Positions 1 through 64,000 of a stretch of DNA of 64,000 nucleotides are shown piece after piece. The first letter of the stretch is position 1. Each line of letters opens with the position of its first letter. Source of the DNA: Martelella mediterranea (GTDB lineage Bacteria > Pseudomonadota > Alphaproteobacteria > Rhizobiales > Rhizobiaceae); assembly GCA_003001975.1 (NCBI GenBank), contig PVUG01000004.1, positions 1-64,000 on the forward strand. Direction: 5' to 3'. The notes under the pieces were generated by a model. It was not told the DNA's origin, searched no databases, and worked only from the letters and a program-made list of their open reading frames with translations. The position numbers and the translations under genes were made by a program.

Positions 1-118
1 GAATATCCTTGCTGCGATTGGCGATGACGGTGGCCTGGTCGCCGCAGGAAACGGCAATCGTGTCCTTTGCAATGTCGCAGCCGAGACAGGTGTGTGGAGG
101 ATGGTGCAAAACGGCCAT
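1..118 (-). CDS. IS110-family transposase, N-terminal fragment (runs off window edge)
   Basis: Thirty-nine codons are visible from an ATG at 118 to the window edge. The peptide begins MAVLHHPPHTCLGCDIAKDT and continues with AVSCGDQATVIANRSKDI. The G-C-D-I-A-K-D-T stretch, with its early acidic residue, is how DEDD (RuvC-like) transposases of the IS110 family usually begin, so the first catalytic aspartate is probably the D of CDIAKD. The rest of the gene lies outside the window, so it cannot be judged intact or broken. Family knowledge: these enzymes move by recombination guided by a structured RNA encoded beside the transposase and leave no large terminal inverted repeats. The call rests on a short stretch, but the motif is distinctive. 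Confidence 0.7.
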   Translation of the reverse strand, partial: MAVLHHPPHTCLGCDIAKDTIAVSCGDQATVIANRSKDI

Positions 119-345
119 GGCGATGCTATCCTTTCAAGGCATGCTTGGGATTGTTTGCGGGCGTGGCAATCAGCGGCCCAATCAACTCTTCAAGCGGTTG
201 CTCGGTGCAACAGTAACCTTGATGACAGCGGGTGTCTCACCCAATGCTCGGACGGTCGCCTGTTGCAGCAGCTGCGGGCAAGCCAACGGCCCGCAGCTGC
301 ATCACAACAATAACCCAGATCCGACAAACAATGCTCGGACCTGAT
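119..345 (-). other. Non-coding leader of the IS110 element, with a strong hairpin
   Basis: No gene is seen between the IS110 start and recQ (119-537). On the transposase strand this stretch holds a perfect 12-bp inverted repeat (arms 268-279 and 289-300, GCAGCTGCGGGC, 9-nt loop) and a 12-bp direct repeat CAATGCTCGGAC at 242-253 and 329-340. In IS110 elements the non-coding end before the transposase encodes the bridge RNA, so this is a candidate. That role is inferred from position and structure only. Confidence 0.4.
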
Positions 346-414
346 CCGCGCATCCATTCCGCTCACGTCACCGAGCGACAGGCACTTTTCATGAAGCCCG
401 TCGTTTGGCCCTGG

Positions 415-437
415 ATGCTCGGGTCAAGCCCGAGCAT
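415..437. repeat. Small intergenic palindrome
   Basis: ATGCTCGGG, a 5-nt spacer, then CCCGAGCAT form a perfect inverted repeat just upstream of recQ. The surrounding wording (TGGATGCTCGGGTCAAGC) resembles a dispersed intergenic palindrome seen in many alphaproteobacterial genomes. No T-tract follows it, so it is not an obvious terminator. Confidence 0.55.
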
Positions 438-537
438 GACGCATGAGAGTGCAGCAATCCTTGTGAATTTTTCAGGAGAGGCTCGCACCGAACGTATGGA
501 TTTGCGATAAGGGAAGCCTGCCACGAAGGATATTCTC

Positions 538-2364
538 TTGCCGCACCAGTCTTCCCCCACCGCCGATCCGCTCACCGTCCTGCGCGAAATCTACGGCTAT
601 TCCGAATTTCGCGGCAAACAGGGCGCCGTGGTTGAACAGGTGGTGTCGGGCGGCGATGCGGTGGTGCTGTTTCCCACAGGCGCGGGAAAATCGCTGTGCT
701 ATCAGCTGCCCGCGCTTTGCCGCAGTGGCGTCGGCGTGGTGATCTCGCCGCTGATTGCGCTGATGCGCGATCAGGTCGAGGCGCTGAAACAGCTCGGCGT
801 TCGCGCCGGAGCGCTCAATTCCTCGCTGTCACAGGAGGATTTCATCGCCACCCGGCGGGCCTTGGCGCGGCGCGAGCTGGACCTTCTCTACGTGACGCCC
901 GAACGGGTCGCCACGCCCGGATTCACGGAGATGATGCGGGATCTCGACATTGCGCTGTTCGCCATTGACGAGGCCCATTGCGTTTCCCAGTGGGGGCATG
1001 ATTTCCGGCCGGAATACCGCGCCCTCGACAGGCTGGCCGAAGCCTTTCCCGGGGTGCCGCGCATGGCGCTGACGGCCACCGCCGATCCCCACACCCGCGA
1101 GGACATCATCGAACGGCTGGCGCTGCAGAACGCGGCTGTGTTCACCACCTCCTTCGACCGCCCCAACATCACCTACGAGATCGTCGAGCGTGAGCAGCCG
1201 CGCCGCCAGCTTCTGGATTTCCTTGCCCGCCACAAGGGCGAAAGCGGCATTGTCTACTGCCTGTCGCGCGCCAAGGTGGAAGAAACCGCCGAATGGCTGA
1301 ATACGCAGGGCATCCACGCCCTTGCCTATCACGCCGGCATGGCGCGCGAGACCCGCGACGCACATCAGGATGCCTTCCTGAAGGAAGACGAGCTCTGTCT
1401 CGTGGCAACCGTCGCCTTCGGCATGGGCATCGACAAGCCGGATGTCCGCTATGTCGCCCATCTCGACCTGCCAGGGTCCGTGGAAGCCTATTATCAGGAA
1501 ACCGGACGTGCCGGTCGTGACGGCCTGCCGGCAGAAGCCTGGATGGTCTACGGCATGGCCGACGTCACCCAGCGCGGCCGGATGATCGACCGCAACGCGG
1601 CCGCCGACGAGGTCAAGCGGGTCGAACGCGCCAAGCTCAACGCGCTTCTGGCCATCTGCGAGACCGCGGATTGCCGACGACAGGCCATCCTCGCCCATTT
1701 CGGCGAGCAGCATGACGGCCATTGCGGTAATTGCGACACCTGCCTGTCGCCGGTGGAAACATGGGATGGCACGGAAGCCGCGATCAAGGCCATGGCCGCG
1801 ATCTATCGCACCGGCGAGCGCTTCGGCGCCGGCCATGTCATCGATGTGCTGACCGGCAACGCCACCGAGCGGACCGAACGGTTCGGCCATGACACCATGC
1901 CGGTTTTCGGTGCGGGCAAGGATATCGCGCGCAAGACATGGCAATCGGTCTACCGCCAATTGCTCGCCAAGGGGCTGATCCGTGTGGATCATGACGCCTT
2001 CGGCGCGCTGAAACTGGAGCCCGGCGCGCGCGCCGTTTTCCGCCACGAGCAATCACTGCGGTTCCGGGTCGACCGCACGCCCAAGGGCAAGGCCTCAACC
2101 GGCACACGCAAACGCAATGACGCGAAGGCGGCATTGTCCGAACAGGATCAATCGCTGTTCGAGGCGCTGCGCGCCACCCGCACGGCGCTCGCCAAGGAAC
2201 TCGCGGTGCCACCCTATGTCATCTTTCCCGATACCACGCTGATCGCACTTGCCAGCGAACGCCCGGCCACAGCGGAAGCCATGCTCGAAATTCAGGGCGT
2301 CGGCAAGACCAAGCTGCAACGCTATGGTGCGGAGTTTCTGGACACGATCCGCACCCACGGCTGA
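538..2364 (+). CDS. recQ: ATP-dependent DNA helicase RecQ
   Basis: A 3'-5' superfamily 2 DNA helicase that unwinds DNA in recombination and stalled-fork repair. The 608-residue protein has the full RecQ order: Walker A GAGKS at 48-52, the DEAH box at 144-147 followed by [13 protein letters not shown], the helicase C domain with ETGRAGRDG, a zinc-binding cysteine cluster near 379-401 ([11 protein letters not shown] then CGNCDTC), a winged helix (RQC), and a C-terminal HRDC domain from about 525. Length matches bacterial RecQ. The start is a TTG at 538, since no ATG lies close upstream in frame and the homologous sequence begins about ten residues later. It stands alone on the plus strand, preceded by IS110-related DNA. 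Confidence 0.95.
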
Positions 2365-2468
2365 CACGGCCGTCATCGGCGCAGTCGTTTTTTCCCATTG
2401 AAATCATGGAACAGTTTTCGCCTCGGCCCGTTTTTCAGATGAGTGACCGAACCAGAGGAGAAATTGCC

Positions 2469-2633
2469 ATGAGCAAGATCGACAAGGAAAAGGAAACAGA
2501 ACGCACCCTGCGCCAGGTTGAGCATATGGGCGCCGGCGGCCATCTCGGCGGCACCTATTTCGGCCAGGAACCGGACGCCAGCACCTCGGCCAATCACGCC
2601 CGCTCGCGCCCGAATGGCAACAGCCAGTCGTAA
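2469..2633 (+). CDS. Small conserved hypothetical protein (54 aa)
   Basis: A 54-residue soluble polypeptide beginning MSKIDKEKETERTLRQVEHM, with a Gly-rich centre and a polar tail. The ATG at 2469 is chosen because AGAGGAGAAA lies just before it, and the longer in-frame reading from 2406 has no ribosome site. It sits 104 nt after recQ and ends just before a strong terminator, so it may be transcribed from recQ or alone. I do not recognise a domain. Codon use and the good ribosome site argue that it is a real gene. Confidence 0.6.
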   Translation: MSKIDKEKETERTLRQVEHMGAGGHLGGTYFGQEPDASTSANHARSRPNGNSQS

Positions 2634-2660
2634 AGATCAGCCTGCCAGAGCGGCCAGGCA

Positions 2661-2694
2661 AAATCCCGCCGCCCGAAAGGCAGGCGGGATTTTT
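2661..2694 (+). terminator. Rho-independent terminator after the recQ region
   Basis: AATCCCGCC pairs with GGCGGGATT across a short loop and is followed by a T run (2688-2694). It separates the small 54-residue gene from the glutaredoxin-MauE gene. Confidence 0.8.
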
Positions 2695-2727
2695 GCATTC
2701 AAGCCGGAAAAACCGAGGAAAGGCACC

Positions 2728-3492
2728 ATGTCCGAGACCAACGGAACCAAAACCGCAAAGCTCTACCGGATGGTCATGCCCGACCATGTCTGTCCCTATG
2801 GGCTGAAATCCAGGCATCTCCTGAAGAGCAAGGGGTATGAGGTGGAAGACCACCACCTGAAGACCCGGGAGGAAACAGACAGTTTCATGGAAGAACACGG
2901 GGTCGAGACGACACCGCAGACCTTCATCGACGGAGTCCGCATCGGCGGCTATGACGATCTGCGGGTTTTCTTCAGGCTCGATCCGCCGCCGGAGGAGCAA
3001 AGCGATACGAGCTACACGCCGGTGATCGCGATCTTCGCCGTCGCGCTTCTGCTGGCACTGGGGCTTTCCTGGCACCAATACGGCACGCCGCTGACAGTGC
3101 GGATGGCGGAATGGTTCATCTCGCTTTCCATGACCATACTGGCGGTCCAGAAATTGCAGGATATCGAGAGCTTTTCCACGATGTTCCTGAATTACGACCT
3201 TCTGGCCCGTCGCTGGGTGCCCTATGGCCGGATTTATCCGTTTGGCGAAGCGCTGGCCGGGATATTGATGACAGCCGGAGCGCTGGTCTGGATATCCGCC
3301 CCGGTCGCCCTCTTCATCGGGATTATTGGCTCTGTCAGCATTTTCAAGGCGGTCTATATCGACAAGCGTGAGCTGAAATGCGCCTGCGTCGGCGGCGGCT
3401 CGTCGGTGCCGCTCGGCTTTGTCTCGCTGACGGAAAGCCTGATGATGACGCTGATGGGTCTCTGGATGCCCGCAAAGGCACTGCTGTTCTAG
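2728..3492 (+). CDS. Glutaredoxin domain fused to MauE/DoxX-like membrane domain
   Basis: A 254-residue protein with two parts. Residues about 10-85 are a glutaredoxin fold: VCPYG with Cys22 as the only active-site cysteine, and the cis-Pro region TPQTFIDGVRIGGYDDL. Residues about 95-250 hold four hydrophobic segments of the MauE/DoxX redox-associated membrane family, including a Cys-Ala-Cys pair in ELKCACVGGGSSVP. The likely role is thiol or disulfide transfer across or at the inner membrane; the substrate is unknown. The ATG at 2728 is chosen because the glutaredoxin fold begins there and the upstream codons run through the terminator at 2661-2694. The active site is CPYG rather than dithiol CPYC, so it looks monothiol. 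Confidence 0.8.
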   Translation: MSETNGTKTAKLYRMVMPDHVCPYGLKSRHLLKSKGYEVEDHHLKTREETDSFMEEHGVETTPQTFIDGVRIGGYDDLRVFFRLDPPPEEQSDTSYTPVIAIFAVALLLALGLSWHQYGTPLTVRMAEWFISLSMTILAVQKLQDIESFSTMFLNYDLLARRWVPYGRIYPFGEALAGILMTAGALVWISAPVALFIGIIGSVSIFKAVYIDKRELKCACVGGGSSVPLGFVSLTESLMMTLMGLWMPAKALLF

Positions 3493-3527
3493 AGCGTTTC
3501 AGACTGAAATGCTCGAGCCGGGACAGA

Positions 3528-3545
3528 CAGGGCGAAACCGCCCTG
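3528..3545. terminator. Hairpin between convergent genes
   Basis: CAGGGCG, loop AAAC, CGCCCTG, with an outer GACA/TGTC pair and a short CTTT on the plus side. It lies between the glutaredoxin-MauE gene and the converging small gene and probably serves the plus-strand transcript. Confidence 0.55.
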
Positions 3546-3571
3546 CCCGTTGTCTTTCCCGGCGGCGGTTC

Positions 3572-3844
3572 TCACCCGGCCGCCAGATCGGTTTCGGTTT
3601 CCGGCTCCTCCGCAACCCCTGCGATGATGATCGGCACCAGAAGATCGCCCCAGCTCTTGGTGCCGCCGTGGTGGCGGGCCGAGCGGATGATCTCGACCGA
3701 GACCCCGGCATCCACCGCCTTCATGACCGACTGGTTCAGCCGGTGCAGGTCATTTGCGACCATGCGGATTGCGGCCTGCTGTTCGCTGGACATGCGCGTG
3801 GACTGGGCCTCGGCCCGTTCCTTGACATTGATCTTGCGGTTCAT
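3572..3844 (-). CDS. Conserved hypothetical protein downstream of aceA (90 aa)
   Basis: A 90-residue soluble protein, basic and helical at the N-terminus (MNRKINVKERAEAQ) and acidic at the C-terminus. A GAGGAGGAG ribosome site sits a few bases before the ATG at 3844. It follows aceA on the same strand with a 42-nt gap, so the two are probably co-transcribed. No enzyme motif is seen. A regulatory or accessory role with isocitrate lyase is possible from position alone. Confidence 0.7.
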   Translation of the reverse strand: MNRKINVKERAEAQSTRMSSEQQAAIRMVANDLHRLNQSVMKAVDAGVSVEIIRSARHHGGTKSWGDLLVPIIIAGVAEEPETETDLAAG

Positions 3845-3886
3845 GGTTTCTCCTCCTCTTTCGCAAGCTTTCAGGTAGCAGCCGCG

Positions 3887-5173
<1,287 letters not shown>

Positions 5174-5325
5174 ACCTTTTCTCCTCCTCAGGACAGCATG
5201 GATGCGGCCGCAATGGAAAAATTCAGGCGCCCGCATTGCATATGAAAATTTTTACTGATTTGACGAATGAAAAGCTATAGAATTAGCACAAATCAAGTCG
5301 ATAATCGGGTTATCTTGTCTTTGGC

Positions 5326-5363
5326 TTGACTGATCGATATTGTAATGTTGTAAATTTTGTAAA
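5326..5363 (+). promoter_or_regulatory. Putative scfR promoter with TTGTAAA direct repeats
   Basis: TTGACT (5326-5331) is followed after 17 bp by TGTAAA (5349-5354), a plausible sigma-70 promoter for the regulator. Two direct copies of TTGTAAA (5348-5354 and 5357-5363), 9 bp apart, overlap the -10 and could be an operator for autoregulation. The spacing is read directly; the function is inferred. Confidence 0.45.
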
Positions 5364-5394
5364 CACTATCCTCGTTCCGAACCAGGAGAGACCG

Positions 5395-6813
5395 GTGGCG
5401 GAAAAGAAGATTTTTGCGGGGCCGCGCCTGCGGCGGATTCGCAAGGGGCTCGACCTGACGCAAACCGCGATGGCCGAGGCGCTCGCGATCTCGCCGTCCT
5501 ACCTCAACCTCATCGAACGCAACCAGCGGCCGCTGACGGTGCAGCTTCTGATGAAACTGGCGAGCGTTTACGACATCGATATCGGCGAGTTGCAGGGCGA
5601 GAGTTCGGGCACGATCAGCCAGCTCAAATCGGTGTTTTCCGATTCACTGCTTTCCGGCGAACTGCCCGGCGATCAGGAGCTTCTGGAGGTGGCGGAGGCC
5701 GCCCCCAATGCCGCGCTCGGCATGATCAAGCTTTACCGCGCCTATTGCGAGCAGGCCGCGCGTCTGTCGGATCTCACATCGCTTCTGGCCCATGAGGGGC
5801 GCGAAACGCACCTGCCGGGCAAACGCCTGCCGCATGACGAGGTCCGCGATGCGATATCGCGCCGCCCCTATTTCTTCGACGCGATCGACCGCGCCGCCGA
5901 GGCCCTGCACGGCGAACTCGATCCCGGCGACGATCTTGCCGCCGCGCTGAAGACCTGGCTGATGGAACGGCACGGTATTGCTGTCAGGATCCTGCCGCCG
6001 CATGCCATGGTCAATCTCGGCCGCCGCTTCGACCGGCACACCATGCGCCTGTTCATTTCGGCCCGCTTCGGCCCTTATGACCGCCAGCGCGAAATCGCCA
6101 TCGAGGCGGCCCTGCTGGCGCTTGCCGAACCGATTGCCGATGCGGTCGGCGAACTCGGGCTTTCCAGCGACGAGGCCCGGCGGATCGCCCGTTTCGAGCT
6201 TGCCCGCTATGCGGCTCTGGCGCTGATGATGCCCTACGGGCCGTTTATCGAAGCCGCCCGCCGCGACCGCTTCGACATCGGCCTTCTGCGCGGCCGGTTC
6301 AACGTCTCCTTCGAGCAGGCGGCAACCCGCCTCATCAGCCTGCAGCGTCTGGACAATGCCGGTCTGCCCTTCTTCGCCATGGAAATCGATCAGGCCGGCA
6401 ACGTGCTCAGACGCATCGGCGCGGAAGGCTTTCCGCATGCGGGCTTTCGCGGCGAATGTCCGCGGCTCGATCTCTATGATGTCTTCGCACGCCCGGGCCG
6501 CATCGTGATCCAGAATGTGGAAATGCCCGATGGCGTGGGCTATCTCGCCCTCGCCCACACGCTGGAAGGCCCGGAACCGGCCCTTGGCGAGCGCCCTCAC
6601 CTGACGGCAATTCTGCTCGGTCTGCGGCGCGATCAGGCCGCCGCCACGGTTTATGGCGCGGCGGGCAATGCCGCCGCAGAGCCCGTGCCGGTCGGTCCCG
6701 TCTGTCGCCTTTGCGAGCGGTCGGGCTGTCTGTCGCGCGCCGAGCCGCCGGTCACCCGGCCGCTCGGCCTTGACGAGATGGTCGCCGGCCTGTCGGCCTT
6801 CGACTTCCGATAG
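5395..6813 (+). CDS. ScfR-type short-chain acyl-CoA transcriptional regulator
   Basis: A 472-residue XRE-family regulator. An N-terminal helix-turn-helix (about residues 10-65, LDLTQTAMAEALAISPSYLN) is followed by an IrrE/ImmA-like central region and the C-terminal domain typical of short-chain fatty acyl regulators (DUF2083), which ends in the cysteine cluster VCRLCERSGCLSR. Family members (RamB/ScfR group) sense acyl-CoA and control acetate and propionate genes. Here the gene is divergent from aceA, its expected target. GTG at 5395 is taken as the start because CCAGGAGAG precedes it and the HTH begins directly after; the longer reading from 5326 overlaps the promoter. Confidence 0.9.
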   Translation: MAEKKIFAGPRLRRIRKGLDLTQTAMAEALAISPSYLNLIERNQRPLTVQLLMKLASVYDIDIGELQGESSGTISQLKSVFSDSLLSGELPGDQELLEVAEAAPNAALGMIKLYRAYCEQAARLSDLTSLLAHEGRETHLPGKRLPHDEVRDAISRRPYFFDAIDRAAEALHGELDPGDDLAAALKTWLMERHGIAVRILPPHAMVNLGRRFDRHTMRLFISARFGPYDRQREIAIEAALLALAEPIADAVGELGLSSDEARRIARFELARYAALALMMPYGPFIEAARRDRFDIGLLRGRFNVSFEQAATRLISLQRLDNAGLPFFAMEIDQAGNVLRRIGAEGFPHAGFRGECPRLDLYDVFARPGRIVIQNVEMPDGVGYLALAHTLEGPEPALGERPHLTAILLGLRRDQAAATVYGAAGNAAAEPVPVGPVCRLCERSGCLSRAEPPVTRPLGLDEMVAGLSAFDFR

Positions 6814-6840
6814 CGACTTTCCACCTCACCCAGAATTGCC

Positions 6841-9312
6841 CTAAAGCTTCGTTGCCCTGAGCCGCAGCGCGTTGCCGATGACCGAAACGGAGGACAGGCT
6901 CATCGCCGCAGCCGCAACGATCGGCGATAGCAGGATGCCGAAGAAGGGATAGAGGATGCCCGCCGCCAGTGGAACGCCGGCGGAGTTATAGACAAAGGCG
7001 AAGAACAGGTTCTGGCGGATATTGGCCATGGTCGCCTCCGCAAGGTGGCGGGCGCGGACAATACCGGTCAGATCGCCCTTCACCAGCGTGATGCCGGCGC
7101 TTTCAACGGCCACATCGGCCCCCGTACCCATGGCAATGCCGACATCGGCCGCCGCCAGCGCCGGAGCATCGTTGACGCCGTCGCCGGCCATGGCGACGGA
7201 GAGCCCCTCGCCGCGCAACCGCTCGATCAGGTCGTGCTTGTCCTCAGGGCTCACGCCGGCATGCACCTCATCGATCCCGAGCGTGCCCGCAACAGCCTTC
7301 GCGGTTGCCTCGGCGTCCCCCGTTGCCATCACGATGCGCATGCCGGCCTCATGCAGCGCGCGGATCGCATCCGGCGTGGTGTCCTTCACCCGGTCGGCAA
7401 CCGCAACGATGCCGGCGAGCGCGCCATCGACCGCGACGAACATCGCCGTCTTGCCCTCGCCCTGCAACACGTCAACGCGCTCTTTCAGGGCGCTGATATC
7501 GACGCCCTTCGCCTCCATCAGCGCGGTATTGCCGAGCGCGACCTGTGTTCCATCCACGGTTCCGGTCACGCCCTGCCCGGTGACGGCATCGAAATCGCTG
7601 CTGTCCTTTTCCGGCGCTTCCGCCTCGCGCGCACCCGAGACGATGGCTTCCGCCAGCGGGTGCTCGGAACCGCGCTCCAGAGCCGCGGCAAGCGACAGCA
7701 GTTCGGTGCGCTCGCCGCCCTCCACGGGTTCGGCATCGGTGAGCGCGGGTTTGCCTTCCGTCAGCGTGCCGGTCTTGTCGACCACCAGCACATCCACCTT
7801 GGAAAAGCGCTCCAGTGCTTCGGCATCGCGGATCAGCACGCCGGCATGTGCGCCGCGACCGGTGGAGACCATGATCGACATCGGCGTTGCCAGACCCAGC
7901 GCGCAGGGGCAGGCAATGATCAGCACCGAAACCGCGGCGACAAAGGCATAGGAAAGCGCCGGCGACGGTCCGAAGATGACCCAGGCCAGAAAGGCGATCA
8001 CGGCCACGGAGACGACGGCGGGCACGAACCAAGCCGCCACCCGGTCCGCCATCGCCTGGATCGGCGCACGCGAACGCTGGGCCTTGGAGACCATATCGAC
8101 GATCCGCGAAAGCGTGGTTTCCGCGCCCACACTTTCCGCTTTCATCAGGAAACTGCCGGTCTTGTTGAGCGTGCCGCCGGTGACCGGTTCTCCCTCGGTC
8201 TTTTCGACCGGAACCGGCTCGCCGGTGATCATGCTTTCATCGACGGAGGAATGGCCCTCCGTCACCACGCCGTCGACGGGAATACTTTCACCGGGGCGCA
8301 CGCGCAGCACATCGCCGCTCTGCAGCGTATCGACCGGCACGTCTTCCTCACCGTCATCGCTCACCTTGCGCGCGGTCTTCGGCGCCAGATCGAGCAGCGC
8401 ACGGATCGCGTCGCCGGTGCGTTCACGCGCGGCAAGCTCCATCACCTGGCCGATCAGCACCAGCACCAGAATGACGGCCGCCGCCTCGAAATAGACCGGC
8501 GCCATGCCCGCACTGTCGCGCATCGTTTCCGGGAAAAGACCGGGCGCGACGAGCGAGACCACCGAAAACAGATAGGCAGCACCCGTGCCGAGCGCGATCA
8601 GGGTCCACATGTTCGGGCTCTTGTTGACGATCGAGGCCCAGCCGCGCTTGAAGAACGGCCGGCAGATGAAGACGACCGGTGTGGCCAGCGCGAATTGCAG
8701 CCAGCCGAAAAGCGTATGGCCGAACCAGTCTTCGAACGGCAGACCCAGATGGCTGCCCATTTCCAGCACGAAGACGGCCAGCGCCAGCGGCGCGGTGATC
8801 ATCAACCGGCGTTTGAAATCGACATATTCCGGGTTCGGCCCGGTATCCGCCGACGGCGTTACCGGCTCCAGCGCCATGCCGCATTTCGGGCAATCGCCGG
8901 GGTGGTCCCGAATGATTTCGGGATGCATCGGGCAGGTGTAGCGCGTGCCTTCCGGCTGCGGCTCCGGTTCCGGCCGGCCATTGATATATTGATCGGGATC
9001 GGCCTCGAATTTCGACTGGCAGCCCTCGGAGCAGAAATAGAACCGCTTGCCCTCATGTTTGAGCATGTGTGCCGCGCTGGCACGGTCGACAGACATGCCG
9101 CAGACCGGATCTTCGGCCGTCAGAAAGGCTTCCGGCTCTTCAAGAAACCGGTCGCGGCATTTCTCCGAGCAGAAGTGGAACAGCCGGTGATCATGTTCGG
9201 CCGTTGGTTTGCCGGCATCGGGATCGACGATCATGCCGCAGACGGGATCGCGCACAGTCTTTTCGTCGGACGGCGCGGAACCGCTTGAATGATCCGTGTG
9301 AGAATGCTGCAT
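6841..9312 (-). CDS. copA: Copper-translocating P1B-type ATPase with YHS domains
   Basis: Exports Cu(I) from the cytoplasm using ATP. The 823-residue protein lacks the usual HMA domain. Its N-terminus has two YHS metal-binding domains (DPVCGM at 22-27 and 68-73, each with a later FCSE..C) and a heavy-metal-binding domain starting YTCPMHPEI at 125. Then come the membrane helices with the CPC ion motif (about 469), the phosphorylation site DKTGT (about 513), [10 protein letters not shown], and terminal helices. The start at 9312 is favoured by AGGAGGTCAAGG and by the His-rich start [10 protein letters not shown]; a longer frame from 9435 runs through the promoter. The promoter upstream is MerR/CueR-like. 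The divergent small genes at 9553-10821 are probably part of the same copper response. Confidence 0.93.
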
Positions 9313-9340
9313 CCTTGACCTCCTGTCGGTTATTGTGACC

Positions 9341-9371
9341 AATATGGGGGTTCCAGTCACTGGAAGGTCAA
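9341..9371 (-). promoter_or_regulatory. CueR/MerR-type promoter and operator of the copper ATPase
   Basis: On the minus strand TTGACC (9371-9366) and CATATT (9346-9341) are separated by exactly 19 bp, the long spacer typical of MerR-family promoters. The spacer carries the near-dyad CTTCCAGTGACTGGAAC. This matches the CueR logic of copper-induced promoter untwisting. No cueR gene is present nearby. Confidence 0.75.
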
Positions 9372-9552
9372 GGGCGGCATCCATTGTTCCTAACGTTACG
9401 CGCCAAAAGGACGGGCCTGAAAACAGGGCCGCCAACTCCGGCCCGCAGCAAGGCGGGACGGTATGATCCTGATCAATTCCAAACGTTCATAAAATGTGCC
9501 AGATTTGCCGGCAGCATCTACGTTGCTCGAAGACTGACGAATCGAAGACACC

Positions 9553-9879
9553 ATGTTCGGCCGATTGCGCGCATTCATTGTTGCCATGATTTTCCTGCTC
9601 GGCCTTGTCGGCGGTGCGGGAACGGCCTTCAGCTATCAGCCGTCCGACATGGCGTCCTGCGATGCGCAGTCGGTTTCGATCCAGGCTTCCGCAGATTGCG
9701 GCAAGAGCATGATCCATACGTCGTGCCTCTATCATGGTGCATGCGGGCTGTTCCTGCCCGCCGACGTCGACCGCGGCATTGCCCGCATCGGCGTTTCGGT
9801 CCGCGGCGTCCTGCCGTCGACGGTCCTGACGAGCCTGCCCGTCACCCCGGAAATCCCCCCTCCCATCTCCGCGCTCTGA
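9553..9879 (+). CDS. Small secreted Cys-containing protein, copper locus
   Basis: A 108-residue protein with a clear N-terminal signal or anchor (FIVAMIFLLGLVGGAGTAFS) and then a short domain with five cysteines between residues 36 and 65 (CDAQ, DCGK, TSCLYHGACG) before a Pro-rich end. I do not know a named family for it. The cysteine spacing and position opposite a copper ATPase suggest a periplasmic metal-binding or redox protein. No strong ribosome site is visible before the ATG, so the start is less sure than the frame. Confidence 0.6.
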   Translation: MFGRLRAFIVAMIFLLGLVGGAGTAFSYQPSDMASCDAQSVSIQASADCGKSMIHTSCLYHGACGLFLPADVDRGIARIGVSVRGVLPSTVLTSLPVTPEIPPPISAL

Positions 9880-10017
9880 AGCGTTCGCAGCCCTTTCAAC
9901 AGGTAAAAGCCTGCCGTTCTGCGATCCATAAACTCTCGCTCCATGCGTAAAGAATATATATTTTTTACAATGGATTGCGATCCAATATTCAGAAAACGCT
10001 CAAAACGGAGATGATCC

Positions 10018-10377
10018 ATGAGCAAGATCGTTATCGCTTCCACACTCGCGCTTGCCTTCGGTGTCAGCGCAGCCAATGCCAATCCTGCCCACCATCCGGC
10101 AACCGGGGCAGACACCAATGCCGGCAGCATGATGCAATCCGGCATGATGACCGGCCCGATGATGGGTGGCTCCATGATGAACGGGATGATGAACCCCGAC
10201 ATGATGGTGATCATGCTTGACGCCGATGGCGACGGCAGCCTGTCGCTTGCCGAGTTCCAGGGCATGCATGAACGCATGTTCGGTTATCTCGACAAGAATG
10301 GAGACGGCATGCTCGATGCCGCCGAAATGCAGGACCATCACGCCGGTGCCATGGCGCACGGCAATGACAGCGAGTAA
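10018..10377 (+). CDS. Met-rich periplasmic EF-hand protein
   Basis: A 119-residue exported protein. After a signal peptide (cleavage near ANAN) comes a short His segment (PAHHPATGAD), then a Met-rich stretch at about 38-66 with six MM pairs, then two EF-hand loops, DADGDGSLSLAEF and DKNGDGMLDAAEM, and a His/Met-containing tail. Methionine clusters of this kind bind Cu(I) in periplasmic copper proteins, while EF-hands bind calcium; the combination suggests a periplasmic copper-binding or sensing protein. It is preceded by GGAGATGATCC and lies 12 nt upstream of the next gene, so the two form an operon. Confidence 0.8.
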   Translation: MSKIVIASTLALAFGVSAANANPAHHPATGADTNAGSMMQSGMMTGPMMGGSMMNGMMNPDMMVIMLDADGDGSLSLAEFQGMHERMFGYLDKNGDGMLDAAEMQDHHAGAMAHGNDSE

Positions 10378-10389
10378 GGAGGAACTCCA

Positions 10390-10821
10390 ATGCTGAAACA
10401 CATTCGCAACCGCGCCGTCTCAAGCCTCGCCGGTATCGGTATCGCCGCCACCCTTCTCGTTGCACCGGCCGCAATCAGCGCCCAGCAGCCCGTAATCCCG
10501 GAAGGTGAATCCATTTCGTCCTGGGTCGAGAACGGCCAGAACGGGCGTTACCTGCTGCAGATGCTCGAAGGTGAAGTTCCCGCCGGGGAAACAGCGATGA
10601 CCGGCGTCATCCTCAGCGACACCGATTGCGCACCCGACGCCGACGGCATCAATCATTGCAAGAATGAAATCCGGCTTGAAAACGGCAGCGTGATCAAGGG
10701 CACCAACAACCACCGCATGAGCGTGAACCGTTGCCTGAAACCGGGCGAAACCGTCACGGTATCGCCGCTGAACGACGAATGGGCGGTCGTGCTCACCAGT
10801 GAGCACGAGGCAACCCGATAA
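10390..10821 (+). CDS. Secreted hypothetical protein, copper locus
   Basis: A 143-residue protein with a signal peptide (AGIGIAATLLVAPAAISAQQ) and a small beta-rich domain with three cysteines (DTDCAPD, NHCKNE, VNRCLKPGE). It has an AAGGAGGAA ribosome site and follows the EF-hand gene by 12 nt. I do not recognise the domain. Its place in the operon suggests a periplasmic role in copper handling. Confidence 0.75.
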   Translation: MLKHIRNRAVSSLAGIGIAATLLVAPAAISAQQPVIPEGESISSWVENGQNGRYLLQMLEGEVPAGETAMTGVILSDTDCAPDADGINHCKNEIRLENGSVIKGTNNHRMSVNRCLKPGETVTVSPLNDEWAVVLTSEHEATR

Positions 10822-10836
10822 CAGAAACTGCCACAC

Positions 10837-10859
10837 GAGGCCGCGTTTTGCGCGGCCTC
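10837..10859. terminator. Stem-loop between convergent genes
   Basis: GAGGCCGCG, loop TTTTG, CGCGGCCTC. The right arm overlaps the stop codon of the mechanosensitive channel gene. No T-tract follows on either strand, so termination is probable but not classical. Confidence 0.5.
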
Positions 10860-13341
10860 ACCGCCAGCCAAACCGGAAAAGACGGAAACGGCGTCTCTGC
10901 ACATTCGGGCGCTCGGGCCCGACGGGTCTGAACTGCTCGCTTTCCGGCGGCGCGCCTTCGGGCGGATAGTTAAGCGTGTCCTGCAGCTCGGAGACTTCTT
11001 CGGCGGTCAGGTTCGGGAACGGCAGCGTTCCGCCGGTGCGCCACTTTGCAACCTCGTCTTCGGCCTTGCCGCCCCTTTCCGGATCAATGCCGCGGTCACG
11101 CGCGAAATAGAGCGTCTGGGCCGGATAGGCGAAATCGGTCCCCGATTCCTCGACAAGCGCCATCATCCTGAAGACGACATCTTCCTGTATTGCCAGAAAG
11201 TCCGAATAATCGGTGGTCTGGATATAGGCGAAAATCTCGTATTCGACCCGGTTTTCCGTAACCCCCAGAAGCCGCACGCGGGCCGGGTCCGGCAGAACCT
11301 TCGGGTGCGCAATCAGCATCCGCCGGATTTCGGTCAACAGATAGCGCAGCTGGTCGGGGCGGGTTTCCGGGCGCAGCGCGAATGTCCGGCGCATCAGAAT
11401 GCTGTCGCGACGCGTGAAATTCTCGATATTGGAACTGATGAAATCGGAATTCGGTATCGTCAGCAGCGTTCGCTCCAGCGTGCGGATCACGGTCGAGCGC
11501 AGGCCGATATGTTCGACCGAGCCGATACGCCCGTCGAAACGTCCGAAATCATTGACATCGACGGGCCGGTCCACGAACAGAATGAAGGCCGAGATCACGT
11601 TTTCCAGCGTCGAACGCGCGGCAAAGGCAATCGCGATACCGCTGATACCCAGGCCGGCAACAGCCGCGCCATAGGGAATGTCCAGCGCCTCTGCAAAGAC
11701 CAGAATATTGACGCAAAGCACCAGAACCTTGGCAACGCCGACCAGAAGCGACGACAATATCTGGCCGCGCGGGTTGACCAGCCCTGCCCGCGTGATCGCG
11801 CTGTGAATCCGGTCAACCAGCCAGAACTCGATGGGAATGGCACCGGCGATGATCATCAGGACCGCCATCGACTTGATCATGCTGCCGAACTGGGACGGCA
11901 GGCCGAGAATGGCAAAACCGGCGTAGTTGATGATGCCGAACACCAGCAGGCGAATGCCCCAGATCGCAAATGTCACATTCTTGGCTGCCGCACGGCTCCG
12001 CCGGGCGATCCATGACAACGCCGCGCCAATGAGGAAAGCTGCGAGCACAGCCACCACGAACACGGTCGTCAGCCCCGCCCATTGCCAGGCTTCCAGCGGC
12101 CCGACGAGTTGAAGGCCCGCCGGAACCGTGCCGGCGACAAAGGCCCGCAGCTTGAAATAATGGGCTTTCGAATGGGTGTCATACGGCAGCACCCGCACGG
12201 CTTTGGGCAGGACTTCCGTGGCGGCATAGAGCGAGCGGACCGAGCTTACGGTTTCCGGTGTGAATTTCCACTGCACCCCGTCATCGGTTTCCGTCGGCGC
12301 CAGAACGATATCGCCGGCCGGATGGGTGAAATAGATGAACGGTTCCCTCGACCCCGGATCGTTGGGAATTTCCTGAAACACCACCTCGCCGATCCGCGCG
12401 ATCACCTCGTTCAGATATTCGGCGACCAGAACCGACTGGCGATCACGCACGACAGAGGGCAGCTCGGACAGATCAAGCGCGGCAACGGCTGTTTCCTGCA
12501 ATGCGGGGCCGCCGCGCATGGCATCGATAAAGCTTTCCATCGCCGCCCTTGGCGTGGAGCCATCGAAGCGCCCGCCGCTGCGGTAGACCGCACTGTCCGT
12601 TTCATCCGAAATCTCGGCAAAAAGACGTGTAACGGTTTCGGCCGGCGGCGCGATCATGAACCAGTCCTCGCCGACCCGGCGAAACTGCAGCGGAAGCGTC
12701 CGCCCGTCATAACGCGTCAGCACCAGTTCGGCCTCATCGCCCTCCGGCGATTGTGTCTCGAAAATATCGGGATCGACGGTGAACTGGTCGAGCAGAAGGA
12801 TCAGCGGCGCCAGTTCACGGGCATGGTTTTCCCGTCCGCCGCCCGGAAAGATCAGCAGCGACAGCAGATCATCCTGAAATTCCAGACGACCGCTGCCGAC
12901 CGCTTCGGCGGCGATCAGAAAGGTGCGCAGAGTTTCCGACGGCGACGACTGGAAGGCGCGCAGATCCTGATCATGGTCGGAGCCGATGCGCGAGCCCGTC
13001 CACCACTGCGTATTGCCGAAACGGCCGACAAAGCTCTGCCCGTCGTCCGACATGACGAACTCGAACGAACCGCTGCCCTTCGGCGTATTCCATGTGCCGA
13101 CAAGCCGGTTGCCTTCGACCTCGCCCTCGAGGCGACCGTTATAGGCAGGGTAACGGCCGGTGACCTGGTTGTCTTCCTGCTGCAGGTAGACGCGTGCGCC
13201 GCCATCGAACCAGCGCGAAAGCCACGCCCCGGTCCAGCTATGTGAGGCCGCCATGGCAAACGAACCGGCACCGGCGAAAAGGATAATCCCGAAAGCGGCA
13301 ATGACATGAAAAAACACCCGGTACAGCGAACGGCCCTTCAT
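10858..13341 (-). CDS. Large MscS-family mechanosensitive ion channel
   Basis: An 827-residue inner-membrane channel that opens on hypo-osmotic shock. It begins with a signal-like segment (FFHVIAAFGIILFAGAGSFA), followed by a periplasmic domain of about 400 residues with no clear relative, several membrane helices from about 430, and the MscS core near 565-640 (GIAIAFAARSTLENVISAFI, then VDRPVDVNDFG and RTLLTIPNSDF). The C-terminal cytoplasmic part ends in an Arg-rich tail. The ATG at 13341 is chosen because it puts the hydrophobic leader at the N-terminus; the longer frame from 13461 has no supporting ribosome site. Other large MscS proteins in this order also carry long periplasmic regions. 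Confidence 0.88.
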   Translation of the reverse strand: MKGRSLYRVFFHVIAAFGIILFAGAGSFAMAASHSWTGAWLSRWFDGGARVYLQQEDNQVTGRYPAYNGRLEGEVEGNRLVGTWNTPKGSGSFEFVMSDDGQSFVGRFGNTQWWTGSRIGSDHDQDLRAFQSSPSETLRTFLIAAEAVGSGRLEFQDDLLSLLIFPGGGRENHARELAPLILLLDQFTVDPDIFETQSPEGDEAELVLTRYDGRTLPLQFRRVGEDWFMIAPPAETVTRLFAEISDETDSAVYRSGGRFDGSTPRAAMESFIDAMRGGPALQETAVAALDLSELPSVVRDRQSVLVAEYLNEVIARIGEVVFQEIPNDPGSREPFIYFTHPAGDIVLAPTETDDGVQWKFTPETVSSVRSLYAATEVLPKAVRVLPYDTHSKAHYFKLRAFVAGTVPAGLQLVGPLEAWQWAGLTTVFVVAVLAAFLIGAALSWIARRSRAAAKNVTFAIWGIRLLVFGIINYAGFAILGLPSQFGSMIKSMAVLMIIAGAIPIEFWLVDRIHSAITRAGLVNPRGQILSSLLVGVAKVLVLCVNILVFAEALDIPYGAAVAGLGISGIAIAFAARSTLENVISAFILFVDRPVDVNDFGRFDGRIGSVEHIGLRSTVIRTLERTLLTIPNSDFISSNIENFTRRDSILMRRTFALRPETRPDQLRYLLTEIRRMLIAHPKVLPDPARVRLLGVTENRVEYEIFAYIQTTDYSDFLAIQEDVVFRMMALVEESGTDFAYPAQTLYFARDRGIDPERGGKAEDEVAKWRTGGTLPFPNLTAEEVSELQDTLNYPPEGAPPESEQFRPVGPERPNVQRRRFRLFRFGWR

Positions 13342-13674
13342 GCCCTTGCCGATGGATCGTGATGTTGTCGCTTTCAAATCCTGCCTGCCCCCGGTGTCAT
13401 GCGCATATCCCCCGGCCCCGCTGCTGTGCCCCAAGCCGAAGCCGGGATTAAGATCGAACAACCATGCAAGGTCAATACATACGCGGCAAGAAACCGGCTT
13501 TGCCCGCGTAGATACCGTCCGGCCTCACGGTCTCAACTACTGATTGGATATTTGCTTTACACTGACGTTCGAGACCACGATATAGACTTTTATATCATTG
13601 AAATGACGTAGTATTTTGATTAGATCGTATCCCTTCACCTACATAACAACGCCTTCTCGAGGATTTCCCTGCAT
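13342..13674. other. Intergenic leader between divergent genes
   Basis: No gene is seen. The part from 13540 is AT-rich and holds a small inverted repeat GATATA (13579-13584) / TATATC (13591-13596). Promoters for both flanking genes probably lie here. Confidence 0.4.
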
Positions 13675-14259
13675 ATGAAATATCTTCCGCTTGTCATCCT
13701 TTTATCTGCCTCCGCCGCATTCGCTCAGGACTGGGCCGACCCGGATCATCCGGAAATCGATTATTCCGGTTTCTACGGCCAGATTGCCTCGGAAAACGGC
13801 TACAAGGAAATGGTCGGCTGGTGGTCCTATGGCGACGATTCCAAGGGCTATGACGATATCGACCAGCTGATGGTTGCGGCCAATGAATATCAGCTGATGA
13901 CCGAGAAAAAGCACTGGACGCTTGCCGGCGAATGCCTGGATGGCACGCTCATCGTCGCGCTCGACCATGATATTACAGCCAAGCCCGACAGTTTTGCAGT
14001 GGCCGATGACGGCTTTATCGACGTGAATTACACGGTCGACGGTGACCGGCATTATGAGGAAGGCTGGGTCAACACCATGGAGGGCGTGCGCGCCGCCCTT
14101 TTCAATGAAGACGCCCACACCATCCTGAAGGATTTTTCCGAAAGCAGCGAAGTCACATTCAATGTCTCCAGCGCGGACGGCACCGCCCATGAACTGACAT
14201 TCGACCTGACCGGATCGGATGAAGTCCTGCCCAGGCTTTTTGCCGAATGCGGCCTTTGA
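13675..14259 (+). CDS. Secreted hypothetical protein (194 aa)
   Basis: A 194-residue protein with a short signal peptide (YLPLVILLSASAAFAQ) and an acidic, aromatic-rich mature part with two cysteines (GECLDG and the terminal ECGL) that could form a disulfide. No family is recognised. It is transcribed alone and ends before a strong terminator. GAGGATTTCCCTGCAT precedes the ATG. Expected location is the periplasm. Confidence 0.75.
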   Translation: MKYLPLVILLSASAAFAQDWADPDHPEIDYSGFYGQIASENGYKEMVGWWSYGDDSKGYDDIDQLMVAANEYQLMTEKKHWTLAGECLDGTLIVALDHDITAKPDSFAVADDGFIDVNYTVDGDRHYEEGWVNTMEGVRAALFNEDAHTILKDFSESSEVTFNVSSADGTAHELTFDLTGSDEVLPRLFAECGL

Positions 14260-14320
14260 GATACAGGCGCTCGGGCCGGTGAGAGCATGATTATTGCCGG
14301 CCTGATGAGGTGAACAGGCG

Positions 14321-14353
14321 CAAGGGCCCGCATTCGAAAAATGCGGGCCCTTG
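14321..14353. terminator. Bidirectional terminator between convergent genes
   Basis: CAAGGGCCCGCAT (14321-14333) pairs perfectly with ATGCGGGCCCTTG (14341-14353) around a 7-nt loop, followed by CTCTTT on the plus side. Confidence 0.85.
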
Positions 14354-14365
14354 CTCTTTCCAGGG

Positions 14366-15763
14366 TTATTCCGTTTCTACAGGAATTCCCGTTTCTTCCA
14401 GCCAGTCATTGCGCCACAGGTTATGGGCGTAGGCGCCGGTTTCATCGTAGAAGGTGGTATAACCGTCTCGGTCGCCATCGCGCCACATCTGCACTTCCTC
14501 AATCGCTCCGTCTTCGGCAAAGATATAGTGCGGACCATCCTCGATGCCGTCGCTGTAGGTCGTGACTTCCAGCCGGTAGCCGTTCTCGTCAAGCAGGCTC
14601 CAGCGTCCCTGTCTGATGCCGTTCTCATAATGGCCTTCCCTAAAACGGGTGGTATAGGGTGACGTTTCGCGCCAGCCGCCCTCCTTCTCGCCGTCTTCGT
14701 AATATCCGGCAACGATGACTTCGTCATCGCGATATTCCGCATAAAGCCCGTCCAGAACGCCGTGCTCGTAGTTCTCCACCTTTCTGAGACTACCGTGCAT
14801 GGTGGTGGTGCGCTGCTCGCCATCAAGCTTGCCGTCATCGTCGTAGAATTCATGCACGACCAGAACAGAACCTTCGATCCGCTTCCATTTGCCGACGCGC
14901 TTGCCGTGATCGTAATGGCCGCGTTCGATCTCACTCCCCCGCCACACGCGGGTATATAGACCGTCCTCCTCGCCATCGACGAAATGAACGCGCGTGGTGA
15001 TCTGATCGATCTTCGTTGTCGAGACAAACAGCCCCTTGTATTCGCCATCGACAAGCTCGCGCCGGTCCAGCAATTTGTCGCCGCGATAGAGGGTGACCAG
15101 AAGATAGCCGTCGTTCTTGATTTCGGTATCGACAAGCTTTCCGTTGGTCTCAACGGTCTTCCAGCCCTTGCCGTAATCCTCGATCTCGACCGGCTCTTCC
15201 AGCCATATCTGCTTGCCGTCCTTCCATTTTTCGTTGCGCACCATTTCGCCGTATTCATTGTAGTCGACCTGCGATACAAGCGCGCCCTCGCGAGACCAGC
15301 GACGCTCGCTGCCCGTCGGCAGCCCCATGTCGAAATGGCGCTCGGCCCGCTTTTCCCCGGATGGCCAGTATTCCAGAACATCGCCATCCAGTTCGCCATC
15401 GCTATAGTGGCTTTGCTCGATGAGATTGCCGTCTTCGTCCCATGTCTGAGCATCGCCGTGCGGTTGGCCGTCAGCGTTGAGCGGCACGCGCTTGCGGACC
15501 TGACCTTCAGGATAATAGAGTTCATATTTATCGACCCGGTGGCCCTCGCCCAGCGTCGGCTCGGTATTCCAGACGCGGGCGTACCGGTTGCCGTCGTCAT
15601 CGTAGACATCGATCGTATAGATGCCGTCGGTGACGTCTTCAGGCGGCGTATATGTATAGGCACCGTCGGGATCGGGGTTCAGGTCCCGGTCGACTGTTGC
15701 GGCAAGCGCCGTCGTGCCGGCAAGTAGAAGGGACAGGGCGGTTGTTGTGAGTAAACGGATCAT
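14366..15763 (-). CDS. Secreted YwqK/MORN-repeat-like protein
   Basis: A 465-residue exported protein: signal peptide LTTTALSLLLAGTTALAA, then about a dozen degenerate 20-25-residue repeats of the form YxxGxxxGxWxxxxxxG (for example HYENGIRQGRW, NYEHGVLDGLY, HYDHGKRVGKW). Databases label such proteins YwqK-family antitoxin or MORN-variant repeats. Here the signal peptide means it works outside the cytoplasm, so a classical antitoxin role is doubtful. The start at 15763 overlaps the stop of the 729-residue gene by 4 nt (ATGA), so the two are translationally coupled and probably act together. Confidence 0.8.
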   Translation of the reverse strand: MIRLLTTTALSLLLAGTTALAATVDRDLNPDPDGAYTYTPPEDVTDGIYTIDVYDDDGNRYARVWNTEPTLGEGHRVDKYELYYPEGQVRKRVPLNADGQPHGDAQTWDEDGNLIEQSHYSDGELDGDVLEYWPSGEKRAERHFDMGLPTGSERRWSREGALVSQVDYNEYGEMVRNEKWKDGKQIWLEEPVEIEDYGKGWKTVETNGKLVDTEIKNDGYLLVTLYRGDKLLDRRELVDGEYKGLFVSTTKIDQITTRVHFVDGEEDGLYTRVWRGSEIERGHYDHGKRVGKWKRIEGSVLVVHEFYDDDGKLDGEQRTTTMHGSLRKVENYEHGVLDGLYAEYRDDEVIVAGYYEDGEKEGGWRETSPYTTRFREGHYENGIRQGRWSLLDENGYRLEVTTYSDGIEDGPHYIFAEDGAIEEVQMWRDGDRDGYTTFYDETGAYAHNLWRNDWLEETGIPVETE

Positions 15764-17949
15764 TGAGCATCCTCCTGCTCTTCCGGCGCGGGAATTGGCG
15801 CGGGCAGTTCCGGGAAGGTGACCGTGAAGCGGCGGGTGACCGGCTCCGGTTCGACAACGGCCTCCAGGATGCGCGCCGGCTTGCCGGCCGCACGGAAATA
15901 ACCTCCCTCGAAAAGCGCATCGGCAATCGTATCATCCATCCACAGCCTGCCGCTGTCCGGCGAAACCAGTGCCAGCGCTGCACCGTTCTTGTCGACAAGG
16001 CGGAAATGATCGTTGAATTCGGCGATGGTCATCGACGGGTCCACACCAAGCATTTCCGGCTCGATCTGCCAGGGGCGTTCGGAATCGGGTGTGATCCCGG
16101 CATCCTTCCAGGCCAGGGTCGAATCGCACTCCAGCACCGCTTCAACCGTGCCGTGATCATAAAAATGCGTGCGGATACCGTCTTCGGTCTGCAATTCCAG
16201 AAGACGGGTGCCCTGATAGCCGCTGCCGTCGGGCGCCTTTTGCACGAATGTCAGCGCGTGACCGGCCAGTGGCGCCGGCTCCGCCAGTTGCGCGTCGCAA
16301 TGTTCGGCCTGCAACATCGGCAGCCGAAAACGCAGCGCTGCCTGTTCCACGCCTTCCGGGGCGATATCTTCCAGCGCGACCGGTTCACCGTCGCGAAACA
16401 GCAATTGTTTTTTCGGCTCGCTGTCCGGATTCAGCCGTTCACCACGCTCGGTCAGAAAGCTGACCTGCTGCGTCATCGCCGGCTCATCGGCAAACCGGTT
16501 CACCCGGACCCTGACTTCATCCGGCATCTCATCGGCCTTCAGCGCAATGAGAAGTGCGTTCTGATCGGGGGTCGCCAGAAGGCGCACCTGACTTTCGGTC
16601 GGCGTCAGCCAGTCCGCACCGCGATCGCCTGCATAGATCATGCCCTGCACATCACTGCCTTCGGGAAAGGACCAGTTGAAATAATCCGACGGCCCGCCCG
16701 AAAGCAGCAGCTCATAGCCTTCGTCCGCGGGGCTGAGCGTTGCGGTCACGCCGTCGCGGCTCACACGCGCATTGCCGTCCGCATCCGGCTGAAGCGTCAG
16801 GGCGAATGATTCCGGCGGGTACCAGTCGATGTCGGCGCGCACTTCCGTGGCGCGGGCCAGATCTTCGCGGGCATCGCCGATCCCTGTCGGACGGGCCCTG
16901 ATATAGGTCTGGAACGGATCATCGCCGTAGCCCGGAAAGGTTATCGGTTCGCTCGTGATCACCCGAGTTTCGAGTGGCCGGTCACCTTCAAAAAGCCTGA
17001 CATCATGGATCTCGAACCGGCCGATATTGTCGCCGATGGCGGCCGTATGGCCAAGGGTAAGGCTCAAGGCCTCATCATCGGCTTCATCCGCGGTTCCGAA
17101 AGGATGCGCGAAAATCTGCGTTGCGTCCGGCACAGGTTCCGGCGGCGGCAGCGGACCTTCCGGCATGGGATACCATTCCGGCTCGTCACGGGCGAAATCG
17201 GCATAAACGCCCTTGGGGTAATCGGCCGGCGCCATGGCAAGGGTCTGGCGGATATGGTCACCATCCTTGTCTTCGATATCGAGCAGGGTTTCATAGGTCA
17301 TGACCGAGCGTTCCACCCAGCCGGTTTCACGGTCCAGCACCGAAACGCCGGACAGTTTCCTAAACGGCCCTGCCCCGTCATAACGGACGAAGACCTGATC
17401 CGGTGTCACTTTGGTGACAGTCACGTCGACATCGCGGACCAGTTCCAGATCGGCCGTCGTGCTCCAGCCTTCCTCGGCTTCGATGGCAACGGGCGGCACG
17501 GGCTGTTCAAACTGTTCGGTTATCTGGCCAACCATCTGGTCGGGCATCTCGCCGCCGCCGCGCGCCGAAAAGTCGACCAGCCGCCCTTCATCCAGATCCA
17601 CCAGCGCGGTAAACCCCTCGCGCAGCAGATCGGTTGCATCATCGGGAATATCCCCCAGCGCCGTGCTGAATGTGCTCATACCGCTGTCGAAAACAGTCCA
17701 CAGCGGATAGATATCGATCATGAACTGATCGTCGGCATTGCGTCCGTTTGCGACAAAGCGGGTCAGCGCCGAAATATGGTTGGTGTCATCGAAATACCCC
17801 GGATCATCCGGATTGCCGAACCGCACCGACATTTCCAGATGATAGGTGCGCTCGCTGCCGTCGGGAGGATTGAAAGTGATGGTCTCTGCTAAGGCCATGC
17901 CGGGCATGCCGGCCACTGCGAGAGCCAGCCACAGGCGTCGATAGGTCAT
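15760..17949 (-). CDS. Periplasmic protein of unknown function, coupled to the YwqK-like gene (729 aa)
   Basis: A 729-residue exported protein with signal peptide (LWLALAVAGMPGMALAE) and no membrane helix afterwards. The sequence is acidic and beta-rich, with many Asp-Gly turns and a Pro/Glu-rich C-terminus (PELPAPIPAPEEQED). I recognise no domain. It is the first gene of a two-gene unit; the next gene begins inside its stop codon. TTGAAGGAGAAAGC precedes the ATG at 17949. A large periplasmic or surface scaffold or polysaccharide-interacting protein is possible but not shown. Confidence 0.75.
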   Translation of the reverse strand: MTYRRLWLALAVAGMPGMALAETITFNPPDGSERTYHLEMSVRFGNPDDPGYFDDTNHISALTRFVANGRNADDQFMIDIYPLWTVFDSGMSTFSTALGDIPDDATDLLREGFTALVDLDEGRLVDFSARGGGEMPDQMVGQITEQFEQPVPPVAIEAEEGWSTTADLELVRDVDVTVTKVTPDQVFVRYDGAGPFRKLSGVSVLDRETGWVERSVMTYETLLDIEDKDGDHIRQTLAMAPADYPKGVYADFARDEPEWYPMPEGPLPPPEPVPDATQIFAHPFGTADEADDEALSLTLGHTAAIGDNIGRFEIHDVRLFEGDRPLETRVITSEPITFPGYGDDPFQTYIRARPTGIGDAREDLARATEVRADIDWYPPESFALTLQPDADGNARVSRDGVTATLSPADEGYELLLSGGPSDYFNWSFPEGSDVQGMIYAGDRGADWLTPTESQVRLLATPDQNALLIALKADEMPDEVRVRVNRFADEPAMTQQVSFLTERGERLNPDSEPKKQLLFRDGEPVALEDIAPEGVEQAALRFRLPMLQAEHCDAQLAEPAPLAGHALTFVQKAPDGSGYQGTRLLELQTEDGIRTHFYDHGTVEAVLECDSTLAWKDAGITPDSERPWQIEPEMLGVDPSMTIAEFNDHFRLVDKNGAALALVSPDSGRLWMDDTIADALFEGGYFRAAGKPARILEAVVEPEPVTRRFTVTFPELPAPIPAPEEQEDAQ

Positions 17950-18105
17950 GCTTTCTCCTTCAATTGCGCGCAGTCTTGCAGCATCGAAATCGGCATGACA
18001 AGTGCCTCAAAGTTGCGATTTCCCCTTTAAAATCATACGTTAACGTCAATTCTAAAAACACGCATCGCGTGTTTCCCCGTGCGCGGCACCCCCGACAGGC
18101 AGATA

Positions 18106-18137
18106 CAAAAAGTCCGCCCTGACAACAGGACGGCCTC
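18106..18137 (-). terminator. Terminator, copy 1 of a 24-bp repeat
   Basis: On the minus strand CCGTCCTG, loop TTGT, CAGGGCGG, then ACTTTTTG. It probably ends transcripts of the multipass membrane gene at 18399-19178. The core (18114-18137) is identical to 18336-18359. Confidence 0.65.
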
Positions 18138-18168
18138 AAACTTCTGACAAAGCTCGTCCCGCGTTCTT

Positions 18169-18283
18169 CCGTCATACCGGCCTTGAGCCGGTATCCAGGG
18201 CCGCTTGCTGTGCGCTTCCAGAAAGAGTCTTTGCGCGCAAGGACTTGCGCTTACTAGATTCCGGCTCAAGGCCGAAATGACGG
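18169..18283. repeat. Intergenic inverted-repeat element (RIME-like)
   Basis: Two 30-nt arms, 18169-18198 (CCGTCATACCGGCCTTGAGC at the start) and 18254-18283 (ending CTCAAGGCCGAAATGACGG), are reverse complements with a few mismatches. Together they form a long dispersed-type intergenic repeat as found in many Rhizobiales. It sits between the two 24-bp terminator copies. Confidence 0.7.
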
Positions 18284-18330
18284 CGGAGGGATAGGCAAAG
18301 TGTGATTGCTTATCGGGTTCACCAACGAAC

Positions 18331-18366
18331 TGAGGCCGCCCTGACAACAGGACGGCCTCGCATTTT
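18331..18366 (+). terminator. Terminator, copy 2 of the 24-bp repeat, plus orientation
   Basis: GAGGCCG and CGGCCTC flank CCCTG-ACAA-CAGG and are followed by GCATTTTT, so the hairpin is best oriented to stop plus-strand transcription. No plus-strand gene lies upstream of it. Confidence 0.65.
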
Positions 18367-18398
18367 TGCAACTGCTTAATCGCAATCGGCTTCGGTTT

Positions 18399-19178
18399 TC
18401 AGTCAAAAACCTCGGCGAGATCGGCATAGCCGACGCCTTCCTTGATATCGCGCAATCTGGCGTAGGCCACCGAGACGGCGATCGACAGCAGTGCGGTCGT
18501 GATACCGTTGATCAGCCCCAGCACAATCGCAACGAACAATGCCGGAATCGGCAGGAATGCAGCCACCATCGCAACGAGGAAGGTGATGACGCTGATGATG
18601 ATGTAGGTCACGACGATGAAACCCACAACCGGCCAGCGATAGCCTTTCGTGAGCTGGCTGCTGCGCGAAAGGGCGCCGAACCCGGCGCGTTCAATCATGA
18701 TGGCGGGGACGCATACCGCCCACACACCGCACAACCACAAGCCGGGAATCAGAAAGAGCATCGAACCGACGGCAATGCCAAAGGTCGCAATGAGCGTGAT
18801 GATAATCAGGGCCGGAAGGCGGCGCGCCGTTTCACCGAGATATGCATTGAAACGAACCGGTCGTCCGGCCTTGGTGTCATACGCCGCCAGAACCATCATG
18901 CCTGTCATGATGGAATAGGCAATCATCGGCACCACGCCGACCACCAGAATCGCAGTAGCGGGAGACTGGACCATCGCATTGCTGGCAGCCACATCGGGGT
19001 CCAGCGGATTGCCGGCGCCCATGCCGATAAAATAGGATACGAGCTGGACCACAATGCCGGGAATGGCCGCCAGCAGGAGGAATGTGAAAAACCGTTGGCC
19101 CATAACGGAGAAGGTCTCACCGATCCGCTCGCCAACACCAAAGGCGGGCTGAACCGTCGTTGCGTCTGTTGAAGTCAT
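18399..19178 (-). CDS. Multipass integral membrane protein (259 aa)
   Basis: A 259-residue inner-membrane protein with about six hydrophobic segments (for example FFTFLLLAAIPGIVVQLVSY, ALIIITLIATFGIAVGSMLF, WPVVGFIVVTYIIISVITFL). The central stretch FLIPGLWLCGVWAVCVPAIM resembles the YciC/glycerophosphodiesterase-membrane-domain type of protein, but no catalytic motif is present. It lies 96 nt downstream of the RDD gene on the same strand, so it may be the last gene of the MoxR-DUF58 operon or have its own promoter in the AT-rich gap. GATCAAGGAGCAGATCG precedes the ATG. Confidence 0.75.
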   Translation of the reverse strand: MTSTDATTVQPAFGVGERIGETFSVMGQRFFTFLLLAAIPGIVVQLVSYFIGMGAGNPLDPDVAASNAMVQSPATAILVVGVVPMIAYSIMTGMMVLAAYDTKAGRPVRFNAYLGETARRLPALIIITLIATFGIAVGSMLFLIPGLWLCGVWAVCVPAIMIERAGFGALSRSSQLTKGYRWPVVGFIVVTYIIISVITFLVAMVAAFLPIPALFVAIVLGLINGITTALLSIAVSVAYARLRDIKEGVGYADLAEVFD

Positions 19179-19274
19179 TATCGATCTGCTCCTTGATCTT
19201 CCTCAAACATGTATTTTTGCGCTTACTGACCTGATCGTGACAAAAAGTCTATAGGAATCAATGAAAAAGCCCGC

Positions 19275-20219
19275 CTAGCTTGTATGAGAATCGGCACTGC
19301 CGTAATGCTTGTCCGCGCGCGCATCACCGAACAGCCTCTTCTGTTCCAGATAGCCGCGCTGTGCGACGTAGAAGGCTTGCAGAAACGCCTCTTCCTCATC
19401 CGGCGCCACAGCTTCCTCATAGCCGATCTTGCGGCAAATCCGTCTTGCGGCATCGGAAAGCCGGGGCCGGTTCACCTCGTTTCTGGCACCGCGCAGCAAT
19501 TGTTCCAGCACCTGCAACTCATAGGCACCGTAGAGATCCATCTGTGCCGGCGTGAACACGAAACGTTCGGCGGCGGTTTCGGAAGCCGGCGCACTGGCCA
19601 GATCCGGCAACAGTGCGGACGAAGGATTGGTGATCACCGCTGTGCCTGCGATCAGATCACCCAGCCGCTGGCTTTGGGCTGTGACCATGGGAATAGCCAT
19701 GACAATGATCAGCCACAAAAGTGCTATGACCGGAAAAAGCAGGTTTCCCGCCGATGCCGAAAGAAGAATCAGAACCGGCGTGAAAATCTCGATTTCCTTC
19801 ATCAGATTTCGCACGACGATCCGGTGCACGGAAAGGCCGGTTCCATCCACGGCAACGGCACGGATTCCCAACAGCCGTTTACCCGGCGTGCGCCCGTTCG
19901 AAAACAGCTCGGCAATGATGTAATAGGGCGTACCGATGACAAGAAAGATCAAAGACCCGATGGCCTGCGCGGCCTGAAAACCGACCGAGCCGGTCAGCCC
20001 CAATGCCAGCAGCACAAGCACGCTGGCAACAATGGTAATGATGATATCGATGATCTGCGCCCCGGCCCGCGCATACAGGCTGGCAATTCTAAGCCCGAAC
20101 GGCACGCCTTCGGGCGGAATGATCGTCAGCGTTCTGGCCTGCGAACGGTCACGCCGCTTCTGACGGGCCTTTTTCTGCCTTGCAGGTCTGGCTTGTTGCG
20201 CAACGGTTCCGCTCGTCAT
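19275..20219 (-). CDS. RDD-family membrane protein
   Basis: A 314-residue protein. After a basic N-terminus (RPARQKKARQKRRDRSQAR) comes an RDD domain: ARAGAQIIDIIIT near the first helix, then GRTPGKRLLGIRAV between helices and RLGDLIAGT at the end. The C-terminal 90 residues are cytoplasmic and helical. RDD proteins are thought to be transporters or membrane partners. The ATG at 20219 overlaps the stop of the SpoIIM-like gene by 4 nt, which fixes the start and shows translational coupling in the MoxR-DUF58 operon. Confidence 0.88.
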   Translation of the reverse strand: MTSGTVAQQARPARQKKARQKRRDRSQARTLTIIPPEGVPFGLRIASLYARAGAQIIDIIITIVASVLVLLALGLTGSVGFQAAQAIGSLIFLVIGTPYYIIAELFSNGRTPGKRLLGIRAVAVDGTGLSVHRIVVRNLMKEIEIFTPVLILLSASAGNLLFPVIALLWLIIVMAIPMVTAQSQRLGDLIAGTAVITNPSSALLPDLASAPASETAAERFVFTPAQMDLYGAYELQVLEQLLRGARNEVNRPRLSDAARRICRKIGYEEAVAPDEEEAFLQAFYVAQRGYLEQKRLFGDARADKHYGSADSHTS

Positions 20220-21283
20220 GGCGCGCCCTCTCCGGCAGAAACATGTGCGCCGGTTTCGCGCGCATGAAGTTCCTTTGATTTGTTGCCCTGCCGCCCGGCC
20301 CCGATCAGCCAGACGAACCAGAGCGCCCCGATCCCCCAGCCAATGGCAATCCGCCACGCCGGCGCCGTCACCAGCTGGCGCGCAAAGCCTTCCAGAACGC
20401 CGGCCGCCAAAAGCATGATGGCGGCGAGAACCGCCAGTTTGACCGCATCATGCGCGGCATAAGCAAGGGAGGCCTTGCGGGTTTTCTCACCGGGAAACAG
20501 GAAGGCGCGGCCCAGCCGAAAACCGCCCGCCGTGGCGATGACAATTGCCGAAAGCTCCGTGACGCCGTGAATTGAAAGCCATGCGAACAGATCATAGCCA
20601 AGGCCCTTGTCCAAATAAATCGAACCCAGCGCACCGATCATGGTGCCGTTGTAGAGAATCAGAACAGCGCTCGGCACGCAGGCCATGATGCCGAGGACAA
20701 AGGCAAAGATGGCGATACGGGTGTTGTGCGAAAACAGATAGGTTGCAAAGGCGCCGAGCTGATCGAGCGCACCGGGCTCGCTGTCATAGATCACCCGCCG
20801 CAACGCATCGGCGCTGGCCTGCGGTCCCCGTCCCGCAGCAAGACCATCGGGCACAAAGGCATAAAACCAGGTCGGGTCCGCCTGCGTGAGCAGAAAGGCG
20901 GCGACAGCACCGAGTGCCATCAGGGCATAAGCGGCGATGAATTCGATGCCCGAACGCCGAAACGCCCCCGGCGCACCGGTCGTAAAGAAACGCGAAACAA
21001 CGCCGCTGAGGCTGGCGCGCGGCGCGTAGACGACGAGATAGGCCCGTGCGCTCAGGCTTTCCAGATAGGCGATAATCGCCGAATCAAGCGAAATCTCGCG
21101 GGCCACGGAGAGCGCGTTCACCGCCTGCCGGTAGAGCGTCACGAGATCGCGAGAATCACTAAAAGCAAGACTTTTCAATCCCCTGCGTTCGGCTTGCTCA
21201 ACAATTGCCTGAAGCCGCAGCCAATCGCCTTCGCGTTCGCTGCGAAAACGGCTTGAGCGGATCGTTTCGCCGGATGTTCTCAT
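20216..21283 (-). CDS. SpoIIM-like (stage II sporulation protein M family) membrane protein
   Basis: A 355-residue protein with a soluble helical N-terminus of about 110 residues and then five to six membrane helices. The core FSHNTRIAIFAFVLGIMACV, LYNGTMIGALGSIYLDKGLG and SIHGVTELSAIVIA is the SpoIIM/DUF95 signature. In Bacillus SpoIIM works in septal peptidoglycan degradation, but in non-sporulating bacteria the family sits next to MoxR, DUF58 and RDD genes and its role is unknown. Start and stop both overlap the neighbours by 4 nt. Confidence 0.9.
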   Translation of the reverse strand: MRTSGETIRSSRFRSEREGDWLRLQAIVEQAERRGLKSLAFSDSRDLVTLYRQAVNALSVAREISLDSAIIAYLESLSARAYLVVYAPRASLSGVVSRFFTTGAPGAFRRSGIEFIAAYALMALGAVAAFLLTQADPTWFYAFVPDGLAAGRGPQASADALRRVIYDSEPGALDQLGAFATYLFSHNTRIAIFAFVLGIMACVPSAVLILYNGTMIGALGSIYLDKGLGYDLFAWLSIHGVTELSAIVIATAGGFRLGRAFLFPGEKTRKASLAYAAHDAVKLAVLAAIMLLAAGVLEGFARQLVTAPAWRIAIGWGIGALWFVWLIGAGRQGNKSKELHARETGAHVSAGEGAP

Positions 21284-22593
21284 ATCAGTTCCCGTGACCG
21301 GATTGACAGATAGGTGGAGACAAGTTCCGACCGCAGCCCGCCCGGCGTGGTTTCGATGACAAAGACACCAAGACGGGAAAGCCGGTCCAGCACGCGGCGG
21401 CGCTCCCGTTCCAGGTCGCTTGCGGCCACCGTTTCGGCAACCATGTCGGTGCTGGTTGCCGATCTGCGGTGATATGTTTCCAGAAGCGGATCACGCAGCG
21501 TGACGAAGACGACCACATGATGCCGGTTCAGGACCTGCACATTTTCCACCAGAAGCTCCGCCGTTGTCGTGTCGACAAAATCGGAAAAGACAACGACCAG
21601 ACTGCGCCGGGACAGGCGCTGATGCAAATGGCTGAGCGCCAGCGTATGGTTGGTTTCCACCAGCCGGTATTCCAGCGATGCCGTATGCGAACGCAATTGT
21701 GCGAAAGCCCGGCGGCCATCCATGGGCGGAATGAACAGCCGCGGACGGGCGTCAAACGCAAACAGCCCGACCCGGTCGCCGCCCTGAATTCCCGCCCAGC
21801 CCAGCGCCAGCGCGGCATTGATCATATGGTCGATCTTGGCCAGACCGTTGATCGGTTCGCGCATCAGATGACCATTGTCGAGCGCCAGCACGATCGAATG
21901 GTTCCGCTCCGCCTGCATCTGGCGCGCAACCAGCGCACCATGGCGCGCACTGCGTTTGTAGTCGATCGTGCGGGTGTCCATTCCCGCGACGAACTCCCGC
22001 AACTGGTGAAATTCCGAGCCCTCGCCATGCACGCTAGCGGCCTTTGCGCCAAACTCGCTGGCCGCAAGCTGCATGTCGACTTCGCCGGAGTCAATCGAAC
22101 GGATATTCGGAACGGTCGCGATTTCCGCATCGAGCGGATGATAGCCGATGAGATCGACGAGGCCGAACCGGCTCTTTCTCAGCGTCGCGACGGACGACAG
22201 CGTCCATTTTCCGCGCAGGACAGCACGCACGCGAAGTTCTGCAACGACGCTGTTGCCGCTTTCCGGCTCGAATACAAAATCGCCGGGACCCGCCAGTCCC
22301 TCCGGCCACCGCAACCGCCCGGTCACCTGCGGCAGGGCCGGCGCGCCCTCCCGGCCCTTCAGACGGAGAATGACGGTCCCTTCCTCCCCCATGAAGATCT
22401 CACGCGGGCCGGCGATTTCCATGGTGTATTTCCGGCTTCCGGGCGTCATCAGACGATCGATAATGACGGCAGCGGCCAGAACCAGCCAGGCAGCCGTGAT
22501 GACATCGACCGGTATGGCGGGCAGCGCAAGAACCGCGACGGACAGGGCCGCCACGCCGCATGCCAGGGCCAGAAGCAGAACCGACGGACGCAT
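21280..22593 (-). CDS. DUF58-domain protein
   Basis: A 437-residue protein with two N-terminal membrane segments (SVLLLALACGVAALSVAVLA, then DVITAAWLVLAAAVIIDRL) and a soluble region. The DUF58 core is FHQLREFVAGMDTRTIDYKR followed by ARHGALVARQMQAERNHSIV and LALDNGHLM, part of a von Willebrand A-like fold. DUF58 proteins are usually substrates or partners of MoxR AAA+ ATPases. It begins inside the stop codon of the MoxR gene (TGATG), so stoichiometric expression is likely. Confidence 0.92.
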   Translation of the reverse strand: MRPSVLLLALACGVAALSVAVLALPAIPVDVITAAWLVLAAAVIIDRLMTPGSRKYTMEIAGPREIFMGEEGTVILRLKGREGAPALPQVTGRLRWPEGLAGPGDFVFEPESGNSVVAELRVRAVLRGKWTLSSVATLRKSRFGLVDLIGYHPLDAEIATVPNIRSIDSGEVDMQLAASEFGAKAASVHGEGSEFHQLREFVAGMDTRTIDYKRSARHGALVARQMQAERNHSIVLALDNGHLMREPINGLAKIDHMINAALALGWAGIQGGDRVGLFAFDARPRLFIPPMDGRRAFAQLRSHTASLEYRLVETNHTLALSHLHQRLSRRSLVVVFSDFVDTTTAELLVENVQVLNRHHVVVFVTLRDPLLETYHRRSATSTDMVAETVAASDLERERRRVLDRLSRLGVFVIETTPGGLRSELVSTYLSIRSRELI

Positions 22594-23549
22594 CAGCGCG
22601 GCGCTTCCGTTCTGTCGAGAATGGCCTCGAGCACCGCACGCGGGGTACGGCCCTCGATCTCTGCCGCCGGGCCCAGCACGATACGATGACGCATGACCGG
22701 AATGAACAGTCCCTTGACGTCATCGGGGATGGCATAGTCACGCCCGTCAAGGGCTGCGCGTGCGCGCACCGCGCCACAAAGCGCATCGGCCGCACGGGTT
22801 GAGACGCCATAGGCGATATCGGCATCTTCCCGCGTTGCCCGCGCCAGTTCCAGCACATAGCGCAGAATGGTTTCATCCAGCCGGATTTCATCGATCAGCG
22901 CCTGCCCGGCCCTGATCTCGTCGAGACCGGCAACCGGCATGATCGCGGCCTGACGGACATGGGCATCCAGCCCCTGATTGGCGTGACGTTTGAGAATTTC
23001 GAACTCGGCCGCCTCGTCGGGATGGTCGATGACCAGCTTGAACAGGAACCGGTCGAGCTGCGCTTCGGGCAGCGGATAGGTCCCCTGCTGTTCGATCGGG
23101 TTCTGTGTTCCGATGACGAAGAAGATATCGCCGACAGGATGGTCCACGCCGTCAATCGTCGCCTGACGCTCGCTCATGACCTGCAACAGCGCGGCCTGGG
23201 TTTTCGGCGGCGCGCGGTTGATCTCGTCGGTCAGCAGGATGTCGGTGAAGATCGGCCCCTTGACCAGTTCGAAACGGCGGGCGTCGAAATCGAAAATATT
23301 CGACCCGGTCACATCCCCGGGCATCAGATCCGGCGTGAACTGAATGCGCTTGAAATCGAGCGAAAGCGCGGCTGAAAGGCTGCGCGCCAGCAGCGTCTTT
23401 GCCGTCCCGGGCGGTCCTTCCAGCAGGCAATGACCACGGGCAAACAGCGAGATCAGCAGAAGTTCGACAATTTCGCCCTGCCCCTGAACCGCTTTTTCAA
23501 TTTCACCGGTTATCCGGTCACGAAGGTCGCGAAGCATGTCCAAATGCAT
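22593..23549 (-). CDS. MoxR-family AAA+ ATPase
   Basis: A 318-residue AAA+ ATPase of the MoxR family, believed to act as a chaperone for metal-cofactor or envelope complexes. Walker A is GPPGTAKT (45-52), Walker B is ILLTDEINRAPP (DEIN at 108-111), sensor 1 is VIGTQNPIEQQGTYPLPEAQ, and the arginine-finger region is AQLDRFLF. The ATG at 23549 is chosen because CAGGAGACCC lies before it; a frame 9 codons longer has no ribosome site. It overlaps the DUF4350 gene by 32 nt and the DUF58 gene by one base. Confidence 0.93.
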   Translation of the reverse strand: MHLDMLRDLRDRITGEIEKAVQGQGEIVELLLISLFARGHCLLEGPPGTAKTLLARSLSAALSLDFKRIQFTPDLMPGDVTGSNIFDFDARRFELVKGPIFTDILLTDEINRAPPKTQAALLQVMSERQATIDGVDHPVGDIFFVIGTQNPIEQQGTYPLPEAQLDRFLFKLVIDHPDEAAEFEILKRHANQGLDAHVRQAAIMPVAGLDEIRAGQALIDEIRLDETILRYVLELARATREDADIAYGVSTRAADALCGAVRARAALDGRDYAIPDDVKGLFIPVMRHRIVLGPAAEIEGRTPRAVLEAILDRTEAPR

Positions 23550-24855
23550 CGAGGGTCTCCTGAACTGCTTTTTCAAAGGGGATCAGCGCGGCAAGGCGCT
23601 GATGCGAATCGAGGCCGGTTTTCACCACGGCGTCATAGGTCTGCGCGAGGCGCTCACCCGTTTCCGGCACACGACGCCGGACGCGGGTCATGATCTGTGC
23701 CAAGGTTTCCGGCGCCGTCATGGGCCGGCGCGATGGCCCGAGCACCGCTGCGTCGAGCGTATCCATACGGGCATCGACATAGGCAAAGACAAGGTCGTCC
23801 TGGTCTCCCGAAAGCCGCAGCAAACGTGCGGATGCGGCAATGGTGCGGGTCTTCGAGGCCATGTCGGCCGTGTCGGCTTCCCCGACGGGAGAGCCGAACC
23901 GGCGGCTGCCGCGCCACAACGCCAGTCCTGCCGTTACCACAATACTGATCCACAGCAGCGAAAACGGATATTCGAAAAACCGCTCCAGGTCCGCAAGCGA
24001 ACGTTCGCGCGGATCGAGACCGCTTGTATCGGTGATGTTGGCATAGGTGGTGTTGTCGATATAGACCGGACGGCCTTCGGCAAGCTGGCCGATCACCGCC
24101 GGTGCGAGCCGGGCATTGTCACCATTGGCAAGCCCGTGATTGTCGAGAAGGTCCGGATCGGACAGCATGTAGAAACTGTCGCCCTCACCCCAGAGATCCT
24201 CGCATCGCGCCAGCAGCGTCCCCTTGTCGCCGAGTGTCAGCAGCGGCGCGCAGGCTTCATCGACGACATCGCTGAAAACCCGCGGCGCATAAAGCGCTGC
24301 CTCGCCATCCATCGCTTCGCCCGTCCGGCTGTCGATGACCGGAGAAACCACAAAATCCTCGCCGGCAGAGCGGACCGAAGGACCGCGCCAGAGCCCGAAG
24401 ATTGTCAGTTGACCGGTCGGGATCAGGACCTCGGGGGTCGCGGTTCCGCTCGTCACCATGTCGCTGCGCCATTTTGGCAGCACCACCAGCGTGTCGGCAT
24501 TTCCGATTTTCGCCCTGAAGGTTTCCAGAGACAGGTTGCGCAGCGTTGCAGCCGGGCTTCCGGCTTCTAGTTCCTTGGTCTCGCCGCGGCCGACGGTCAG
24601 ATCGGTATCATAGAGGGGCAGAAGCCGGAGTATCGGCGTTTTTTCGCCGCGCACTTCCTCCGGCGCGGACGGTTCTACCGCAATGCCCTCGCGCTTCAGC
24701 CAGAGCGCAAGCCCGTCCGTGCCAATGGCGCTGCGATCGATGCGGCTGGAACCGGAAAAGAATATCAGCACCATCGCCGCGACCACAACGGCGGCGAGAA
24801 TGACGAGCGGGAATGAAGAGCTTTCTTGCGCCTTCGCCGGCGTCTTTTCACTCAT
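23518..24855 (-). CDS. DUF4350-domain membrane protein
   Basis: A 445-residue protein with an N-terminal membrane anchor (FPLVILAAVVVAAMVLIFF), a large periplasmic DUF4350 domain (starting IDRSAIGTDGLALWLKREGI and containing ADTLVVLPKW), a second helix (FSLLWISIVVTAGLALW) and a cytoplasmic helical tail. This family is nearly always found in MoxR-DUF58 operons. The ATG at 24855 overlaps the stop of the DUF4129 gene by 4 nt; a longer reading to 24897 would only add residues inside that gene. Confidence 0.88.
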   Translation of the reverse strand: MSEKTPAKAQESSSFPLVILAAVVVAAMVLIFFSGSSRIDRSAIGTDGLALWLKREGIAVEPSAPEEVRGEKTPILRLLPLYDTDLTVGRGETKELEAGSPAATLRNLSLETFRAKIGNADTLVVLPKWRSDMVTSGTATPEVLIPTGQLTIFGLWRGPSVRSAGEDFVVSPVIDSRTGEAMDGEAALYAPRVFSDVVDEACAPLLTLGDKGTLLARCEDLWGEGDSFYMLSDPDLLDNHGLANGDNARLAPAVIGQLAEGRPVYIDNTTYANITDTSGLDPRERSLADLERFFEYPFSLLWISIVVTAGLALWRGSRRFGSPVGEADTADMASKTRTIAASARLLRLSGDQDDLVFAYVDARMDTLDAAVLGPSRRPMTAPETLAQIMTRVRRRVPETGERLAQTYDAVVKTGLDSHQRLAALIPFEKAVQETLDAFGHASRPS

Positions 24856-25553
24856 GCCTCGGTCCTCCGCAGAAACGGCACGGCAAGGTCCAGGCAATAT
24901 TGATAACGCTCGTTGTCGATCGTCTGCCCGCCAAAGACGACATGTTCCACCTCGGATGCCAGCGTTTCAAGCGCGTGCCGGTGCGAAAACCCGCCGGGTA
25001 GCCGCTGCATGATCTCGCGGGTTGTCAGACTGCGCTTGACCGTAACGCTGTTCTCCTGCGCCGCCAGCGCCAGAAACCGCTGCAGCACGATGCGCAGCCC
25101 CTCGCGCGGGTCGGGTTCAGCCCGCAAACGCTCCACGAGGCTGTGATCGATCGCCGCCGGCTCCGGCCGGTCCGGCACCGATTGCTGCGGAAAGGCCTTT
25201 CCGCGCCGCGGCCCGCCCAGTTCCGCCAGCGCATAGCGTGACCGGTAGACGAGAATGGCAATGGCGATGCCCATCAGCGCCAGAATCACCCAGCCCGTGG
25301 TTTCGCCCGGATTGAAAAAACCGTCGAAATTGCTGATTGGCTCGGGATCATCAGCCTTGGAAACGGCGGATCGATAGTCGATATCCGTTTGCAATCCACT
25401 GCCGTCGACCGCGTCGAGATAGGTTTCGCCGGACAGATCACGCGGTGGAACGAGCAACTTTCCCGGCTCTTCTGCGCGTGCAAGACCGGCGCTGAACACG
25501 ACCATCAGGAAAGCCGCATAAATCACTGACATTATTCGGCTTTCCGGCTGCAT
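24852..25553 (-). CDS. DUF4129-domain protein, first gene of the MoxR operon
   Basis: A 233-residue protein with a signal peptide or anchor (IYAAFLMVVFSAGLARAE), a periplasmic segment, one central helix (TTGWVILALMGIAIAILVY), and a cytoplasmic domain with SLTTREIMQRLPGG and VEHVVFGGQTIDNERYQYCL, the DUF4129 signature. It is the 5'-most gene of the coupled set. Either ATG at 25553 or at 25532 could be used; the first has a GGAG about 10 nt upstream. DUF4129 is sometimes joined to transglutaminases in other species, but not here. Confidence 0.85.
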   Translation of the reverse strand: MQPESRIMSVIYAAFLMVVFSAGLARAEEPGKLLVPPRDLSGETYLDAVDGSGLQTDIDYRSAVSKADDPEPISNFDGFFNPGETTGWVILALMGIAIAILVYRSRYALAELGGPRRGKAFPQQSVPDRPEPAAIDHSLVERLRAEPDPREGLRIVLQRFLALAAQENSVTVKRSLTTREIMQRLPGGFSHRHALETLASEVEHVVFGGQTIDNERYQYCLDLAVPFLRRTEA

Positions 25554-25805
25554 CAGAATCTACTCCGGCGTTCAGTCGTTCGCCCTTAGCATGGACCTGT
25601 GGCGGCTTCAAACAGAAGCAAGATTTTATCGGCTGCCGCCTTTTTCGAAACCGGCGCCTTACCATAAGGGCAGATTGCAGTTGAATGTGCAACAATGCGC
25701 CCGCCATCGCGCCGAAAAGCGTGGACGCAACAGCACCGGTGGCGACAGCAATTCCGCCACCGGAATTGAGAAAGAGGAAGGCCGGACCGGCCAATCGTGC
25801 CGAAC

Positions 25806-27797
25806 CTATTCGGCCGTTGCCGTGATATCGACCTGCTTCAGCAGGCTGGTCGGGTCCATTGAGGCTTCCATGAAGGCCGGCATGCCGATCCCCTGCTCGG
25901 GCTTTGCGATGATGGCAATCTCGAGGGTGTTCGGATCGGCGACAAAGGCCGAGAGCGCGTCCACAACAGTCTGGATAGCCGGATCATCGCCACCAAAGGT
26001 CTGCGTTGCAATCGACGGCAGCATGGAAATCGCCAGCTTGGCCTGGGCTTCGCTCATATCGTTCTGCTCGGCATAAAACTTCAGGCCTCTGGCAAAGAGA
26101 CCATCGTTTTTGACCTTCAGCGCCACCTCATGGGCGGACAAGCCCAAAGCGGCAGACTGAACGGCCATCATGTCGCCGGAGAAGAACGCCTCGTTGAAGC
26201 CGCCAATGAGGCCAGAAAGCGAAACGCTTCCCATGTCCTGGCCGCTGAGGGTGATATCTTCAACGACAAGCTGCTCGTTTTCCCTGTCCCAGTGGACCTG
26301 GACATTTTCCGAGACGGTCACGGTTTCATAGCCCAGCTGCCTGATCGTCTCGAAGACCGGATCGTCGGCGTTGTCGGCCAACCCGTACGTCAAATCCTCC
26401 AGAGACATATGGATATCGGTGGGAATATTGTTGAACGGTGCCTTCAGCGCCAGCGTGAAGTCCTTCATGGCGAGGTTGATGGGTTCATCAACATCAAAAC
26501 CGACCTCATCGCCTTCAATCGGCTTAACGTCGATCGCATAATCCGTCATCCGGAAAGTCCCGAAATCGGGCAGGAATGCTGTTTCCGGAAGCACATCATC
26601 ATCGCCGGCTTCCACGAACTCTCTGATTCCGTCAAAGGTCGGTTTCAGCGAAAGGTCCGTCCACGAAGCCTGTTTCAGCGTGACCGAATCCTCACCGGCG
26701 TGAACCGCCAGCCCGTCAAGCGAGAGGTCGACCACCATATCGTTCAGCGAGACAGCCAGACCATCGATCGCAAACGTCATGTCCGGCTCTTCGTCCGTGG
26801 TCAAACCGATACCCGAAATCTGGATATCACCCTTCGCGACAACATCGGCAAGCGACAGGACCTGAAGACCGAGACGCTGCTTTTCCTCCTCCGGCAGGAC
26901 ATCTTCAGCCGTTGCGTCCTGCAATGCCGTGATCGTGTCGATGACAGGCTGATCCGCCAGACGCATCGAGAAACCGTCACTGCGCAGTTCGTCATAGCTG
27001 ACGCGGGCCTTGTCCGTTTCCATGACGAAATTTTTGGCAGACATCGGCCCGTAGACCTGATGCGGCGCGTTTTCGTCCCCCTCCGGCTTTGCTTCGGTAT
27101 AGACCCGCAAGAGGAAAGGCCCATCGATGTCCTGCCCTTCGATATTCTCAAGCGAAACGGTTGCAGCGCCAGAGGTACCCTGGCCGGCTTCTGCATCCTG
27201 CAGGGCCAGCGTCATCTGCGTTTCCACGCCGCTGATGGAATAGTTCCCCACAATTCCGTCGACCACATCGTTCAGCACGACATCGGTGTAGGTGGTTTTC
27301 TGCTCAGAACCCGCAAGGGTCTCAACGGCCTCGACATTCGAAACCGCGATGCGCCCGGCTGACAGGTGTTGAAGACGCTCGGCCGGCGTCAGATCATTCT
27401 CTCCGGTGGCTGTGGCCAGAAAAGCACGGTTCAGACCGGCATTTTCAACCTTCAGGCCGGGAATCTCGATATGGGTCCGGTCCGTGTCAAAGGTGATGTC
27501 GCTTGCATCAATCATGCCTGACAGAAACAGGAATTCCGGTCGCGCTTCCAGCGATGCGATATGGACGGTGCTGCCGTTTTCCAGCGGAACGGAGACGTCA
27601 CGCATATGCACGCGGCCCATGAAATCGACCTTGACCGAATCGGCTTGGGCGCCGCCGTTTTCCAGACTGGTCGTCACCGTTTTTTCCAGCATGACCTTGC
27701 CGCCGACAACGCCTGCCGCAGCGATCACCGCAATTGCAGCCACTGACCAGAGCAGAACCCGCCCTGATTTGCGCGAACCCTTTTTCGTATCATCCAT
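25806..27797 (-). CDS. Membrane-anchored periplasmic protein, AsmA/YdgA-like (663 aa)
   Basis: A 663-residue protein with a basic start (MDDTKKGSRKSGR), one N-terminal helix (VLLWSVAAIAVIAAAGVVGG) and a long, acidic, beta-rich periplasmic region made of repeating amphipathic strands (for example VHMRDVSVPLENGSTVHIAS). The pattern is that of AsmA-like or YdgA-like (DUF945) envelope proteins, but I see no decisive motif. It is transcribed alone. AAAGGAAGCGCTTT precedes the ATG. Confidence 0.65.
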   Translation of the reverse strand: MDDTKKGSRKSGRVLLWSVAAIAVIAAAGVVGGKVMLEKTVTTSLENGGAQADSVKVDFMGRVHMRDVSVPLENGSTVHIASLEARPEFLFLSGMIDASDITFDTDRTHIEIPGLKVENAGLNRAFLATATGENDLTPAERLQHLSAGRIAVSNVEAVETLAGSEQKTTYTDVVLNDVVDGIVGNYSISGVETQMTLALQDAEAGQGTSGAATVSLENIEGQDIDGPFLLRVYTEAKPEGDENAPHQVYGPMSAKNFVMETDKARVSYDELRSDGFSMRLADQPVIDTITALQDATAEDVLPEEEKQRLGLQVLSLADVVAKGDIQISGIGLTTDEEPDMTFAIDGLAVSLNDMVVDLSLDGLAVHAGEDSVTLKQASWTDLSLKPTFDGIREFVEAGDDDVLPETAFLPDFGTFRMTDYAIDVKPIEGDEVGFDVDEPINLAMKDFTLALKAPFNNIPTDIHMSLEDLTYGLADNADDPVFETIRQLGYETVTVSENVQVHWDRENEQLVVEDITLSGQDMGSVSLSGLIGGFNEAFFSGDMMAVQSAALGLSAHEVALKVKNDGLFARGLKFYAEQNDMSEAQAKLAISMLPSIATQTFGGDDPAIQTVVDALSAFVADPNTLEIAIIAKPEQGIGMPAFMEASMDPTSLLKQVDITATAE

Positions 27798-28034
27798 AAA
27801 GCGCTTCCTTTTACCTGTGCTGATTTTCTAATTTTTATGCGCCCCCCGATTAGTTTTTCAGACAGCGATACGCAATCGGGAAGGTCTGATTTCATGATCT
27901 GTCTGATCGCCGAAAATACTTTTTTTCAATCGCATCTGACGTTTACGGGGCTGACAATGGTGGCTTGAAACGAGAAAATTGAAGCGTATAGAAAAAAATT
28001 AAATTCCATATTTTCAATACCTTGAAAACATCAA

Positions 28035-29180
28035 TCAATCCTTTTCCTCCATACGCAGATAAGAGATCGGATAGAACGGTTCTGAAAAGTGCGAAACGGC
28101 AGGGACTCCAACAATGTCATGTTGAAGCGCCATCTCCCAGCAGCCGTTGCAGTCCTTGCCGGTGGCCTGACTGACGGCGTTGTCGATGGTGTTGCGGACA
28201 TCCACCGTCATTCCGTGTGCCGTCCGAATGTCGTCGGCGTGGCCCGCAGCCAGCATCTCGTACATCGCCTCCGGGCCGGCGATCAGCACTGTAGGCGAGA
28301 AGATTTCGTAGGCTTCCATCACCATCCGCTCGCCGTCACTGCCGATAATCGGAGCACCGGGCTGATCATGTTCCGCCGGATGCCGCAGAAGCATGCCCTG
28401 TCTTGCGTTCAAAGCCGGTTCGCCATCGATTTCCCAGGCCAAACCGGTGGCATCAAGAACCGCAGACAGTTGTTGAACCATCCTGGAAACGTCCGCCTCC
28501 GCGATCTGCAATCGCTCCGGCGCGGGCTTGTCACGCGACACAAACAGGGTTGGAAGCTGCAACTGAAACGATCCACCGAAATCAGACGCCCCGCGATAGG
28601 GGTTGCGGGCCTCGATCGAGGTGGCGATCACATTCGGATCGTCAAGCGCTGCATCGGCCGCGCGCAGCTGGTCTTCGCGGCTGTGAAGAATCTCGAAAAT
28701 CCGCGTTACCGGACGCGAGGCATCCAGAAGCGGTTGCAGCGACGACTGTTGCGAGGCAACGCCCGGCGTGTCCGATGTCGAGCAGTATCGGGCTTCGCAG
28801 GTCCAGCGTTCGACCCGCCGGTCATCCCTGAACAGGGAGATGAAATAGCCATTGGCCACATGTGAAAAGCCGAAAGGCGCACGGATCGGATCAGGGTTGA
28901 CGGAAAAGTAGCTGTCCTCTGCCAGCGCCCGCAGCACGTCAGGGTCATCGACAGCCCGCAATTCGCCGCCTGCCGCAGGCTCATGCAACACCAGTACGGG
29001 ATGATCCTCGTCCAAAATCTCGACACCCCGCAGGAAATATTGCCTGCTCGTCAAACCGTCGTTTTTGGAAACCGTGGCCTGTGTCGCGTTCAACAGGGAT
29101 GACGGCGAAATGCCGAGATATGCCGCAAACATAACAACCACGATCATCACGGCGGCCACGGCAAGGACAATGTATTTCAT
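28035..29180 (-). CDS. Membrane-anchored hypothetical protein (381 aa)
   Basis: A 381-residue protein anchored by an N-terminal helix (YIVLAVAAVMIVVVMFAAYL) with a periplasmic region that contains cysteine pairs (TCEARYCSTSD and KDCNGCWEM) able to form disulfides. No domain is recognised. The ATG at 29180 is preferred over a longer frame to 29306 because the anchor then lies at the N-terminus. The gene is single and is followed by an AT-rich gap. Confidence 0.65.
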   Translation of the reverse strand: MKYIVLAVAAVMIVVVMFAAYLGISPSSLLNATQATVSKNDGLTSRQYFLRGVEILDEDHPVLVLHEPAAGGELRAVDDPDVLRALAEDSYFSVNPDPIRAPFGFSHVANGYFISLFRDDRRVERWTCEARYCSTSDTPGVASQQSSLQPLLDASRPVTRIFEILHSREDQLRAADAALDDPNVIATSIEARNPYRGASDFGGSFQLQLPTLFVSRDKPAPERLQIAEADVSRMVQQLSAVLDATGLAWEIDGEPALNARQGMLLRHPAEHDQPGAPIIGSDGERMVMEAYEIFSPTVLIAGPEAMYEMLAAGHADDIRTAHGMTVDVRNTIDNAVSQATGKDCNGCWEMALQHDIVGVPAVSHFSEPFYPISYLRMEEKD

Positions 29181-29378
29181 GCGTTGGATATCGATCCTGC
29201 TCAGACACGAGTGAGCATAACTGCATTTTCCCCAATCCGGTTCCACCGGAAAACCGAAAAGACCGACCGAACGCCCCTCAAGCCCTCGAAAAACGCCCTT
29301 CACCACGTCCGATCAGCCCCACAGCACGCGCAAGGATAATCATCGACGCAATATAATGGGTGATTTCATTTGGCTGAA

Positions 29379-29425
29379 TGGTCGGAGTGGAGAGATTCGA
29401 ACTCCCGACCCTCTGGTCCCAAACC
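29379..29425 (-). tRNA. tRNA-Pro(TGG) 3' fragment, probable attachment-site scar
   Basis: Read on the minus strand, 47 nt match the 3' part of tRNA-Pro: the anticodon loop with TGG (GGTTTGGGACC), variable loop, T arm (GGGAGTTCGAATCTC) and acceptor strand ending CCACTCCGACCA. The 5' half (acceptor and D arm) is missing; the bases before GGTTTGGG do not fold into it. Integrases commonly use exactly this 3' portion as att core, so this is probably the duplicate left at one edge of an integrated or lost element. Confidence 0.8.
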
Positions 29426-30530
29426 GGATAACAGGGGGCACATATCCGTTACAACAAGGCAATGTTGATGATATCGACCCAGAACAATACAGGAACTTAT
29501 GGGTTTTGCACCCACAGTACTCTCACAGACTTTTTCCTGTGCCCGCGTTTGGGCGCCTTGTAAGGTCACCGAACACGCAATGGATCAGTTGATCGCTAAA
29601 GACGGTCTAGGTCGCAAATTCGGCGCGGCTAGCGAAGTCCCGGTCCGTGTGCACGCCCGCAACTGGCCAAGGGTTAGGCAAACCAAGCACTCAGCGTCAC
29701 GCATCAGCCTGGTATCGGCACGCCAATTTCGGCCGTCGCGGAGCGGATGACCGTGCGGTTCCCCTCACTCCAGTTGGCCTCATACCAACTGGAGTGAGGG
29801 GAAGTCATCGCCGACCCGAGGGATCCATCCATGCGTGAAGCCGGCGCTTTTCGTCGGTATGGGCGGCATCGTCGGCGAGACCAATGGTGTGGAACGGATC
29901 AAGTTTCCCGGTCACAAAAGTGCTCGCTGCCGTCTGAACGTGCTCTGCTCGCCAGAAGATGCAAGAAGGTCCGGTGCCAAGTTAATTTCGATAACATAGC
30001 ACTAGCCGAGTAGCCAATTTGTCGTGCGCGTGCAGAACACACCGGAAGACCAAAGTTCATTGATTTTAAATAGTATTTTCACTTCATCCAATGAAATATT
30101 GCACTTTCTGTCACCCAATCCGTGACACACAATTAGGCTGCCTAATCGGGATCCGCAGCACCGATCAGGCACTTGCGGCTTCGACCGCTTCGCGTCCCCT
30201 TATCAGACAATTCAGCGAGCCGTTTCACACCTGAAAAGCGGTCGTTTCTGGATGTGCAGCAGAAAAGTACTAGCGTGTTTGGTGATGGGCTAGGCGTGTT
30301 CCGCCTGCCGGTCCCCCTCATTTGAGCAATACGAAAAGCCGCTGCTTATCCCTGGCCGTTCCGAAAAGAGCTTCAAACTAAAAAACAAGCAAACTTCAGT
30401 TTTGCGTGACTTACGAAGCGTTTGCGGCCACTTAACCTTGACCAACACGCTTGTGACCGTCCAAGTTGGTTGAGCCGGTCTCCCCCCTGAGGTTCAGAGG
30501 GTGACTGCTTGACAAACTGGAGGGATAGTT
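29426..30530. other. Gene-poor stretch next to the tRNA scar
   Basis: No ORF here has a convincing domain or ribosome site. Base composition drops around 30040-30100 (AT-rich). The main structure is the 19-bp hairpin at 29759-29803. It may be the remains of an island that entered at tRNA-Pro. Confidence 0.5.
29759..29803. repeat. Perfect 19-bp inverted repeat
   Basis: TTCCCCTCACTCCAGTTGG, loop CCTCATA, then the exact reverse complement CCAACTGGAGTGAGGGGAA. There is no T-tract on either side, so it is unlike a normal rho-independent terminator. It stands in the gene-poor stretch. Confidence 0.85.
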
Positions 30531-31595
30531 TTGAGAGTAAACAGTTCGCTTTGGCGTAGTCTGACACTGGCAGTTACTCTGTCCGCCGCTGCGGCACCAA
30601 TCGCCGACGCCTGTACGCGGGTCGTCTATCATGGCCCTGAGGACCGCATCCTGACGGCGCGTTCCATGGACTGGAGCCTGCCGATGCTTTCCAACCTGTG
30701 GGTGTTCCCGCGCGGCATGGAGCGAAGTGGCGAAGCGGGCGAGAATTCGCTGACCTGGACGTCGAAATACGGAAGCATGATCGTTTCCGGCTATGACTTC
30801 TCCACCGTGGACGGCATGAACGAAGCTGGCCTGGTGGCCAACATGCTCTGGCTTGTGGCGTCCGAATACCCCGAGAATGACGGGTCAAGGCCCGAAATAT
30901 CGCTATCGATCTGGGCACAGTATTTCCTGGACAATTACGGCAGTGTTGCCGAGGCGGTCGCCGATATGGAAGCCAATCCTTTCGACGTGGTGACTGCCGA
31001 CGTTCCCGATCAGCCCGGCCGCCTGGCGAAGGTGCATCTTTCCCTCTCGGACGCCAGCGGCGACAGCGCTATTCTGGAATGGCTGGATGGCGAACTGGCC
31101 ATCCATCACGGCCCGGAATACCGTACCATGACGAACGATCCGCCATATGATCAGCAGCTGGCGGTCAAAAGGTACTGGCAGGATGTCAATCCGCGTGAGT
31201 CGCTGCCCGGCACAACCCGTTCTCCCGATCGGTTTACCCGTGCTGACACCTATATCGACATGGTGGTCCAGTCGGATGAACCGCGTATCGCGGCAGCCGC
31301 CGCCATGAGCGTCATCCGCAATGCGTCTGTTCCTTATGGCATCAACACGCCGGACGCGCCGAACCTTTCCACCACGCGCTGGAGAGTGGTTGCGGACCAC
31401 AAGGACAAGCTGTTTTATGTTGAATCAGCCATTTCGCCGAACCTGTTCTGGGTCGACCTGAACAATCTGGATTTCTCGGCTGAAGCCGGGGTGCGGATGC
31501 TAGATCTGGGCGTTGACATGGTCAAACTCAAGTCAGGCGAAGTTTCGGCAGAGTTCAAGCCCGCCGAACCCTTCCAGTTCGAACCGGTCAACTGA
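30531..31595 (+). CDS. Linear amide C-N hydrolase (choloylglycine hydrolase / penicillin V acylase family)
   Basis: A 354-residue N-terminal-nucleophile amidase. A signal peptide (LTLAVTLSAAAAPIADA) is removed before Cys28, which becomes the catalytic N-terminal cysteine (CTRVVY). Other family residues are visible: RSMDW (Asp near 47) and GMNEAGLVANMLW (Asn). Substrates in the family are bile salts, penicillin V or acyl-homoserine lactones; in a soil or marine bacterium lactone or N-acyl amide cleavage is the more likely guess. TTG at 30531 is the start, preceded by GGAGGGA at 5-nt spacing. It is monocistronic and exported to the periplasm. Confidence 0.88.
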   Translation: MRVNSSLWRSLTLAVTLSAAAAPIADACTRVVYHGPEDRILTARSMDWSLPMLSNLWVFPRGMERSGEAGENSLTWTSKYGSMIVSGYDFSTVDGMNEAGLVANMLWLVASEYPENDGSRPEISLSIWAQYFLDNYGSVAEAVADMEANPFDVVTADVPDQPGRLAKVHLSLSDASGDSAILEWLDGELAIHHGPEYRTMTNDPPYDQQLAVKRYWQDVNPRESLPGTTRSPDRFTRADTYIDMVVQSDEPRIAAAAAMSVIRNASVPYGINTPDAPNLSTTRWRVVADHKDKLFYVESAISPNLFWVDLNNLDFSAEAGVRMLDLGVDMVKLKSGEVSAEFKPAEPFQFEPVN

Positions 31596-31643
31596 GACAT
31601 GCCGGCCACCGCATTCCCGTGTGGTGGCCGAACCAGCCGCAAC

Positions 31644-31683
31644 ATGATGAGGCCCGTGAGATGAACTCGACGGGCCTCATCAT
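31644..31683. terminator. Bidirectional terminator
   Basis: ATGATGAGGCCCGT (31644-31657) pairs perfectly with ACGGGCCTCATCAT (31670-31683). It lies between the amidase and the converging barrel gene. Confidence 0.75.
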
Positions 31684-31718
31684 TCACAGCGCGGATGCCG
31701 CGATCAAATCAGTCCCGA

Positions 31719-32525
31719 TCAGAACCGGTAGGTAATTCCCACAACCGGCCCGCTCAGCCTCGTGTCATAGACATGACCGTCTTTTTCGTAGTCGGTGTCG
31801 ACGATCTTATAACCTGCTGAAAATGACAGGTGCTCGCTCAACGTATAGTTCGCCGTCGAGAGGAAAGACCATGTCAGATCGGAGTTGGCGTCAAAGCCAC
31901 CGATATCGGCCTGGGCCTGAACCGATAACCGGTCCGTCAGGTTGAAAAACACGCGGGCACCGACAACGGGATCAACCCAGCCGAAGCTCTCGTCATAGCT
32001 GACTGATCTTCCGAGACCGCTGGCCGTGATTTCGTTGGAGATATGCCACAGACGTAAGCCGGCCAAGGCATCGAACGTAAAAGCGGGCGTATCGACAACG
32101 CGGTATCCGCCCTGCACGGTGGCCATGAACTGCCTGGTATTGAGTTTGCCGGTCGCTTCAAAGGGCGGCAGCAGCGTTGTGCCCGGAAACCTGTATGTGT
32201 TCTCGTCGCTCGTATCCGTATACATCATGTCCGCGGAGAGAACGAAACGGTCGTAGCGACCCCAGACATTGACAAATCCGGCAATATTCAGCCCGTCCCG
32301 ACCCTCGGAAAAAGAGCGGTCGACGGGCACGGTCGGCCCGACGCCGAAGGGCGAAACCTTCCCCTTCACGCCGGTTGCCCACAGATAGGGGGTGATCTGT
32401 AGTGCCCAGTCAGAGGCGTTTGCCGCAGACGCGTAGGCTTCCGGGGCCGCGGTGACGCTGTCGGCCGCATGGAGAACTTGCGGAACAGATAGAGACAAAG
32501 CACATGCAAGGATATATTTTTTCAA
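31719..32525 (-). CDS. Outer-membrane beta-barrel protein
   Basis: A 268-residue protein with signal peptide (KKYILACALSLSVPQVLHA), alternating amphipathic strands with aromatic girdles (WALQITPYLWATGVKGKV, FTFDALAGLRLWHIS, LSFSAGYKIVDTDY) and a terminal phenylalanine (GPVVGITYRF), the outer-membrane insertion signature. It resembles small alphaproteobacterial barrels of unknown substrate. TTG at 32525 is preferred because a G-rich site (CCGGGGGG) precedes it and the signal peptide then starts at once; an in-frame ATG at 32573 would place 16 charged residues before the signal. Confidence 0.78.
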   Translation of the reverse strand: MKKYILACALSLSVPQVLHAADSVTAAPEAYASAANASDWALQITPYLWATGVKGKVSPFGVGPTVPVDRSFSEGRDGLNIAGFVNVWGRYDRFVLSADMMYTDTSDENTYRFPGTTLLPPFEATGKLNTRQFMATVQGGYRVVDTPAFTFDALAGLRLWHISNEITASGLGRSVSYDESFGWVDPVVGARVFFNLTDRLSVQAQADIGGFDANSDLTWSFLSTANYTLSEHLSFSAGYKIVDTDYEKDGHVYDTRLSGPVVGITYRF

Positions 32526-32741
32526 TGTGTCCCCCCGGTCCGGCAACCTGAAAACCGATTTTACTTCCATCATCGCCTTTTGTAAGCAGTTGCCTTCATA
32601 GAAGCCAGCTGCATCTCTGCGGTTCCACAGAAACAGCGATTGGCGAGCGGTTCGTTGCCGGCGTTTCAGTAACCAGATCTTTAACCGGGCAATTCTATTT
32701 TCAGGAAAGCGTATTCCGAGTTTTCCCTGAAATGGATTTCA

Positions 32742-33500
32742 ATGTCGTATTTCCTGAACCTGGCACTGGTCCCCTCAATCCTGCTGTTTCTGGTTTTCGG
32801 TCTTGCCTTGTTCGCCGTGACCTATTGGGTTCTGCGCCTGTTTGCCCGATTTGCGCGCACCGATGCTCTCGTCATTCCGCTGGGCGCCTTCATTGGAACG
32901 ATTGCGACATCCTGGGCTCTGTCTCTCGGTTTCGTTGCTGCCGATATCTGGACGCTGCATGCAAAGGCCGACCAGGAGCTCACCTCGGAACGTTCCGCGA
33001 TCAATCGACTGATCGGAAACGCAGACGCCGAGGTCCTGAACAGGCCTGACCTTGAGGCAGCGATGGAATTCTATCGTGAAATGGTGATCTCGGACGAATG
33101 GGGCGCCAATGGAAACCTTCATCCGGCAGCTTCGGTCGAGCAGGCTCTTCAGAAAATACGCATCATCATCATGGATATCGCCGAGGGCGACGCGCCCGCG
33201 CCGATCATCAATCAGACCGTTGCCATTTTCAATGACCTGCAGGAAACGCGCGATGTGCGCCTCGCCATCGCCAGCACGACCGTCAATCAATATAAATGGT
33301 ATATGCTGCTGACGCTGACGATCTTGACATCGCTTACGATCGCCGTGACGCACGCAGACAGGACGCGCGCGGGGAGTATAGCGATATTCCTCTATGTACT
33401 TGCAGCCACAACAAGCCTCTGGCTGCTGACGGTACATGCAAGCCCCTATGCCGGCATCGAGACGATAGAGCCAAGCGGGCTGTATCTGAATTTGACCTGA
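32742..33500 (+). CDS. DUF4239 (bestrophin-like) membrane protein
   Basis: A 252-residue protein with two N-terminal helices (SILLFLVFGLALFAVTYWVL and a second at about 44-68), a soluble central part with conserved acidic and aromatic residues, and two C-terminal helices (WYMLLTLTILTSLTIAVTHA, then SIAIFLYVLAATTSLWLL). This arrangement fits DUF4239, a bestrophin-like family of unknown function. It is transcribed alone, divergent from the barrel gene. Confidence 0.8.
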   Translation: MSYFLNLALVPSILLFLVFGLALFAVTYWVLRLFARFARTDALVIPLGAFIGTIATSWALSLGFVAADIWTLHAKADQELTSERSAINRLIGNADAEVLNRPDLEAAMEFYREMVISDEWGANGNLHPAASVEQALQKIRIIIMDIAEGDAPAPIINQTVAIFNDLQETRDVRLAIASTTVNQYKWYMLLTLTILTSLTIAVTHADRTRAGSIAIFLYVLAATTSLWLLTVHASPYAGIETIEPSGLYLNLT

Positions 33501-34026
33501 CGGTTGAATGCCCTTGAGGATATTTGCCAGGATGAGGAACATAAATCTGGCCGTATTTGCTTCCCGAAGTTGCGTCCCAAGTTTTTCCGAGTATACCGGC
33601 ACCATGCTGTCGTTCGAAGCGGTGAGATTGTCGCAAAACAACCAGAAACGGACTGGACTTCGTGATGAACGCTCCGATACGGAACGGCACCTCCTTAGAT
33701 GAACTTTCAGATATACCGGCAGTGAGCATGCCGCCTATCGACTATGCAGCAGTTCTTCAGCAACGAAAATGCCTGTTTTTTCGTTGGCTGACACAAAATC
33801 AGTCTGTCCGCAGTCGGCCCCTATACCGACGATCTATAACTCAATGAGACCATGGCAATGCACAATCATGATGTGGTCTGTGTCCCGCGCGGCCACTACG
33901 GCAGGACTGCCTCGCCGCCTCATGGCTGCTTCGAGCCCAAACCTTCAGGTTTCTGCTGGGCAGCCAACGGCAGTTTCGGCGGACAATATATGGATTGTCG
34001 ACCCGCGGGAAACCAAATCGAGATGA
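33501..34026. other. Intergenic stretch, possible gene remnant
   Basis: No intact gene is supported. A short reading at about 33852-33905 (MAMHNHDVVCVPRG) recalls cupin-type IolB proteins but breaks down soon after. The rest shows nothing I can name. Confidence 0.3.
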
Positions 34027-34683
34027 TCAGCTTTCGTCCTGACGCCGGGTGGCGTCGGCGGTCTCGAAATGCGCCATTTGGTCGGCATAGGCCTTCTTGA
34101 AGGCGGGCCGGTCCATGACCCTTTCCACATAGGCTTCCGTTTCAGGCCGATCTCCGAAGGCGCGGAGCTTTGCCACGCGCAGGACGTCCGTCATCATCAG
34201 GTCCGCGATGGTGAAATGACCGGCAGCAAGCCATTCTCGCTCCTTCAGGATGCGCTCCATGTGGGCCAGACGGCTTTCCAGCCAGTCAGTCAATCCGTTC
34301 TCCTTCGCACCTGTCACTTCCAGGAACCACCATGGAACGGAGACCATCTCGATGGAGTTGAGAGCAGCGATGAACCACTGAAGGGTTTCGGCCCGCGGTT
34401 GCGGATCACGAGGCATCAGCGTCTCGCTCTTCTCCGCCAGATGCAAAACACAGGCCCCGCTCTCGAACATATGGAGATCACCGTCAGAGATGAAGGGAAC
34501 CTGTCCGAATGGCTGACGGACAAGATGGTCTGGGCCGCGTTCCCCGAATGGCACGGTTCGGACGGAATAGGAAAGGCCCGCTTCCTCACACGCCCATCTT
34601 AGCCGCATGTCGCGAACGAAGCCGGCAGGGCCATTGGTCATTGGCACCCAGTCGAGGGTCCAGATCGTGATGTTCTCGCGCAT
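34027..34683 (-). CDS. Glutathione S-transferase family protein
   Basis: A 218-residue GST. The thioredoxin-like N-terminal half contains the glutathione site region VPFISDGDLHMFESGACVLH (Glu-Ser of the ES motif), and the helical C-terminal half has the N-capping motif FTIADLMMTDVLR. It may conjugate or reduce electrophiles in the cytoplasm; the substrate is unknown. The ATG at 34683 is taken because the fold starts there (MRENITIWTLDW). It lies 168 nt downstream of the TetR-led operon on the same strand, so read-through is possible. Confidence 0.85.
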   Translation of the reverse strand: MRENITIWTLDWVPMTNGPAGFVRDMRLRWACEEAGLSYSVRTVPFGERGPDHLVRQPFGQVPFISDGDLHMFESGACVLHLAEKSETLMPRDPQPRAETLQWFIAALNSIEMVSVPWWFLEVTGAKENGLTDWLESRLAHMERILKEREWLAAGHFTIADLMMTDVLRVAKLRAFGDRPETEAYVERVMDRPAFKKAYADQMAHFETADATRRQDES

Positions 34684-34850
34684 GTCGAAGTCCTGGAATC
34701 GGAAATTTGGGCAACTGTCTCGCAATTGAAAAAACAAAACCGAGTTCATGACAACCGAATCGACAGTCTGTCCCGCTCACTCGGTGACCAGGATTTCTGG
34801 TCTATTGGTCTCCGCAGGGTGAATTGGGGCCGCCACCTAGATCTGCGGTG

Positions 34851-35162
34851 TTACGCCGATTTCCCCGTCCTGAACAGCCGAACCGGCCCCTTGCTTCCAC
34901 GCTCGATCACACCCTTGGCTTCGAGGTCGAGCTGCACGGCCTTCAGCCACCACCCGGCTTTCTTGCCTCCCGGAAACAGGTCTTGCGACAGGTTCGGCAA
35001 CAGAGCAGCCTTCGCCTCGGCGACTGTCACGCCAGGGGCCTCTGTCGGCAGCACCGGCAAGACGGCGTCGCGCATGGCCATGTATTTGGCCCGGTTCACC
35101 CGCACGACACGCCCCGGTGACGTAATGCTCTCGATTTCGATCTTCTCTTCAGTGTCAGACAT
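34851..35162 (-). CDS. DUF6958-family protein
   Basis: A 103-residue cytoplasmic protein (LFPGGKKAGWWLKAVQLDLE is its most conserved-looking stretch), matching a small family seen in Rhizobiales with no known function. Its likely fold is a winged helix. It overlaps the gene before it by 8 nt and is the last of the coupled four-gene set led by the TetR regulator. Confidence 0.7.
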   Translation of the reverse strand: MSDTEEKIEIESITSPGRVVRVNRAKYMAMRDAVLPVLPTEAPGVTVAEAKAALLPNLSQDLFPGGKKAGWWLKAVQLDLEAKGVIERGSKGPVRLFRTGKSA

Positions 35163-35691
35163 CGAACTCTCCTGTTGCTGGAGTCTCCGGGTTGCGAAAC
35201 CCCATGGCGACCCAGGCGCCGAAGAGCTTGGCGAAGAAGCCGAGGCTCTGCTTCTTTGCGTTTGGGATGTCTCTGGGTAGGCTTACACCTTCTGGCAGGT
35301 CGGAGGCCATCGTGCGCATCGTGGGCGGTGGAATCGTCTTCGCTGGCCACAGGCCGCCATAAAGGCTCAGCCAGTGCCCGCATTTGAACGCCAGATAGAC
35401 GGGCGTGTTGCAGCATGACGCGATTACCCGCCTGGTCGAGCGTTCGGGCGATAGCCGGAATGATTTAAGGTTCTCGCTGCCAGCAAGAAAGCGCACGCGG
35501 TCTTTTCGATATATGACAAAGGGGGTCGTGCCATAATCCGTGAGAATTCGGGGCGCGCCATCAAGGTTCTGCATCCGGCCTCCGGCAGTGCGGCAGGAGT
35601 TGCAGCAACATTCAACACTGGCGATGGGTTTGCCTTCGACCTCAAGGCGGGTCTGGCCGCAGGCGCATCCGATTTGTGTTGTCTCACCCAT
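35155..35691 (-). CDS. DUF6151 / GFA-like zinc protein
   Basis: A 178-residue protein with a GFA-like zinc-binding beginning: CACGQTRL (Cys9, Cys11) and ECCCNSCR (Cys28-33), then a later CCNTPVY. Glutathione-dependent formaldehyde-activating enzymes and relatives share this pattern; this subfamily (DUF6151) has no proven activity. It overlaps both neighbours by 8 nt and so is translated with them. Confidence 0.75.
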   Translation of the reverse strand: MGETTQIGCACGQTRLEVEGKPIASVECCCNSCRTAGGRMQNLDGAPRILTDYGTTPFVIYRKDRVRFLAGSENLKSFRLSPERSTRRVIASCCNTPVYLAFKCGHWLSLYGGLWPAKTIPPPTMRTMASDLPEGVSLPRDIPNAKKQSLGFFAKLFGAWVAMGFRNPETPATGEFDV

Positions 35692-36166
35692 GAGATGGCA
35701 CCTTCGCGGAGGCCGCTTCGAGGGCGGCGATATCGATCTTGCCCATCTGCATCATGGATTCGATCACGCGGTTCACCACCGCAGGATCCTCGTCGGCCAG
35801 AAGGTTGGGCATCCGCTTTGGCACGATCTGCCACGAGACGCCGAAGCGATCCACCAACCAACCGCAGCGCCCCGGCTCGCCGCCGTTCCTGGTCAACGCC
35901 TCCCAAAGCCGGTCTGTTTCGTTCTGATCCTCGGTCAGGACGCTGATGGACGCGGCAGGGGTCAATTTGTAGTGCGGCCCAGCCGTCAGGATCATCATCG
36001 GCGCACCGGCCAGAGTGAACTCGACAGCCATCGGATCATCAGGCTGGCCATTCTCTCGCACCGCTTCTATCCGGCTGTTCGGGACAAGAGTCACGTATTC
36101 GCGGGCGGCTTCGACACCGCCCTTGTCGAACCACAGGCAGGTCCGCACCTTGGCTGCATGTTCCAT
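35684..36166 (-). CDS. VOC-family (PhnB-like) protein
   Basis: A 160-residue glyoxalase-fold protein of the PhnB / 3-demethylubiquinone-9 3-methyltransferase type: RTCLWFDKGGVEAAREYVTL at the N-terminus and CGWLVDRFGVSWQIVPKRMP in the second half. These proteins bind metals or small molecules, often without a known reaction. The ATG at 36166 has AGGGAGAA 8 nt upstream; a TTG two codons earlier is possible. It starts 2 nt after the stop of the TetR gene. Confidence 0.88.
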   Translation of the reverse strand: MEHAAKVRTCLWFDKGGVEAAREYVTLVPNSRIEAVRENGQPDDPMAVEFTLAGAPMMILTAGPHYKLTPAASISVLTEDQNETDRLWEALTRNGGEPGRCGWLVDRFGVSWQIVPKRMPNLLADEDPAVVNRVIESMMQMGKIDIAALEAASAKVPSHG

Positions 36167-36168
36167 GT

Positions 36169-36822
36169 TCAATTCTCCCTTTCTGCCGGGGCTGATGAAA
36201 CGGTTTCCAGGCCAAATAGCTGGCGGACATAGCAGATCAGATGATCGACGCTCTCGCGGGCGAGGTCCGGGTTTCCCGCAGCCTTGGCGAGGATGAAGCC
36301 GCCCTGAAGAACGGCCTGCGTGTGTCGGGCGAGGCTTTTGGCGGTCCAGTCCGCGTCGATCCCGCGCTGCGCTTTAGCCGCCTCAATATCCGCCTGCAGT
36401 GAAGCGGCGTGGCCGAAGATGCTCTTCGCACAGGCATCCCGGATCGCAGGGGCGGACTCGTGGACCTCCTGCGTCATTGTGCCGACTAGGCAGGTATACT
36501 CGAAAGTCTCCCCGCTAATGATGGAACGGCGGAATTCGAGGTATGCCAGCACGCGGTCCAGCGGATCGTCCGGCTCATGATACGGCGCTTCAGCGAACAA
36601 GGCACTGGTCGTCTCGGCCCAGTGATCTGCTACCGCTACTCCAAGCGCCTCCTTCGTCTTGAAATGATGGAAAAACGCGCCCTTCGTGACACCCGCCGAT
36701 TGGCAAAGGTCATCAACGGAAGTTGCCGCGAAACCCTTCTGGCGGATTACGTCGCGGGCCGCCTCCAGAAGACGGGTGCGAGCGTCGCCGCGCTCGGGGT
36801 GAATTTTGGTCGGTCTCGTCAT
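36169..36822 (-). CDS. TetR/AcrR-family regulator
   Basis: A 217-residue regulator with the N-terminal helix-turn-helix ATSVDDLCQSAGVTKGAFFH (about residues 35-54) and a C-terminal ligand domain with TCLVGTMTQEVHE, as in the AcrR/NemR-like group that often senses electrophiles. The ATG at 36822 is used. A 28-bp palindrome lies 6 nt before it, suggesting autoregulation. It leads the four-gene unit TetR-VOC-DUF6151-DUF6958, so it probably represses those genes. Confidence 0.9.
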   Translation of the reverse strand: MTRPTKIHPERGDARTRLLEAARDVIRQKGFAATSVDDLCQSAGVTKGAFFHHFKTKEALGVAVADHWAETTSALFAEAPYHEPDDPLDRVLAYLEFRRSIISGETFEYTCLVGTMTQEVHESAPAIRDACAKSIFGHAASLQADIEAAKAQRGIDADWTAKSLARHTQAVLQGGFILAKAAGNPDLARESVDHLICYVRQLFGLETVSSAPAEREN

Positions 36823-36827
36823 GAACA

Positions 36828-36855
36828 ATTACATACCATACGGTTGGTATGTAAT
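36828..36855. promoter_or_regulatory. TetR operator palindrome
   Basis: ATTACATACCA (36828-36838), centre TACGGT, TGGTATGTAAT (36845-36855): a perfect 11-bp inverted repeat directly upstream of the TetR start, of the size and symmetry of TetR-family operators. Confidence 0.85.
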
Positions 36856-37249
36856 AAAGCGGAAAGATTATCAGAAGGAACGAGAGCTATATTGACCGTT
36901 TATGTCTGAATACAGAAAGCCGCCATTGAGGCAAGCGAAGCGAACTCACACCTTGTCCGTTCTGCTGGCATCTGGCGGCGACTCGTCCTCGCAGATGCAA
37001 TGAATGGCGACCTCGGCAAACTGCACTGCAGCGACGTGTCAGCGAGAAAATTTTCGCTTAGGGTCGGAATTGACAGCAAGTCCCAAGCTAACGAATGTCA
37101 GCTAAGCCCAAATGGAGCATAGAAGCAGACAATCTCTTCCCGGCCCCGTTTCTGCCGGTCCGGAAGGCGCCTTCCATCTCGGTCGTTGGGACGGTGGTAC
37201 GCGATCGCCGAAACCAGTCATTACGGCGGCGCACGGCAGAAGGCGCCGA
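36856..37249. other. Intergenic stretch, nothing recognised
   Basis: I see no gene, strong hairpin or repeat. The right part is GC-rich and adjoins the stop of the helicase gene; the left part includes the probable promoter of the TetR operon. Confidence 0.4.
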
Positions 37250-39052
37250 TCAGGCGTGGAGCTTCGGTTTGCGGGCATTGTGTTTCGACGCTTTGCCGGG
37301 ATCGGTCGGCGGGGCCTGGTGCTTGCGGGGCGGCTTGCCGTCCTGCTTGAACTTCGGTTTCGCTTGTCCCGGCTTTTCGCGCAAGTTGCCGGCCGGCGCG
37401 ATCCGGATGCCTTTCTCGAGGCTGCCGGGCTGCCTGATCAGTTCCGCGTAATCGGAAGCCTTGTCGGCGGATATCTCGAAACGGGTTTCGGTGTCATCGA
37501 TTTTGATCCTGCCGACATCGCGCTTGGTCACACCGCCAGCGTTGCAGCTCATCGGCAACAGGAATTTCGGATCGGCGCGCTGCTTGCGGCCGAGCGATAT
37601 GGTGAACCATACACCGTCCTGCATGTCCGGGCCGCGCGGCTCGCGCGCTGACGTGGGTTTGTCTTCGGACCGGCGGGCACGAGCGGGCGACTTCGCCTTG
37701 AGCGCATCGGCGGGAAGCGGCGACAATTCCTCGGGAATGGGATGGGCTGCCCGTTGCAGGCGAAGGAAGGCCGCTGCGATGCGCTCGGGCCCCGCACGCT
37801 CCAGCAATTCGGCGATGATTTCCGCTTCCGCTCCGTCGGGCAGCGCGGAAGAGGCGGCGGTATCGATGATCCGCCGGCGGTAGCGCGCCTCGATATCGGT
37901 AATGCCGGGCGCTGAACGAACCGTCGCCGTCAGCTTCGCCAATGAAAGGACGCGCTGGGCAGCACCTAGCCTGTTTTCCGGGACGATGAGCACGCAGACG
38001 CCCTTTCGGCCGGCGCGACCGGTTCGGCCGGAGCGATGCAACAGGGTTTCCGGGTTGCTCGGCACGTCGGCGTGGATCACGAGGTCGAGGTTCGGAAGGT
38101 CGATGCCGCGCGCCGCCACATCGGTCGCCACGCAGACATGCGCGCGTCCGTCGCGCATCGATTGCAGCACATTCGACCGCTCCGACTGCGCCATTTCACC
38201 CGAAAGCGAAACCACCGCGAAGCCACGATTTGAAAGGCGCGCGGTCAAATGGCGAACGGCTTCGCGTGTGTGGCAGAACACCAGGGCGCTCGAACTGTCG
38301 GAATCGAGCAGCGTATTGATGATGGCGTGTTCGCGCTCGTCGCGCCGCACCAGCATTAACTGATACTCGATGTCGGCATGCTGCTCGCTGGACGCAGTCG
38401 TTTCGATGCGCACCGCGTTCTTCTGCACGGTCCTGGCCAGCTCGGCGATGCCGCGCCGCACGGTCGCGGAGAACAGCAATGTGCGGCGCTCCTGCGGCGC
38501 CGCGCCGAGGATGAATTCCAGGTCATCGCGAAAACCGAGATCCAGCATCTCGTCTGCTTCGTCGAGCACCACGGCGCGAACGGCGCCGAGGTCCAGCGCG
38601 CCCCGCGTGATGTGATCGCGCAGGCGCCCGGGTGTGCCGACGACGATATGGGCGCCGCGGTCGAGTGCGCGGCGTTCGGTGCGCATATCCATGCCGCCCA
38701 CGCAGGTCGCGATCCTGACCTCAGCTGCCGCATAGAGCCAATCAAGTTCTCTTTGAACCTGAATGGCGAGTTCGCGCGTCGGCGCGATAACCAGACCACG
38801 CGGCGCGGCAGCAGGGCCGAAACGCTCATCGTTTCCAAGCAGCGTCGACGCGATAGCGATGCCGAAGGCGACCGTCTTTCCCGAGCCCGTCTGCGCGGAG
38901 ACCAACAAATCGGCGTCAACGTGATCTTCATTCGTCATCGCCATTTGGACCGGCGTCAGCGCGCTGTAGCCTTTCGCCGTGAGGGCTGAGGCAAGGGCCG
39001 GATGTATTTCGGCAATCGGGGATTTGGCGTTGCTATTGGTATTCGGGGTCAT
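37250..39052 (-). CDS. DEAD-box RNA helicase with DbpA-like RNA-binding domain
   Basis: A 600-residue RNA helicase. Motifs are in order: Q motif (GYSALTPVQ), AQTGSGKT, PTRELA, DEADEML, SAT (FSATVRRG), and HRSGRTGRAG. After the helicase core a domain like the DbpA RNA-binding domain follows (VWFTISLGRKQRADPKFLLP), and then a basic tail rich in Lys and Pro (KPKFKQDGKPPRKHQAPPTD). Such proteins remodel rRNA in ribosome assembly or help at low temperature. The ATG at 39052 has AAGGTGG before it; an in-frame extension to 39184 is not supported. Confidence 0.92.
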   Translation of the reverse strand: MTPNTNSNAKSPIAEIHPALASALTAKGYSALTPVQMAMTNEDHVDADLLVSAQTGSGKTVAFGIAIASTLLGNDERFGPAAAPRGLVIAPTRELAIQVQRELDWLYAAAEVRIATCVGGMDMRTERRALDRGAHIVVGTPGRLRDHITRGALDLGAVRAVVLDEADEMLDLGFRDDLEFILGAAPQERRTLLFSATVRRGIAELARTVQKNAVRIETTASSEQHADIEYQLMLVRRDEREHAIINTLLDSDSSSALVFCHTREAVRHLTARLSNRGFAVVSLSGEMAQSERSNVLQSMRDGRAHVCVATDVAARGIDLPNLDLVIHADVPSNPETLLHRSGRTGRAGRKGVCVLIVPENRLGAAQRVLSLAKLTATVRSAPGITDIEARYRRRIIDTAASSALPDGAEAEIIAELLERAGPERIAAAFLRLQRAAHPIPEELSPLPADALKAKSPARARRSEDKPTSAREPRGPDMQDGVWFTISLGRKQRADPKFLLPMSCNAGGVTKRDVGRIKIDDTETRFEISADKASDYAELIRQPGSLEKGIRIAPAGNLREKPGQAKPKFKQDGKPPRKHQAPPTDPGKASKHNARKPKLHA

Positions 39053-39546
39053 GGTCACCACCTTTGTGAGCCGCCGAATAGCATCATGTGCGCGCTCTGG
39101 ATAGCTATAGCTTGCGGGGTTCTGCGCCCCTTGGGACGCCGGGCTAGTGACGACATACCGCCCGGGCTTGGGCTGGACAACCAACTGATTGAGTGCTGAG
39201 CTGATGGATCTGGATGTTATTCACCCGTCTGAAGATTGCCATTCGATACTGCCAACGGAAATGTCCTGAAGATGGATTTCCGACATTCAATGTGCAATGC
39301 ATGGTTGTCATTTCAGAATGCCCATCGACAGGCACCCCAACTGCCGCCCAGAGGTCAAAGGCCTCGAGGCGTGTCAGTCTTGCGAAATTCCATGGTGTAT
39401 TCGGTTCCCCTTGGCTATCAGCGCCAGGCATCGAGCCGATAGCTTACGCATGTGGGATTTGTCGTGTAAGGTGTAAAAGAAGCGGTATGAGACGAAAACT
39501 TGTCTCGCGGCTTGCCATAAGGCTTTTCTCCAACAGGAATGAACAG
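39053..39546. other. Intergenic stretch, nothing recognised
   Basis: No convincing gene is seen between the helicase start and the small gene at 39547. It should carry the divergent promoters of both. Confidence 0.4.
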
Positions 39547-39792
39547 ATGAACGAATTCGACTATATGGTCGAAGCTGCCCTCTATCCCGGTCGCAAGGCC
39601 AAGGGAAGCCGCAGCCCTCGCTACAAGCGGTTTGAGACTGCCGCGGACGCGGTGCGTTTTGCCGTGGAAGAGAGAGACGGCTGCAAGCTTCGGGGATCAG
39701 TGCTGGAGATTAATGAAAACCGCTACGACGACAGACAGATCCGTATGCTGTACGACGCGCCGGATTATCCGCTTGCGCGCAGCGAAAAGTGA
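39547..39792 (+). CDS. Small conserved hypothetical protein (81 aa)
   Basis: An 81-residue basic protein (ALYPGRKAKGSRSPRYKRFE, then AADAVRFAVEERDG) of a type common in Rhizobiales with no known role. ATG 39547 is preceded by CAGGAATGAAC. It lies 61 nt upstream of the first transglutaminase gene. A longer frame back to 39214 has no ribosome site and an unlikely sequence. Confidence 0.7.
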   Translation: MNEFDYMVEAALYPGRKAKGSRSPRYKRFETAADAVRFAVEERDGCKLRGSVLEINENRYDDRQIRMLYDAPDYPLARSEK

Positions 39793-39853
39793 TGGAAGCG
39801 CTCGCTCGCACAGGGCTATCCCGGCACTGTCCGCACGCTCGTTCAGGTGTTGA

Positions 39854-40750
39854 ATGACGACCTTTTCGGTGCGCCATCTCACCGTCTATCGATATCGACG
39901 GCCGGTTGGTTTCGGGCGTCATCGGCTAATGTTCCGCCCCCGTGACAGTTTCGACCAGACGCTTTTGAGCTGCACGCTGAACGTTCACCCGCAGGACGCG
40001 CGCATTCATTGGATCCATGATGTATTCGGCAATTGCATCGCGCTTGTCGATGTCGACGTTTCCGCCTCGGAGCTCGGCTTCGAGACCACAATCGAAATTG
40101 ATCATACGGCGCACATCCCTCTCGATCTGGAGATGGACCAAAGGGCATCCGGCTTCCCGTTTTCCTATGATCCCGAAGAAGCCATCGATCTTGAGAAGAC
40201 CATCGCGCGGCACTACCCCGACCCCGGCGATGAAGTCGGTCGGTGGGCGAAACGGTTTGTGCCCTATGGCAATACGGCGCGCACCGGCCATGTGCTAATG
40301 ACGCTCTGCAACGGCATCAGAGAGAGTTTCAGATATGTCCGGCGCAGCGAATACGGCACCCAGACGCCCGACGAAACGCTTGGGCTTCGCAGCGGTACCT
40401 GTCGCGACTTCGCGCTCCTGATGATGGAGGCGGCCCGCTCGCTCGGCCTCGCCGCCTCTTTCGTGACCGGCTATATCTATGTGCCGGACCGCGACGGTTC
40501 CGTGACGCTGGGCGGCGGCTCGACCCACGCCTGGTGCCAGGTCTATCTGCCCGGCGCGGGATGGGTGGAGTTCGATCCGACCAACGGCATCGTCGGCAAC
40601 CGTGATCTCATCCGCGTCGGCACCGCCCGGGACCCGAGCCAGGCGGTTCCGCTGTCGGGCAGCTACGACGGCGGACCACTCGATTTCGACGGCATGGAAG
40701 TGCAGGTCAATGTCACGACGCAGCCGGACGACATAAACGCGGCAGTCTGA
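39854..40750 (+). CDS. Transglutaminase-like cysteine protease-fold protein
   Basis: A 298-residue cytoplasmic protein. An N-terminal beta-rich domain (bacterial transglutaminase-like N region, YRYRRPVGFGRHRLMFRPRD) is followed by the transglutaminase core with full triad: Cys183 (SGTCRDFALLM), His225 (GSTHAWCQVY) and Asp241 (EFDPTNG). Such enzymes are predicted proteases or peptide-linking enzymes; the natural substrate is unknown. It is followed 129 nt later by a second, related gene on the same strand. Confidence 0.88.
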   Translation: MTTFSVRHLTVYRYRRPVGFGRHRLMFRPRDSFDQTLLSCTLNVHPQDARIHWIHDVFGNCIALVDVDVSASELGFETTIEIDHTAHIPLDLEMDQRASGFPFSYDPEEAIDLEKTIARHYPDPGDEVGRWAKRFVPYGNTARTGHVLMTLCNGIRESFRYVRRSEYGTQTPDETLGLRSGTCRDFALLMMEAARSLGLAASFVTGYIYVPDRDGSVTLGGGSTHAWCQVYLPGAGWVEFDPTNGIVGNRDLIRVGTARDPSQAVPLSGSYDGGPLDFDGMEVQVNVTTQPDDINAAV

Positions 40751-40879
40751 CCACGTTGGCGCGGACATTGCGAAGCGGGCCCGATTTATTCTGCCGTTCG
40801 ACCGGACGGAACGCCATGCTGCCGCGTTACGTGTGTAGACGTGATCGATCAATCAATCAAAGCAGGGGACAGGTACGAC

Positions 40880-41683
40880 ATGAAGATACGCGCTGGCTTC
40901 CATATCGGCTACGACTGCGAACATCCGACGCCGATGCTGCTGACCCTCAACGTCTTCCCGTCCCGCTGGGCGGATCTCCTGACGGCGCAGGTCCTGTCCT
41001 TCGATCGCCCGATCGATGTGTCGGCCTATTCCGATGTTTTCGGCAATGCTTGCAACCGCATCGTCGCGCCACCGGGCAGGACCACGATCTCCACCGCGTT
41101 CGAGATCTATGACGACGGCTTACCCGATCCTGTTCCCTATGGCGCCATTCAGCACCAGATCAACGACCTGCCGGATGACGTTCTGGTCTATCTGCTCGGC
41201 AGCCGCTACTGCGACACCGACCGTCTTGCCGATTTTGCCTGGAGCTACTTCGCCGATACGCCGCTTGGCTGGCCGCGCGTGCAGGCGATCTTGGATTTTA
41301 CCCATCAGCGGATCGCATTCGATTATATGAAGGCCGATCCGTTCAGGACTGCCTTTGGCGGCTTCACAGATGGCGTCGGGGTTTGTCGCGACTATGCCCA
41401 TCTCGCCATCACGCTCTGCCGCTGCCTGAATATCCCGGCGCGTTATTGCACCGGCTATCTCGGCGATATCGGCGTACCGATGGATCCGAACCCGATGGAT
41501 TTCAGCGCCTGGATGGAAGTCTACCTCGGCGGTCGCTGGTATACGGTCGATGCGCGGCACAACAGCCCTCGCATCGGCCGCATCCTGATGGCGAGAGGCC
41601 GCGATGCAACCGATGTGGCGATGTCGACGGCCTTCGGCCCGGCCATTCTCCGGCAGTTCGATGTCGTTACCGAGGAAATCTGA
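40880..41683 (+). CDS. Transglutaminase-like protein, catalytic His replaced by Ser
   Basis: A 267-residue paralogue-type protein. The nucleophile is kept (Cys169 in GVCRDYAHLAI) and the acid is kept (Asp224 in YTVDARHN), but the position of the catalytic His is Ser209 in DFSAWMEVYLGG. It may be inactive, use another base, or bind rather than cleave. The ATG at 40880 has CAGGGGACAGG before it. It ends 33 nt from the stop of ndvB on the opposite strand. Confidence 0.82.
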   Translation: MKIRAGFHIGYDCEHPTPMLLTLNVFPSRWADLLTAQVLSFDRPIDVSAYSDVFGNACNRIVAPPGRTTISTAFEIYDDGLPDPVPYGAIQHQINDLPDDVLVYLLGSRYCDTDRLADFAWSYFADTPLGWPRVQAILDFTHQRIAFDYMKADPFRTAFGGFTDGVGVCRDYAHLAITLCRCLNIPARYCTGYLGDIGVPMDPNPMDFSAWMEVYLGGRWYTVDARHNSPRIGRILMARGRDATDVAMSTAFGPAILRQFDVVTEEI

Positions 41684-41716
41684 ACCGGCGGTGCGTCATT
41701 CACGCCCCCAATGGCA

Positions 41717-44700
41717 TCAGTTCAAAAGCAACGTGTGCTCGCCACCGTCGATCGGCACCCGTGCGATGTTTTCGGACAGCGTCAACGTATCGCCATCCAG
41801 CATGGCCGACCATGCGTCCGCGCCCGGTCGGCCGGCATTATCAACGCGGATATCGAAGCGGGTCTTTTCCACCGTGACTGTGGCCTCGAAACCCGGCCAT
41901 TGCGCCGGGATCGACGGAGCGACCAGCAGGAAGCTACCTTCGCGGCGAATTCCGAGAATACCCTCGACCCCCGAGCGGTACATCCAGCCACCGGAGCCGG
42001 TATACCATGTCCAGCCGCCACGCCCGACATGCGGCGCGACGGAATAGACATCGGCGGCGACGACATAGGGCTCGACCTTGTAGCGGTCGGCATCTTCGGC
42101 GGTGAGGGCATGATTGACGGGGTTCAGCAGCGAGAAGAGCGCCTGCGCCTTGTCGCCGTTTCCCGACTTGGCAAACGCCATGATCGCCCACATGGCCGCA
42201 TGGCTGTATTGTCCGCCATTTTCGCGCAGGCCCGGCGGGTAGCCCTTGATATAGCCCGGATCGCGCGCGCCGTCGTCGAAGGGCGGGGTGAACAGCAGCG
42301 CCAGGCCTTCATCGGGCCGGATGAGGTGCCGTTCGAGCGAAGAAAGCGCGGTCGCGGCGCGGGCCGGGTCCCCGGCGCCCGACAGGACGGCCCAGGACTG
42401 TGCAATCGAGTCAATACGGCACTCCGGATTGTCGCTTGTGCCAAGCCATGTGCCGTCGTCGAAGGTTGCCCGGCCATACCATTCGCCGTCCCAGGCATAG
42501 GTTTCGATGGCTGTGCGCAGCGTTTCGGCGTGGGCGCGCCAGCGGCCGGCGCGCTGCGGATCGCGCCGGTCGGCAAGAGGGGCGCAAAGATCGATTGCCG
42601 CCAGCAGCAGCCAGCCGAGCCAAACGCTCTCGCCCCTGCCGCCTTCGCCGACCCGGTTCATGCCGTCATTCCAGTCGCCGGTGCCCATCAGCGGCAGGCC
42701 ATGCTCTCCGGTCAGTTCAATGGACTGGTCGAGACCGCGCGCCATGTGTTCGAAAAGCGCAGCCTCTTCGACTGCGACAGTCGGATGGAAAAACGCATCG
42801 TGCTGTCCGGGTTCGAGCAGCGGGCCTTCGAGGAAGGGCACGGGTACATCGAGCACGGCGTTATCGCCGGTGGTTTTCACATAGGTCGCGGCGGCGTAGG
42901 CGAGCCAGACCCGGTCGTCGGAGATGCGGGTTCTGACGCCCTGGCCGGACTGGGGCAGCCACCAATGCTGGACGTCGCCCTCGATAAACTGCCGAGAGGC
43001 GGCGCGCAGGAGGTGATGCCGGGTCTCCTCCGGTCGGGCAAAGGTCAGCGCCATTCCATCCTGAAGCTGGTCGCGGAAACCATAGGCGCCGCTTGCCTGG
43101 TAGAAGGCGGAGCGGGCGGTGATGCGGCAGGCAACCGTCTGGTAGAGCAGCCAGCCGTTCAACATGATATCCATCGCCCGGTCCGGCGTTTTCACCTGAA
43201 CGGTCTGCAAAAGATCGCTCCAGTGATCGGTGACCGCCTGCAGGACCGCGTCGAGATCGGCCTCGCGGTAGCGAGCAATCAGGCTGCGCGCCTCGTCCAC
43301 AGAGGTGCATTCACCCAGAAACGAAGTGATCTCCATCGTTTCGCCGGGGCTGATCACGATCGTCCGCTGCAGGGCGGCACAGGGATCGAGGCCAGCGCCT
43401 GTGGCGCCTGAAAGCGGCTGGTCACGACCAAGGGCGCGCGGCCCGGAGGCATTGCCGTGACGGCCGAGGAATTCGCTCCTGTCCGCCGTCCAGGCCGTCT
43501 GTTCGCCGCCAAGGTCGGCAAAAGCGACGCGACCGGGAAAGCCGGCGCTCCACGGATTTCGCGCAAACAGGGCTCCGGTCTTTACATCGATGTCTGTGAT
43601 GACGAACGGCGCCGTAGCACCGCGCGAGCCGCCAAGAACGAGTTCGGCGTAACTTGTGACCGTCAGGCGCCGCGGCCGACCGGACGTGTTGCGGAGCGTC
43701 AGGCGTGAAATCTTGATCGGATCGGCGAGCGGTACGTATTGGAGAAGATCAGCCGAAATTCCGTCTTGCTCATGTTCGAACCGGCTGTAGCCGAAGCCGT
43801 GGCGGGCGATATAGGCCCCTTCGCGCCGGATCGGCTGCGCCGTCGGGCAGAAAAGTTCGCCCGTTTCTTCATCGCGGATATAAAACGCTTCGCCGGCCGG
43901 ATCGGTGACCGGGTCATTCGACCAAGCTGTCAGCTGGTTTTCGCGGCTGTTTTCAGCCCACGTGTAGCCGTTGCCTTCCGCAGAAACCTGAAAACCGAAA
44001 CGGGAATTGGCGATCACATTGATCCAGGGCGCAGGGGTGACCGCATCCGCTTCGAGAATGATCACATACTCCCTGCCATCCTTGTCAAAGCCGCCAAACC
44101 CGTTGAAGAACTCGAGTGCCGGGCGCTGATAGGGCGCAATGTCTTTCCTTGAGGCGCGCTTCGGCCATGCCGGTTTTACCGGCATGGCAGGCAGAGACGG
44201 CAATTGCGGATATTGCTGCGCAATCGGGCCGCGCCCGGCATTCAGCCTGACACGGGCGACCGAATGAAGCTGCGCGAGCGCCTCTGCGCTCATCAGGTCC
44301 GCCCGGAGAACGAAGACCGAGCCCTGTGCCAGTTCGATACCGGGGCGTGGCCGCGACTGGCTGCTGCGATGCGCAGTCTCGATGGCGATCTGCAGGTCCT
44401 GTGTGTAGGACGAGGCACGGGTGTTGACGATGACGAGATCGACTGCAAGGCTCTTCATCCGCCAGTATTCGTGCGCCCGCAGCAATTGATGGACCTGCGC
44501 CATGTCCTGCGCGTCGTCTATGCTGAGTAGCACAATCGGTAAATCACCGGAAATACCGAGATGCCAGAGACCGGACTGGGGTCCGGCGCCGCGCGCAATT
44601 TCGGTTGCCGATGCCCGATAGCGCAGATCCGCGTAGATGATCGGGGCGGCCAATCGCTGAAAATCCGCGACCTCACCCGATTTGACATCGAGATGGCGAA

Positions 44701-47700
44701 GCTGAACCTGGGCCTGGGTCCAGGCGAGCGTCCGGGCGCGTTCGAAGGCGCTGCGGTCGAGATGCCTGTCGATCAGGTCGATGAGTTCGGCACGCGAAGA
44801 AGCGACGACGGTCCAGTAAGCAATGCGGGCGGACTTACCGGCAGCGACCTTCAAGCGCTGGCGGATCGCGAAAACCGGATCGAGCACTGTGCCGACCGTA
44901 TTCGAAAGCGGCGTGTCGCCCGCCATGGATGTCGCGGTGGCGACCGTATTGCCTCGACCGATGAAACGGGCCCGGTCGGTCTCGTATTGCGGGTCGGCGG
45001 CGGGTTGGCCTTCGATCACGGCAAAATGGGCGGCCCATATGCGGGGCTCATCAGGCGTGCGCGGGCGACGGGTTGCGATCAGCGCGCCGTATTCTGCAGC
45101 ATACTCCGTCTGGACGAACATCTTCGAAAACGCCGGGTGGGCGGTATCGGCCGAAGCCGGCGCGAGAACCAGTTCGGCACAGGATGTGATTTCGATTTCG
45201 CGGGGGCGCCTGCCGGTGTTGGAGATGGAGACGCGCCGAACCTCACAGTCGTCCTCGCCCGAAACCAGCACCTCCATTGTCGTGGTCAGCGTATCGTGAA
45301 CAGAGACGAAACGGGCCTTGTCTTCGTCGAAAACGACATGGCCGCCTTCGTCATCGTCGCTGAGCGGCCGGGCGCCTGCGGACCAGACCGCACCATCATC
45401 GACATCGCGCAGAAAGATCGGCGAACCGTCATCATCGCAGGTGACGTCCTCATGCCAGCGTGTGACGGTAAGGTCGTGCCAGCGGCTGTAGCCGGAGCCG
45501 TTGTCCGTCAGCATCACCGCATAGCGGCCGTTCGAAAGCAGATGGGTTGCCGGAGGGCCGGTCACGACCCCGGAAAGTCGCCGTGATGTATCGGGACCCA
45601 GTGAGGATTTGACGGGCGAGACCGGAGCGTCTTCGATCTTTTGACGCTCGTTGGTCACCGTGCGGGGTATACGTTCCTGCAACAGCAGTTCACAAGCTTG
45701 AATGATCGGTTCGCGATGGAAATAGGCGCGCATGATTCCGTCATCGAGCGTGTTGGCGATGGCGACAATCGTCATGCCTTGATGGTGGGCCATGCTTGTG
45801 CGCACGATTGCGACCTTATCATTCTCGGGGAACCTCGCAGGCGTGAAATCCAGCGCGTCGTAAAAGCCATAGCGCCCGAGGGCACCCAGGGAGGCCAGCC
45901 GGACATAGTTCGCACATGCGGCCTTCGGATCGATCATTGAGGCGAGACCGGTTGCATAGGGCGCTATGACGGCATTTTCGGAAAGGCCGCGCTTCAGCCC
46001 GAGGCCGGGAACGCCGAAATTGGAATACTGATAGGTCAGTTCCGTATCACGGGCATTGTAGGCGGATTCGGAAATGCCCCATGGCGTGCCAAGCTTGACG
46101 GCATAGGCTTGCTGGCGCCGGACCACAAGCCGGTTGGTCTGCGCAAGCAGGCTGGTTTCCGATGCGCGCATGACCAGAGAGGGCATCAGGTATTCGAACA
46201 TCGAGCCTGACCACGAGATCAGTGCCGAGGCCCGTCCGACCGGCGTTGCGGAGCGTCCGAGCAGGAACCAGTGCCGGGTCTCGACATCGCCCTTGGCGAT
46301 TGCGAACAGGCTCGCCAGTCGGGCTTCGGAGGCCAGAAGATCATAACAGTTCTCGTCAAGACTTTCGTCCGGCAGAGAGTAGCCGATCGAAAGAAGCTTG
46401 CGTTCGGGATCGAGCAGGAAGGCGAAATCCATCGCCGTTGCCATCGCCCGCGCTTCGCTCGCTATCGCCAACAGTCGGATATCCAGACACCTGTCAGCCA
46501 GGCGATCGCGCCGATCCTCGGCCAAGCGACTGTTCAGGGTGCCGAGCCAGAAAATGAGGTCGCCGGAGGAACCCTCACCGGTTTTGGGAATGGTTTTCCA
46601 TGCTGCGGCGATAGCCTTGTTGCAAAGGCGGATCAGAATGGGGCCCAACGTTTCAAAGGACTCTGATCCGTTCAGCCGGAGTTCAATATCGACGAGTAGG
46701 CCAGTCAGCCGCTCATCAGCGTGTCTGCCATTTCCGGAGGTCGCGTCGAGCGCCTGCCGGGCCAGTGTCAGACTGTCGGTCAGCCCTGTCCGTATATTTG
46801 AAGCCGAAGGCGCTGCCACCCAGGATTCACAGGCATTGGCAAGGGCAAGCAGATGCCCCGCGAGGTTGCCGCTGTCGACCGAAGAGACGTAGGCGGGATC
46901 GAGAACGCGCATGTCATCGGTCGCATACCAGTTGAAGAGGTGGCCTTTGTACTTGGCCAGTGTCCTCACTGTTTTCAGCGTAGCCTCAAGCCTGTCGGCG
47001 GTCTCGACCTTGCCGGTCCAGCCAAAATCGCGGGCCGCGACGGTAGAGAGAAGATAGAGCCCGATATTGGTGGGCGAGGTGCGCCGGGCGATGACGGGCT
47101 TCGGATCCTCCTGAAAATTGTCCGGCGGCAACATGTTGCTTTCAGGCGTCACGAAGGTCTCGAAGAAGCGCCATGTCCGGCGGGCGATCAGACGCAGTGC
47201 GATTGCGTCAGCATCGGATGTCGCGCCCCCCACCTTTTCTGCAGGCGGGCGGCTCGTCCAAAGGGCAATGGCGGGCCCCGCCAACCACAAAAGGGCAAAG
47301 GGAAGAATGAGCGGCCATGATGACGGCGACAGCAGGCAGGCAGTCCCGGCGATGGCAAGCGCGATCAGCGTGCCGGGCGCCATGCGGCGGTAGAAACCGG
47401 TTAGGTCGAGGCGCGGGCTGCCCTGCGACTGGGCGGCTGTTGTCCATTCCAGGAAATGGCGTCGGGTGCGATAGAGACGGTTCATCGTCGTCACGACCGC
47501 GTCCGTCATCCGCCATGCCCTGTCGGGAAGAAAGGCAAGGTCGAGACCGGTTCGCAAGGCAGCAAGGCGAAGATCCGCGCCCAGCGTACTCAGGTGACTG
47601 CGCAGATGAATGCCGGTGCTGTGCGGCATAGCTGTGAATAAAACCGGAAGAAAGGCTGTGATTGCCAAAGTGGCGAAGACCAGCGCGGTCGCCACCAGTG

Positions 47701-50206
47701 CGGCGGAAAACGGCATCGTCCAGGCAAGGCCAAGGGCCAGAAGCGTGAACGGAGCGATGAGGGAGCGCCTCAGATTGTCGACCATCATGCCACGGTTAAC
47801 TGCAGGCAGGACGCCATCGTCCCTGTATTGTCCGGTCAGCCAGGGCAGAAGCTGCCAGTCGCCCCGCGTCCAGCGATGCTGTCGCTTGGCGTCGACGTCG
47901 TAGCGGGCCGGAAATTCCTCGATGAGTTCGACGTCGGAGGCCAGGGCCGCCCGGGCAAATGACCCCTCGAAAAGATCGTGGCTGAGCATCGTGTTCTCCG
48001 GCACGCGCTCGCCGAGTGCCTGTTCAAAGGCGTCGATTTCGTAGATGCCCTTGCCGGTATAACCGCCGATGCCGAAAAGATCCTGGTAGACATTCGAGGC
48101 CGCGGCGGCATAAGGGTCGATGCCGCCTGGCGCGGAAAAGACTTGCTGATAGAGAGAGCCCTCATGGCCCACCGGTAGCGAGGGCGTCACACGTGGCTGG
48201 AGAATGGCATAACCATCGACAATCCGTTGGTCCGCCGAACTGAAACGCGGACGGTTAAGCGGATGTGCCATCTTGCCGATCAGGCGGTGTGCCGCGTCGC
48301 GCGGTAGGCGGGTATCTGCATCGAGCGTGATCACATAACGCACGTCCGCCGGAACCTCGGGCGGAACGCCTGCAATCGGAGCGAAGCTGGTGTCGTTGGC
48401 GCCGCGCAGTAAGCGATTGAGTTCGTGCAGCTTGCCGCGCTTACGCTCCCACCCCATCCAGCGGTTTTCGAGAGGGTTGAACAGACGGCGGCGGTGCAAA
48501 AGCAGGAAGCGATTGCCGCCATTCACCATCCCGTGGCGTTCGTTCAGCCGCGCGATCGAGGCAGCGGCAACAGCCAGTAAAGGGCCGTCCGCTTCAATCT
48601 CTTCCTGATCGGCATCGGTTCCATCCGTGACAAGCGCGTAGACGATGTCGCCACCCGCGCCGGAAAGGTGATGGACCTCAAGGCGCTCGACCTGCTCCAG
48701 AATATCCGCTTCATTCGTCAGAAGCGTGGGAACGGCGACGAGCGTGCGCAACGACGGCGGGACACCGTGCCTGAGAGAGAGGCCGGGCAGAATGACGGCG
48801 CCGAAACACCAGTTCATTGTCCGGTTGACGATGGCTGTCGCGACTTCGCTTGTCGGCAGCAGTGCCAGAATCGCAAACAGCGCAAGCCAGACGGCCGGCA
48901 GGCCCGTTTGCGACAACAGCAACAGCGACAGGGCCATCAGCAGTGTCGTAACAAGCAGGATCGACGCGCTATAACCACCAATGCCTAATCGGATATTGAG
49001 GCGTCCGAGCCGGAGGCGCACAGGCGGCTGAAACCCGATCACCCGCTCCAGGGCTGACCGACCCTCGGCAATGAGGTGATAGCCCGGATCGGCGACCCGC
49101 GCGGCATCGGCCGGGCCATCCTCGTCGGATGCCGGTTTTCGCGCTGCTTCAAGCGCCTGATCGGCGACCTCCAGCTCCGTCCATGACGAGCCGCGCGCAA
49201 GCTGTTCGATCGCCTTGCGATAGAGGTCGCGCGTCGGGAAATCCATGTCCGCAAAAGCGCTCGCAGCGCGCATCCGCGCGTCAACAGGACTTACGCTTTC
49301 GAACACGTCCGCCCAGTCGATATCGGAAATCAGCCTGAGGCTGGTGACGATGTTGCGCACAGTGACATTCGAGGCGCCTTGCCTTTGCTGGGAATGCTGT
49401 ACGACATCTTCGATGGTGCATCCCTGCAGCGCAAGCCGTTTCTCCAGCCATCCGAGCGCGGGCGTGGTCTCGGGGTCCCGGTTTCTAAGTTGCCGCGCCA
49501 GATGTCCGGCAAAGAGTTCCGACAGCGGTTCCTTGGAACGTGAGGCGATATCGTCCTGAAGAGCCGTCTCGCCGTCGTCGGCTGAAAGAATTTTGATGGC
49601 CAGATTCGTAGCGTCGAGCCGGGCGGTGCGCGCCACCGTAATCTGATCGGCCAGCCGCCGCAGGTTTTCGATGAGGACGATCCTGAGCGTGATCGCAACG
49701 GCCCACAACTCGCCGATCGTCAGCGGCTGGACCTGCTGATAGGCCATCAGAAATCGCTCGAGCTTGTCGCGATCAAAAAGGCTGTCGGTATGGGCAACGA
49801 AGGCCCAGGCTAGCTCGAAGACACGCGGATAACCGGCAAAGGGCCCATCCGAAAGCTTGGGCAACTGGCGATAATAGCCGGGCGGCAGGTCGTTCCTGAT
49901 TTCCTGAATATGCTTTTCGACCAGATGATAATTGTCGAACAGCCATTCCGCCGCCGGCACCACTTCCCGGCCGTTCTTCAGTTCATTGATGCCGGCGCGG
50001 TAGGCAGACAGAAGAACGCCGGCATTGTCGCTCAGTCTTTTGTGCAGGGATATCACCGCCGGAGCCTTGCCGGACACGGGCTGCGCCGCTGCAAGGCTGA
50101 TCGCATGCTGTTCCAGCCGTTCGGTGCTGAACAGTTCCTGTCTGACCGGTGACCGGTCATTCCAAAGAGGAGAAACGGTTCGGTTATGGAGGAATTCGAT
50201 TTTCAA
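41717..50206 (-). CDS. ndvB: Cyclic beta-1,2-glucan synthase
   Basis: Inner-membrane enzyme that starts, extends, length-controls and cyclises beta-1,2-glucan from UDP-glucose; the product fills the periplasm for osmotic adaptation and, in plant-associated relatives, infection. About 2829 residues, the NdvB/ChvB length. Visible parts: N-terminal region of about 400 residues; first helices near 410-460 (SILLVTTLLMALSLLLLSQT); the GT84 domain with the metal motif LDADTRLP near 634 and QHRWTRGDWQLLPW near 784; more helices to about 990; glycoamylase-like region; and the C-terminal GH94 phosphorylase domain with GTGDWNDGMNRVG near 2517. TTG at 50206 is preferred (GGAAAGG upstream); GTG at 50221 is possible. 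Confidence 0.96.
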   Translation of the reverse strand: MKIEFLHNRTVSPLWNDRSPVRQELFSTERLEQHAISLAAAQPVSGKAPAVISLHKRLSDNAGVLLSAYRAGINELKNGREVVPAAEWLFDNYHLVEKHIQEIRNDLPPGYYRQLPKLSDGPFAGYPRVFELAWAFVAHTDSLFDRDKLERFLMAYQQVQPLTIGELWAVAITLRIVLIENLRRLADQITVARTARLDATNLAIKILSADDGETALQDDIASRSKEPLSELFAGHLARQLRNRDPETTPALGWLEKRLALQGCTIEDVVQHSQQRQGASNVTVRNIVTSLRLISDIDWADVFESVSPVDARMRAASAFADMDFPTRDLYRKAIEQLARGSSWTELEVADQALEAARKPASDEDGPADAARVADPGYHLIAEGRSALERVIGFQPPVRLRLGRLNIRLGIGGYSASILLVTTLLMALSLLLLSQTGLPAVWLALFAILALLPTSEVATAIVNRTMNWCFGAVILPGLSLRHGVPPSLRTLVAVPTLLTNEADILEQVERLEVHHLSGAGGDIVYALVTDGTDADQEEIEADGPLLAVAAASIARLNERHGMVNGGNRFLLLHRRRLFNPLENRWMGWERKRGKLHELNRLLRGANDTSFAPIAGVPPEVPADVRYVITLDADTRLPRDAAHRLIGKMAHPLNRPRFSSADQRIVDGYAILQPRVTPSLPVGHEGSLYQQVFSAPGGIDPYAAAASNVYQDLFGIGGYTGKGIYEIDAFEQALGERVPENTMLSHDLFEGSFARAALASDVELIEEFPARYDVDAKRQHRWTRGDWQLLPWLTGQYRDDGVLPAVNRGMMVDNLRRSLIAPFTLLALGLAWTMPFSAALVATALVFATLAITAFLPVLFTAMPHSTGIHLRSHLSTLGADLRLAALRTGLDLAFLPDRAWRMTDAVVTTMNRLYRTRRHFLEWTTAAQSQGSPRLDLTGFYRRMAPGTLIALAIAGTACLLSPSSWPLILPFALLWLAGPAIALWTSRPPAEKVGGATSDADAIALRLIARRTWRFFETFVTPESNMLPPDNFQEDPKPVIARRTSPTNIGLYLLSTVAARDFGWTGKVETADRLEATLKTVRTLAKYKGHLFNWYATDDMRVLDPAYVSSVDSGNLAGHLLALANACESWVAAPSASNIRTGLTDSLTLARQALDATSGNGRHADERLTGLLVDIELRLNGSESFETLGPILIRLCNKAIAAAWKTIPKTGEGSSGDLIFWLGTLNSRLAEDRRDRLADRCLDIRLLAIASEARAMATAMDFAFLLDPERKLLSIGYSLPDESLDENCYDLLASEARLASLFAIAKGDVETRHWFLLGRSATPVGRASALISWSGSMFEYLMPSLVMRASETSLLAQTNRLVVRRQQAYAVKLGTPWGISESAYNARDTELTYQYSNFGVPGLGLKRGLSENAVIAPYATGLASMIDPKAACANYVRLASLGALGRYGFYDALDFTPARFPENDKVAIVRTSMAHHQGMTIVAIANTLDDGIMRAYFHREPIIQACELLLQERIPRTVTNERQKIEDAPVSPVKSSLGPDTSRRLSGVVTGPPATHLLSNGRYAVMLTDNGSGYSRWHDLTVTRWHEDVTCDDDGSPIFLRDVDDGAVWSAGARPLSDDDEGGHVVFDEDKARFVSVHDTLTTTMEVLVSGEDDCEVRRVSISNTGRRPREIEITSCAELVLAPASADTAHPAFSKMFVQTEYAAEYGALIATRRPRTPDEPRIWAAHFAVIEGQPAADPQYETDRARFIGRGNTVATATSMAGDTPLSNTVGTVLDPVFAIRQRLKVAAGKSARIAYWTVVASSRAELIDLIDRHLDRSAFERARTLAWTQAQVQLRHLDVKSGEVADFQRLAAPIIYADLRYRASATEIARGAGPQSGLWHLGISGDLPIVLLSIDDAQDMAQVHQLLRAHEYWRMKSLAVDLVIVNTRASSYTQDLQIAIETAHRSSQSRPRPGIELAQGSVFVLRADLMSAEALAQLHSVARVRLNAGRGPIAQQYPQLPSLPAMPVKPAWPKRASRKDIAPYQRPALEFFNGFGGFDKDGREYVIILEADAVTPAPWINVIANSRFGFQVSAEGNGYTWAENSRENQLTAWSNDPVTDPAGEAFYIRDEETGELFCPTAQPIRREGAYIARHGFGYSRFEHEQDGISADLLQYVPLADPIKISRLTLRNTSGRPRRLTVTSYAELVLGGSRGATAPFVITDIDVKTGALFARNPWSAGFPGRVAFADLGGEQTAWTADRSEFLGRHGNASGPRALGRDQPLSGATGAGLDPCAALQRTIVISPGETMEITSFLGECTSVDEARSLIARYREADLDAVLQAVTDHWSDLLQTVQVKTPDRAMDIMLNGWLLYQTVACRITARSAFYQASGAYGFRDQLQDGMALTFARPEETRHHLLRAASRQFIEGDVQHWWLPQSGQGVRTRISDDRVWLAYAAATYVKTTGDNAVLDVPVPFLEGPLLEPGQHDAFFHPTVAVEEAALFEHMARGLDQSIELTGEHGLPLMGTGDWNDGMNRVGEGGRGESVWLGWLLLAAIDLCAPLADRRDPQRAGRWRAHAETLRTAIETYAWDGEWYGRATFDDGTWLGTSDNPECRIDSIAQSWAVLSGAGDPARAATALSSLERHLIRPDEGLALLFTPPFDDGARDPGYIKGYPPGLRENGGQYSHAAMWAIMAFAKSGNGDKAQALFSLLNPVNHALTAEDADRYKVEPYVVAADVYSVAPHVGRGGWTWYTGSGGWMYRSGVEGILGIRREGSFLLVAPSIPAQWPGFEATVTVEKTRFDIRVDNAGRPGADAWSAMLDGDTLTLSENIARVPIDGGEHTLLLN

Positions 50207-50419
50207 GTTTTGCCTTTCCACCGGGACGCAAGTCTCGGCGCAACGGCTGTGTGTCTGAAAACCCAGACGCGGGGTTTGGATTATGGGTATGGGTTTCCGC
50301 TATTCTGCAAGAGCGGTAGCGGCTCGTTTGGGCCGCTCGAAACCTTCATGACGTTCATGACGCAGTGTCGGGTTGCTTCGCCATTGACGTGAAGTTCTGG
50401 CGGCGGAGCCTCTGGCGGA

Positions 50420-50674
50420 TCAGGTGAAATCGGCCACCGTCAGGACATAGACTGCCTTGCGGCCCTTCAGGTAAATCTTTCGAGCGGCGTCGTAGATCGT
50501 CTCGCGGGCTGCATCGAATGCAGCGAGATAACTCGCCTCGCCTTCGGCCGGACCACTCAGCGCATCGGCCCTGACGAAAAACATCACTTCGAACATGCCG
50601 TCGTGCCCGGTAAAACGAACACGTCCGCCGTTTTTGTCGTAACTGCGGCTTTGATTGGGAAAATCGAGTGCCAT
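50420..50674 (-). CDS. DUF1488-family protein
   Basis: An 84-residue cytoplasmic protein starting MALDFPNQSRSYD and containing VRFTGHDGMFEVMFFV and AARKIYLKGRKAVYVLT, the DUF1488 pattern common in Rhizobiales. The function is unknown. The ATG at 50674 is used because the family begins there; a longer frame to 50803 is not supported. Confidence 0.85.
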   Translation of the reverse strand: MALDFPNQSRSYDKNGGRVRFTGHDGMFEVMFFVRADALSGPAEGEASYLAAFDAARETIYDAARKIYLKGRKAVYVLTVADFT

Positions 50675-50821
50675 GGCTGAATACATCCTTGAGAAGGTGG
50701 CGAGAAATGCCACTGTTAAAAACACGCGATCAGACCAGACACGATCGCCGGCAAAGAAGCTTGGCAGACGATGGTTCGGCCCGGATCGCGGCAGTGCATT
50801 CACCGGCAGCCTGCGTGCGGT

Positions 50822-50968
50822 TCAGCCTCTCGGCTTGCAACGCGCCACATTGCTGTTCCCGGCATTTCTGACCAGTGAGCCGAGCGGCGGCGCTTCGATG
50901 GTTGCCGCGCTCTTTTCCTTCTTGGGTTTTCTGATTTCGCGATTGCTTCGCTTCTGACCTTTGGCCAT
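50822..50968 (-). CDS. Small basic protein (48 aa)
   Basis: Begins MAKGQKRSNREIRKPKKEKS and ends VARCKPRG. Very short Lys-rich proteins beginning MAKGQ.RSN.E.KKPK are widespread in Rhizobiales and have no assigned role. The frame is inside a longer open reading to 51040, but the conserved start is at 50968. Confidence 0.6.
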   Translation of the reverse strand: MAKGQKRSNREIRKPKKEKSAATIEAPPLGSLVRNAGNSNVARCKPRG

Positions 50969-51099
50969 CTGCAGACTCCATGTGTCTGGCGCGCTTTGTT
51001 GCGGTGGCGCCTCTTGCTTGCCGCTCGTAAATCCGGGCATTGCCCGCCATGAGAAAGCCGTTTCCGGCTGCCTCTTCGGCGGTTCATTCTCTGTGGTTT

Positions 51100-51492
51100 T
51101 TATCCTACGAGTGCGGCGGCGCAGCCCGAGGCGGCGTCGCGACTTGCGTCGTCGTCTCCCGGCATCATTGCCCAGCCGCCAGCTTCAATGAACTGACGCT
51201 GCTTGTAGGAGCTGTTGATGGCCTTCAGTTCGCTCAACTGCTGTGCTGAATCAGGCGCCGCCTTGAACCTCTGGACGCAAATGACCGTCGCCAACTCATC
51301 GCGGGAAAGTTCTCCAGCTTCGACGGCGAGTGTTCTTGATGTGCCGCCAGTCACCCATCCGCCCCAGGTGAAGCCGACGACGATCGTGACGATGGCGGTG
51401 ACGATACAGGCCCACACGAGCGTCGATTTGGCCGGATGATAGGCTTTCCACCGTTCTCCGATGGATGATGCTCCATTGTTTTCTGCTGCCAT
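51100..51492 (-). CDS. Single-helix membrane protein (130 aa)
   Basis: A 130-residue protein with one transmembrane segment (LVWACIVTAIVTIVVGFTWG) and a C-terminal domain with Cys residues (TVICVQRF and SGCAAAL). It fits a conserved, unnamed alphaproteobacterial membrane family (WGGW...ICVQ.F). GGAAGGA precedes the ATG at 51492. It appears single. Confidence 0.75.
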   Translation of the reverse strand: MAAENNGASSIGERWKAYHPAKSTLVWACIVTAIVTIVVGFTWGGWVTGGTSRTLAVEAGELSRDELATVICVQRFKAAPDSAQQLSELKAINSSYKQRQFIEAGGWAMMPGDDDASRDAASGCAAALVG

Positions 51493-51992
51493 GATGCCGA
51501 TTCCTTCCGATTTGGGATGAATTGTCTGGTGTGATCGGCGGCAGCGCTCCCCGGCCGCTTCAGCGTAAATGGACGCGCGTTGTTGGCGTCGCGGGCCTGA
51601 AAAAGACGCTCTCTATTGCGCGCATGCGCCATCATCGTTTCACACCGTGCGCGAAATTCTGAAGAGCTTTTTTAAAGGCAATTTTTATGAGGCCGGGTCT
51701 AGCGAACCGCAAAACTACATATATCTATGATTACGACTGAATAATAGGACATTATAGAAATATCCGCATAATAATTACGTTTTATTGTTTTCAATTTTTC
51801 TTCAATGAAACTAAAATATTGCCTTGAATTAGACACAAAAGAAGCGCATATGCCGTCCATCGATCTTGTTTGACGAACTTTATTTTGCGCCTCGCGCTCT
51901 GGTGATTTTCCCATCAACATCGACTTTATCGTCCGGTCGCGGCCCTCAGCGCCCGCCGGGCATTCTCTCTGATTGATTGAAAGGAAATCGTC
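51493..51992. other. AT-rich leader upstream of the first csp gene
   Basis: No gene is supported. From about 51690 to 51860 the DNA is clearly AT-rich compared with the rest of the window. It probably holds the csp promoter and a long 5' leader, as expected for cold-shock mRNAs. Confidence 0.5.
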
Positions 51993-52202
51993 ATGAGCAC
52001 TGGCACAGTGAAATTTTTCAACACCACCAAGGGTTTTGGCTTCATCGAGGTCGAAGGCGGCGGCTCGGACGTATTCGTCCATATTTCCGCTGTTGAACGC
52101 TCCGGAATGAGCACCATCGCCGAAGGCCAGAAGCTGACCTTTGACGTCGTTGCGGACGACAGGTCCGGCAAAAGCGCTGCGGAAAACCTGCGCGCTGCAT
52201 AA
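51993..52202 (+). CDS. Cold-shock protein, CspA family
   Basis: A 69-residue OB-fold RNA chaperone with RNP1 KGFGFI and RNP2 VFVHIS, acting on mRNA secondary structure at low temperature or general stress. AAAGGAAATC precedes the ATG at 51993. Its 3' region shares a 21-nt element with that of the second csp gene, and it ends before a terminator. Confidence 0.95.
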
Positions 52203-52220
52203 GGATTGTCTTTGCTTCCG

Positions 52221-52241
52221 TGACCACGGATGTACTGGCAC
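52221..52241 (+). repeat. Shared csp 3' element, copy 1
   Basis: Begins 18 nt after the csp stop; identical over 21 nt (core GGATGTACTGGCAC) to 53975-53995 after the second csp gene. It lies in the 3' untranslated region between the stop codon and the terminator. Confidence 0.8.
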
Positions 52242-52263
52242 GGAATATGAAGACGGATGGATC

Positions 52264-52290
52264 GGCCGAGCAATGCGCTCGGCCTTTCTT
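52264..52290 (+). terminator. Terminator after csp 1
   Basis: GGCCGAGC, short loop, GCTCGGCC, then TTTCTT. Confidence 0.8.
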
Positions 52291-52381
52291 GCATTGAGCG
52301 CCCTTACGAAGGTTGGGGTGAGACTTTCGAGACCAATGATCGCGCGTCCCGGTCAAGCGTGGACCGGAGCCAGGAGAATCC

Positions 52382-53407
52382 TTGAGAAGCAATACCGCGA
52401 AGGCCGAAATCGAACGGAACCACCGTTCCTGGATCGCAGCGCTTGCGCCCTACCGGCAGGCCAGCCCTCTCCGCAGCACGATCGAGATCGCCATCACGGC
52501 CTTACCTTTCGTGGCTTTGTGGGTTGTGGTCGCCCTGGCTGTCCTGAACGGCCATTGGTGGGCGCTGTTGCTGACGATTCCCGCGGCCGGTTTCCTTGTT
52601 CGCCTGTTTGTCCTGCAGCATGATTGCGGCCATGGCGCGCTCTTCGCCCGCCGGCGCGCCAACGACTGGACCGGTCGCGTCATCGGCATTTTCACCCTGA
52701 CGCCCTATGATTACTGGCGCCGGACCCACGCGGTTCATCATGCGACGACCGGCAATCTCGACAAGCGCGGCATCGGCGATGTCGATATGCTGACGGTCCG
52801 GGAATATCGTACCCGGTCCTCCTGGGGACGGCTGCGTTATCGTCTTTATCGCCATCCAGTCGTGATGTTCGGTCTCGGTCCCGCCTGGCTGTTTATCTGC
52901 CAGTATCGTTTGCCACTCGGCCTGATGCGGGCAGGTCTGGAGCCATGGACATCGACCATCGTCACCACCGTCGGGGCGGCCATTCCCGTTGCCTTGCTGA
53001 TGTGGCTCATGGGACCGGTTGCGTTTTTGATGGTGCAACTGCCGATCACGCTGATGGCCGCGACAGCCGGAGTATGGCTGTTCTATATCCAGCATCAGTT
53101 TGAGGAAACCCACTGGTCTGACAGCCGCAACTGGGATTTCCAGAATGCGGCGCTCAACGGCAGCTCGCATTACGACCTCCCGTTTCCGCTGCGCTGGATC
53201 ACCGGCAATATCGGTATCCACCACGTCCATCACCTTGCGGCGAAGGTGCCGTTCTATCGCTTGCCGGAAGTGCTCCGCGATTACCCGGAACTGCGCGACA
53301 CGGGACGTATTACGCTCTTGGAGAGCCTGCGCTGCGTCAGGTTTGTGCTGTGGGATGAAAGGACCAACCGATTGGTTTCATTCCGGCAGGCGCGCTTGAG
53401 CGCGTGA
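52382..53407 (+). CDS. Membrane fatty acid desaturase
   Basis: A 341-residue di-iron acyl-lipid desaturase that introduces double bonds into membrane fatty acids, keeping membranes fluid in the cold. The three His boxes are HDCGH (80-84), HAVHHATT (116-123) and HHVHH near 280-284, with paired hydrophobic segments between them (IEIAITALPFVALWVVVALA and others). TTG at 52382 is the start; CCAGGAGAATCC precedes it. It lies between two csp genes, so cold control is likely. Confidence 0.92.
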   Translation: MRSNTAKAEIERNHRSWIAALAPYRQASPLRSTIEIAITALPFVALWVVVALAVLNGHWWALLLTIPAAGFLVRLFVLQHDCGHGALFARRRANDWTGRVIGIFTLTPYDYWRRTHAVHHATTGNLDKRGIGDVDMLTVREYRTRSSWGRLRYRLYRHPVVMFGLGPAWLFICQYRLPLGLMRAGLEPWTSTIVTTVGAAIPVALLMWLMGPVAFLMVQLPITLMAATAGVWLFYIQHQFEETHWSDSRNWDFQNAALNGSSHYDLPFPLRWITGNIGIHHVHHLAAKVPFYRLPEVLRDYPELRDTGRITLLESLRCVRFVLWDERTNRLVSFRQARLSA

Positions 53408-53740
53408 TGCCAAGGATCTGTTCAAGCGGTATGCGCAGGGTTCAGAACGTCGCCATCGCTGAAACAGTGCCACCCTTTTCCAGGCCTAGCCCTGCTTTCT
53501 CCGCCGCAAAGAGGGGCAACCGGTGTAACAACCAGATGCCGAAGAAATCGAAGACGAAAACTATAAGTTGACAACTGGATGAAAAGGCCCCTTATATCGA
53601 TTGTCGATATTTGCTTGTTAAGCTTTAGTTATTGTGCGTTTGACACCGCTCCTTGAACGAACTTTTTCATCCAAAAATCGCTATCACCATCCGCGGCGCT
53701 TTCGGCGTTGTGGTTTCTTATTGCTATGAAAGGGTTCATC
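53408..53740 (+). other. Leader of the second csp gene
   Basis: No gene. The stretch contains the promoter given separately and about 130 nt of untranslated leader before the ribosome site AAAGGGTTC. Long leaders of this sort control cold-shock mRNAs. Confidence 0.5.
53568..53609 (+). promoter_or_regulatory. Putative promoter of csp 2
   Basis: TTGACA (53568-53573) and TTATAT (53592-53597) with 18-bp spacing, followed by the inverted repeat TATCGA-TTG-TCGATA (53595-53609), which overlaps the -10 and could be an operator or early leader hairpin. Confidence 0.55.
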
Positions 53741-53950
53741 ATGACCACTGGCACAGTTAAATGGTTCAATTCGACGAAGGGCTTCGGCTTCATTCAACCT
53801 GAAAATGGCGGCGCCGATGCATTTGTTCACATCTCCGCCGTAGAGCGCTCCGGAATGCGCGAGCTCCTGGAAGGCCAGAAGATCGGCTACGAGCTCGAGC
53901 GCGACAGCAAGTCGGGCAAGATGTCGGCCTGCAATCTACGGGCTGCCTGA
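53741..53950 (+). CDS. Cold-shock protein, CspA family (second copy)
   Basis: A 69-residue cold-shock protein with KGFGFI and AFVHIS, similar to the first copy but clearly diverged (for example [10 protein letters not shown] against [10 protein letters not shown]). The ATG at 53741 follows AAAGGGTTCATC. It is the second member of the csp-desaturase-csp set and is followed by the same 3' element. Confidence 0.95.
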
Positions 53951-53974
53951 ATTATCCCGGTATCTGCTCACCAT

Positions 53975-53995
53975 TGACCACGGATGTACTGGCAC
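53975..53995 (+). repeat. Shared csp 3' element, copy 2
   Basis: Begins 24 nt after the second csp stop; identical over 21 nt to 52221-52241. Confidence 0.8.
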
Positions 53996-54018
53996 TGTCG
54001 AGAGCACGACACCGGCAA

Positions 54019-54045
54019 GGTCAGGCTGATCGCCTGGCCTTTTTT
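54019..54045 (+). terminator. Terminator after csp 2
   Basis: GGTCAGGC, loop TGATC, GCCTGGCC, then six T. It lies upstream of the 74-residue gene at 54086. Confidence 0.85.
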
Positions 54046-54085
54046 GTTGCCGCGGTACTTTGCGGCGTCCTATTTGGAAAAGATC

Positions 54086-54310
54086 ATGTCACAGACACAC
54101 AGCAAATCGCGTCAGAAGGCGGAGATCGCCTTCGCCAATGCGCAATCGCAATTTTTCGCACGCAATGCTGCCGTCGAGGAGCTCGATTTCCTCGCTCTGG
54201 CCCGTGAGGAAAAGACCCGGCGGCTTCGTGAAGCCCGCCTTGCAAAAGAACTGAAAGACCGGAAGACGGCGACCGCCGCTCTCGTCGCCAAGCGGGCCAA
54301 GCTGGCATGA
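54086..54310 (+). CDS. Small helical protein (74 aa)
   Basis: A 74-residue, Ala- and charge-rich, helical protein (MSQTHSKSRQKAEIAFANAQ, then LALAREEKTRRLREARLAKE). No known family. It starts 40 nt after the csp terminator, and GGAAAAGATC precedes the ATG. It may be read through from csp or have its own promoter. Confidence 0.65.
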   Translation: MSQTHSKSRQKAEIAFANAQSQFFARNAAVEELDFLALAREEKTRRLREARLAKELKDRKTATAALVAKRAKLA

Positions 54311-54483
54311 TGTGTTCAACATGACGTGCAGATAGCGTTTTGAAGAACACCGGAAACAGCGGCTTCTCCGAACGAGTTACCGCAACCCCTGAAGCGGCAA
54401 CCTCTAAAGATGTGGGTGATTTCAAGAGGTTATGATTCCTTCGGCGCCCGTCGGCAATATGCCAGGAGAACTGGACGCACGCA

Positions 54484-54885
54484 AGCGAGTTGACTGATCG
54501 GGAATGGACACTGGTTGAGCCTTTTCTGCCCAGGCATCGTCACCTCGTCCGCGTAACACAGATTTGCGCGAGGCTGTCAACGCCCTGCTCTACACCGCCA
54601 CGACCGGCTGCCCGCGGCGAATACTGCTGAAGGATTCTCCGCCCTGCCCGACCGTCCAGCGCTATTTTTATGAAGCGCGGGCGTTAGGACTTTGGACACG
54701 CATCAACCATCGTCTTGCAATGGAAACCCGCGAGTTGGAGGGCAGAGAGGCAAATCGGGCGGCTGGTGTGATCGATAGCCAGAGCGCCAAAACCACGGAA
54801 AGCGGCGGAATCCGAGGCTATGACACAGTCAGGAAGATCAAGGGCCGGAAGCGCCGGCATATGCCGTGCACGCTAAAGTCCGCCT
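54484..54885 (+). pseudogene. IS5-family transposase remnant
   Basis: A plus-strand reading starts SELTDREWTLVEPFLPRHRH, shifts frame near 54550, and continues REAVNALLYTATTGCPRRIL, VQRYFYEARALGLWTRINHR, GVIDSQSAKTTESGGIRGYD, KIKGRKR, the conserved N-terminal half of an IS5-type transposase including the first DDE Asp (GVIDSQS). The sequence then stops being similar at about 54870, where IS91 DNA begins. One frameshift and loss of the C-terminal half make it inactive. Confidence 0.85.
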
Positions 54886-56110
54886 TTCCACTTGGGCAAT
54901 GGAAAACCTGCCAATCAGCCTTCGTGAAGAGTTTCGGGTTCCGTCAGGCGTATTCGGCGGCCCGCGTGGCTGTCGCCAGCGCTCGAACACCTCGATAGCG
55001 ATCATGCGCCACCACAGCAGGGACATGGCTGCCGGATGTCGATCGGCTCGTCGGTTGCGTCGTTCTCCGGCGGCTGGACGACGCTCAGGAGTTCGCGGGC
55101 GCGTGCGATACAGATATTGCGGGAGCCGCCGGCGAGCAAACCGTAATGGGGAATGCGATGGAAGCCCTTCGGCAGAATATGAATCAGGAAGCGGCGGATG
55201 AACTCGGCCGTGGCTAGCGTCATGATCCGCTGCCGGTCTGTGCCGTCGCGGCGATAGTCCTTGTAGCGGAAGGTTACGCCGTCCTTGTCCAACGAGATCA
55301 GACGACTGTTCGAGATCGCCACCCGGTGTGTGTAAAGCGACAGATAGGCAAGGACTGCCTCAGGCCCCGCAAAGGCTGACTTGGCGAATACAACCCAGCG
55401 TTTCCCGCGAACTGGCGACAGGTGCCGCAAAAATACCTGGCGGTCAGCCAGATGTGCTACTGAGCCGAAGAAGGTAAGTTTGCCGGCATCCTGGAGCTGG
55501 ATCAGCCGCGTGAGAAACAAGCGGCGGAACAGCTTGCCGAGCACGCGCACCGGCAGGAGAAATGCGGGACGCGAGGATATCCAGCGTGTGCCATCGAGGG
55601 AAATTCCGCCGCCGGGCACGATCATGTGAACATGGGGAAGATGGGTCATGGCGAACCCCATGTGTGGAGCACGGCGGTGATGCCGATGCGCGCGCGGAGA
55701 TGCTTCGGATCGGCGGCGATCGTCAGCATGGTTTGCGATGTGGTCTTGAACAGAAGGTCATAGATGAGCGCCTTGTTGTGAAAGGCGATCTTGGCGACCT
55801 CGGGGGGGGGCAGCGTGAAGACGACATGGAACTATCCCACCGGCAGCAGGTCAGCCCCGCGCGCGGCAAGCCATGTGCGTGCGGCAACGCCCTGGCACTT
55901 CGGGCAGTGCCGGTTACGGCAGGAGTTATAGGCGATGCGCCATTGTTCACAAGCCTCGACATGCCCACCCAGTGCGGCCGTTCGGCAATGCTCGATCGCG
56001 GACATCACCTTGAGGTGGGCCAGGCTGAGATGCCCTTGATGGGCTGACCGACAGGCGGGGCCGGCAGAGCGGAAGATGTCGGCGACCTCGATTGAGGCGC
56101 GCCTCGGTTC
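54838..56110 (-). pseudogene. IS91-family transposase, broken
   Basis: Minus-strand similarity to IS91 (HUH, Y2-type rolling-circle) transposases covers EVADIFRSAGPA, CRNRHCPKCQGVAARTWLAA, FHVVFTLPP, MTHLPHVHMIVPGGGISLDG and RYKDYRRDG. It is broken by an in-frame TAG just before FHVVFTLPP (near 55833), a run of Cs (near 55804) and a one-base deletion near 55005 that separates CPCCGG from the C-terminal IEVFERWRQPRGPP. No functional enzyme can be made. Confidence 0.88.
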
Positions 56111-57017
56111 AGCCGTCGGGCGATGTTCCTTCCGCTGTGAAGAGATCCAGCCTGTCGAGCGGGCTGATCACGGCGTGAACCGTCCGGGTCGCCACCTTTG
56201 TATAGAGTGCTGTATTGTTGAACTTGGCATGCCCAAGCAGGACCTGGATAATCCGGATGTCGGTGCCATCCTCCAGAAGGTGAGTGGCGAAGCTGTGGCG
56301 TAATGTGTGCGGGTCGACACGTTTAGGGATATCAGCAACCCGGCCGCTTCGACGACGATGCGATGAAGCTGTCGGGTGCTGATCGGCTTCATGGAATCTT
56401 GCCCTGGAAACAGCCAGCCGTCACGATGCATCACGCCCTGTTGGCGTCCGGCGATCCACCACTGGCGCAGAAGACGAAGCAGATAGGCGGACAGCATCGC
56501 GTTGCGATAGCGCCCACCCTTGCCGCGCTCAACCCGCAGCAGCATGCGTTCGCTGTCGATATCGCGCACCTTGAGATGCGCGACCTCAGAAACGCGCAGC
56601 CCTGCGCCATAGGCAACAGACAGGGCCGCGTGACGCTTGAGGCAGGTTGTTGCCTCGAGCAGGCGGGCGGCCTCGTCGCGGCTGAGGACGACCGGCAGAT
56701 TGCGGGGCTGGTTCACACGCACCAGCCTGTGTGGCAGATCGGGCCGGTCGAGCGTGTGGGTAAAGAAAAAGCGCAGGGCCGAGACGATGCTTATTCGTGG
56801 TCGACACAGGAACGCCGGCTTCGTGATGCTCGATATGGAAGCGCCGCAGTTCCTCCGCCGTCACCGTATCGGGTGATCGTCCCAGAAACGTCGTGAAACG
56901 CCCAATGTCGCGGATGTAGTTGCGTTGCGTCGCCGAAGAGAAATGGCGCATGTTCATGTCATCAATCAGACGCTGGCGAAGCGTGCTGACGGAAGCCTCG
57001 GGGATTATCCGGGTCAT
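56108..57017 (-). pseudogene. Tyrosine recombinase/integrase of the IS91 element, frameshifted
   Basis: The N-terminal SAM-like domain (LRQRLIDDMNMRHFSSATQR) and the catalytic domain (YGAGLRVSEVAHLKVRDID with the first Arg; [28 protein letters not shown] with the Tyr) are all recognisable, but two one-base frameshifts (near 56795 and near 56345) split them into three frames. The end overlaps the IS91 transposase start, the usual order for this IS91 type. Confidence 0.85.
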
Positions 57018-57249
57018 CACTCGGTCCCTTTTGTTGAAAGAAACCGGGATGGTCCACTTAATCGGAACCGTGCTCAATCAAACCTCAACGCCTGCGTGCC
57101 CGCCGTATTCTGACCCCACACGTCTTCCCGCGTAGCGGATTCGTTCACCGGACGTTTCGGCCGGTCCGGAAAGCGCGACCATTTCGGCCGTTCGAGGAAC
57201 TGAGGTCGTACCCCAATTGCCGACACACATTCTGAGCGCGACGAACTCC

Positions 57250-57430
57250 CGCAATGAGCCCGTTGCTGAGCAACGTGCATCTGCTCAGTCTCCAGCTCTT
57301 CTCCCCTCGCGAGCCGTTGCAACATCCGGCTTCCGGCAAACGGGTAGTTGAGATGCAGATCGTCGATTTGCCGCATCAGGGCCAGATCGCCGCCAGAGAC
57401 CGGACGAAGCCGACAATAGACGCTGCACGG
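57250..57430 (-). pseudogene. IS3-family orfB fragment
   Basis: RPVSGGDLALMRQIDDLHLN followed by YPFAGSRMLQ is the N-terminal part of an IS3-type transposase orfB. Similarity ends after about 60 codons; upstream and downstream parts are missing. Confidence 0.75.
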
Positions 57431-57534
57431 CTAAAATCGAAGAGCTTCGAGAAGAAGCGCTGTCAACTCTTGAGCAAGGTGACCTTTGGAGGAGGCCGAG
57501 GCGCGTGAACTGGCAAGCGCCTAGAAGGTCAGGC

Positions 57535-58437
57535 TCAGCGCGATGTATTGCGCCGCGCTATGCGGACATGGTCGGCCAACGCGCGCAGCTTCGGGGACAT
57601 GTCCGTTCTCTGCGGGAAATAGAGATAAAACCCAGGAAAAGACGGAAGGTAGTCCTGCAATACGCAGATCAGTTCGCCGCGCTCGATATGAGGCTGGAAG
57701 GTTTCCTCCGTCGCAAAGGTGAAGCCGGCTCCAGCAAGAGCGGCCCGCAGCATGACGTTGAGGTCGTTCGAGGTGATCTGCGGCTTCACGGCAATATCGA
57801 AGGCTTTGCCCTCCTTTTCGAACTCCCAGCGATAGGGCGCGGTCCGGTGGGTCGGTCGCCAACCGATGCATCGGTGTTTCAGAAGATCTTCCGGCGTCTC
57901 CGGTGTTCCGTGAGCTGCGATATAGGCGGGGGAAGCAACGACCGCCTCGCGTTGCGCGTCCGTCAGTGCGACCGCGATCATGTCCTGCGCGATGACCTCT
58001 CCAAGCCTTACGCCCGCATCAAAGCCTCTGGCGACGATGTCAAACTCGTCATCGGTCACAGTGACATCGAGCGTCACCTCGGGATAGGCCTCAGCAAAGG
58101 ACGCAACGAATGGACCGGAAAGGAACCGCTCTGCGATCGACGTGACTGCGACCTTGAGGTGCCCTCGGGGGATATCGCCGCCCGGGATGCGTTCCAGCGC
58201 CTCACGAATGTCTCCCATCGGCTGCGACAGTGTCCTGCGGAGTTGCTCTCCGGCCTCCGTCAACGACACGGCGCGAGTCGTTCGGGTTGCAAGCTGGACG
58301 CCGAAGAACGCTTCAAGCCGCCTCATGCCCTGGCTCACAGCCGACCGCGTCACGCCGAGGCGATCTGCGGCTTCACGGAAATTCTGCGTTTCCGCGACGG
58401 CGAGAAACATCGAAAGCAGATTGAGGTCCATTGGCAT
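57535..58437 (-). CDS. LysR-family regulator
   Basis: A 300-residue LysR regulator: N-terminal HTH (FREAADRLGVTRSAVSQGMR) and a substrate-binding domain of the type GHLKVAVTSIAERFL, DAGVRLGEVIAQDMIAVAL. It is divergent from the secreted NTF2-like gene at 58560, which is its likely target. It is the first intact gene after the IS debris. The ligand is unknown. Confidence 0.92.
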   Translation of the reverse strand: MPMDLNLLSMFLAVAETQNFREAADRLGVTRSAVSQGMRRLEAFFGVQLATRTTRAVSLTEAGEQLRRTLSQPMGDIREALERIPGGDIPRGHLKVAVTSIAERFLSGPFVASFAEAYPEVTLDVTVTDDEFDIVARGFDAGVRLGEVIAQDMIAVALTDAQREAVVASPAYIAAHGTPETPEDLLKHRCIGWRPTHRTAPYRWEFEKEGKAFDIAVKPQITSNDLNVMLRAALAGAGFTFATEETFQPHIERGELICVLQDYLPSFPGFYLYFPQRTDMSPKLRALADHVRIARRNTSR

Positions 58438-58559
58438 TGGTTATTCTAGCTTTACAAGATGTCCATTACAAGACGCCTACACTATCCAACAGCCAGGGTC
58501 CATCTTCCCTCTCGGCAACTGCAACACAGCGTTGTGGACTGAAGAAAGGAAAATGAGAC

Positions 58560-59111
58560 ATGAAAATTCTCGCACTCGCAGCGATCTCCCTGCTGGCCGT
58601 CCCTGCCTTCGCGGCGGCACAGACCTGCCCGCAGGCAGGCCCGGACGCCCCGGCCGAACTGCATGCCGATTGGATCATGGACGGATGGGAGCGCCGGAAA
58701 GGCGACCCCGATTTCGTCTTTGCTGAAAAGATGGACCGCTACTATGACCTCGACAACGCCGAGGGCGTGTTCTACGACAATTTCGCCCCGGGCAAGACCC
58801 AGCTATTCCGCGACGCAGCCGTCTATGGAGCGAACTGGGAGGACCTGCAAAACGCGGCGATAACAGTGCGGCACGGGCTGACCACCGCCAACGACGCGAT
58901 CGTCGGCGAGACTATCGCCTCGACCACGCTGGGTTTCGTCGGGCGGATCGAAAGGGCTGATGGTGAGGTGATCGCCTTTGATGGTCGCTCGCAACTGGGC
59001 TGGGCCTGCACCGATAACGGCTGGAAGATCCGACACGAGTTGAACTACGCCTGGCCGGTCGATCCGGAAGAGATCGCCGACGCCCTCGGACAGCGTGGAG
59101 CGGACGAGTGA
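58560..59111 (+). CDS. Secreted NTF2/SnoaL-like protein
   Basis: A 183-residue exported protein with signal peptide (ILALAAISLLAVPAFAAAQT) and a cone-shaped NTF2/SnoaL-like domain (VFYDNFAPGKTQLFR, ITVRHGLTTANDAIVGE, GWKIRHELNYAW). Family members bind or isomerise small hydrophobic ligands; no activity can be assigned. AAGAAAGGAAAATGAG precedes the ATG. It overlaps the next gene by 4 nt. Confidence 0.8.
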   Translation: MKILALAAISLLAVPAFAAAQTCPQAGPDAPAELHADWIMDGWERRKGDPDFVFAEKMDRYYDLDNAEGVFYDNFAPGKTQLFRDAAVYGANWEDLQNAAITVRHGLTTANDAIVGETIASTTLGFVGRIERADGEVIAFDGRSQLGWACTDNGWKIRHELNYAWPVDPEEIADALGQRGADE

Positions 59112-59347
59112 GCAGCGGAAACGATTTTACCGGTCTCTGGGTGACGGACGATGGCCATATCCGGCACGAGCTTCTCCCCGGCGGTCGCTACGTTGAAGCG
59201 CGCGGCACGCGAGAACGCGCCTATGAGGGAAGCTACGTGATCACCGGAAACCACATCGAGTATCGCGACGACACCGGTTTTTCGGCCGACGGAGATTTCG
59301 TCGGCGGTGTCCTGTACCACGCAGGCATGATCCTCAGGCGTCGGTGA
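59108..59347 (+). CDS. Atu4866-family protein
   Basis: A 79-residue protein (GLWVTDDGHIRHELLPGGRY, then DDTGFSADGDFVGGVLYHAG) that matches the Agrobacterium Atu4866 family, a small lipocalin-like beta barrel of unknown role. GTG at 59108 is the start and overlaps the stop of the gene before it (GTGA), so the two are translated together. Confidence 0.88.
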   Translation: MSSGNDFTGLWVTDDGHIRHELLPGGRYVEARGTRERAYEGSYVITGNHIEYRDDTGFSADGDFVGGVLYHAGMILRRR

Positions 59348-59357
59348 AAACCGGGCT

Positions 59358-59376
59358 GCGCCCCAACAGGGGGCGC
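59358..59376 (+). terminator. Hairpin after the Atu4866 gene
   Basis: GCGCCCC, loop AACAG, GGGGCGC. No clear T-tract, so only a possible terminator or attenuator. Confidence 0.4.
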
Positions 59377-59407
59377 CTCTCGTCCTCTTCGATAAAGTAA
59401 ACCTACC

Positions 59408-59656
59408 ATGACGGAAGAAACCGGATTCGAACGCGGCAGGCGGATGCTCGGTCGCCTCGTCTGCGAGGCCGGTCAGGAGGTGATCGACGCGCTCGCGGAT
59501 ATCGCACCCGACTTCATCGATTACCTCTTCGTATATGGACGGCCGTTTCGCTACATGTTCAAACACGAAGAGAGTCGCCAGTCCCCTCCCGCTCCCGTTT
59601 CCGCTGGTCGGCACGCCCCCATTTCGGACGTTTTATGGTTCGCGGCTCAATCTTGA
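59408..59656 (+). pseudogene. Truncated carboxymuconolactone decarboxylase-like gene
   Basis: The reading MTEETGFERGRRMLGRLVCE, then AGQEVIDALADIAPDFIDYL, is the N-terminal part of the carboxymuconolactone decarboxylase (AhpD-like) family, but similarity stops at about residue 42 and the part with the catalytic Cys/His region is missing. The remaining codons to 59656 are unrelated. It is probably a decayed gene of the LysR-controlled set. Confidence 0.6.
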
Positions 59657-59854
59657 AGGCTGACGTCCGTTATCCGGTGAATGAAGGACAATAAAGGGCG
59701 AGTTCTGGTCGCTCCCGCAAGTGTCAACGGCGCAGGTATTTCGATTGCCGCACAAGGAAAATGCGACCGAATTCGGGACTTGGCGCTTGCGCGGACATGC
59801 AGGTTCCATATTCTCAATCGGTGTGCGGATGAAACGACCACGAGGAGACAATCA

Positions 59855-60760
59855 ATGACGGGCCAACTCGGTCTCCTGAAGACCGTTCAAACCGATATTC
59901 TGGAAATCGCCTACTGCCAGAGCGGACCTGACGATGGCTGGCCCGTGGTGCTGTCCCATGGTTTTCCCTATGACGTTCACGCTTACGCGGAGGTCGCACC
60001 GGTCCTGGTTGCCGCGGGCGCGAAAGTGATCGTCCCTTATCTGCGCGGCTTCGGTCCGACCCGCTTCCTGTCGAAACAGACCATGCGTAGCGGACAGCAG
60101 GCAGCGCTTGGCGCCGACGTCATCGGGCTTATGGACGCGCTCGGGCTCGAAACGGCGATCCTCGCAGGCTTCGACTGGGGCGGCCTTGCTTCTTGCGTTG
60201 CCTCTGCGCTCTGGCCGGAGCGGGTGGCGGGCCTGGTCTCCTATGCGGGATACGACATCATCGATGTCGAGCGTCAGCGCCATGCGTTTTCGCCCTCGCT
60301 CGAACAGGCGATGTGGTACCAGCACCTGTTTCAAAGCGAGAGAGGCAGGGAATGCCTGCGTGAGGCTCGGCATGAGTTGTGCCGGATTCTGTGGTCGCAA
60401 TGGTCGCCGAACTGGTCTTTTGACGACAACACCTTTCTGCGGTCCGCCGCCGCCTTCGAAAACCCCGATTTCGTCGATGTGGTTACGCATTCCTATCGGT
60501 TCGATTTCGGACTTGGGGAAGGCGACCCTGCGCTCGCCGCTCTCGAACGAAAACTTTCCAAAAAACCCAAAATTGTTGTTCCGGCAGTGACTCTGGATGG
60601 AACCCAGGACCCCTTGAAACCGGGTGGCACGGCAGATCACGCGAACATGTTCACCAGCTACCATGAGCACAGGGTCTATCCATGTGGCCATGCCTTCCCG
60701 TTCGAGGCCCCCGAAGCCTTTGCGGATGCAATACTCACCATTCACGAGAGAGCGGCGTAG
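59855..60760 (+). CDS. Alpha/beta hydrolase, epoxide hydrolase-like
   Basis: A 301-residue hydrolase. Oxyanion-hole motif HGFP, nucleophile Asp107 in AGFDWGG (Asp rather than Ser, as in epoxide hydrolases and haloalkane dehalogenases), and catalytic His279 in CGHAFPFEAP. The likely reaction is water addition to an epoxide or related ester-intermediate chemistry; the substrate is unknown. The ATG at 59855 has GAGGAGACA before it. A longer reading to 59681 is not supported. Confidence 0.88.
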   Translation: MTGQLGLLKTVQTDILEIAYCQSGPDDGWPVVLSHGFPYDVHAYAEVAPVLVAAGAKVIVPYLRGFGPTRFLSKQTMRSGQQAALGADVIGLMDALGLETAILAGFDWGGLASCVASALWPERVAGLVSYAGYDIIDVERQRHAFSPSLEQAMWYQHLFQSERGRECLREARHELCRILWSQWSPNWSFDDNTFLRSAAAFENPDFVDVVTHSYRFDFGLGEGDPALAALERKLSKKPKIVVPAVTLDGTQDPLKPGGTADHANMFTSYHEHRVYPCGHAFPFEAPEAFADAILTIHERAA

Positions 60761-60935
60761 CCCGTTTTCGCGCTATCCTTTGGTGGTTGGTATTTTTCGC
60801 AGCGCGTCGAAACGAGGAAGCGCCGAGCTTTGCCGTTCGTTTCAGCAGCGAAGAAGGACATACGAACGTAACAGAGCGGGTCTGCATCGCGGGGACACGC
60901 ATCCAGGTATCGGGCTCGCCTTGCCTGACAAATGA

Positions 60936-61799
60936 TCAACGAAGATTTGCTCTCAGGAACGTGTCCATCGTCACCGGTGGTCGGCCAAGAATTTCGGCCA
61001 GGGTGCCATCAACCGCGGCGAATTCTTCCGCGCGTGCAGCACGATAATAGCCCATCGCGACGGCGATGGCGCCCGGCGGAAGACCGACACTCCGCAATTT
61101 CGCCTCCGTTTCTTCCTCGCTCGCGAGAACGCGCCCGACGGGACGCCCCAAAATTTCGCCCGCAAGTGCGGCAAGATCCGCGAGATCCAGGGCATGGCTT
61201 CCGGTCAGAGGCGGGGTTGGCCCGTCGATAACGACGTCGCCCGCCAAGAGCGCAGTGTCGGCGGCGGCCAGATCGTCATGGGTCGTCCAGGCGACCTTGC
61301 CGTCCTCCGGCGCGATCAATTCGCCCGTTTCAAAGGCGCGCGCATTCATTGCAAGAGCACTTGCAGCGTAGAAGCCGTGGCGAAGCGCGGTCCAGCGGAG
61401 GTTCGAGTCCGCCAGCATCTTCTCGGTGGCGGCATGGGTCCTGCCGGGAGGAAACTGAGAGGTCGGGGAGCTCGCCACCTGGCTCGTGTAGAGGACACGT
61501 TCGACGCGGAGTTCGCGCGCCACAGCAATCGCCGTCGCATGCTGCTTCAGCGGATCCCCGCCCGTTGCGGCCGCATTCGAGGAGACAAGCAGCAGACGTT
61601 CGGCGCCCTGCCAGGCAAACCGAAGGCTGTCGGCGTCATCGTAATCGCCCTGGCGCACACGAACGCCGGCAGCCTTCAGGTCCGAGACCGTTTCGGGATC
61701 GCGGACGCTGATGCCTATCCTTTCAGCGGGCACGTGATGAAGAAGATTGTTTACAACCTTGCGGCCGAGTTGGCCCGAGGCGCCGGTGACGATCAGCAT
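60936..61799 (-). CDS. NmrA/QorB-like NAD(P)-binding oxidoreductase
   Basis: A 287-residue Rossmann-fold protein with TGASGQLGRKV at the N-terminus and the QorB-like pattern RLLLVSSNAA and RVLYTSQVASSP. Homologues are NAD(P)H:quinone oxidoreductases (type 2) or NmrA-type redox sensors that bind NADP. It is divergent from the LysR gene at 61918, which probably regulates it. Confidence 0.9.
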   Translation of the reverse strand: MLIVTGASGQLGRKVVNNLLHHVPAERIGISVRDPETVSDLKAAGVRVRQGDYDDADSLRFAWQGAERLLLVSSNAAATGGDPLKQHATAIAVARELRVERVLYTSQVASSPTSQFPPGRTHAATEKMLADSNLRWTALRHGFYAASALAMNARAFETGELIAPEDGKVAWTTHDDLAAADTALLAGDVVIDGPTPPLTGSHALDLADLAALAGEILGRPVGRVLASEEETEAKLRSVGLPPGAIAVAMGYYRAARAEEFAAVDGTLAEILGRPPVTMDTFLRANLR

Positions 61800-61917
61800 A
61801 AGGTTTCTCCTGAACTTGATTTATGGGCGGGCGCAACCGCCGCTTTCATCCTCGGAGACAAACTGACTGTTCTCAGTAACTTTGATAATCCGTTATTTTT
61901 GGAATAGGCTGTTCTCC

Positions 61918-62847
61918 ATGAAGAACAATGTTTCCCCTGACGATCTGCAGGTCTTTCTGGCGGTCCTGGCCGAAGGTGGGTTCCGCGCCGCGGCCGAACG
62001 GCTCGGTGTTGCTCCGTCGAAAGTCAGCACAACCATTTCGAGGATTGAGGAAAAGCTTGGCGTAGCGCTTCTTCTGCGTACGACGCGCAGCGTGAGGGCG
62101 ACGGAGCAGGGGCAGTTGCTGGCCGAGCGCGTTGCGCCACTCCTGTCTGAGGTGAATGCGGCTGTGATGGAAACGGCAAGTTCCAAAGGCCTCGTGCGGG
62201 GACGATTGAAGCTCAATGTACCGGGCGCGGTGATGCCTGATATCCTGCCGCCACTGCTCAGCGATTTTCAGCATCGTCATCCGGCAGTGGAGGTTGAACT
62301 CGTCGTGGAAAACGGCCTCGTGGATATCATCGCAGCCGGCTGTGATGCGGGCATCCGCTATGGCGCCCATCTGGAAAAGGACATGATCTCCATTCGGATC
62401 GGCCCCCGGGTCCAGCAGGTCGCGCTTGCTGCATCGCCCGGCTATCTCGCCGAACGCGAGCATCCGCGAACGCCCGCCGATCTCCTGAGCCACGATGCGA
62501 TCCGTTATCGCCTGCTGAGCGGGCGGCTTCTGCCTTGGGTGTTGAAGGACGGCGACCAGACGATCGACGTGGAGGCCGTTACACGGCTCACATTGAGCGT
62601 AAATGCCTTGAATACAGGCCTCACATTTGCCCGAAACGGATTGGGCATTATCGGCGCGTTCCGAAGCTGGCTTGAAAGCGACTTCGCCGGCGGAACACTC
62701 GTTCCGGTTCTCCCGGATTTCTGGTCTGAACAGGATGGGCCACACCTGTACTATCCGAGCCGTTCCGCCTCGGCCCCTCTGCGGGCCTTGATCGATTTCT
62801 GCCGGAATTCTTCACGACAAAATTGCCGGCTCCCCCCGGACATCTGA
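61918..62847 (+). CDS. LysR-family regulator
   Basis: A 309-residue LysR regulator with HTH FRAAAERLGVAPSKVSTTIS and an effector domain GRLKLNVPGAVMPDILPPLL and DAGIRYGAHLEKDMISIRIG. The ATG at 61918 is chosen over a TTG at 61882. Divergent partner: the NmrA/QorB-like gene. It is related to, but clearly different from, the LysR at 57535. Confidence 0.9.
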   Translation: MKNNVSPDDLQVFLAVLAEGGFRAAAERLGVAPSKVSTTISRIEEKLGVALLLRTTRSVRATEQGQLLAERVAPLLSEVNAAVMETASSKGLVRGRLKLNVPGAVMPDILPPLLSDFQHRHPAVEVELVVENGLVDIIAAGCDAGIRYGAHLEKDMISIRIGPRVQQVALAASPGYLAEREHPRTPADLLSHDAIRYRLLSGRLLPWVLKDGDQTIDVEAVTRLTLSVNALNTGLTFARNGLGIIGAFRSWLESDFAGGTLVPVLPDFWSEQDGPHLYYPSRSASAPLRALIDFCRNSSRQNCRLPPDI

Positions 62848-63039
62848 ACTGTGCTTCGCGTGGAGGAACGATAGGCGTGTGTTTGAACGTCCGCTTTCAC
62901 GGCGATTTCTCAAACAGCAGTCAGTCCTCTTCCGGCCCCCTTTGCGCCAGCCAGAAAACCCTTAGCGTGCGGCCGGCAAGCACCGTCCACTGCTGCGATT
63001 TCCTTGGGTGGCCCGTACAGAACTTTACCCCTGCCCTAA

Positions 63040-63077
63040 ACTTTAGCCTCGACTTTAGGCTTCGAATTTAGCCTCAG
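63040..63077. repeat. Short near-tandem repeat
   Basis: Three degenerate copies, ACTTTAGCCTCG, ACTTTAGGCTTCGA and ATTTAGCCTCAG, follow each other without gaps. The origin is unknown. Confidence 0.5.
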
Positions 63078-63156
63078 ACTGGGCAACCCGCGCGGTGCCA
63101 AATACCCGCAGGGCAAGGGGCCGAGGGAAGGACCCGCGGATTGCTTGCCCCCTGCC

Positions 63157-63200
63157 CTGACGACAAAGAGCGGGCCACCGAAGCAACCCGCTCTCGTCAG
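63157..63200 (-). terminator. Terminator of the NusG paralogue
   Basis: On the minus strand AGAGCGGG, loop of 12 nt, CCCGCTCT followed by TTG, with outer arms CTGACGA and CGTCAG. It lies about 90 nt after the NusG-like stop. Confidence 0.6.
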
Positions 63201-63285
63201 TCTCATGCGGAGCACCCGTCTCGCTGATACGCTGCGATCGTGCCGAGATCCTGTTGGATCATCTTCGACCGTCAGGGCGATTGGC

Positions 63286-63927
63286 TCATACCTTGCCGAT
63301 CACGGCAAGCGGTACGACCATTGGCGTCAGCCGGCCGAACAGATCAACCTCGACCACGACATCACCCCTGCCCTTGCTGTTGGCGGTAACCACCGTGCCG
63401 ACCTGCCCCTCGAAGATCCCGTCACCGATCATCACCCGGTCGCCGGCTGCGACTTCGACATCGCAGCGGCGCTCATAGTCGAAGTCGCCATTGTCAGCCT
63501 TGCGCATGATCTGTGCGACCTTGTCGTCTGAGACAGGGTAAGGCGTCTCCCAGCCACCGAGAATGGCGATGACATGATCAAGCCTCAGCAGGCCCCTGAG
63601 TGCCCTCGCCGTGCTGACAAAGCGGACAAGCACATAGCCGGTCATCAGCACTTCGTCCCTGACCGGCAGCATCCGCCCGCGCCTGCGCCTCTGCTTGCCC
63701 TTGCGCATCGGCACAAGCGCCTCGGCGCCAATGTCCTTCAGGACTGTCTCCACCTGTTGCTCATGGCCCGGATGAACCGCTGCCACATACCATGTCGCCT
63801 GATCATGGGCTTCCGTCAGGGCATGCTGCTCATCGAGCCGCATGCGTCTGAGGGCTGCATCCCGTTCCAGACGCCGAAGGCTGTCCTTGCCGAGTTCGGC
63901 CTCAAGGCTCGTCATATCCCGTGTCAT
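63286..63927 (-). CDS. Specialised NusG-family antitermination protein
   Basis: A 213-residue protein with a 45-residue N-terminal extension, then an NGN domain (ATWYVAAVHPGHEQQVETVL, VLMTGYVLVRFVS, GLLRLDHVIAILGG) and a C-terminal KOW domain (VAAGDRVMIGDGIFEGQVGT). Core NusG is normally encoded with secE and the ribosomal operon; this copy is not, and its sequence is diverged, so it is a paralogue that probably acts on a limited operon, in the manner of RfaH or LoaP. The ATG at 63927 overlaps the stop of the gene before it (ATGA). Confidence 0.85.
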   Translation of the reverse strand: MTRDMTSLEAELGKDSLRRLERDAALRRMRLDEQHALTEAHDQATWYVAAVHPGHEQQVETVLKDIGAEALVPMRKGKQRRRRGRMLPVRDEVLMTGYVLVRFVSTARALRGLLRLDHVIAILGGWETPYPVSDDKVAQIMRKADNGDFDYERRCDVEVAAGDRVMIGDGIFEGQVGTVVTANSKGRGDVVVEVDLFGRLTPMVVPLAVIGKV

Positions 63928-64000
63928 TGTGCTGCTGCCCCGCTTGTCCGTCCGATCCGTTCCAGCCTGTCGAAGAAGGCAGCAAGCGCCGCCTTCGGTC
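63924..64000 (-). CDS. C-terminal end of a gene cut by the window edge
   Basis: The last 24 codons (ending FFDRLERIGRTSGAAAQ) lie in the window; the stop TGA overlaps the start of the NusG paralogue by 4 nt, so the two genes are translationally coupled. The family cannot be recognised from this piece. Confidence 0.5.
   Translation of the reverse strand, partial: PKAALAAFFDRLERIGRTSGAAAQ

Follow-up and report, generated by a model that had tools for sequence, protein, structure and literature searches.

The window analyzed here, a stretch of DNA of 64,000 nt taken at its full length, carries two cold-shock protein genes on the + strand, csp 1 at 51993..52202 and csp 2 at 53741..53950 (ATG at 53741). 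Both were identified as open reading frames encoding proteins of 69 aa with a cold-shock domain (CSD; PF00313, 75.1 and 79.2 bits, respectively). Between them, on the same strand, lies a fatty acid desaturase gene (52382..53407; PF00487, 118.5 bits), the start codon of which is uncertain. Each csp gene is followed on the + strand by a Rho-independent terminator with a T-rich tail, located at 52264..52292 for csp 1 (stem 52264-52284, 8 pairs) and at 54017..54046 for csp 2 (stem 54017-54041, 10 pairs). In addition, csp 2 has a possible leader helix over the Shine-Dalgarno region (53659..53737, + strand), in which 53659-53670 would pair with 53726-53737; with 12 pairs it was the best complementary run.

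A direct-repeat search over positions 51000-55000 revealed that the 21-nt sequence TGACCACGGATGTACTGGCAC is present at 52221-52241 and again at 53975-53995 with 100% identity, exactly as a first-pass annotation of this DNA had claimed, and it is the longest of the six direct-repeat families listed for this region. It begins 18 nt past the stop of csp 1 (52202) and 24 nt past that of csp 2 (53950), and ends 22 and 21 nt before the respective terminator stems, in agreement with the position between stop codon and terminator proposed in that annotation. The divergence it noted between the coding regions was confirmed as well, the two Csp proteins being 65% identical over 69 aa. Besides the 21-mer, no repeat of 14 nt or longer joining the two csp 3' regions was found among the families listed. 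When up to two mismatches were allowed, the 14-nt core matched only these two sites in the 64 kb window, both with 0 mismatches, while shuffled sequences gave a mean of 0.24 matches and reached two matches in 1 of 100 cases.

The element was also recovered in a sample of csp genes collected blind to the hairpin described below. For this sample, 39 csp loci were taken from IMG/VR viral contigs by protein similarity to csp 2 alone; removal of 9 identical 3' regions and of 3 with less than 60 nt left 27, most of them close to csp 2. The full 18-nt core was present in 24 of these 27 distinct 3' regions and, with a single loop change, in one more. The two regions lacking it belong to the most distant Csp proteins (58% and 51%). 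Among 540 shuffled 3' regions, the closest match covered 13 of the 18 positions. A chance origin of the shared 21-mer is thus excluded by the repeat search, the shuffles and the hairpin-blind sample.

The start region of csp 2 (ATGACCACTGGCAC) does resemble the 21-mer, as previously noted, but a regulatory link between the two is not upheld, since the resemblance is a matter of coding. Specifically, ATGACCACTGGCAC begins 22 of 89 hairpin-bearing csp genes, CTGGCAC occurs near the start in 28 of the 89, and the same motif is found near the start of C13, a hairpin-less csp gene of the same genome. Mimicry of the start codon was rejected on these grounds. A small ORF starting from the AUG of the loop was also rejected, as the ORF lengths are scattered and the stem covaries.

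Structure and conservation of the hairpin

Comparison of the sites indicates that the conserved unit is a predicted hairpin of about 38 nt, in which three conserved pairs (CCA/UGG) separate the variable stem and a bulged A from the 9-nt loop CGGAUGUAC. The first-pass annotation was therefore correct in placing a conserved site in the csp 3' region, which holds for csp genes across and beyond Rhizobiales, but the unit is a covarying hairpin and not a linear 21-mer. The hairpin of csp 1 occupies 52212..52249 on the + strand, with the 21-mer at 52221-52241, the bulged A at 52223 and the loop CGGATGTAC at 52227-52235. That of csp 2 occupies 53966..54003 on the + strand, with the 21-mer at 53975-53995, the bulged A at 53977 and the loop at 53981-53989. 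They match our model R1 with 48.5 bits (E 2.0e-10) and 46.2 bits (E 1.0e-9), both hairpins being themselves among the 44 sequences from which R1 was built. From their position and the terminators that follow, the two hairpins would form part of the 3' end of the csp mRNAs.

Pairing of the flanks outward from the core was examined over 12 positions. At 49 non-redundant csp-linked sites it amounted to 378 cells, compared to 270.7 and at most 298 in shuffled controls, and at 44 sites without a csp link to 301 cells, compared to 236.3 and at most 263. In alignment A1, comprising 44 non-redundant csp-linked sequences, 81.4% of the cells were paired compared to 64.5% after shuffling, and 109 cells showed a double change compared to 49.2, neither value being reached in any of 500 shuffles; two weaker measures of covariation were reached by 39/500 and 5/500 shuffles. 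Controls with slid partners gave at most 49.2% paired cells. A set outside the model, consisting of 33 distinct sequences from 35 loci (34/35 from outside the window's own order), behaved likewise, with 347 of 396 cells paired against 270.9 in shuffles (maximum 285). In its inner stem, pairs were exchanged from G-C to C-G (4 cases), C-G to U-A (1) and A-U to G-C (2), and one pair was broken. By this comparison the stem covaries, and the hairpin therefore works as RNA.

For this set 35 of 37 loci were used, since L221 and L249 do not contain CGGATGTA; L221 is probably no true copy, and L249 is a hairpin with a changed loop (CGGATGAAC). The bulged A was present in 33 of 33 sequences of the set. 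The invariance of the loop in it exists by construction because the rows were located by CGGATGTA, and the same applies to the 164 sites described below, the pattern of which fixes both bulge and loop. In freer samples the loop changes now and then, as in L418 and L249. The loop and the bulged A hardly change, the conservation of the loop being high but not absolute.

Folded alone, copy 1 adopts the outer stem of the consensus (-14.0 kcal/mol, z -3.2). For a 41-nt piece of copy 2 the minimum free energy fold is not the consensus stem (z 0.33), and 121 of 200 shuffles fold as well. Among the matches listed, 88 of 96 csp-linked sites and 59 of 67 others have a terminator downstream, compared to 4-7% in shuffles that keep base composition only. 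The same is true of 101 of the 120 listed sites from the viral collection, duplicates included.

SmrB35, or ar35, is an RNA of S. meliloti that has been known since 2007. The hairpin of the window is also found inside it (Rfam consensus). The Rfam family RF02346 (ar35/SmrB35) matches copy 2 over 53911-54048 with 45.8 bits, just above the gathering cut-off of 45, and copy 1 over 52162-52293 with 38.1 bits, below it. In both alignments GACCACGGAUGUACUGGCAC is the loop-bearing second stem of ar35, and stems 2 and 3 are present at both copies. The first stem falls for the most part within csp coding sequence (from 53911 at copy 2 and from 52162 at copy 1), where few pairs are marked non-standard and it could form. 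A consensus scan detected no sigma-70-like promoter on the + strand inside the csp gene or between csp and hairpin at either copy. According to earlier work, the S. meliloti family RFM SmelB053 (= smrB35) and its relatives have the common loop GGAUGUA, cold-shock genes account for 29 of 33 related 3'-UTRs in Rhizobiales, and the first stem loop of relatives is sometimes missing (PMC3927594). SmrB35 has been described as a stand-alone transcript of 139 nt with about 4-fold induction by luteolin (PMC2780559) and as most abundant in log phase (PMC2848018). The available text of these papers gives no function for it. The two copies of the window are, as far as the descriptions in PMC3927594 and RF02346 go, an instance of an already known and unexplained rhizobial element.

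Distribution and genomic context

Within the window's family, 63 of 151 genomes contain the exact 14-mer (8/151 for a control with the reversed pattern); across the order it was found in 17 of 249. A search for this core downstream of csp genes, as suggested in the first-pass annotation, indeed recovers it behind csp genes across and beyond Rhizobiales. The pattern GACCNCGGATGTACNGGC matched at least 119 stretches of genome contigs, and pooling of the GACCNCGGATGTACNGGC matches listed with other loci gave at least 164 unique sites, counted after dropping identical 120-nt sites and those closer than 40 nt to the 5' edge or 80 nt to the 3' edge of the locus. Among the matches listed, 97 of the 164 lie within 130 nt past a csp stop, 79 of these 97 at 15-31 nt, and the other 67 have no csp link. 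The hairpin is thus mainly, but by this count not only, located behind csp genes, and the 67 sites indicate that a csp-specific role would not be the whole story.

Matches to model R1 were obtained in 14 of 21 relatives (43 matches, 37 of them csp-linked), in 10 of 240 genomes across the class, in 45 of 76 genomes of another alphaproteobacterial order (that around genome G471), in 1 of 15 genomes around G482 and in 31 of 398 genomes of the phylum, where two weak matches fell outside the class. When 37 R1 loci of the class-wide and G471-order searches were examined, 31 were csp-linked; the 28 loci new from the latter search were its best-scoring ones. In the genome of the window (G000), three of five single-domain csp genes bear the hairpin, one of them twice. 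In the 13 genomes of the genus, R1 and CSD matches together assign a hairpin to 27 of 53 single-domain csp genes and leave two per genome without, a count based on 59 CSD rows that cover single-domain proteins, few of them from other genera, and with csp orthology judged by position and score only. Given these two hairpin-less genes per congener, the hairpin does not appear to be needed for csp expression as such. The 100-nt 3' region of csp 2 also has matches in 400 plasmid records, most of them from Rhizobium, Sinorhizobium and Agrobacterium.

The six R1 matches in relatives with no csp link include two tandem pairs, in G081 and G397. A csp gene with tandem hairpins is present in nine congeners and is followed by rpsU in the five inspected (G000, G396, G403, G404, G405); rpsU also follows the tandem hairpins in G081 and G397, and was confirmed in the three loci tested (PF01165). 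A similar csp/tandem-hairpin/rpsU locus is found in Martelella radicis (L134). No CSD match was obtained on the csp-less contigs of G081 and G397, while other csp genes are still present elsewhere in these genomes. By eye, the alignment indicates that the csp frame at the rpsU locus is gone, with a remnant of its 3' end in G397 and none in G081. Both genomes retain GCCTATATC, possibly part of a promoter, both 18-nt cores and the terminator, and the intervening sequence has drifted. Judging from these alignments, the hairpin has outlived the loss of csp at this one locus. Selection on the hairpins apart from csp would be the simplest reading, on the strength of two genomes only.

Genes other than csp that end 46-118 nt upstream of a hairpin encode CsbD (L320 group), lipocalin (L342 group), DUF892 (L084), a nuclease-fold protein (L024), glutathione S-transferase-like proteins (L093, L135) and homocysteine S-methyltransferase (L018). 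In the IMG/VR collection at least 120 stretches match, amounting to at least 101 unique sites, on contigs some of which may hold host flanks; among the matches listed, 98 of the 101 have A-U or G-C as the third pair, and a csp stop precedes 37 of them. In L288 the hairpin lies 93 nt past a major head protein gene and is overlapped by an unassigned 125-aa ORF. In L397 it lies between a head-tail connector gene, which ends 22 nt upstream, and a head assembly gene 351 nt downstream. Other hairpin-bearing contigs carry genes for terminase (L326, L329), tape measure protein (L339, L384) or an antiterminator (L297). By their gene content, several of these contigs are plainly phage. A csp gene with the hairpin is also present on contigs that encode a phage exonuclease, a NinI-like phosphatase or a terminase (L318, L330, L332, L336); on L335, L298 and L290, the neighbors tested matched phage families weakly or not at all. 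Searches of the INPHARED isolates revealed no rhizobial-phage hairpin with either the csp 2 region (310 nt) or the ar35-like phage unit of L337 (1180-1380, 201 nt). With the L397 connector region, Rhizobium phage RHph_I20 matched over 55 nt of the connector gene and not over the hairpin. The 38-nt hairpin matched 63 INPHARED records, none of the 40 listed being named for an alphaproteobacterial host. As these INPHARED searches showed it in no isolate, the phage claim relates to the IMG/VR contigs only.

Candidate modes of action

Several explanations were considered for the two copies and for their conservation. A recent duplication of the DNA behind both csp genes would account for the identical 21-mers, and the first-pass annotation had named it as the alternative to expect if other csp 3' regions lacked the element. 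Since many genera have the element after their csp genes, on stems that differ, and in the window no other listed repeat of 14 nt or longer connects the 3' regions of the two genes, whose proteins are diverged, this explanation is refuted and can practically be dismissed. The loop, which reads CANGGANG, also brings to mind a CsrA/Rsm-type binding site, its C-ACGGAU-G fitting the Csr/Rsm loop consensus. However, among 151 family genomes a single one, other than G000, has CsrA (PF02599), compared to 63 of 151 for the exact 14-mer (samples of the same size and, as far as listed, the same members). CsrA itself is thus refuted as the reader in this family and has next to no chance of being it, although an unrelated protein with the same taste could be. 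That the Csp proteins regulate themselves by binding the hairpin on their own mRNAs, with csp-less RNAs titrating Csp, would agree with the predominance of csp genes among the sites (97/164 among the matches listed, 37/43 R1 matches in the 21 relatives). The general preference of Csp proteins for single-stranded RNA rich in pyrimidines does not suit the hairpin loop. In addition, two single-domain csp genes of G000 have no hairpin, and the hairpin persists where csp was lost, although both genomes concerned still have csp genes elsewhere; we regard this explanation as rather unlikely. It is less likely still that hairpin and terminator merely block 3' exonucleases as a passive stabilizer. The hairpin is mostly close to a terminator and is also found behind phage head and connector genes, which are strongly expressed, but a passive block needs no conserved loop or bulge. 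In the present hairpin, compensated changes accumulate in the stem and leave the loop and the bulged A almost untouched.

Base pairing was also considered, with the loop CGGAUGUAC serving as a seed through which small RNAs (processed csp 3' ends, ar35) would anneal to target mRNAs or to a csp leader. The stand-alone transcription of SmrB35 (PMC2780559) is in favor of it, and so is the presence of CATCCG, complementary to part of the loop, in 22 of 89 csp leaders compared to 7.0 in shuffles (maximum 13), and of CATCCGT in 8 compared to 1.1. However, 19 of the 23 CATCCG occurrences lie at -42 to -58, many of them by eye in one leader type, so that they are not independent; 67 of the 89 leaders have no CATCCG, and ACATCC, which covers more of the loop, is present in 2. 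A general interaction between the loop and the csp 5' leader was thus rejected, the signal being neither independent nor general, and base pairing as a whole seems to us unlikely, if worth keeping in view. The complement of the loop is GUACAUCCG. Hfq-dependent control through the 3'-UTR, with stand-alone relatives sequestering decay complexes, has been proposed by analogy with E. coli cspA (PMC3927594). SmrB35 was not detected in FLAG-Hfq co-immunoprecipitates, though four of the seven Smr RNAs tested were, a result for which the authors allow a very low affinity between SmrB35 and Hfq (PMC2848018). We consider this control as improbable as the passive block.

The stem, bulge and loop anatomy, the missing CsrA, the SmrB35 result with Hfq and the lack of general leader pairing together favor a trans-acting factor. 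Protein-binding hairpins typically have a covarying stem with a nearly fixed bulge and loop. We thus believe that the hairpin is rather probably a docking site for such a factor, probably a protein. A single such factor, most likely an RNA-binding protein, would contact the hairpin at the bulged A and the loop and set the stability or translation of the csp mRNA from its 3' end. The core kept in the hairpin-blind sample, the position before terminators, the retention of the hairpins at the csp-less loci and their presence in SmrB35 also count in favor of this model. The csp-less copies (ar35/SmrB35, csp-less loci, phage, plasmid) would compete for this factor or act through it. The regulatory role is deduced from conservation. 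An invariant loop would fit an RNA partner too, and the fold of copy 2 alone, as well as the hairpin-less csp genes in each congener, speak against docking.

As a tentative extension, which we regard as possible at most, the family, nearly all of which lacks CsrA, may have an undiscovered RNA-binding protein specific for both sequence and structure, perhaps class-wide, that reads the bulged-A/CGGAUGUAC hairpin. The csp 3' ends, the ar35-type RNAs, other (partly stress-linked) 3' ends and the phage copies could then form one titration network. Within it, a csp gene could be reduced to nothing but a decoy RNA, perhaps the course taken in two congeners.

The unit has been narrowed to about 38 nt, with a stem that can change under compensation and a nearly fixed bulged A and loop, and the comparison removes CsrA and weakens Hfq as its reader. 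Natural csp-loss loci and phage copies are now supplied for the ar35-type hairpin. Given the narrowed unit, the mapped nucleotides and the reduced choice of readers, a pull-down and mutational test should be straightforward in laboratory rhizobia, and such work could reveal a widespread RNA-binding regulator.

Relation to known RNA elements

Open-licence titles and abstract openings on ar35/SmrB35 and csp yielded no account of the hairpin beyond the papers cited. The phage copies, the csp-less loci and the spread beyond Rhizobiales are possibly new, as they were not seen in literature searches that were aimed mostly at other aspects of the element. As far as sequence comparison can tell, the extensions over the known element would concern its breadth (class, phage-like contigs), anatomy (covarying stem, bulged A) and evolution (csp-less loci).

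The csp-linked 3'-UTRs of the RFM SmelB053 type have the GGAUGUA loop on a second stem loop followed by a terminator, and both copies of the window are of this kind. The GGAUGUA hairpin and the terminator are present at both by comparison (by free energy only at copy 1), on the same strand as and 18 and 24 nt past the stops of csp genes with a confirmed CSD. In its available text PMC3927594 works within Rhizobiales, whereas the hairpin was found here also in another alphaproteobacterial order, on phage-like contigs and plasmids and at loci where csp was lost, and the bulged A and the compensations in the inner stem are spelled out here in addition. The ar35 RNA of RF02346 (S. meliloti SmrB35) has the GACCaCGGAUGUACuGGCaC hairpin and a terminator, as do the copies of the window. 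However, it is described as a free-standing RNA of three stem loops, while in the window the first stem falls largely on csp coding sequence and copy 1 scores below the cut-off.

The cspA mRNA of E. coli, with its thermoregulator RF01766, is likewise a csp transcript with structured ends. RF01766 gave a partial match over csp 1 (34.4 bits against a cut-off of 78, in a stretch from 51900 at which the match is cut on its 5' side), and it was not reported in the Rfam search of the whole window. To our knowledge, there is no GGAUGUA hairpin in the E. coli cspA mRNA. Finally, the GGA-loop hairpins of CsrB/RsmZ share with the present element a conserved purine-rich loop and an occurrence both on mRNAs and on separate RNAs that perhaps titrate a protein, and the two could act alike. 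The window-type copies are mostly single or double, unlike the multi-hairpin sponges CsrB and RsmZ, and CsrA is missing from nearly all of the family.

The csp pair, the desaturase gene and the csp leaders

A fatty acid desaturase gene separates csp 1 from csp 2 at 51993-53950 of the window, and the three together have the appearance of a small cold-adaptation cluster. In genomes G395, G396, G399, G402 and G405, two hairpin-bearing csp genes are likewise spaced by approximately 1.7-1.8 kb, a spacing that refers to csp positions only. Upstream of csp 2, a possible leader helix pairs 53659-53670 with 53726-53737, based on complementarity to the Shine-Dalgarno region. A TTCCTTTCAA-like stretch complementing this region is often present in csp leaders, at about -75 to -82, and 15 of 78 non-redundant leaders exceeded the 95th percentile of shuffles for such complementarity (about 4 expected). 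Judging from sequence, a helix over the Shine-Dalgarno region may possibly be cold-responsive.

CsrA and a possibly multiplied hairpin

CsrA was considered as a reader of the hairpin, and its gene was found in a single genome among 151 of the family (G011, contig C70, 953-1108; locus L193), where it could be carried by a mobile element. In another genome, G384, seven matches to the hairpin model, five of them equal in score, are dispersed along a single contig (C6), and the hairpin may have joined a dispersed repeat there.

Hairpins without csp genes

A csp-free form of the hairpin recurs across different genera (loci L091, L125, L127 and L145), flanked by arms of the type GGAATGA... and ...GTTCCGG. 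A csp-free ar35-like unit is also recurrent in L287, L320, L333, L337 and similar viral-collection loci, 3' of small acidic ORFs or CsbD, with a primase/polymerase family gene nearby in L287 and L320. Within the genus of the window, single hairpins with no csp nearby are located in G398 (C1, 313720-313757) and G401 (C22, 84283-84320; L206). In L206 the hairpin is accompanied by a terminator, and by its sequence this locus looks like a free-standing ar35-type RNA.
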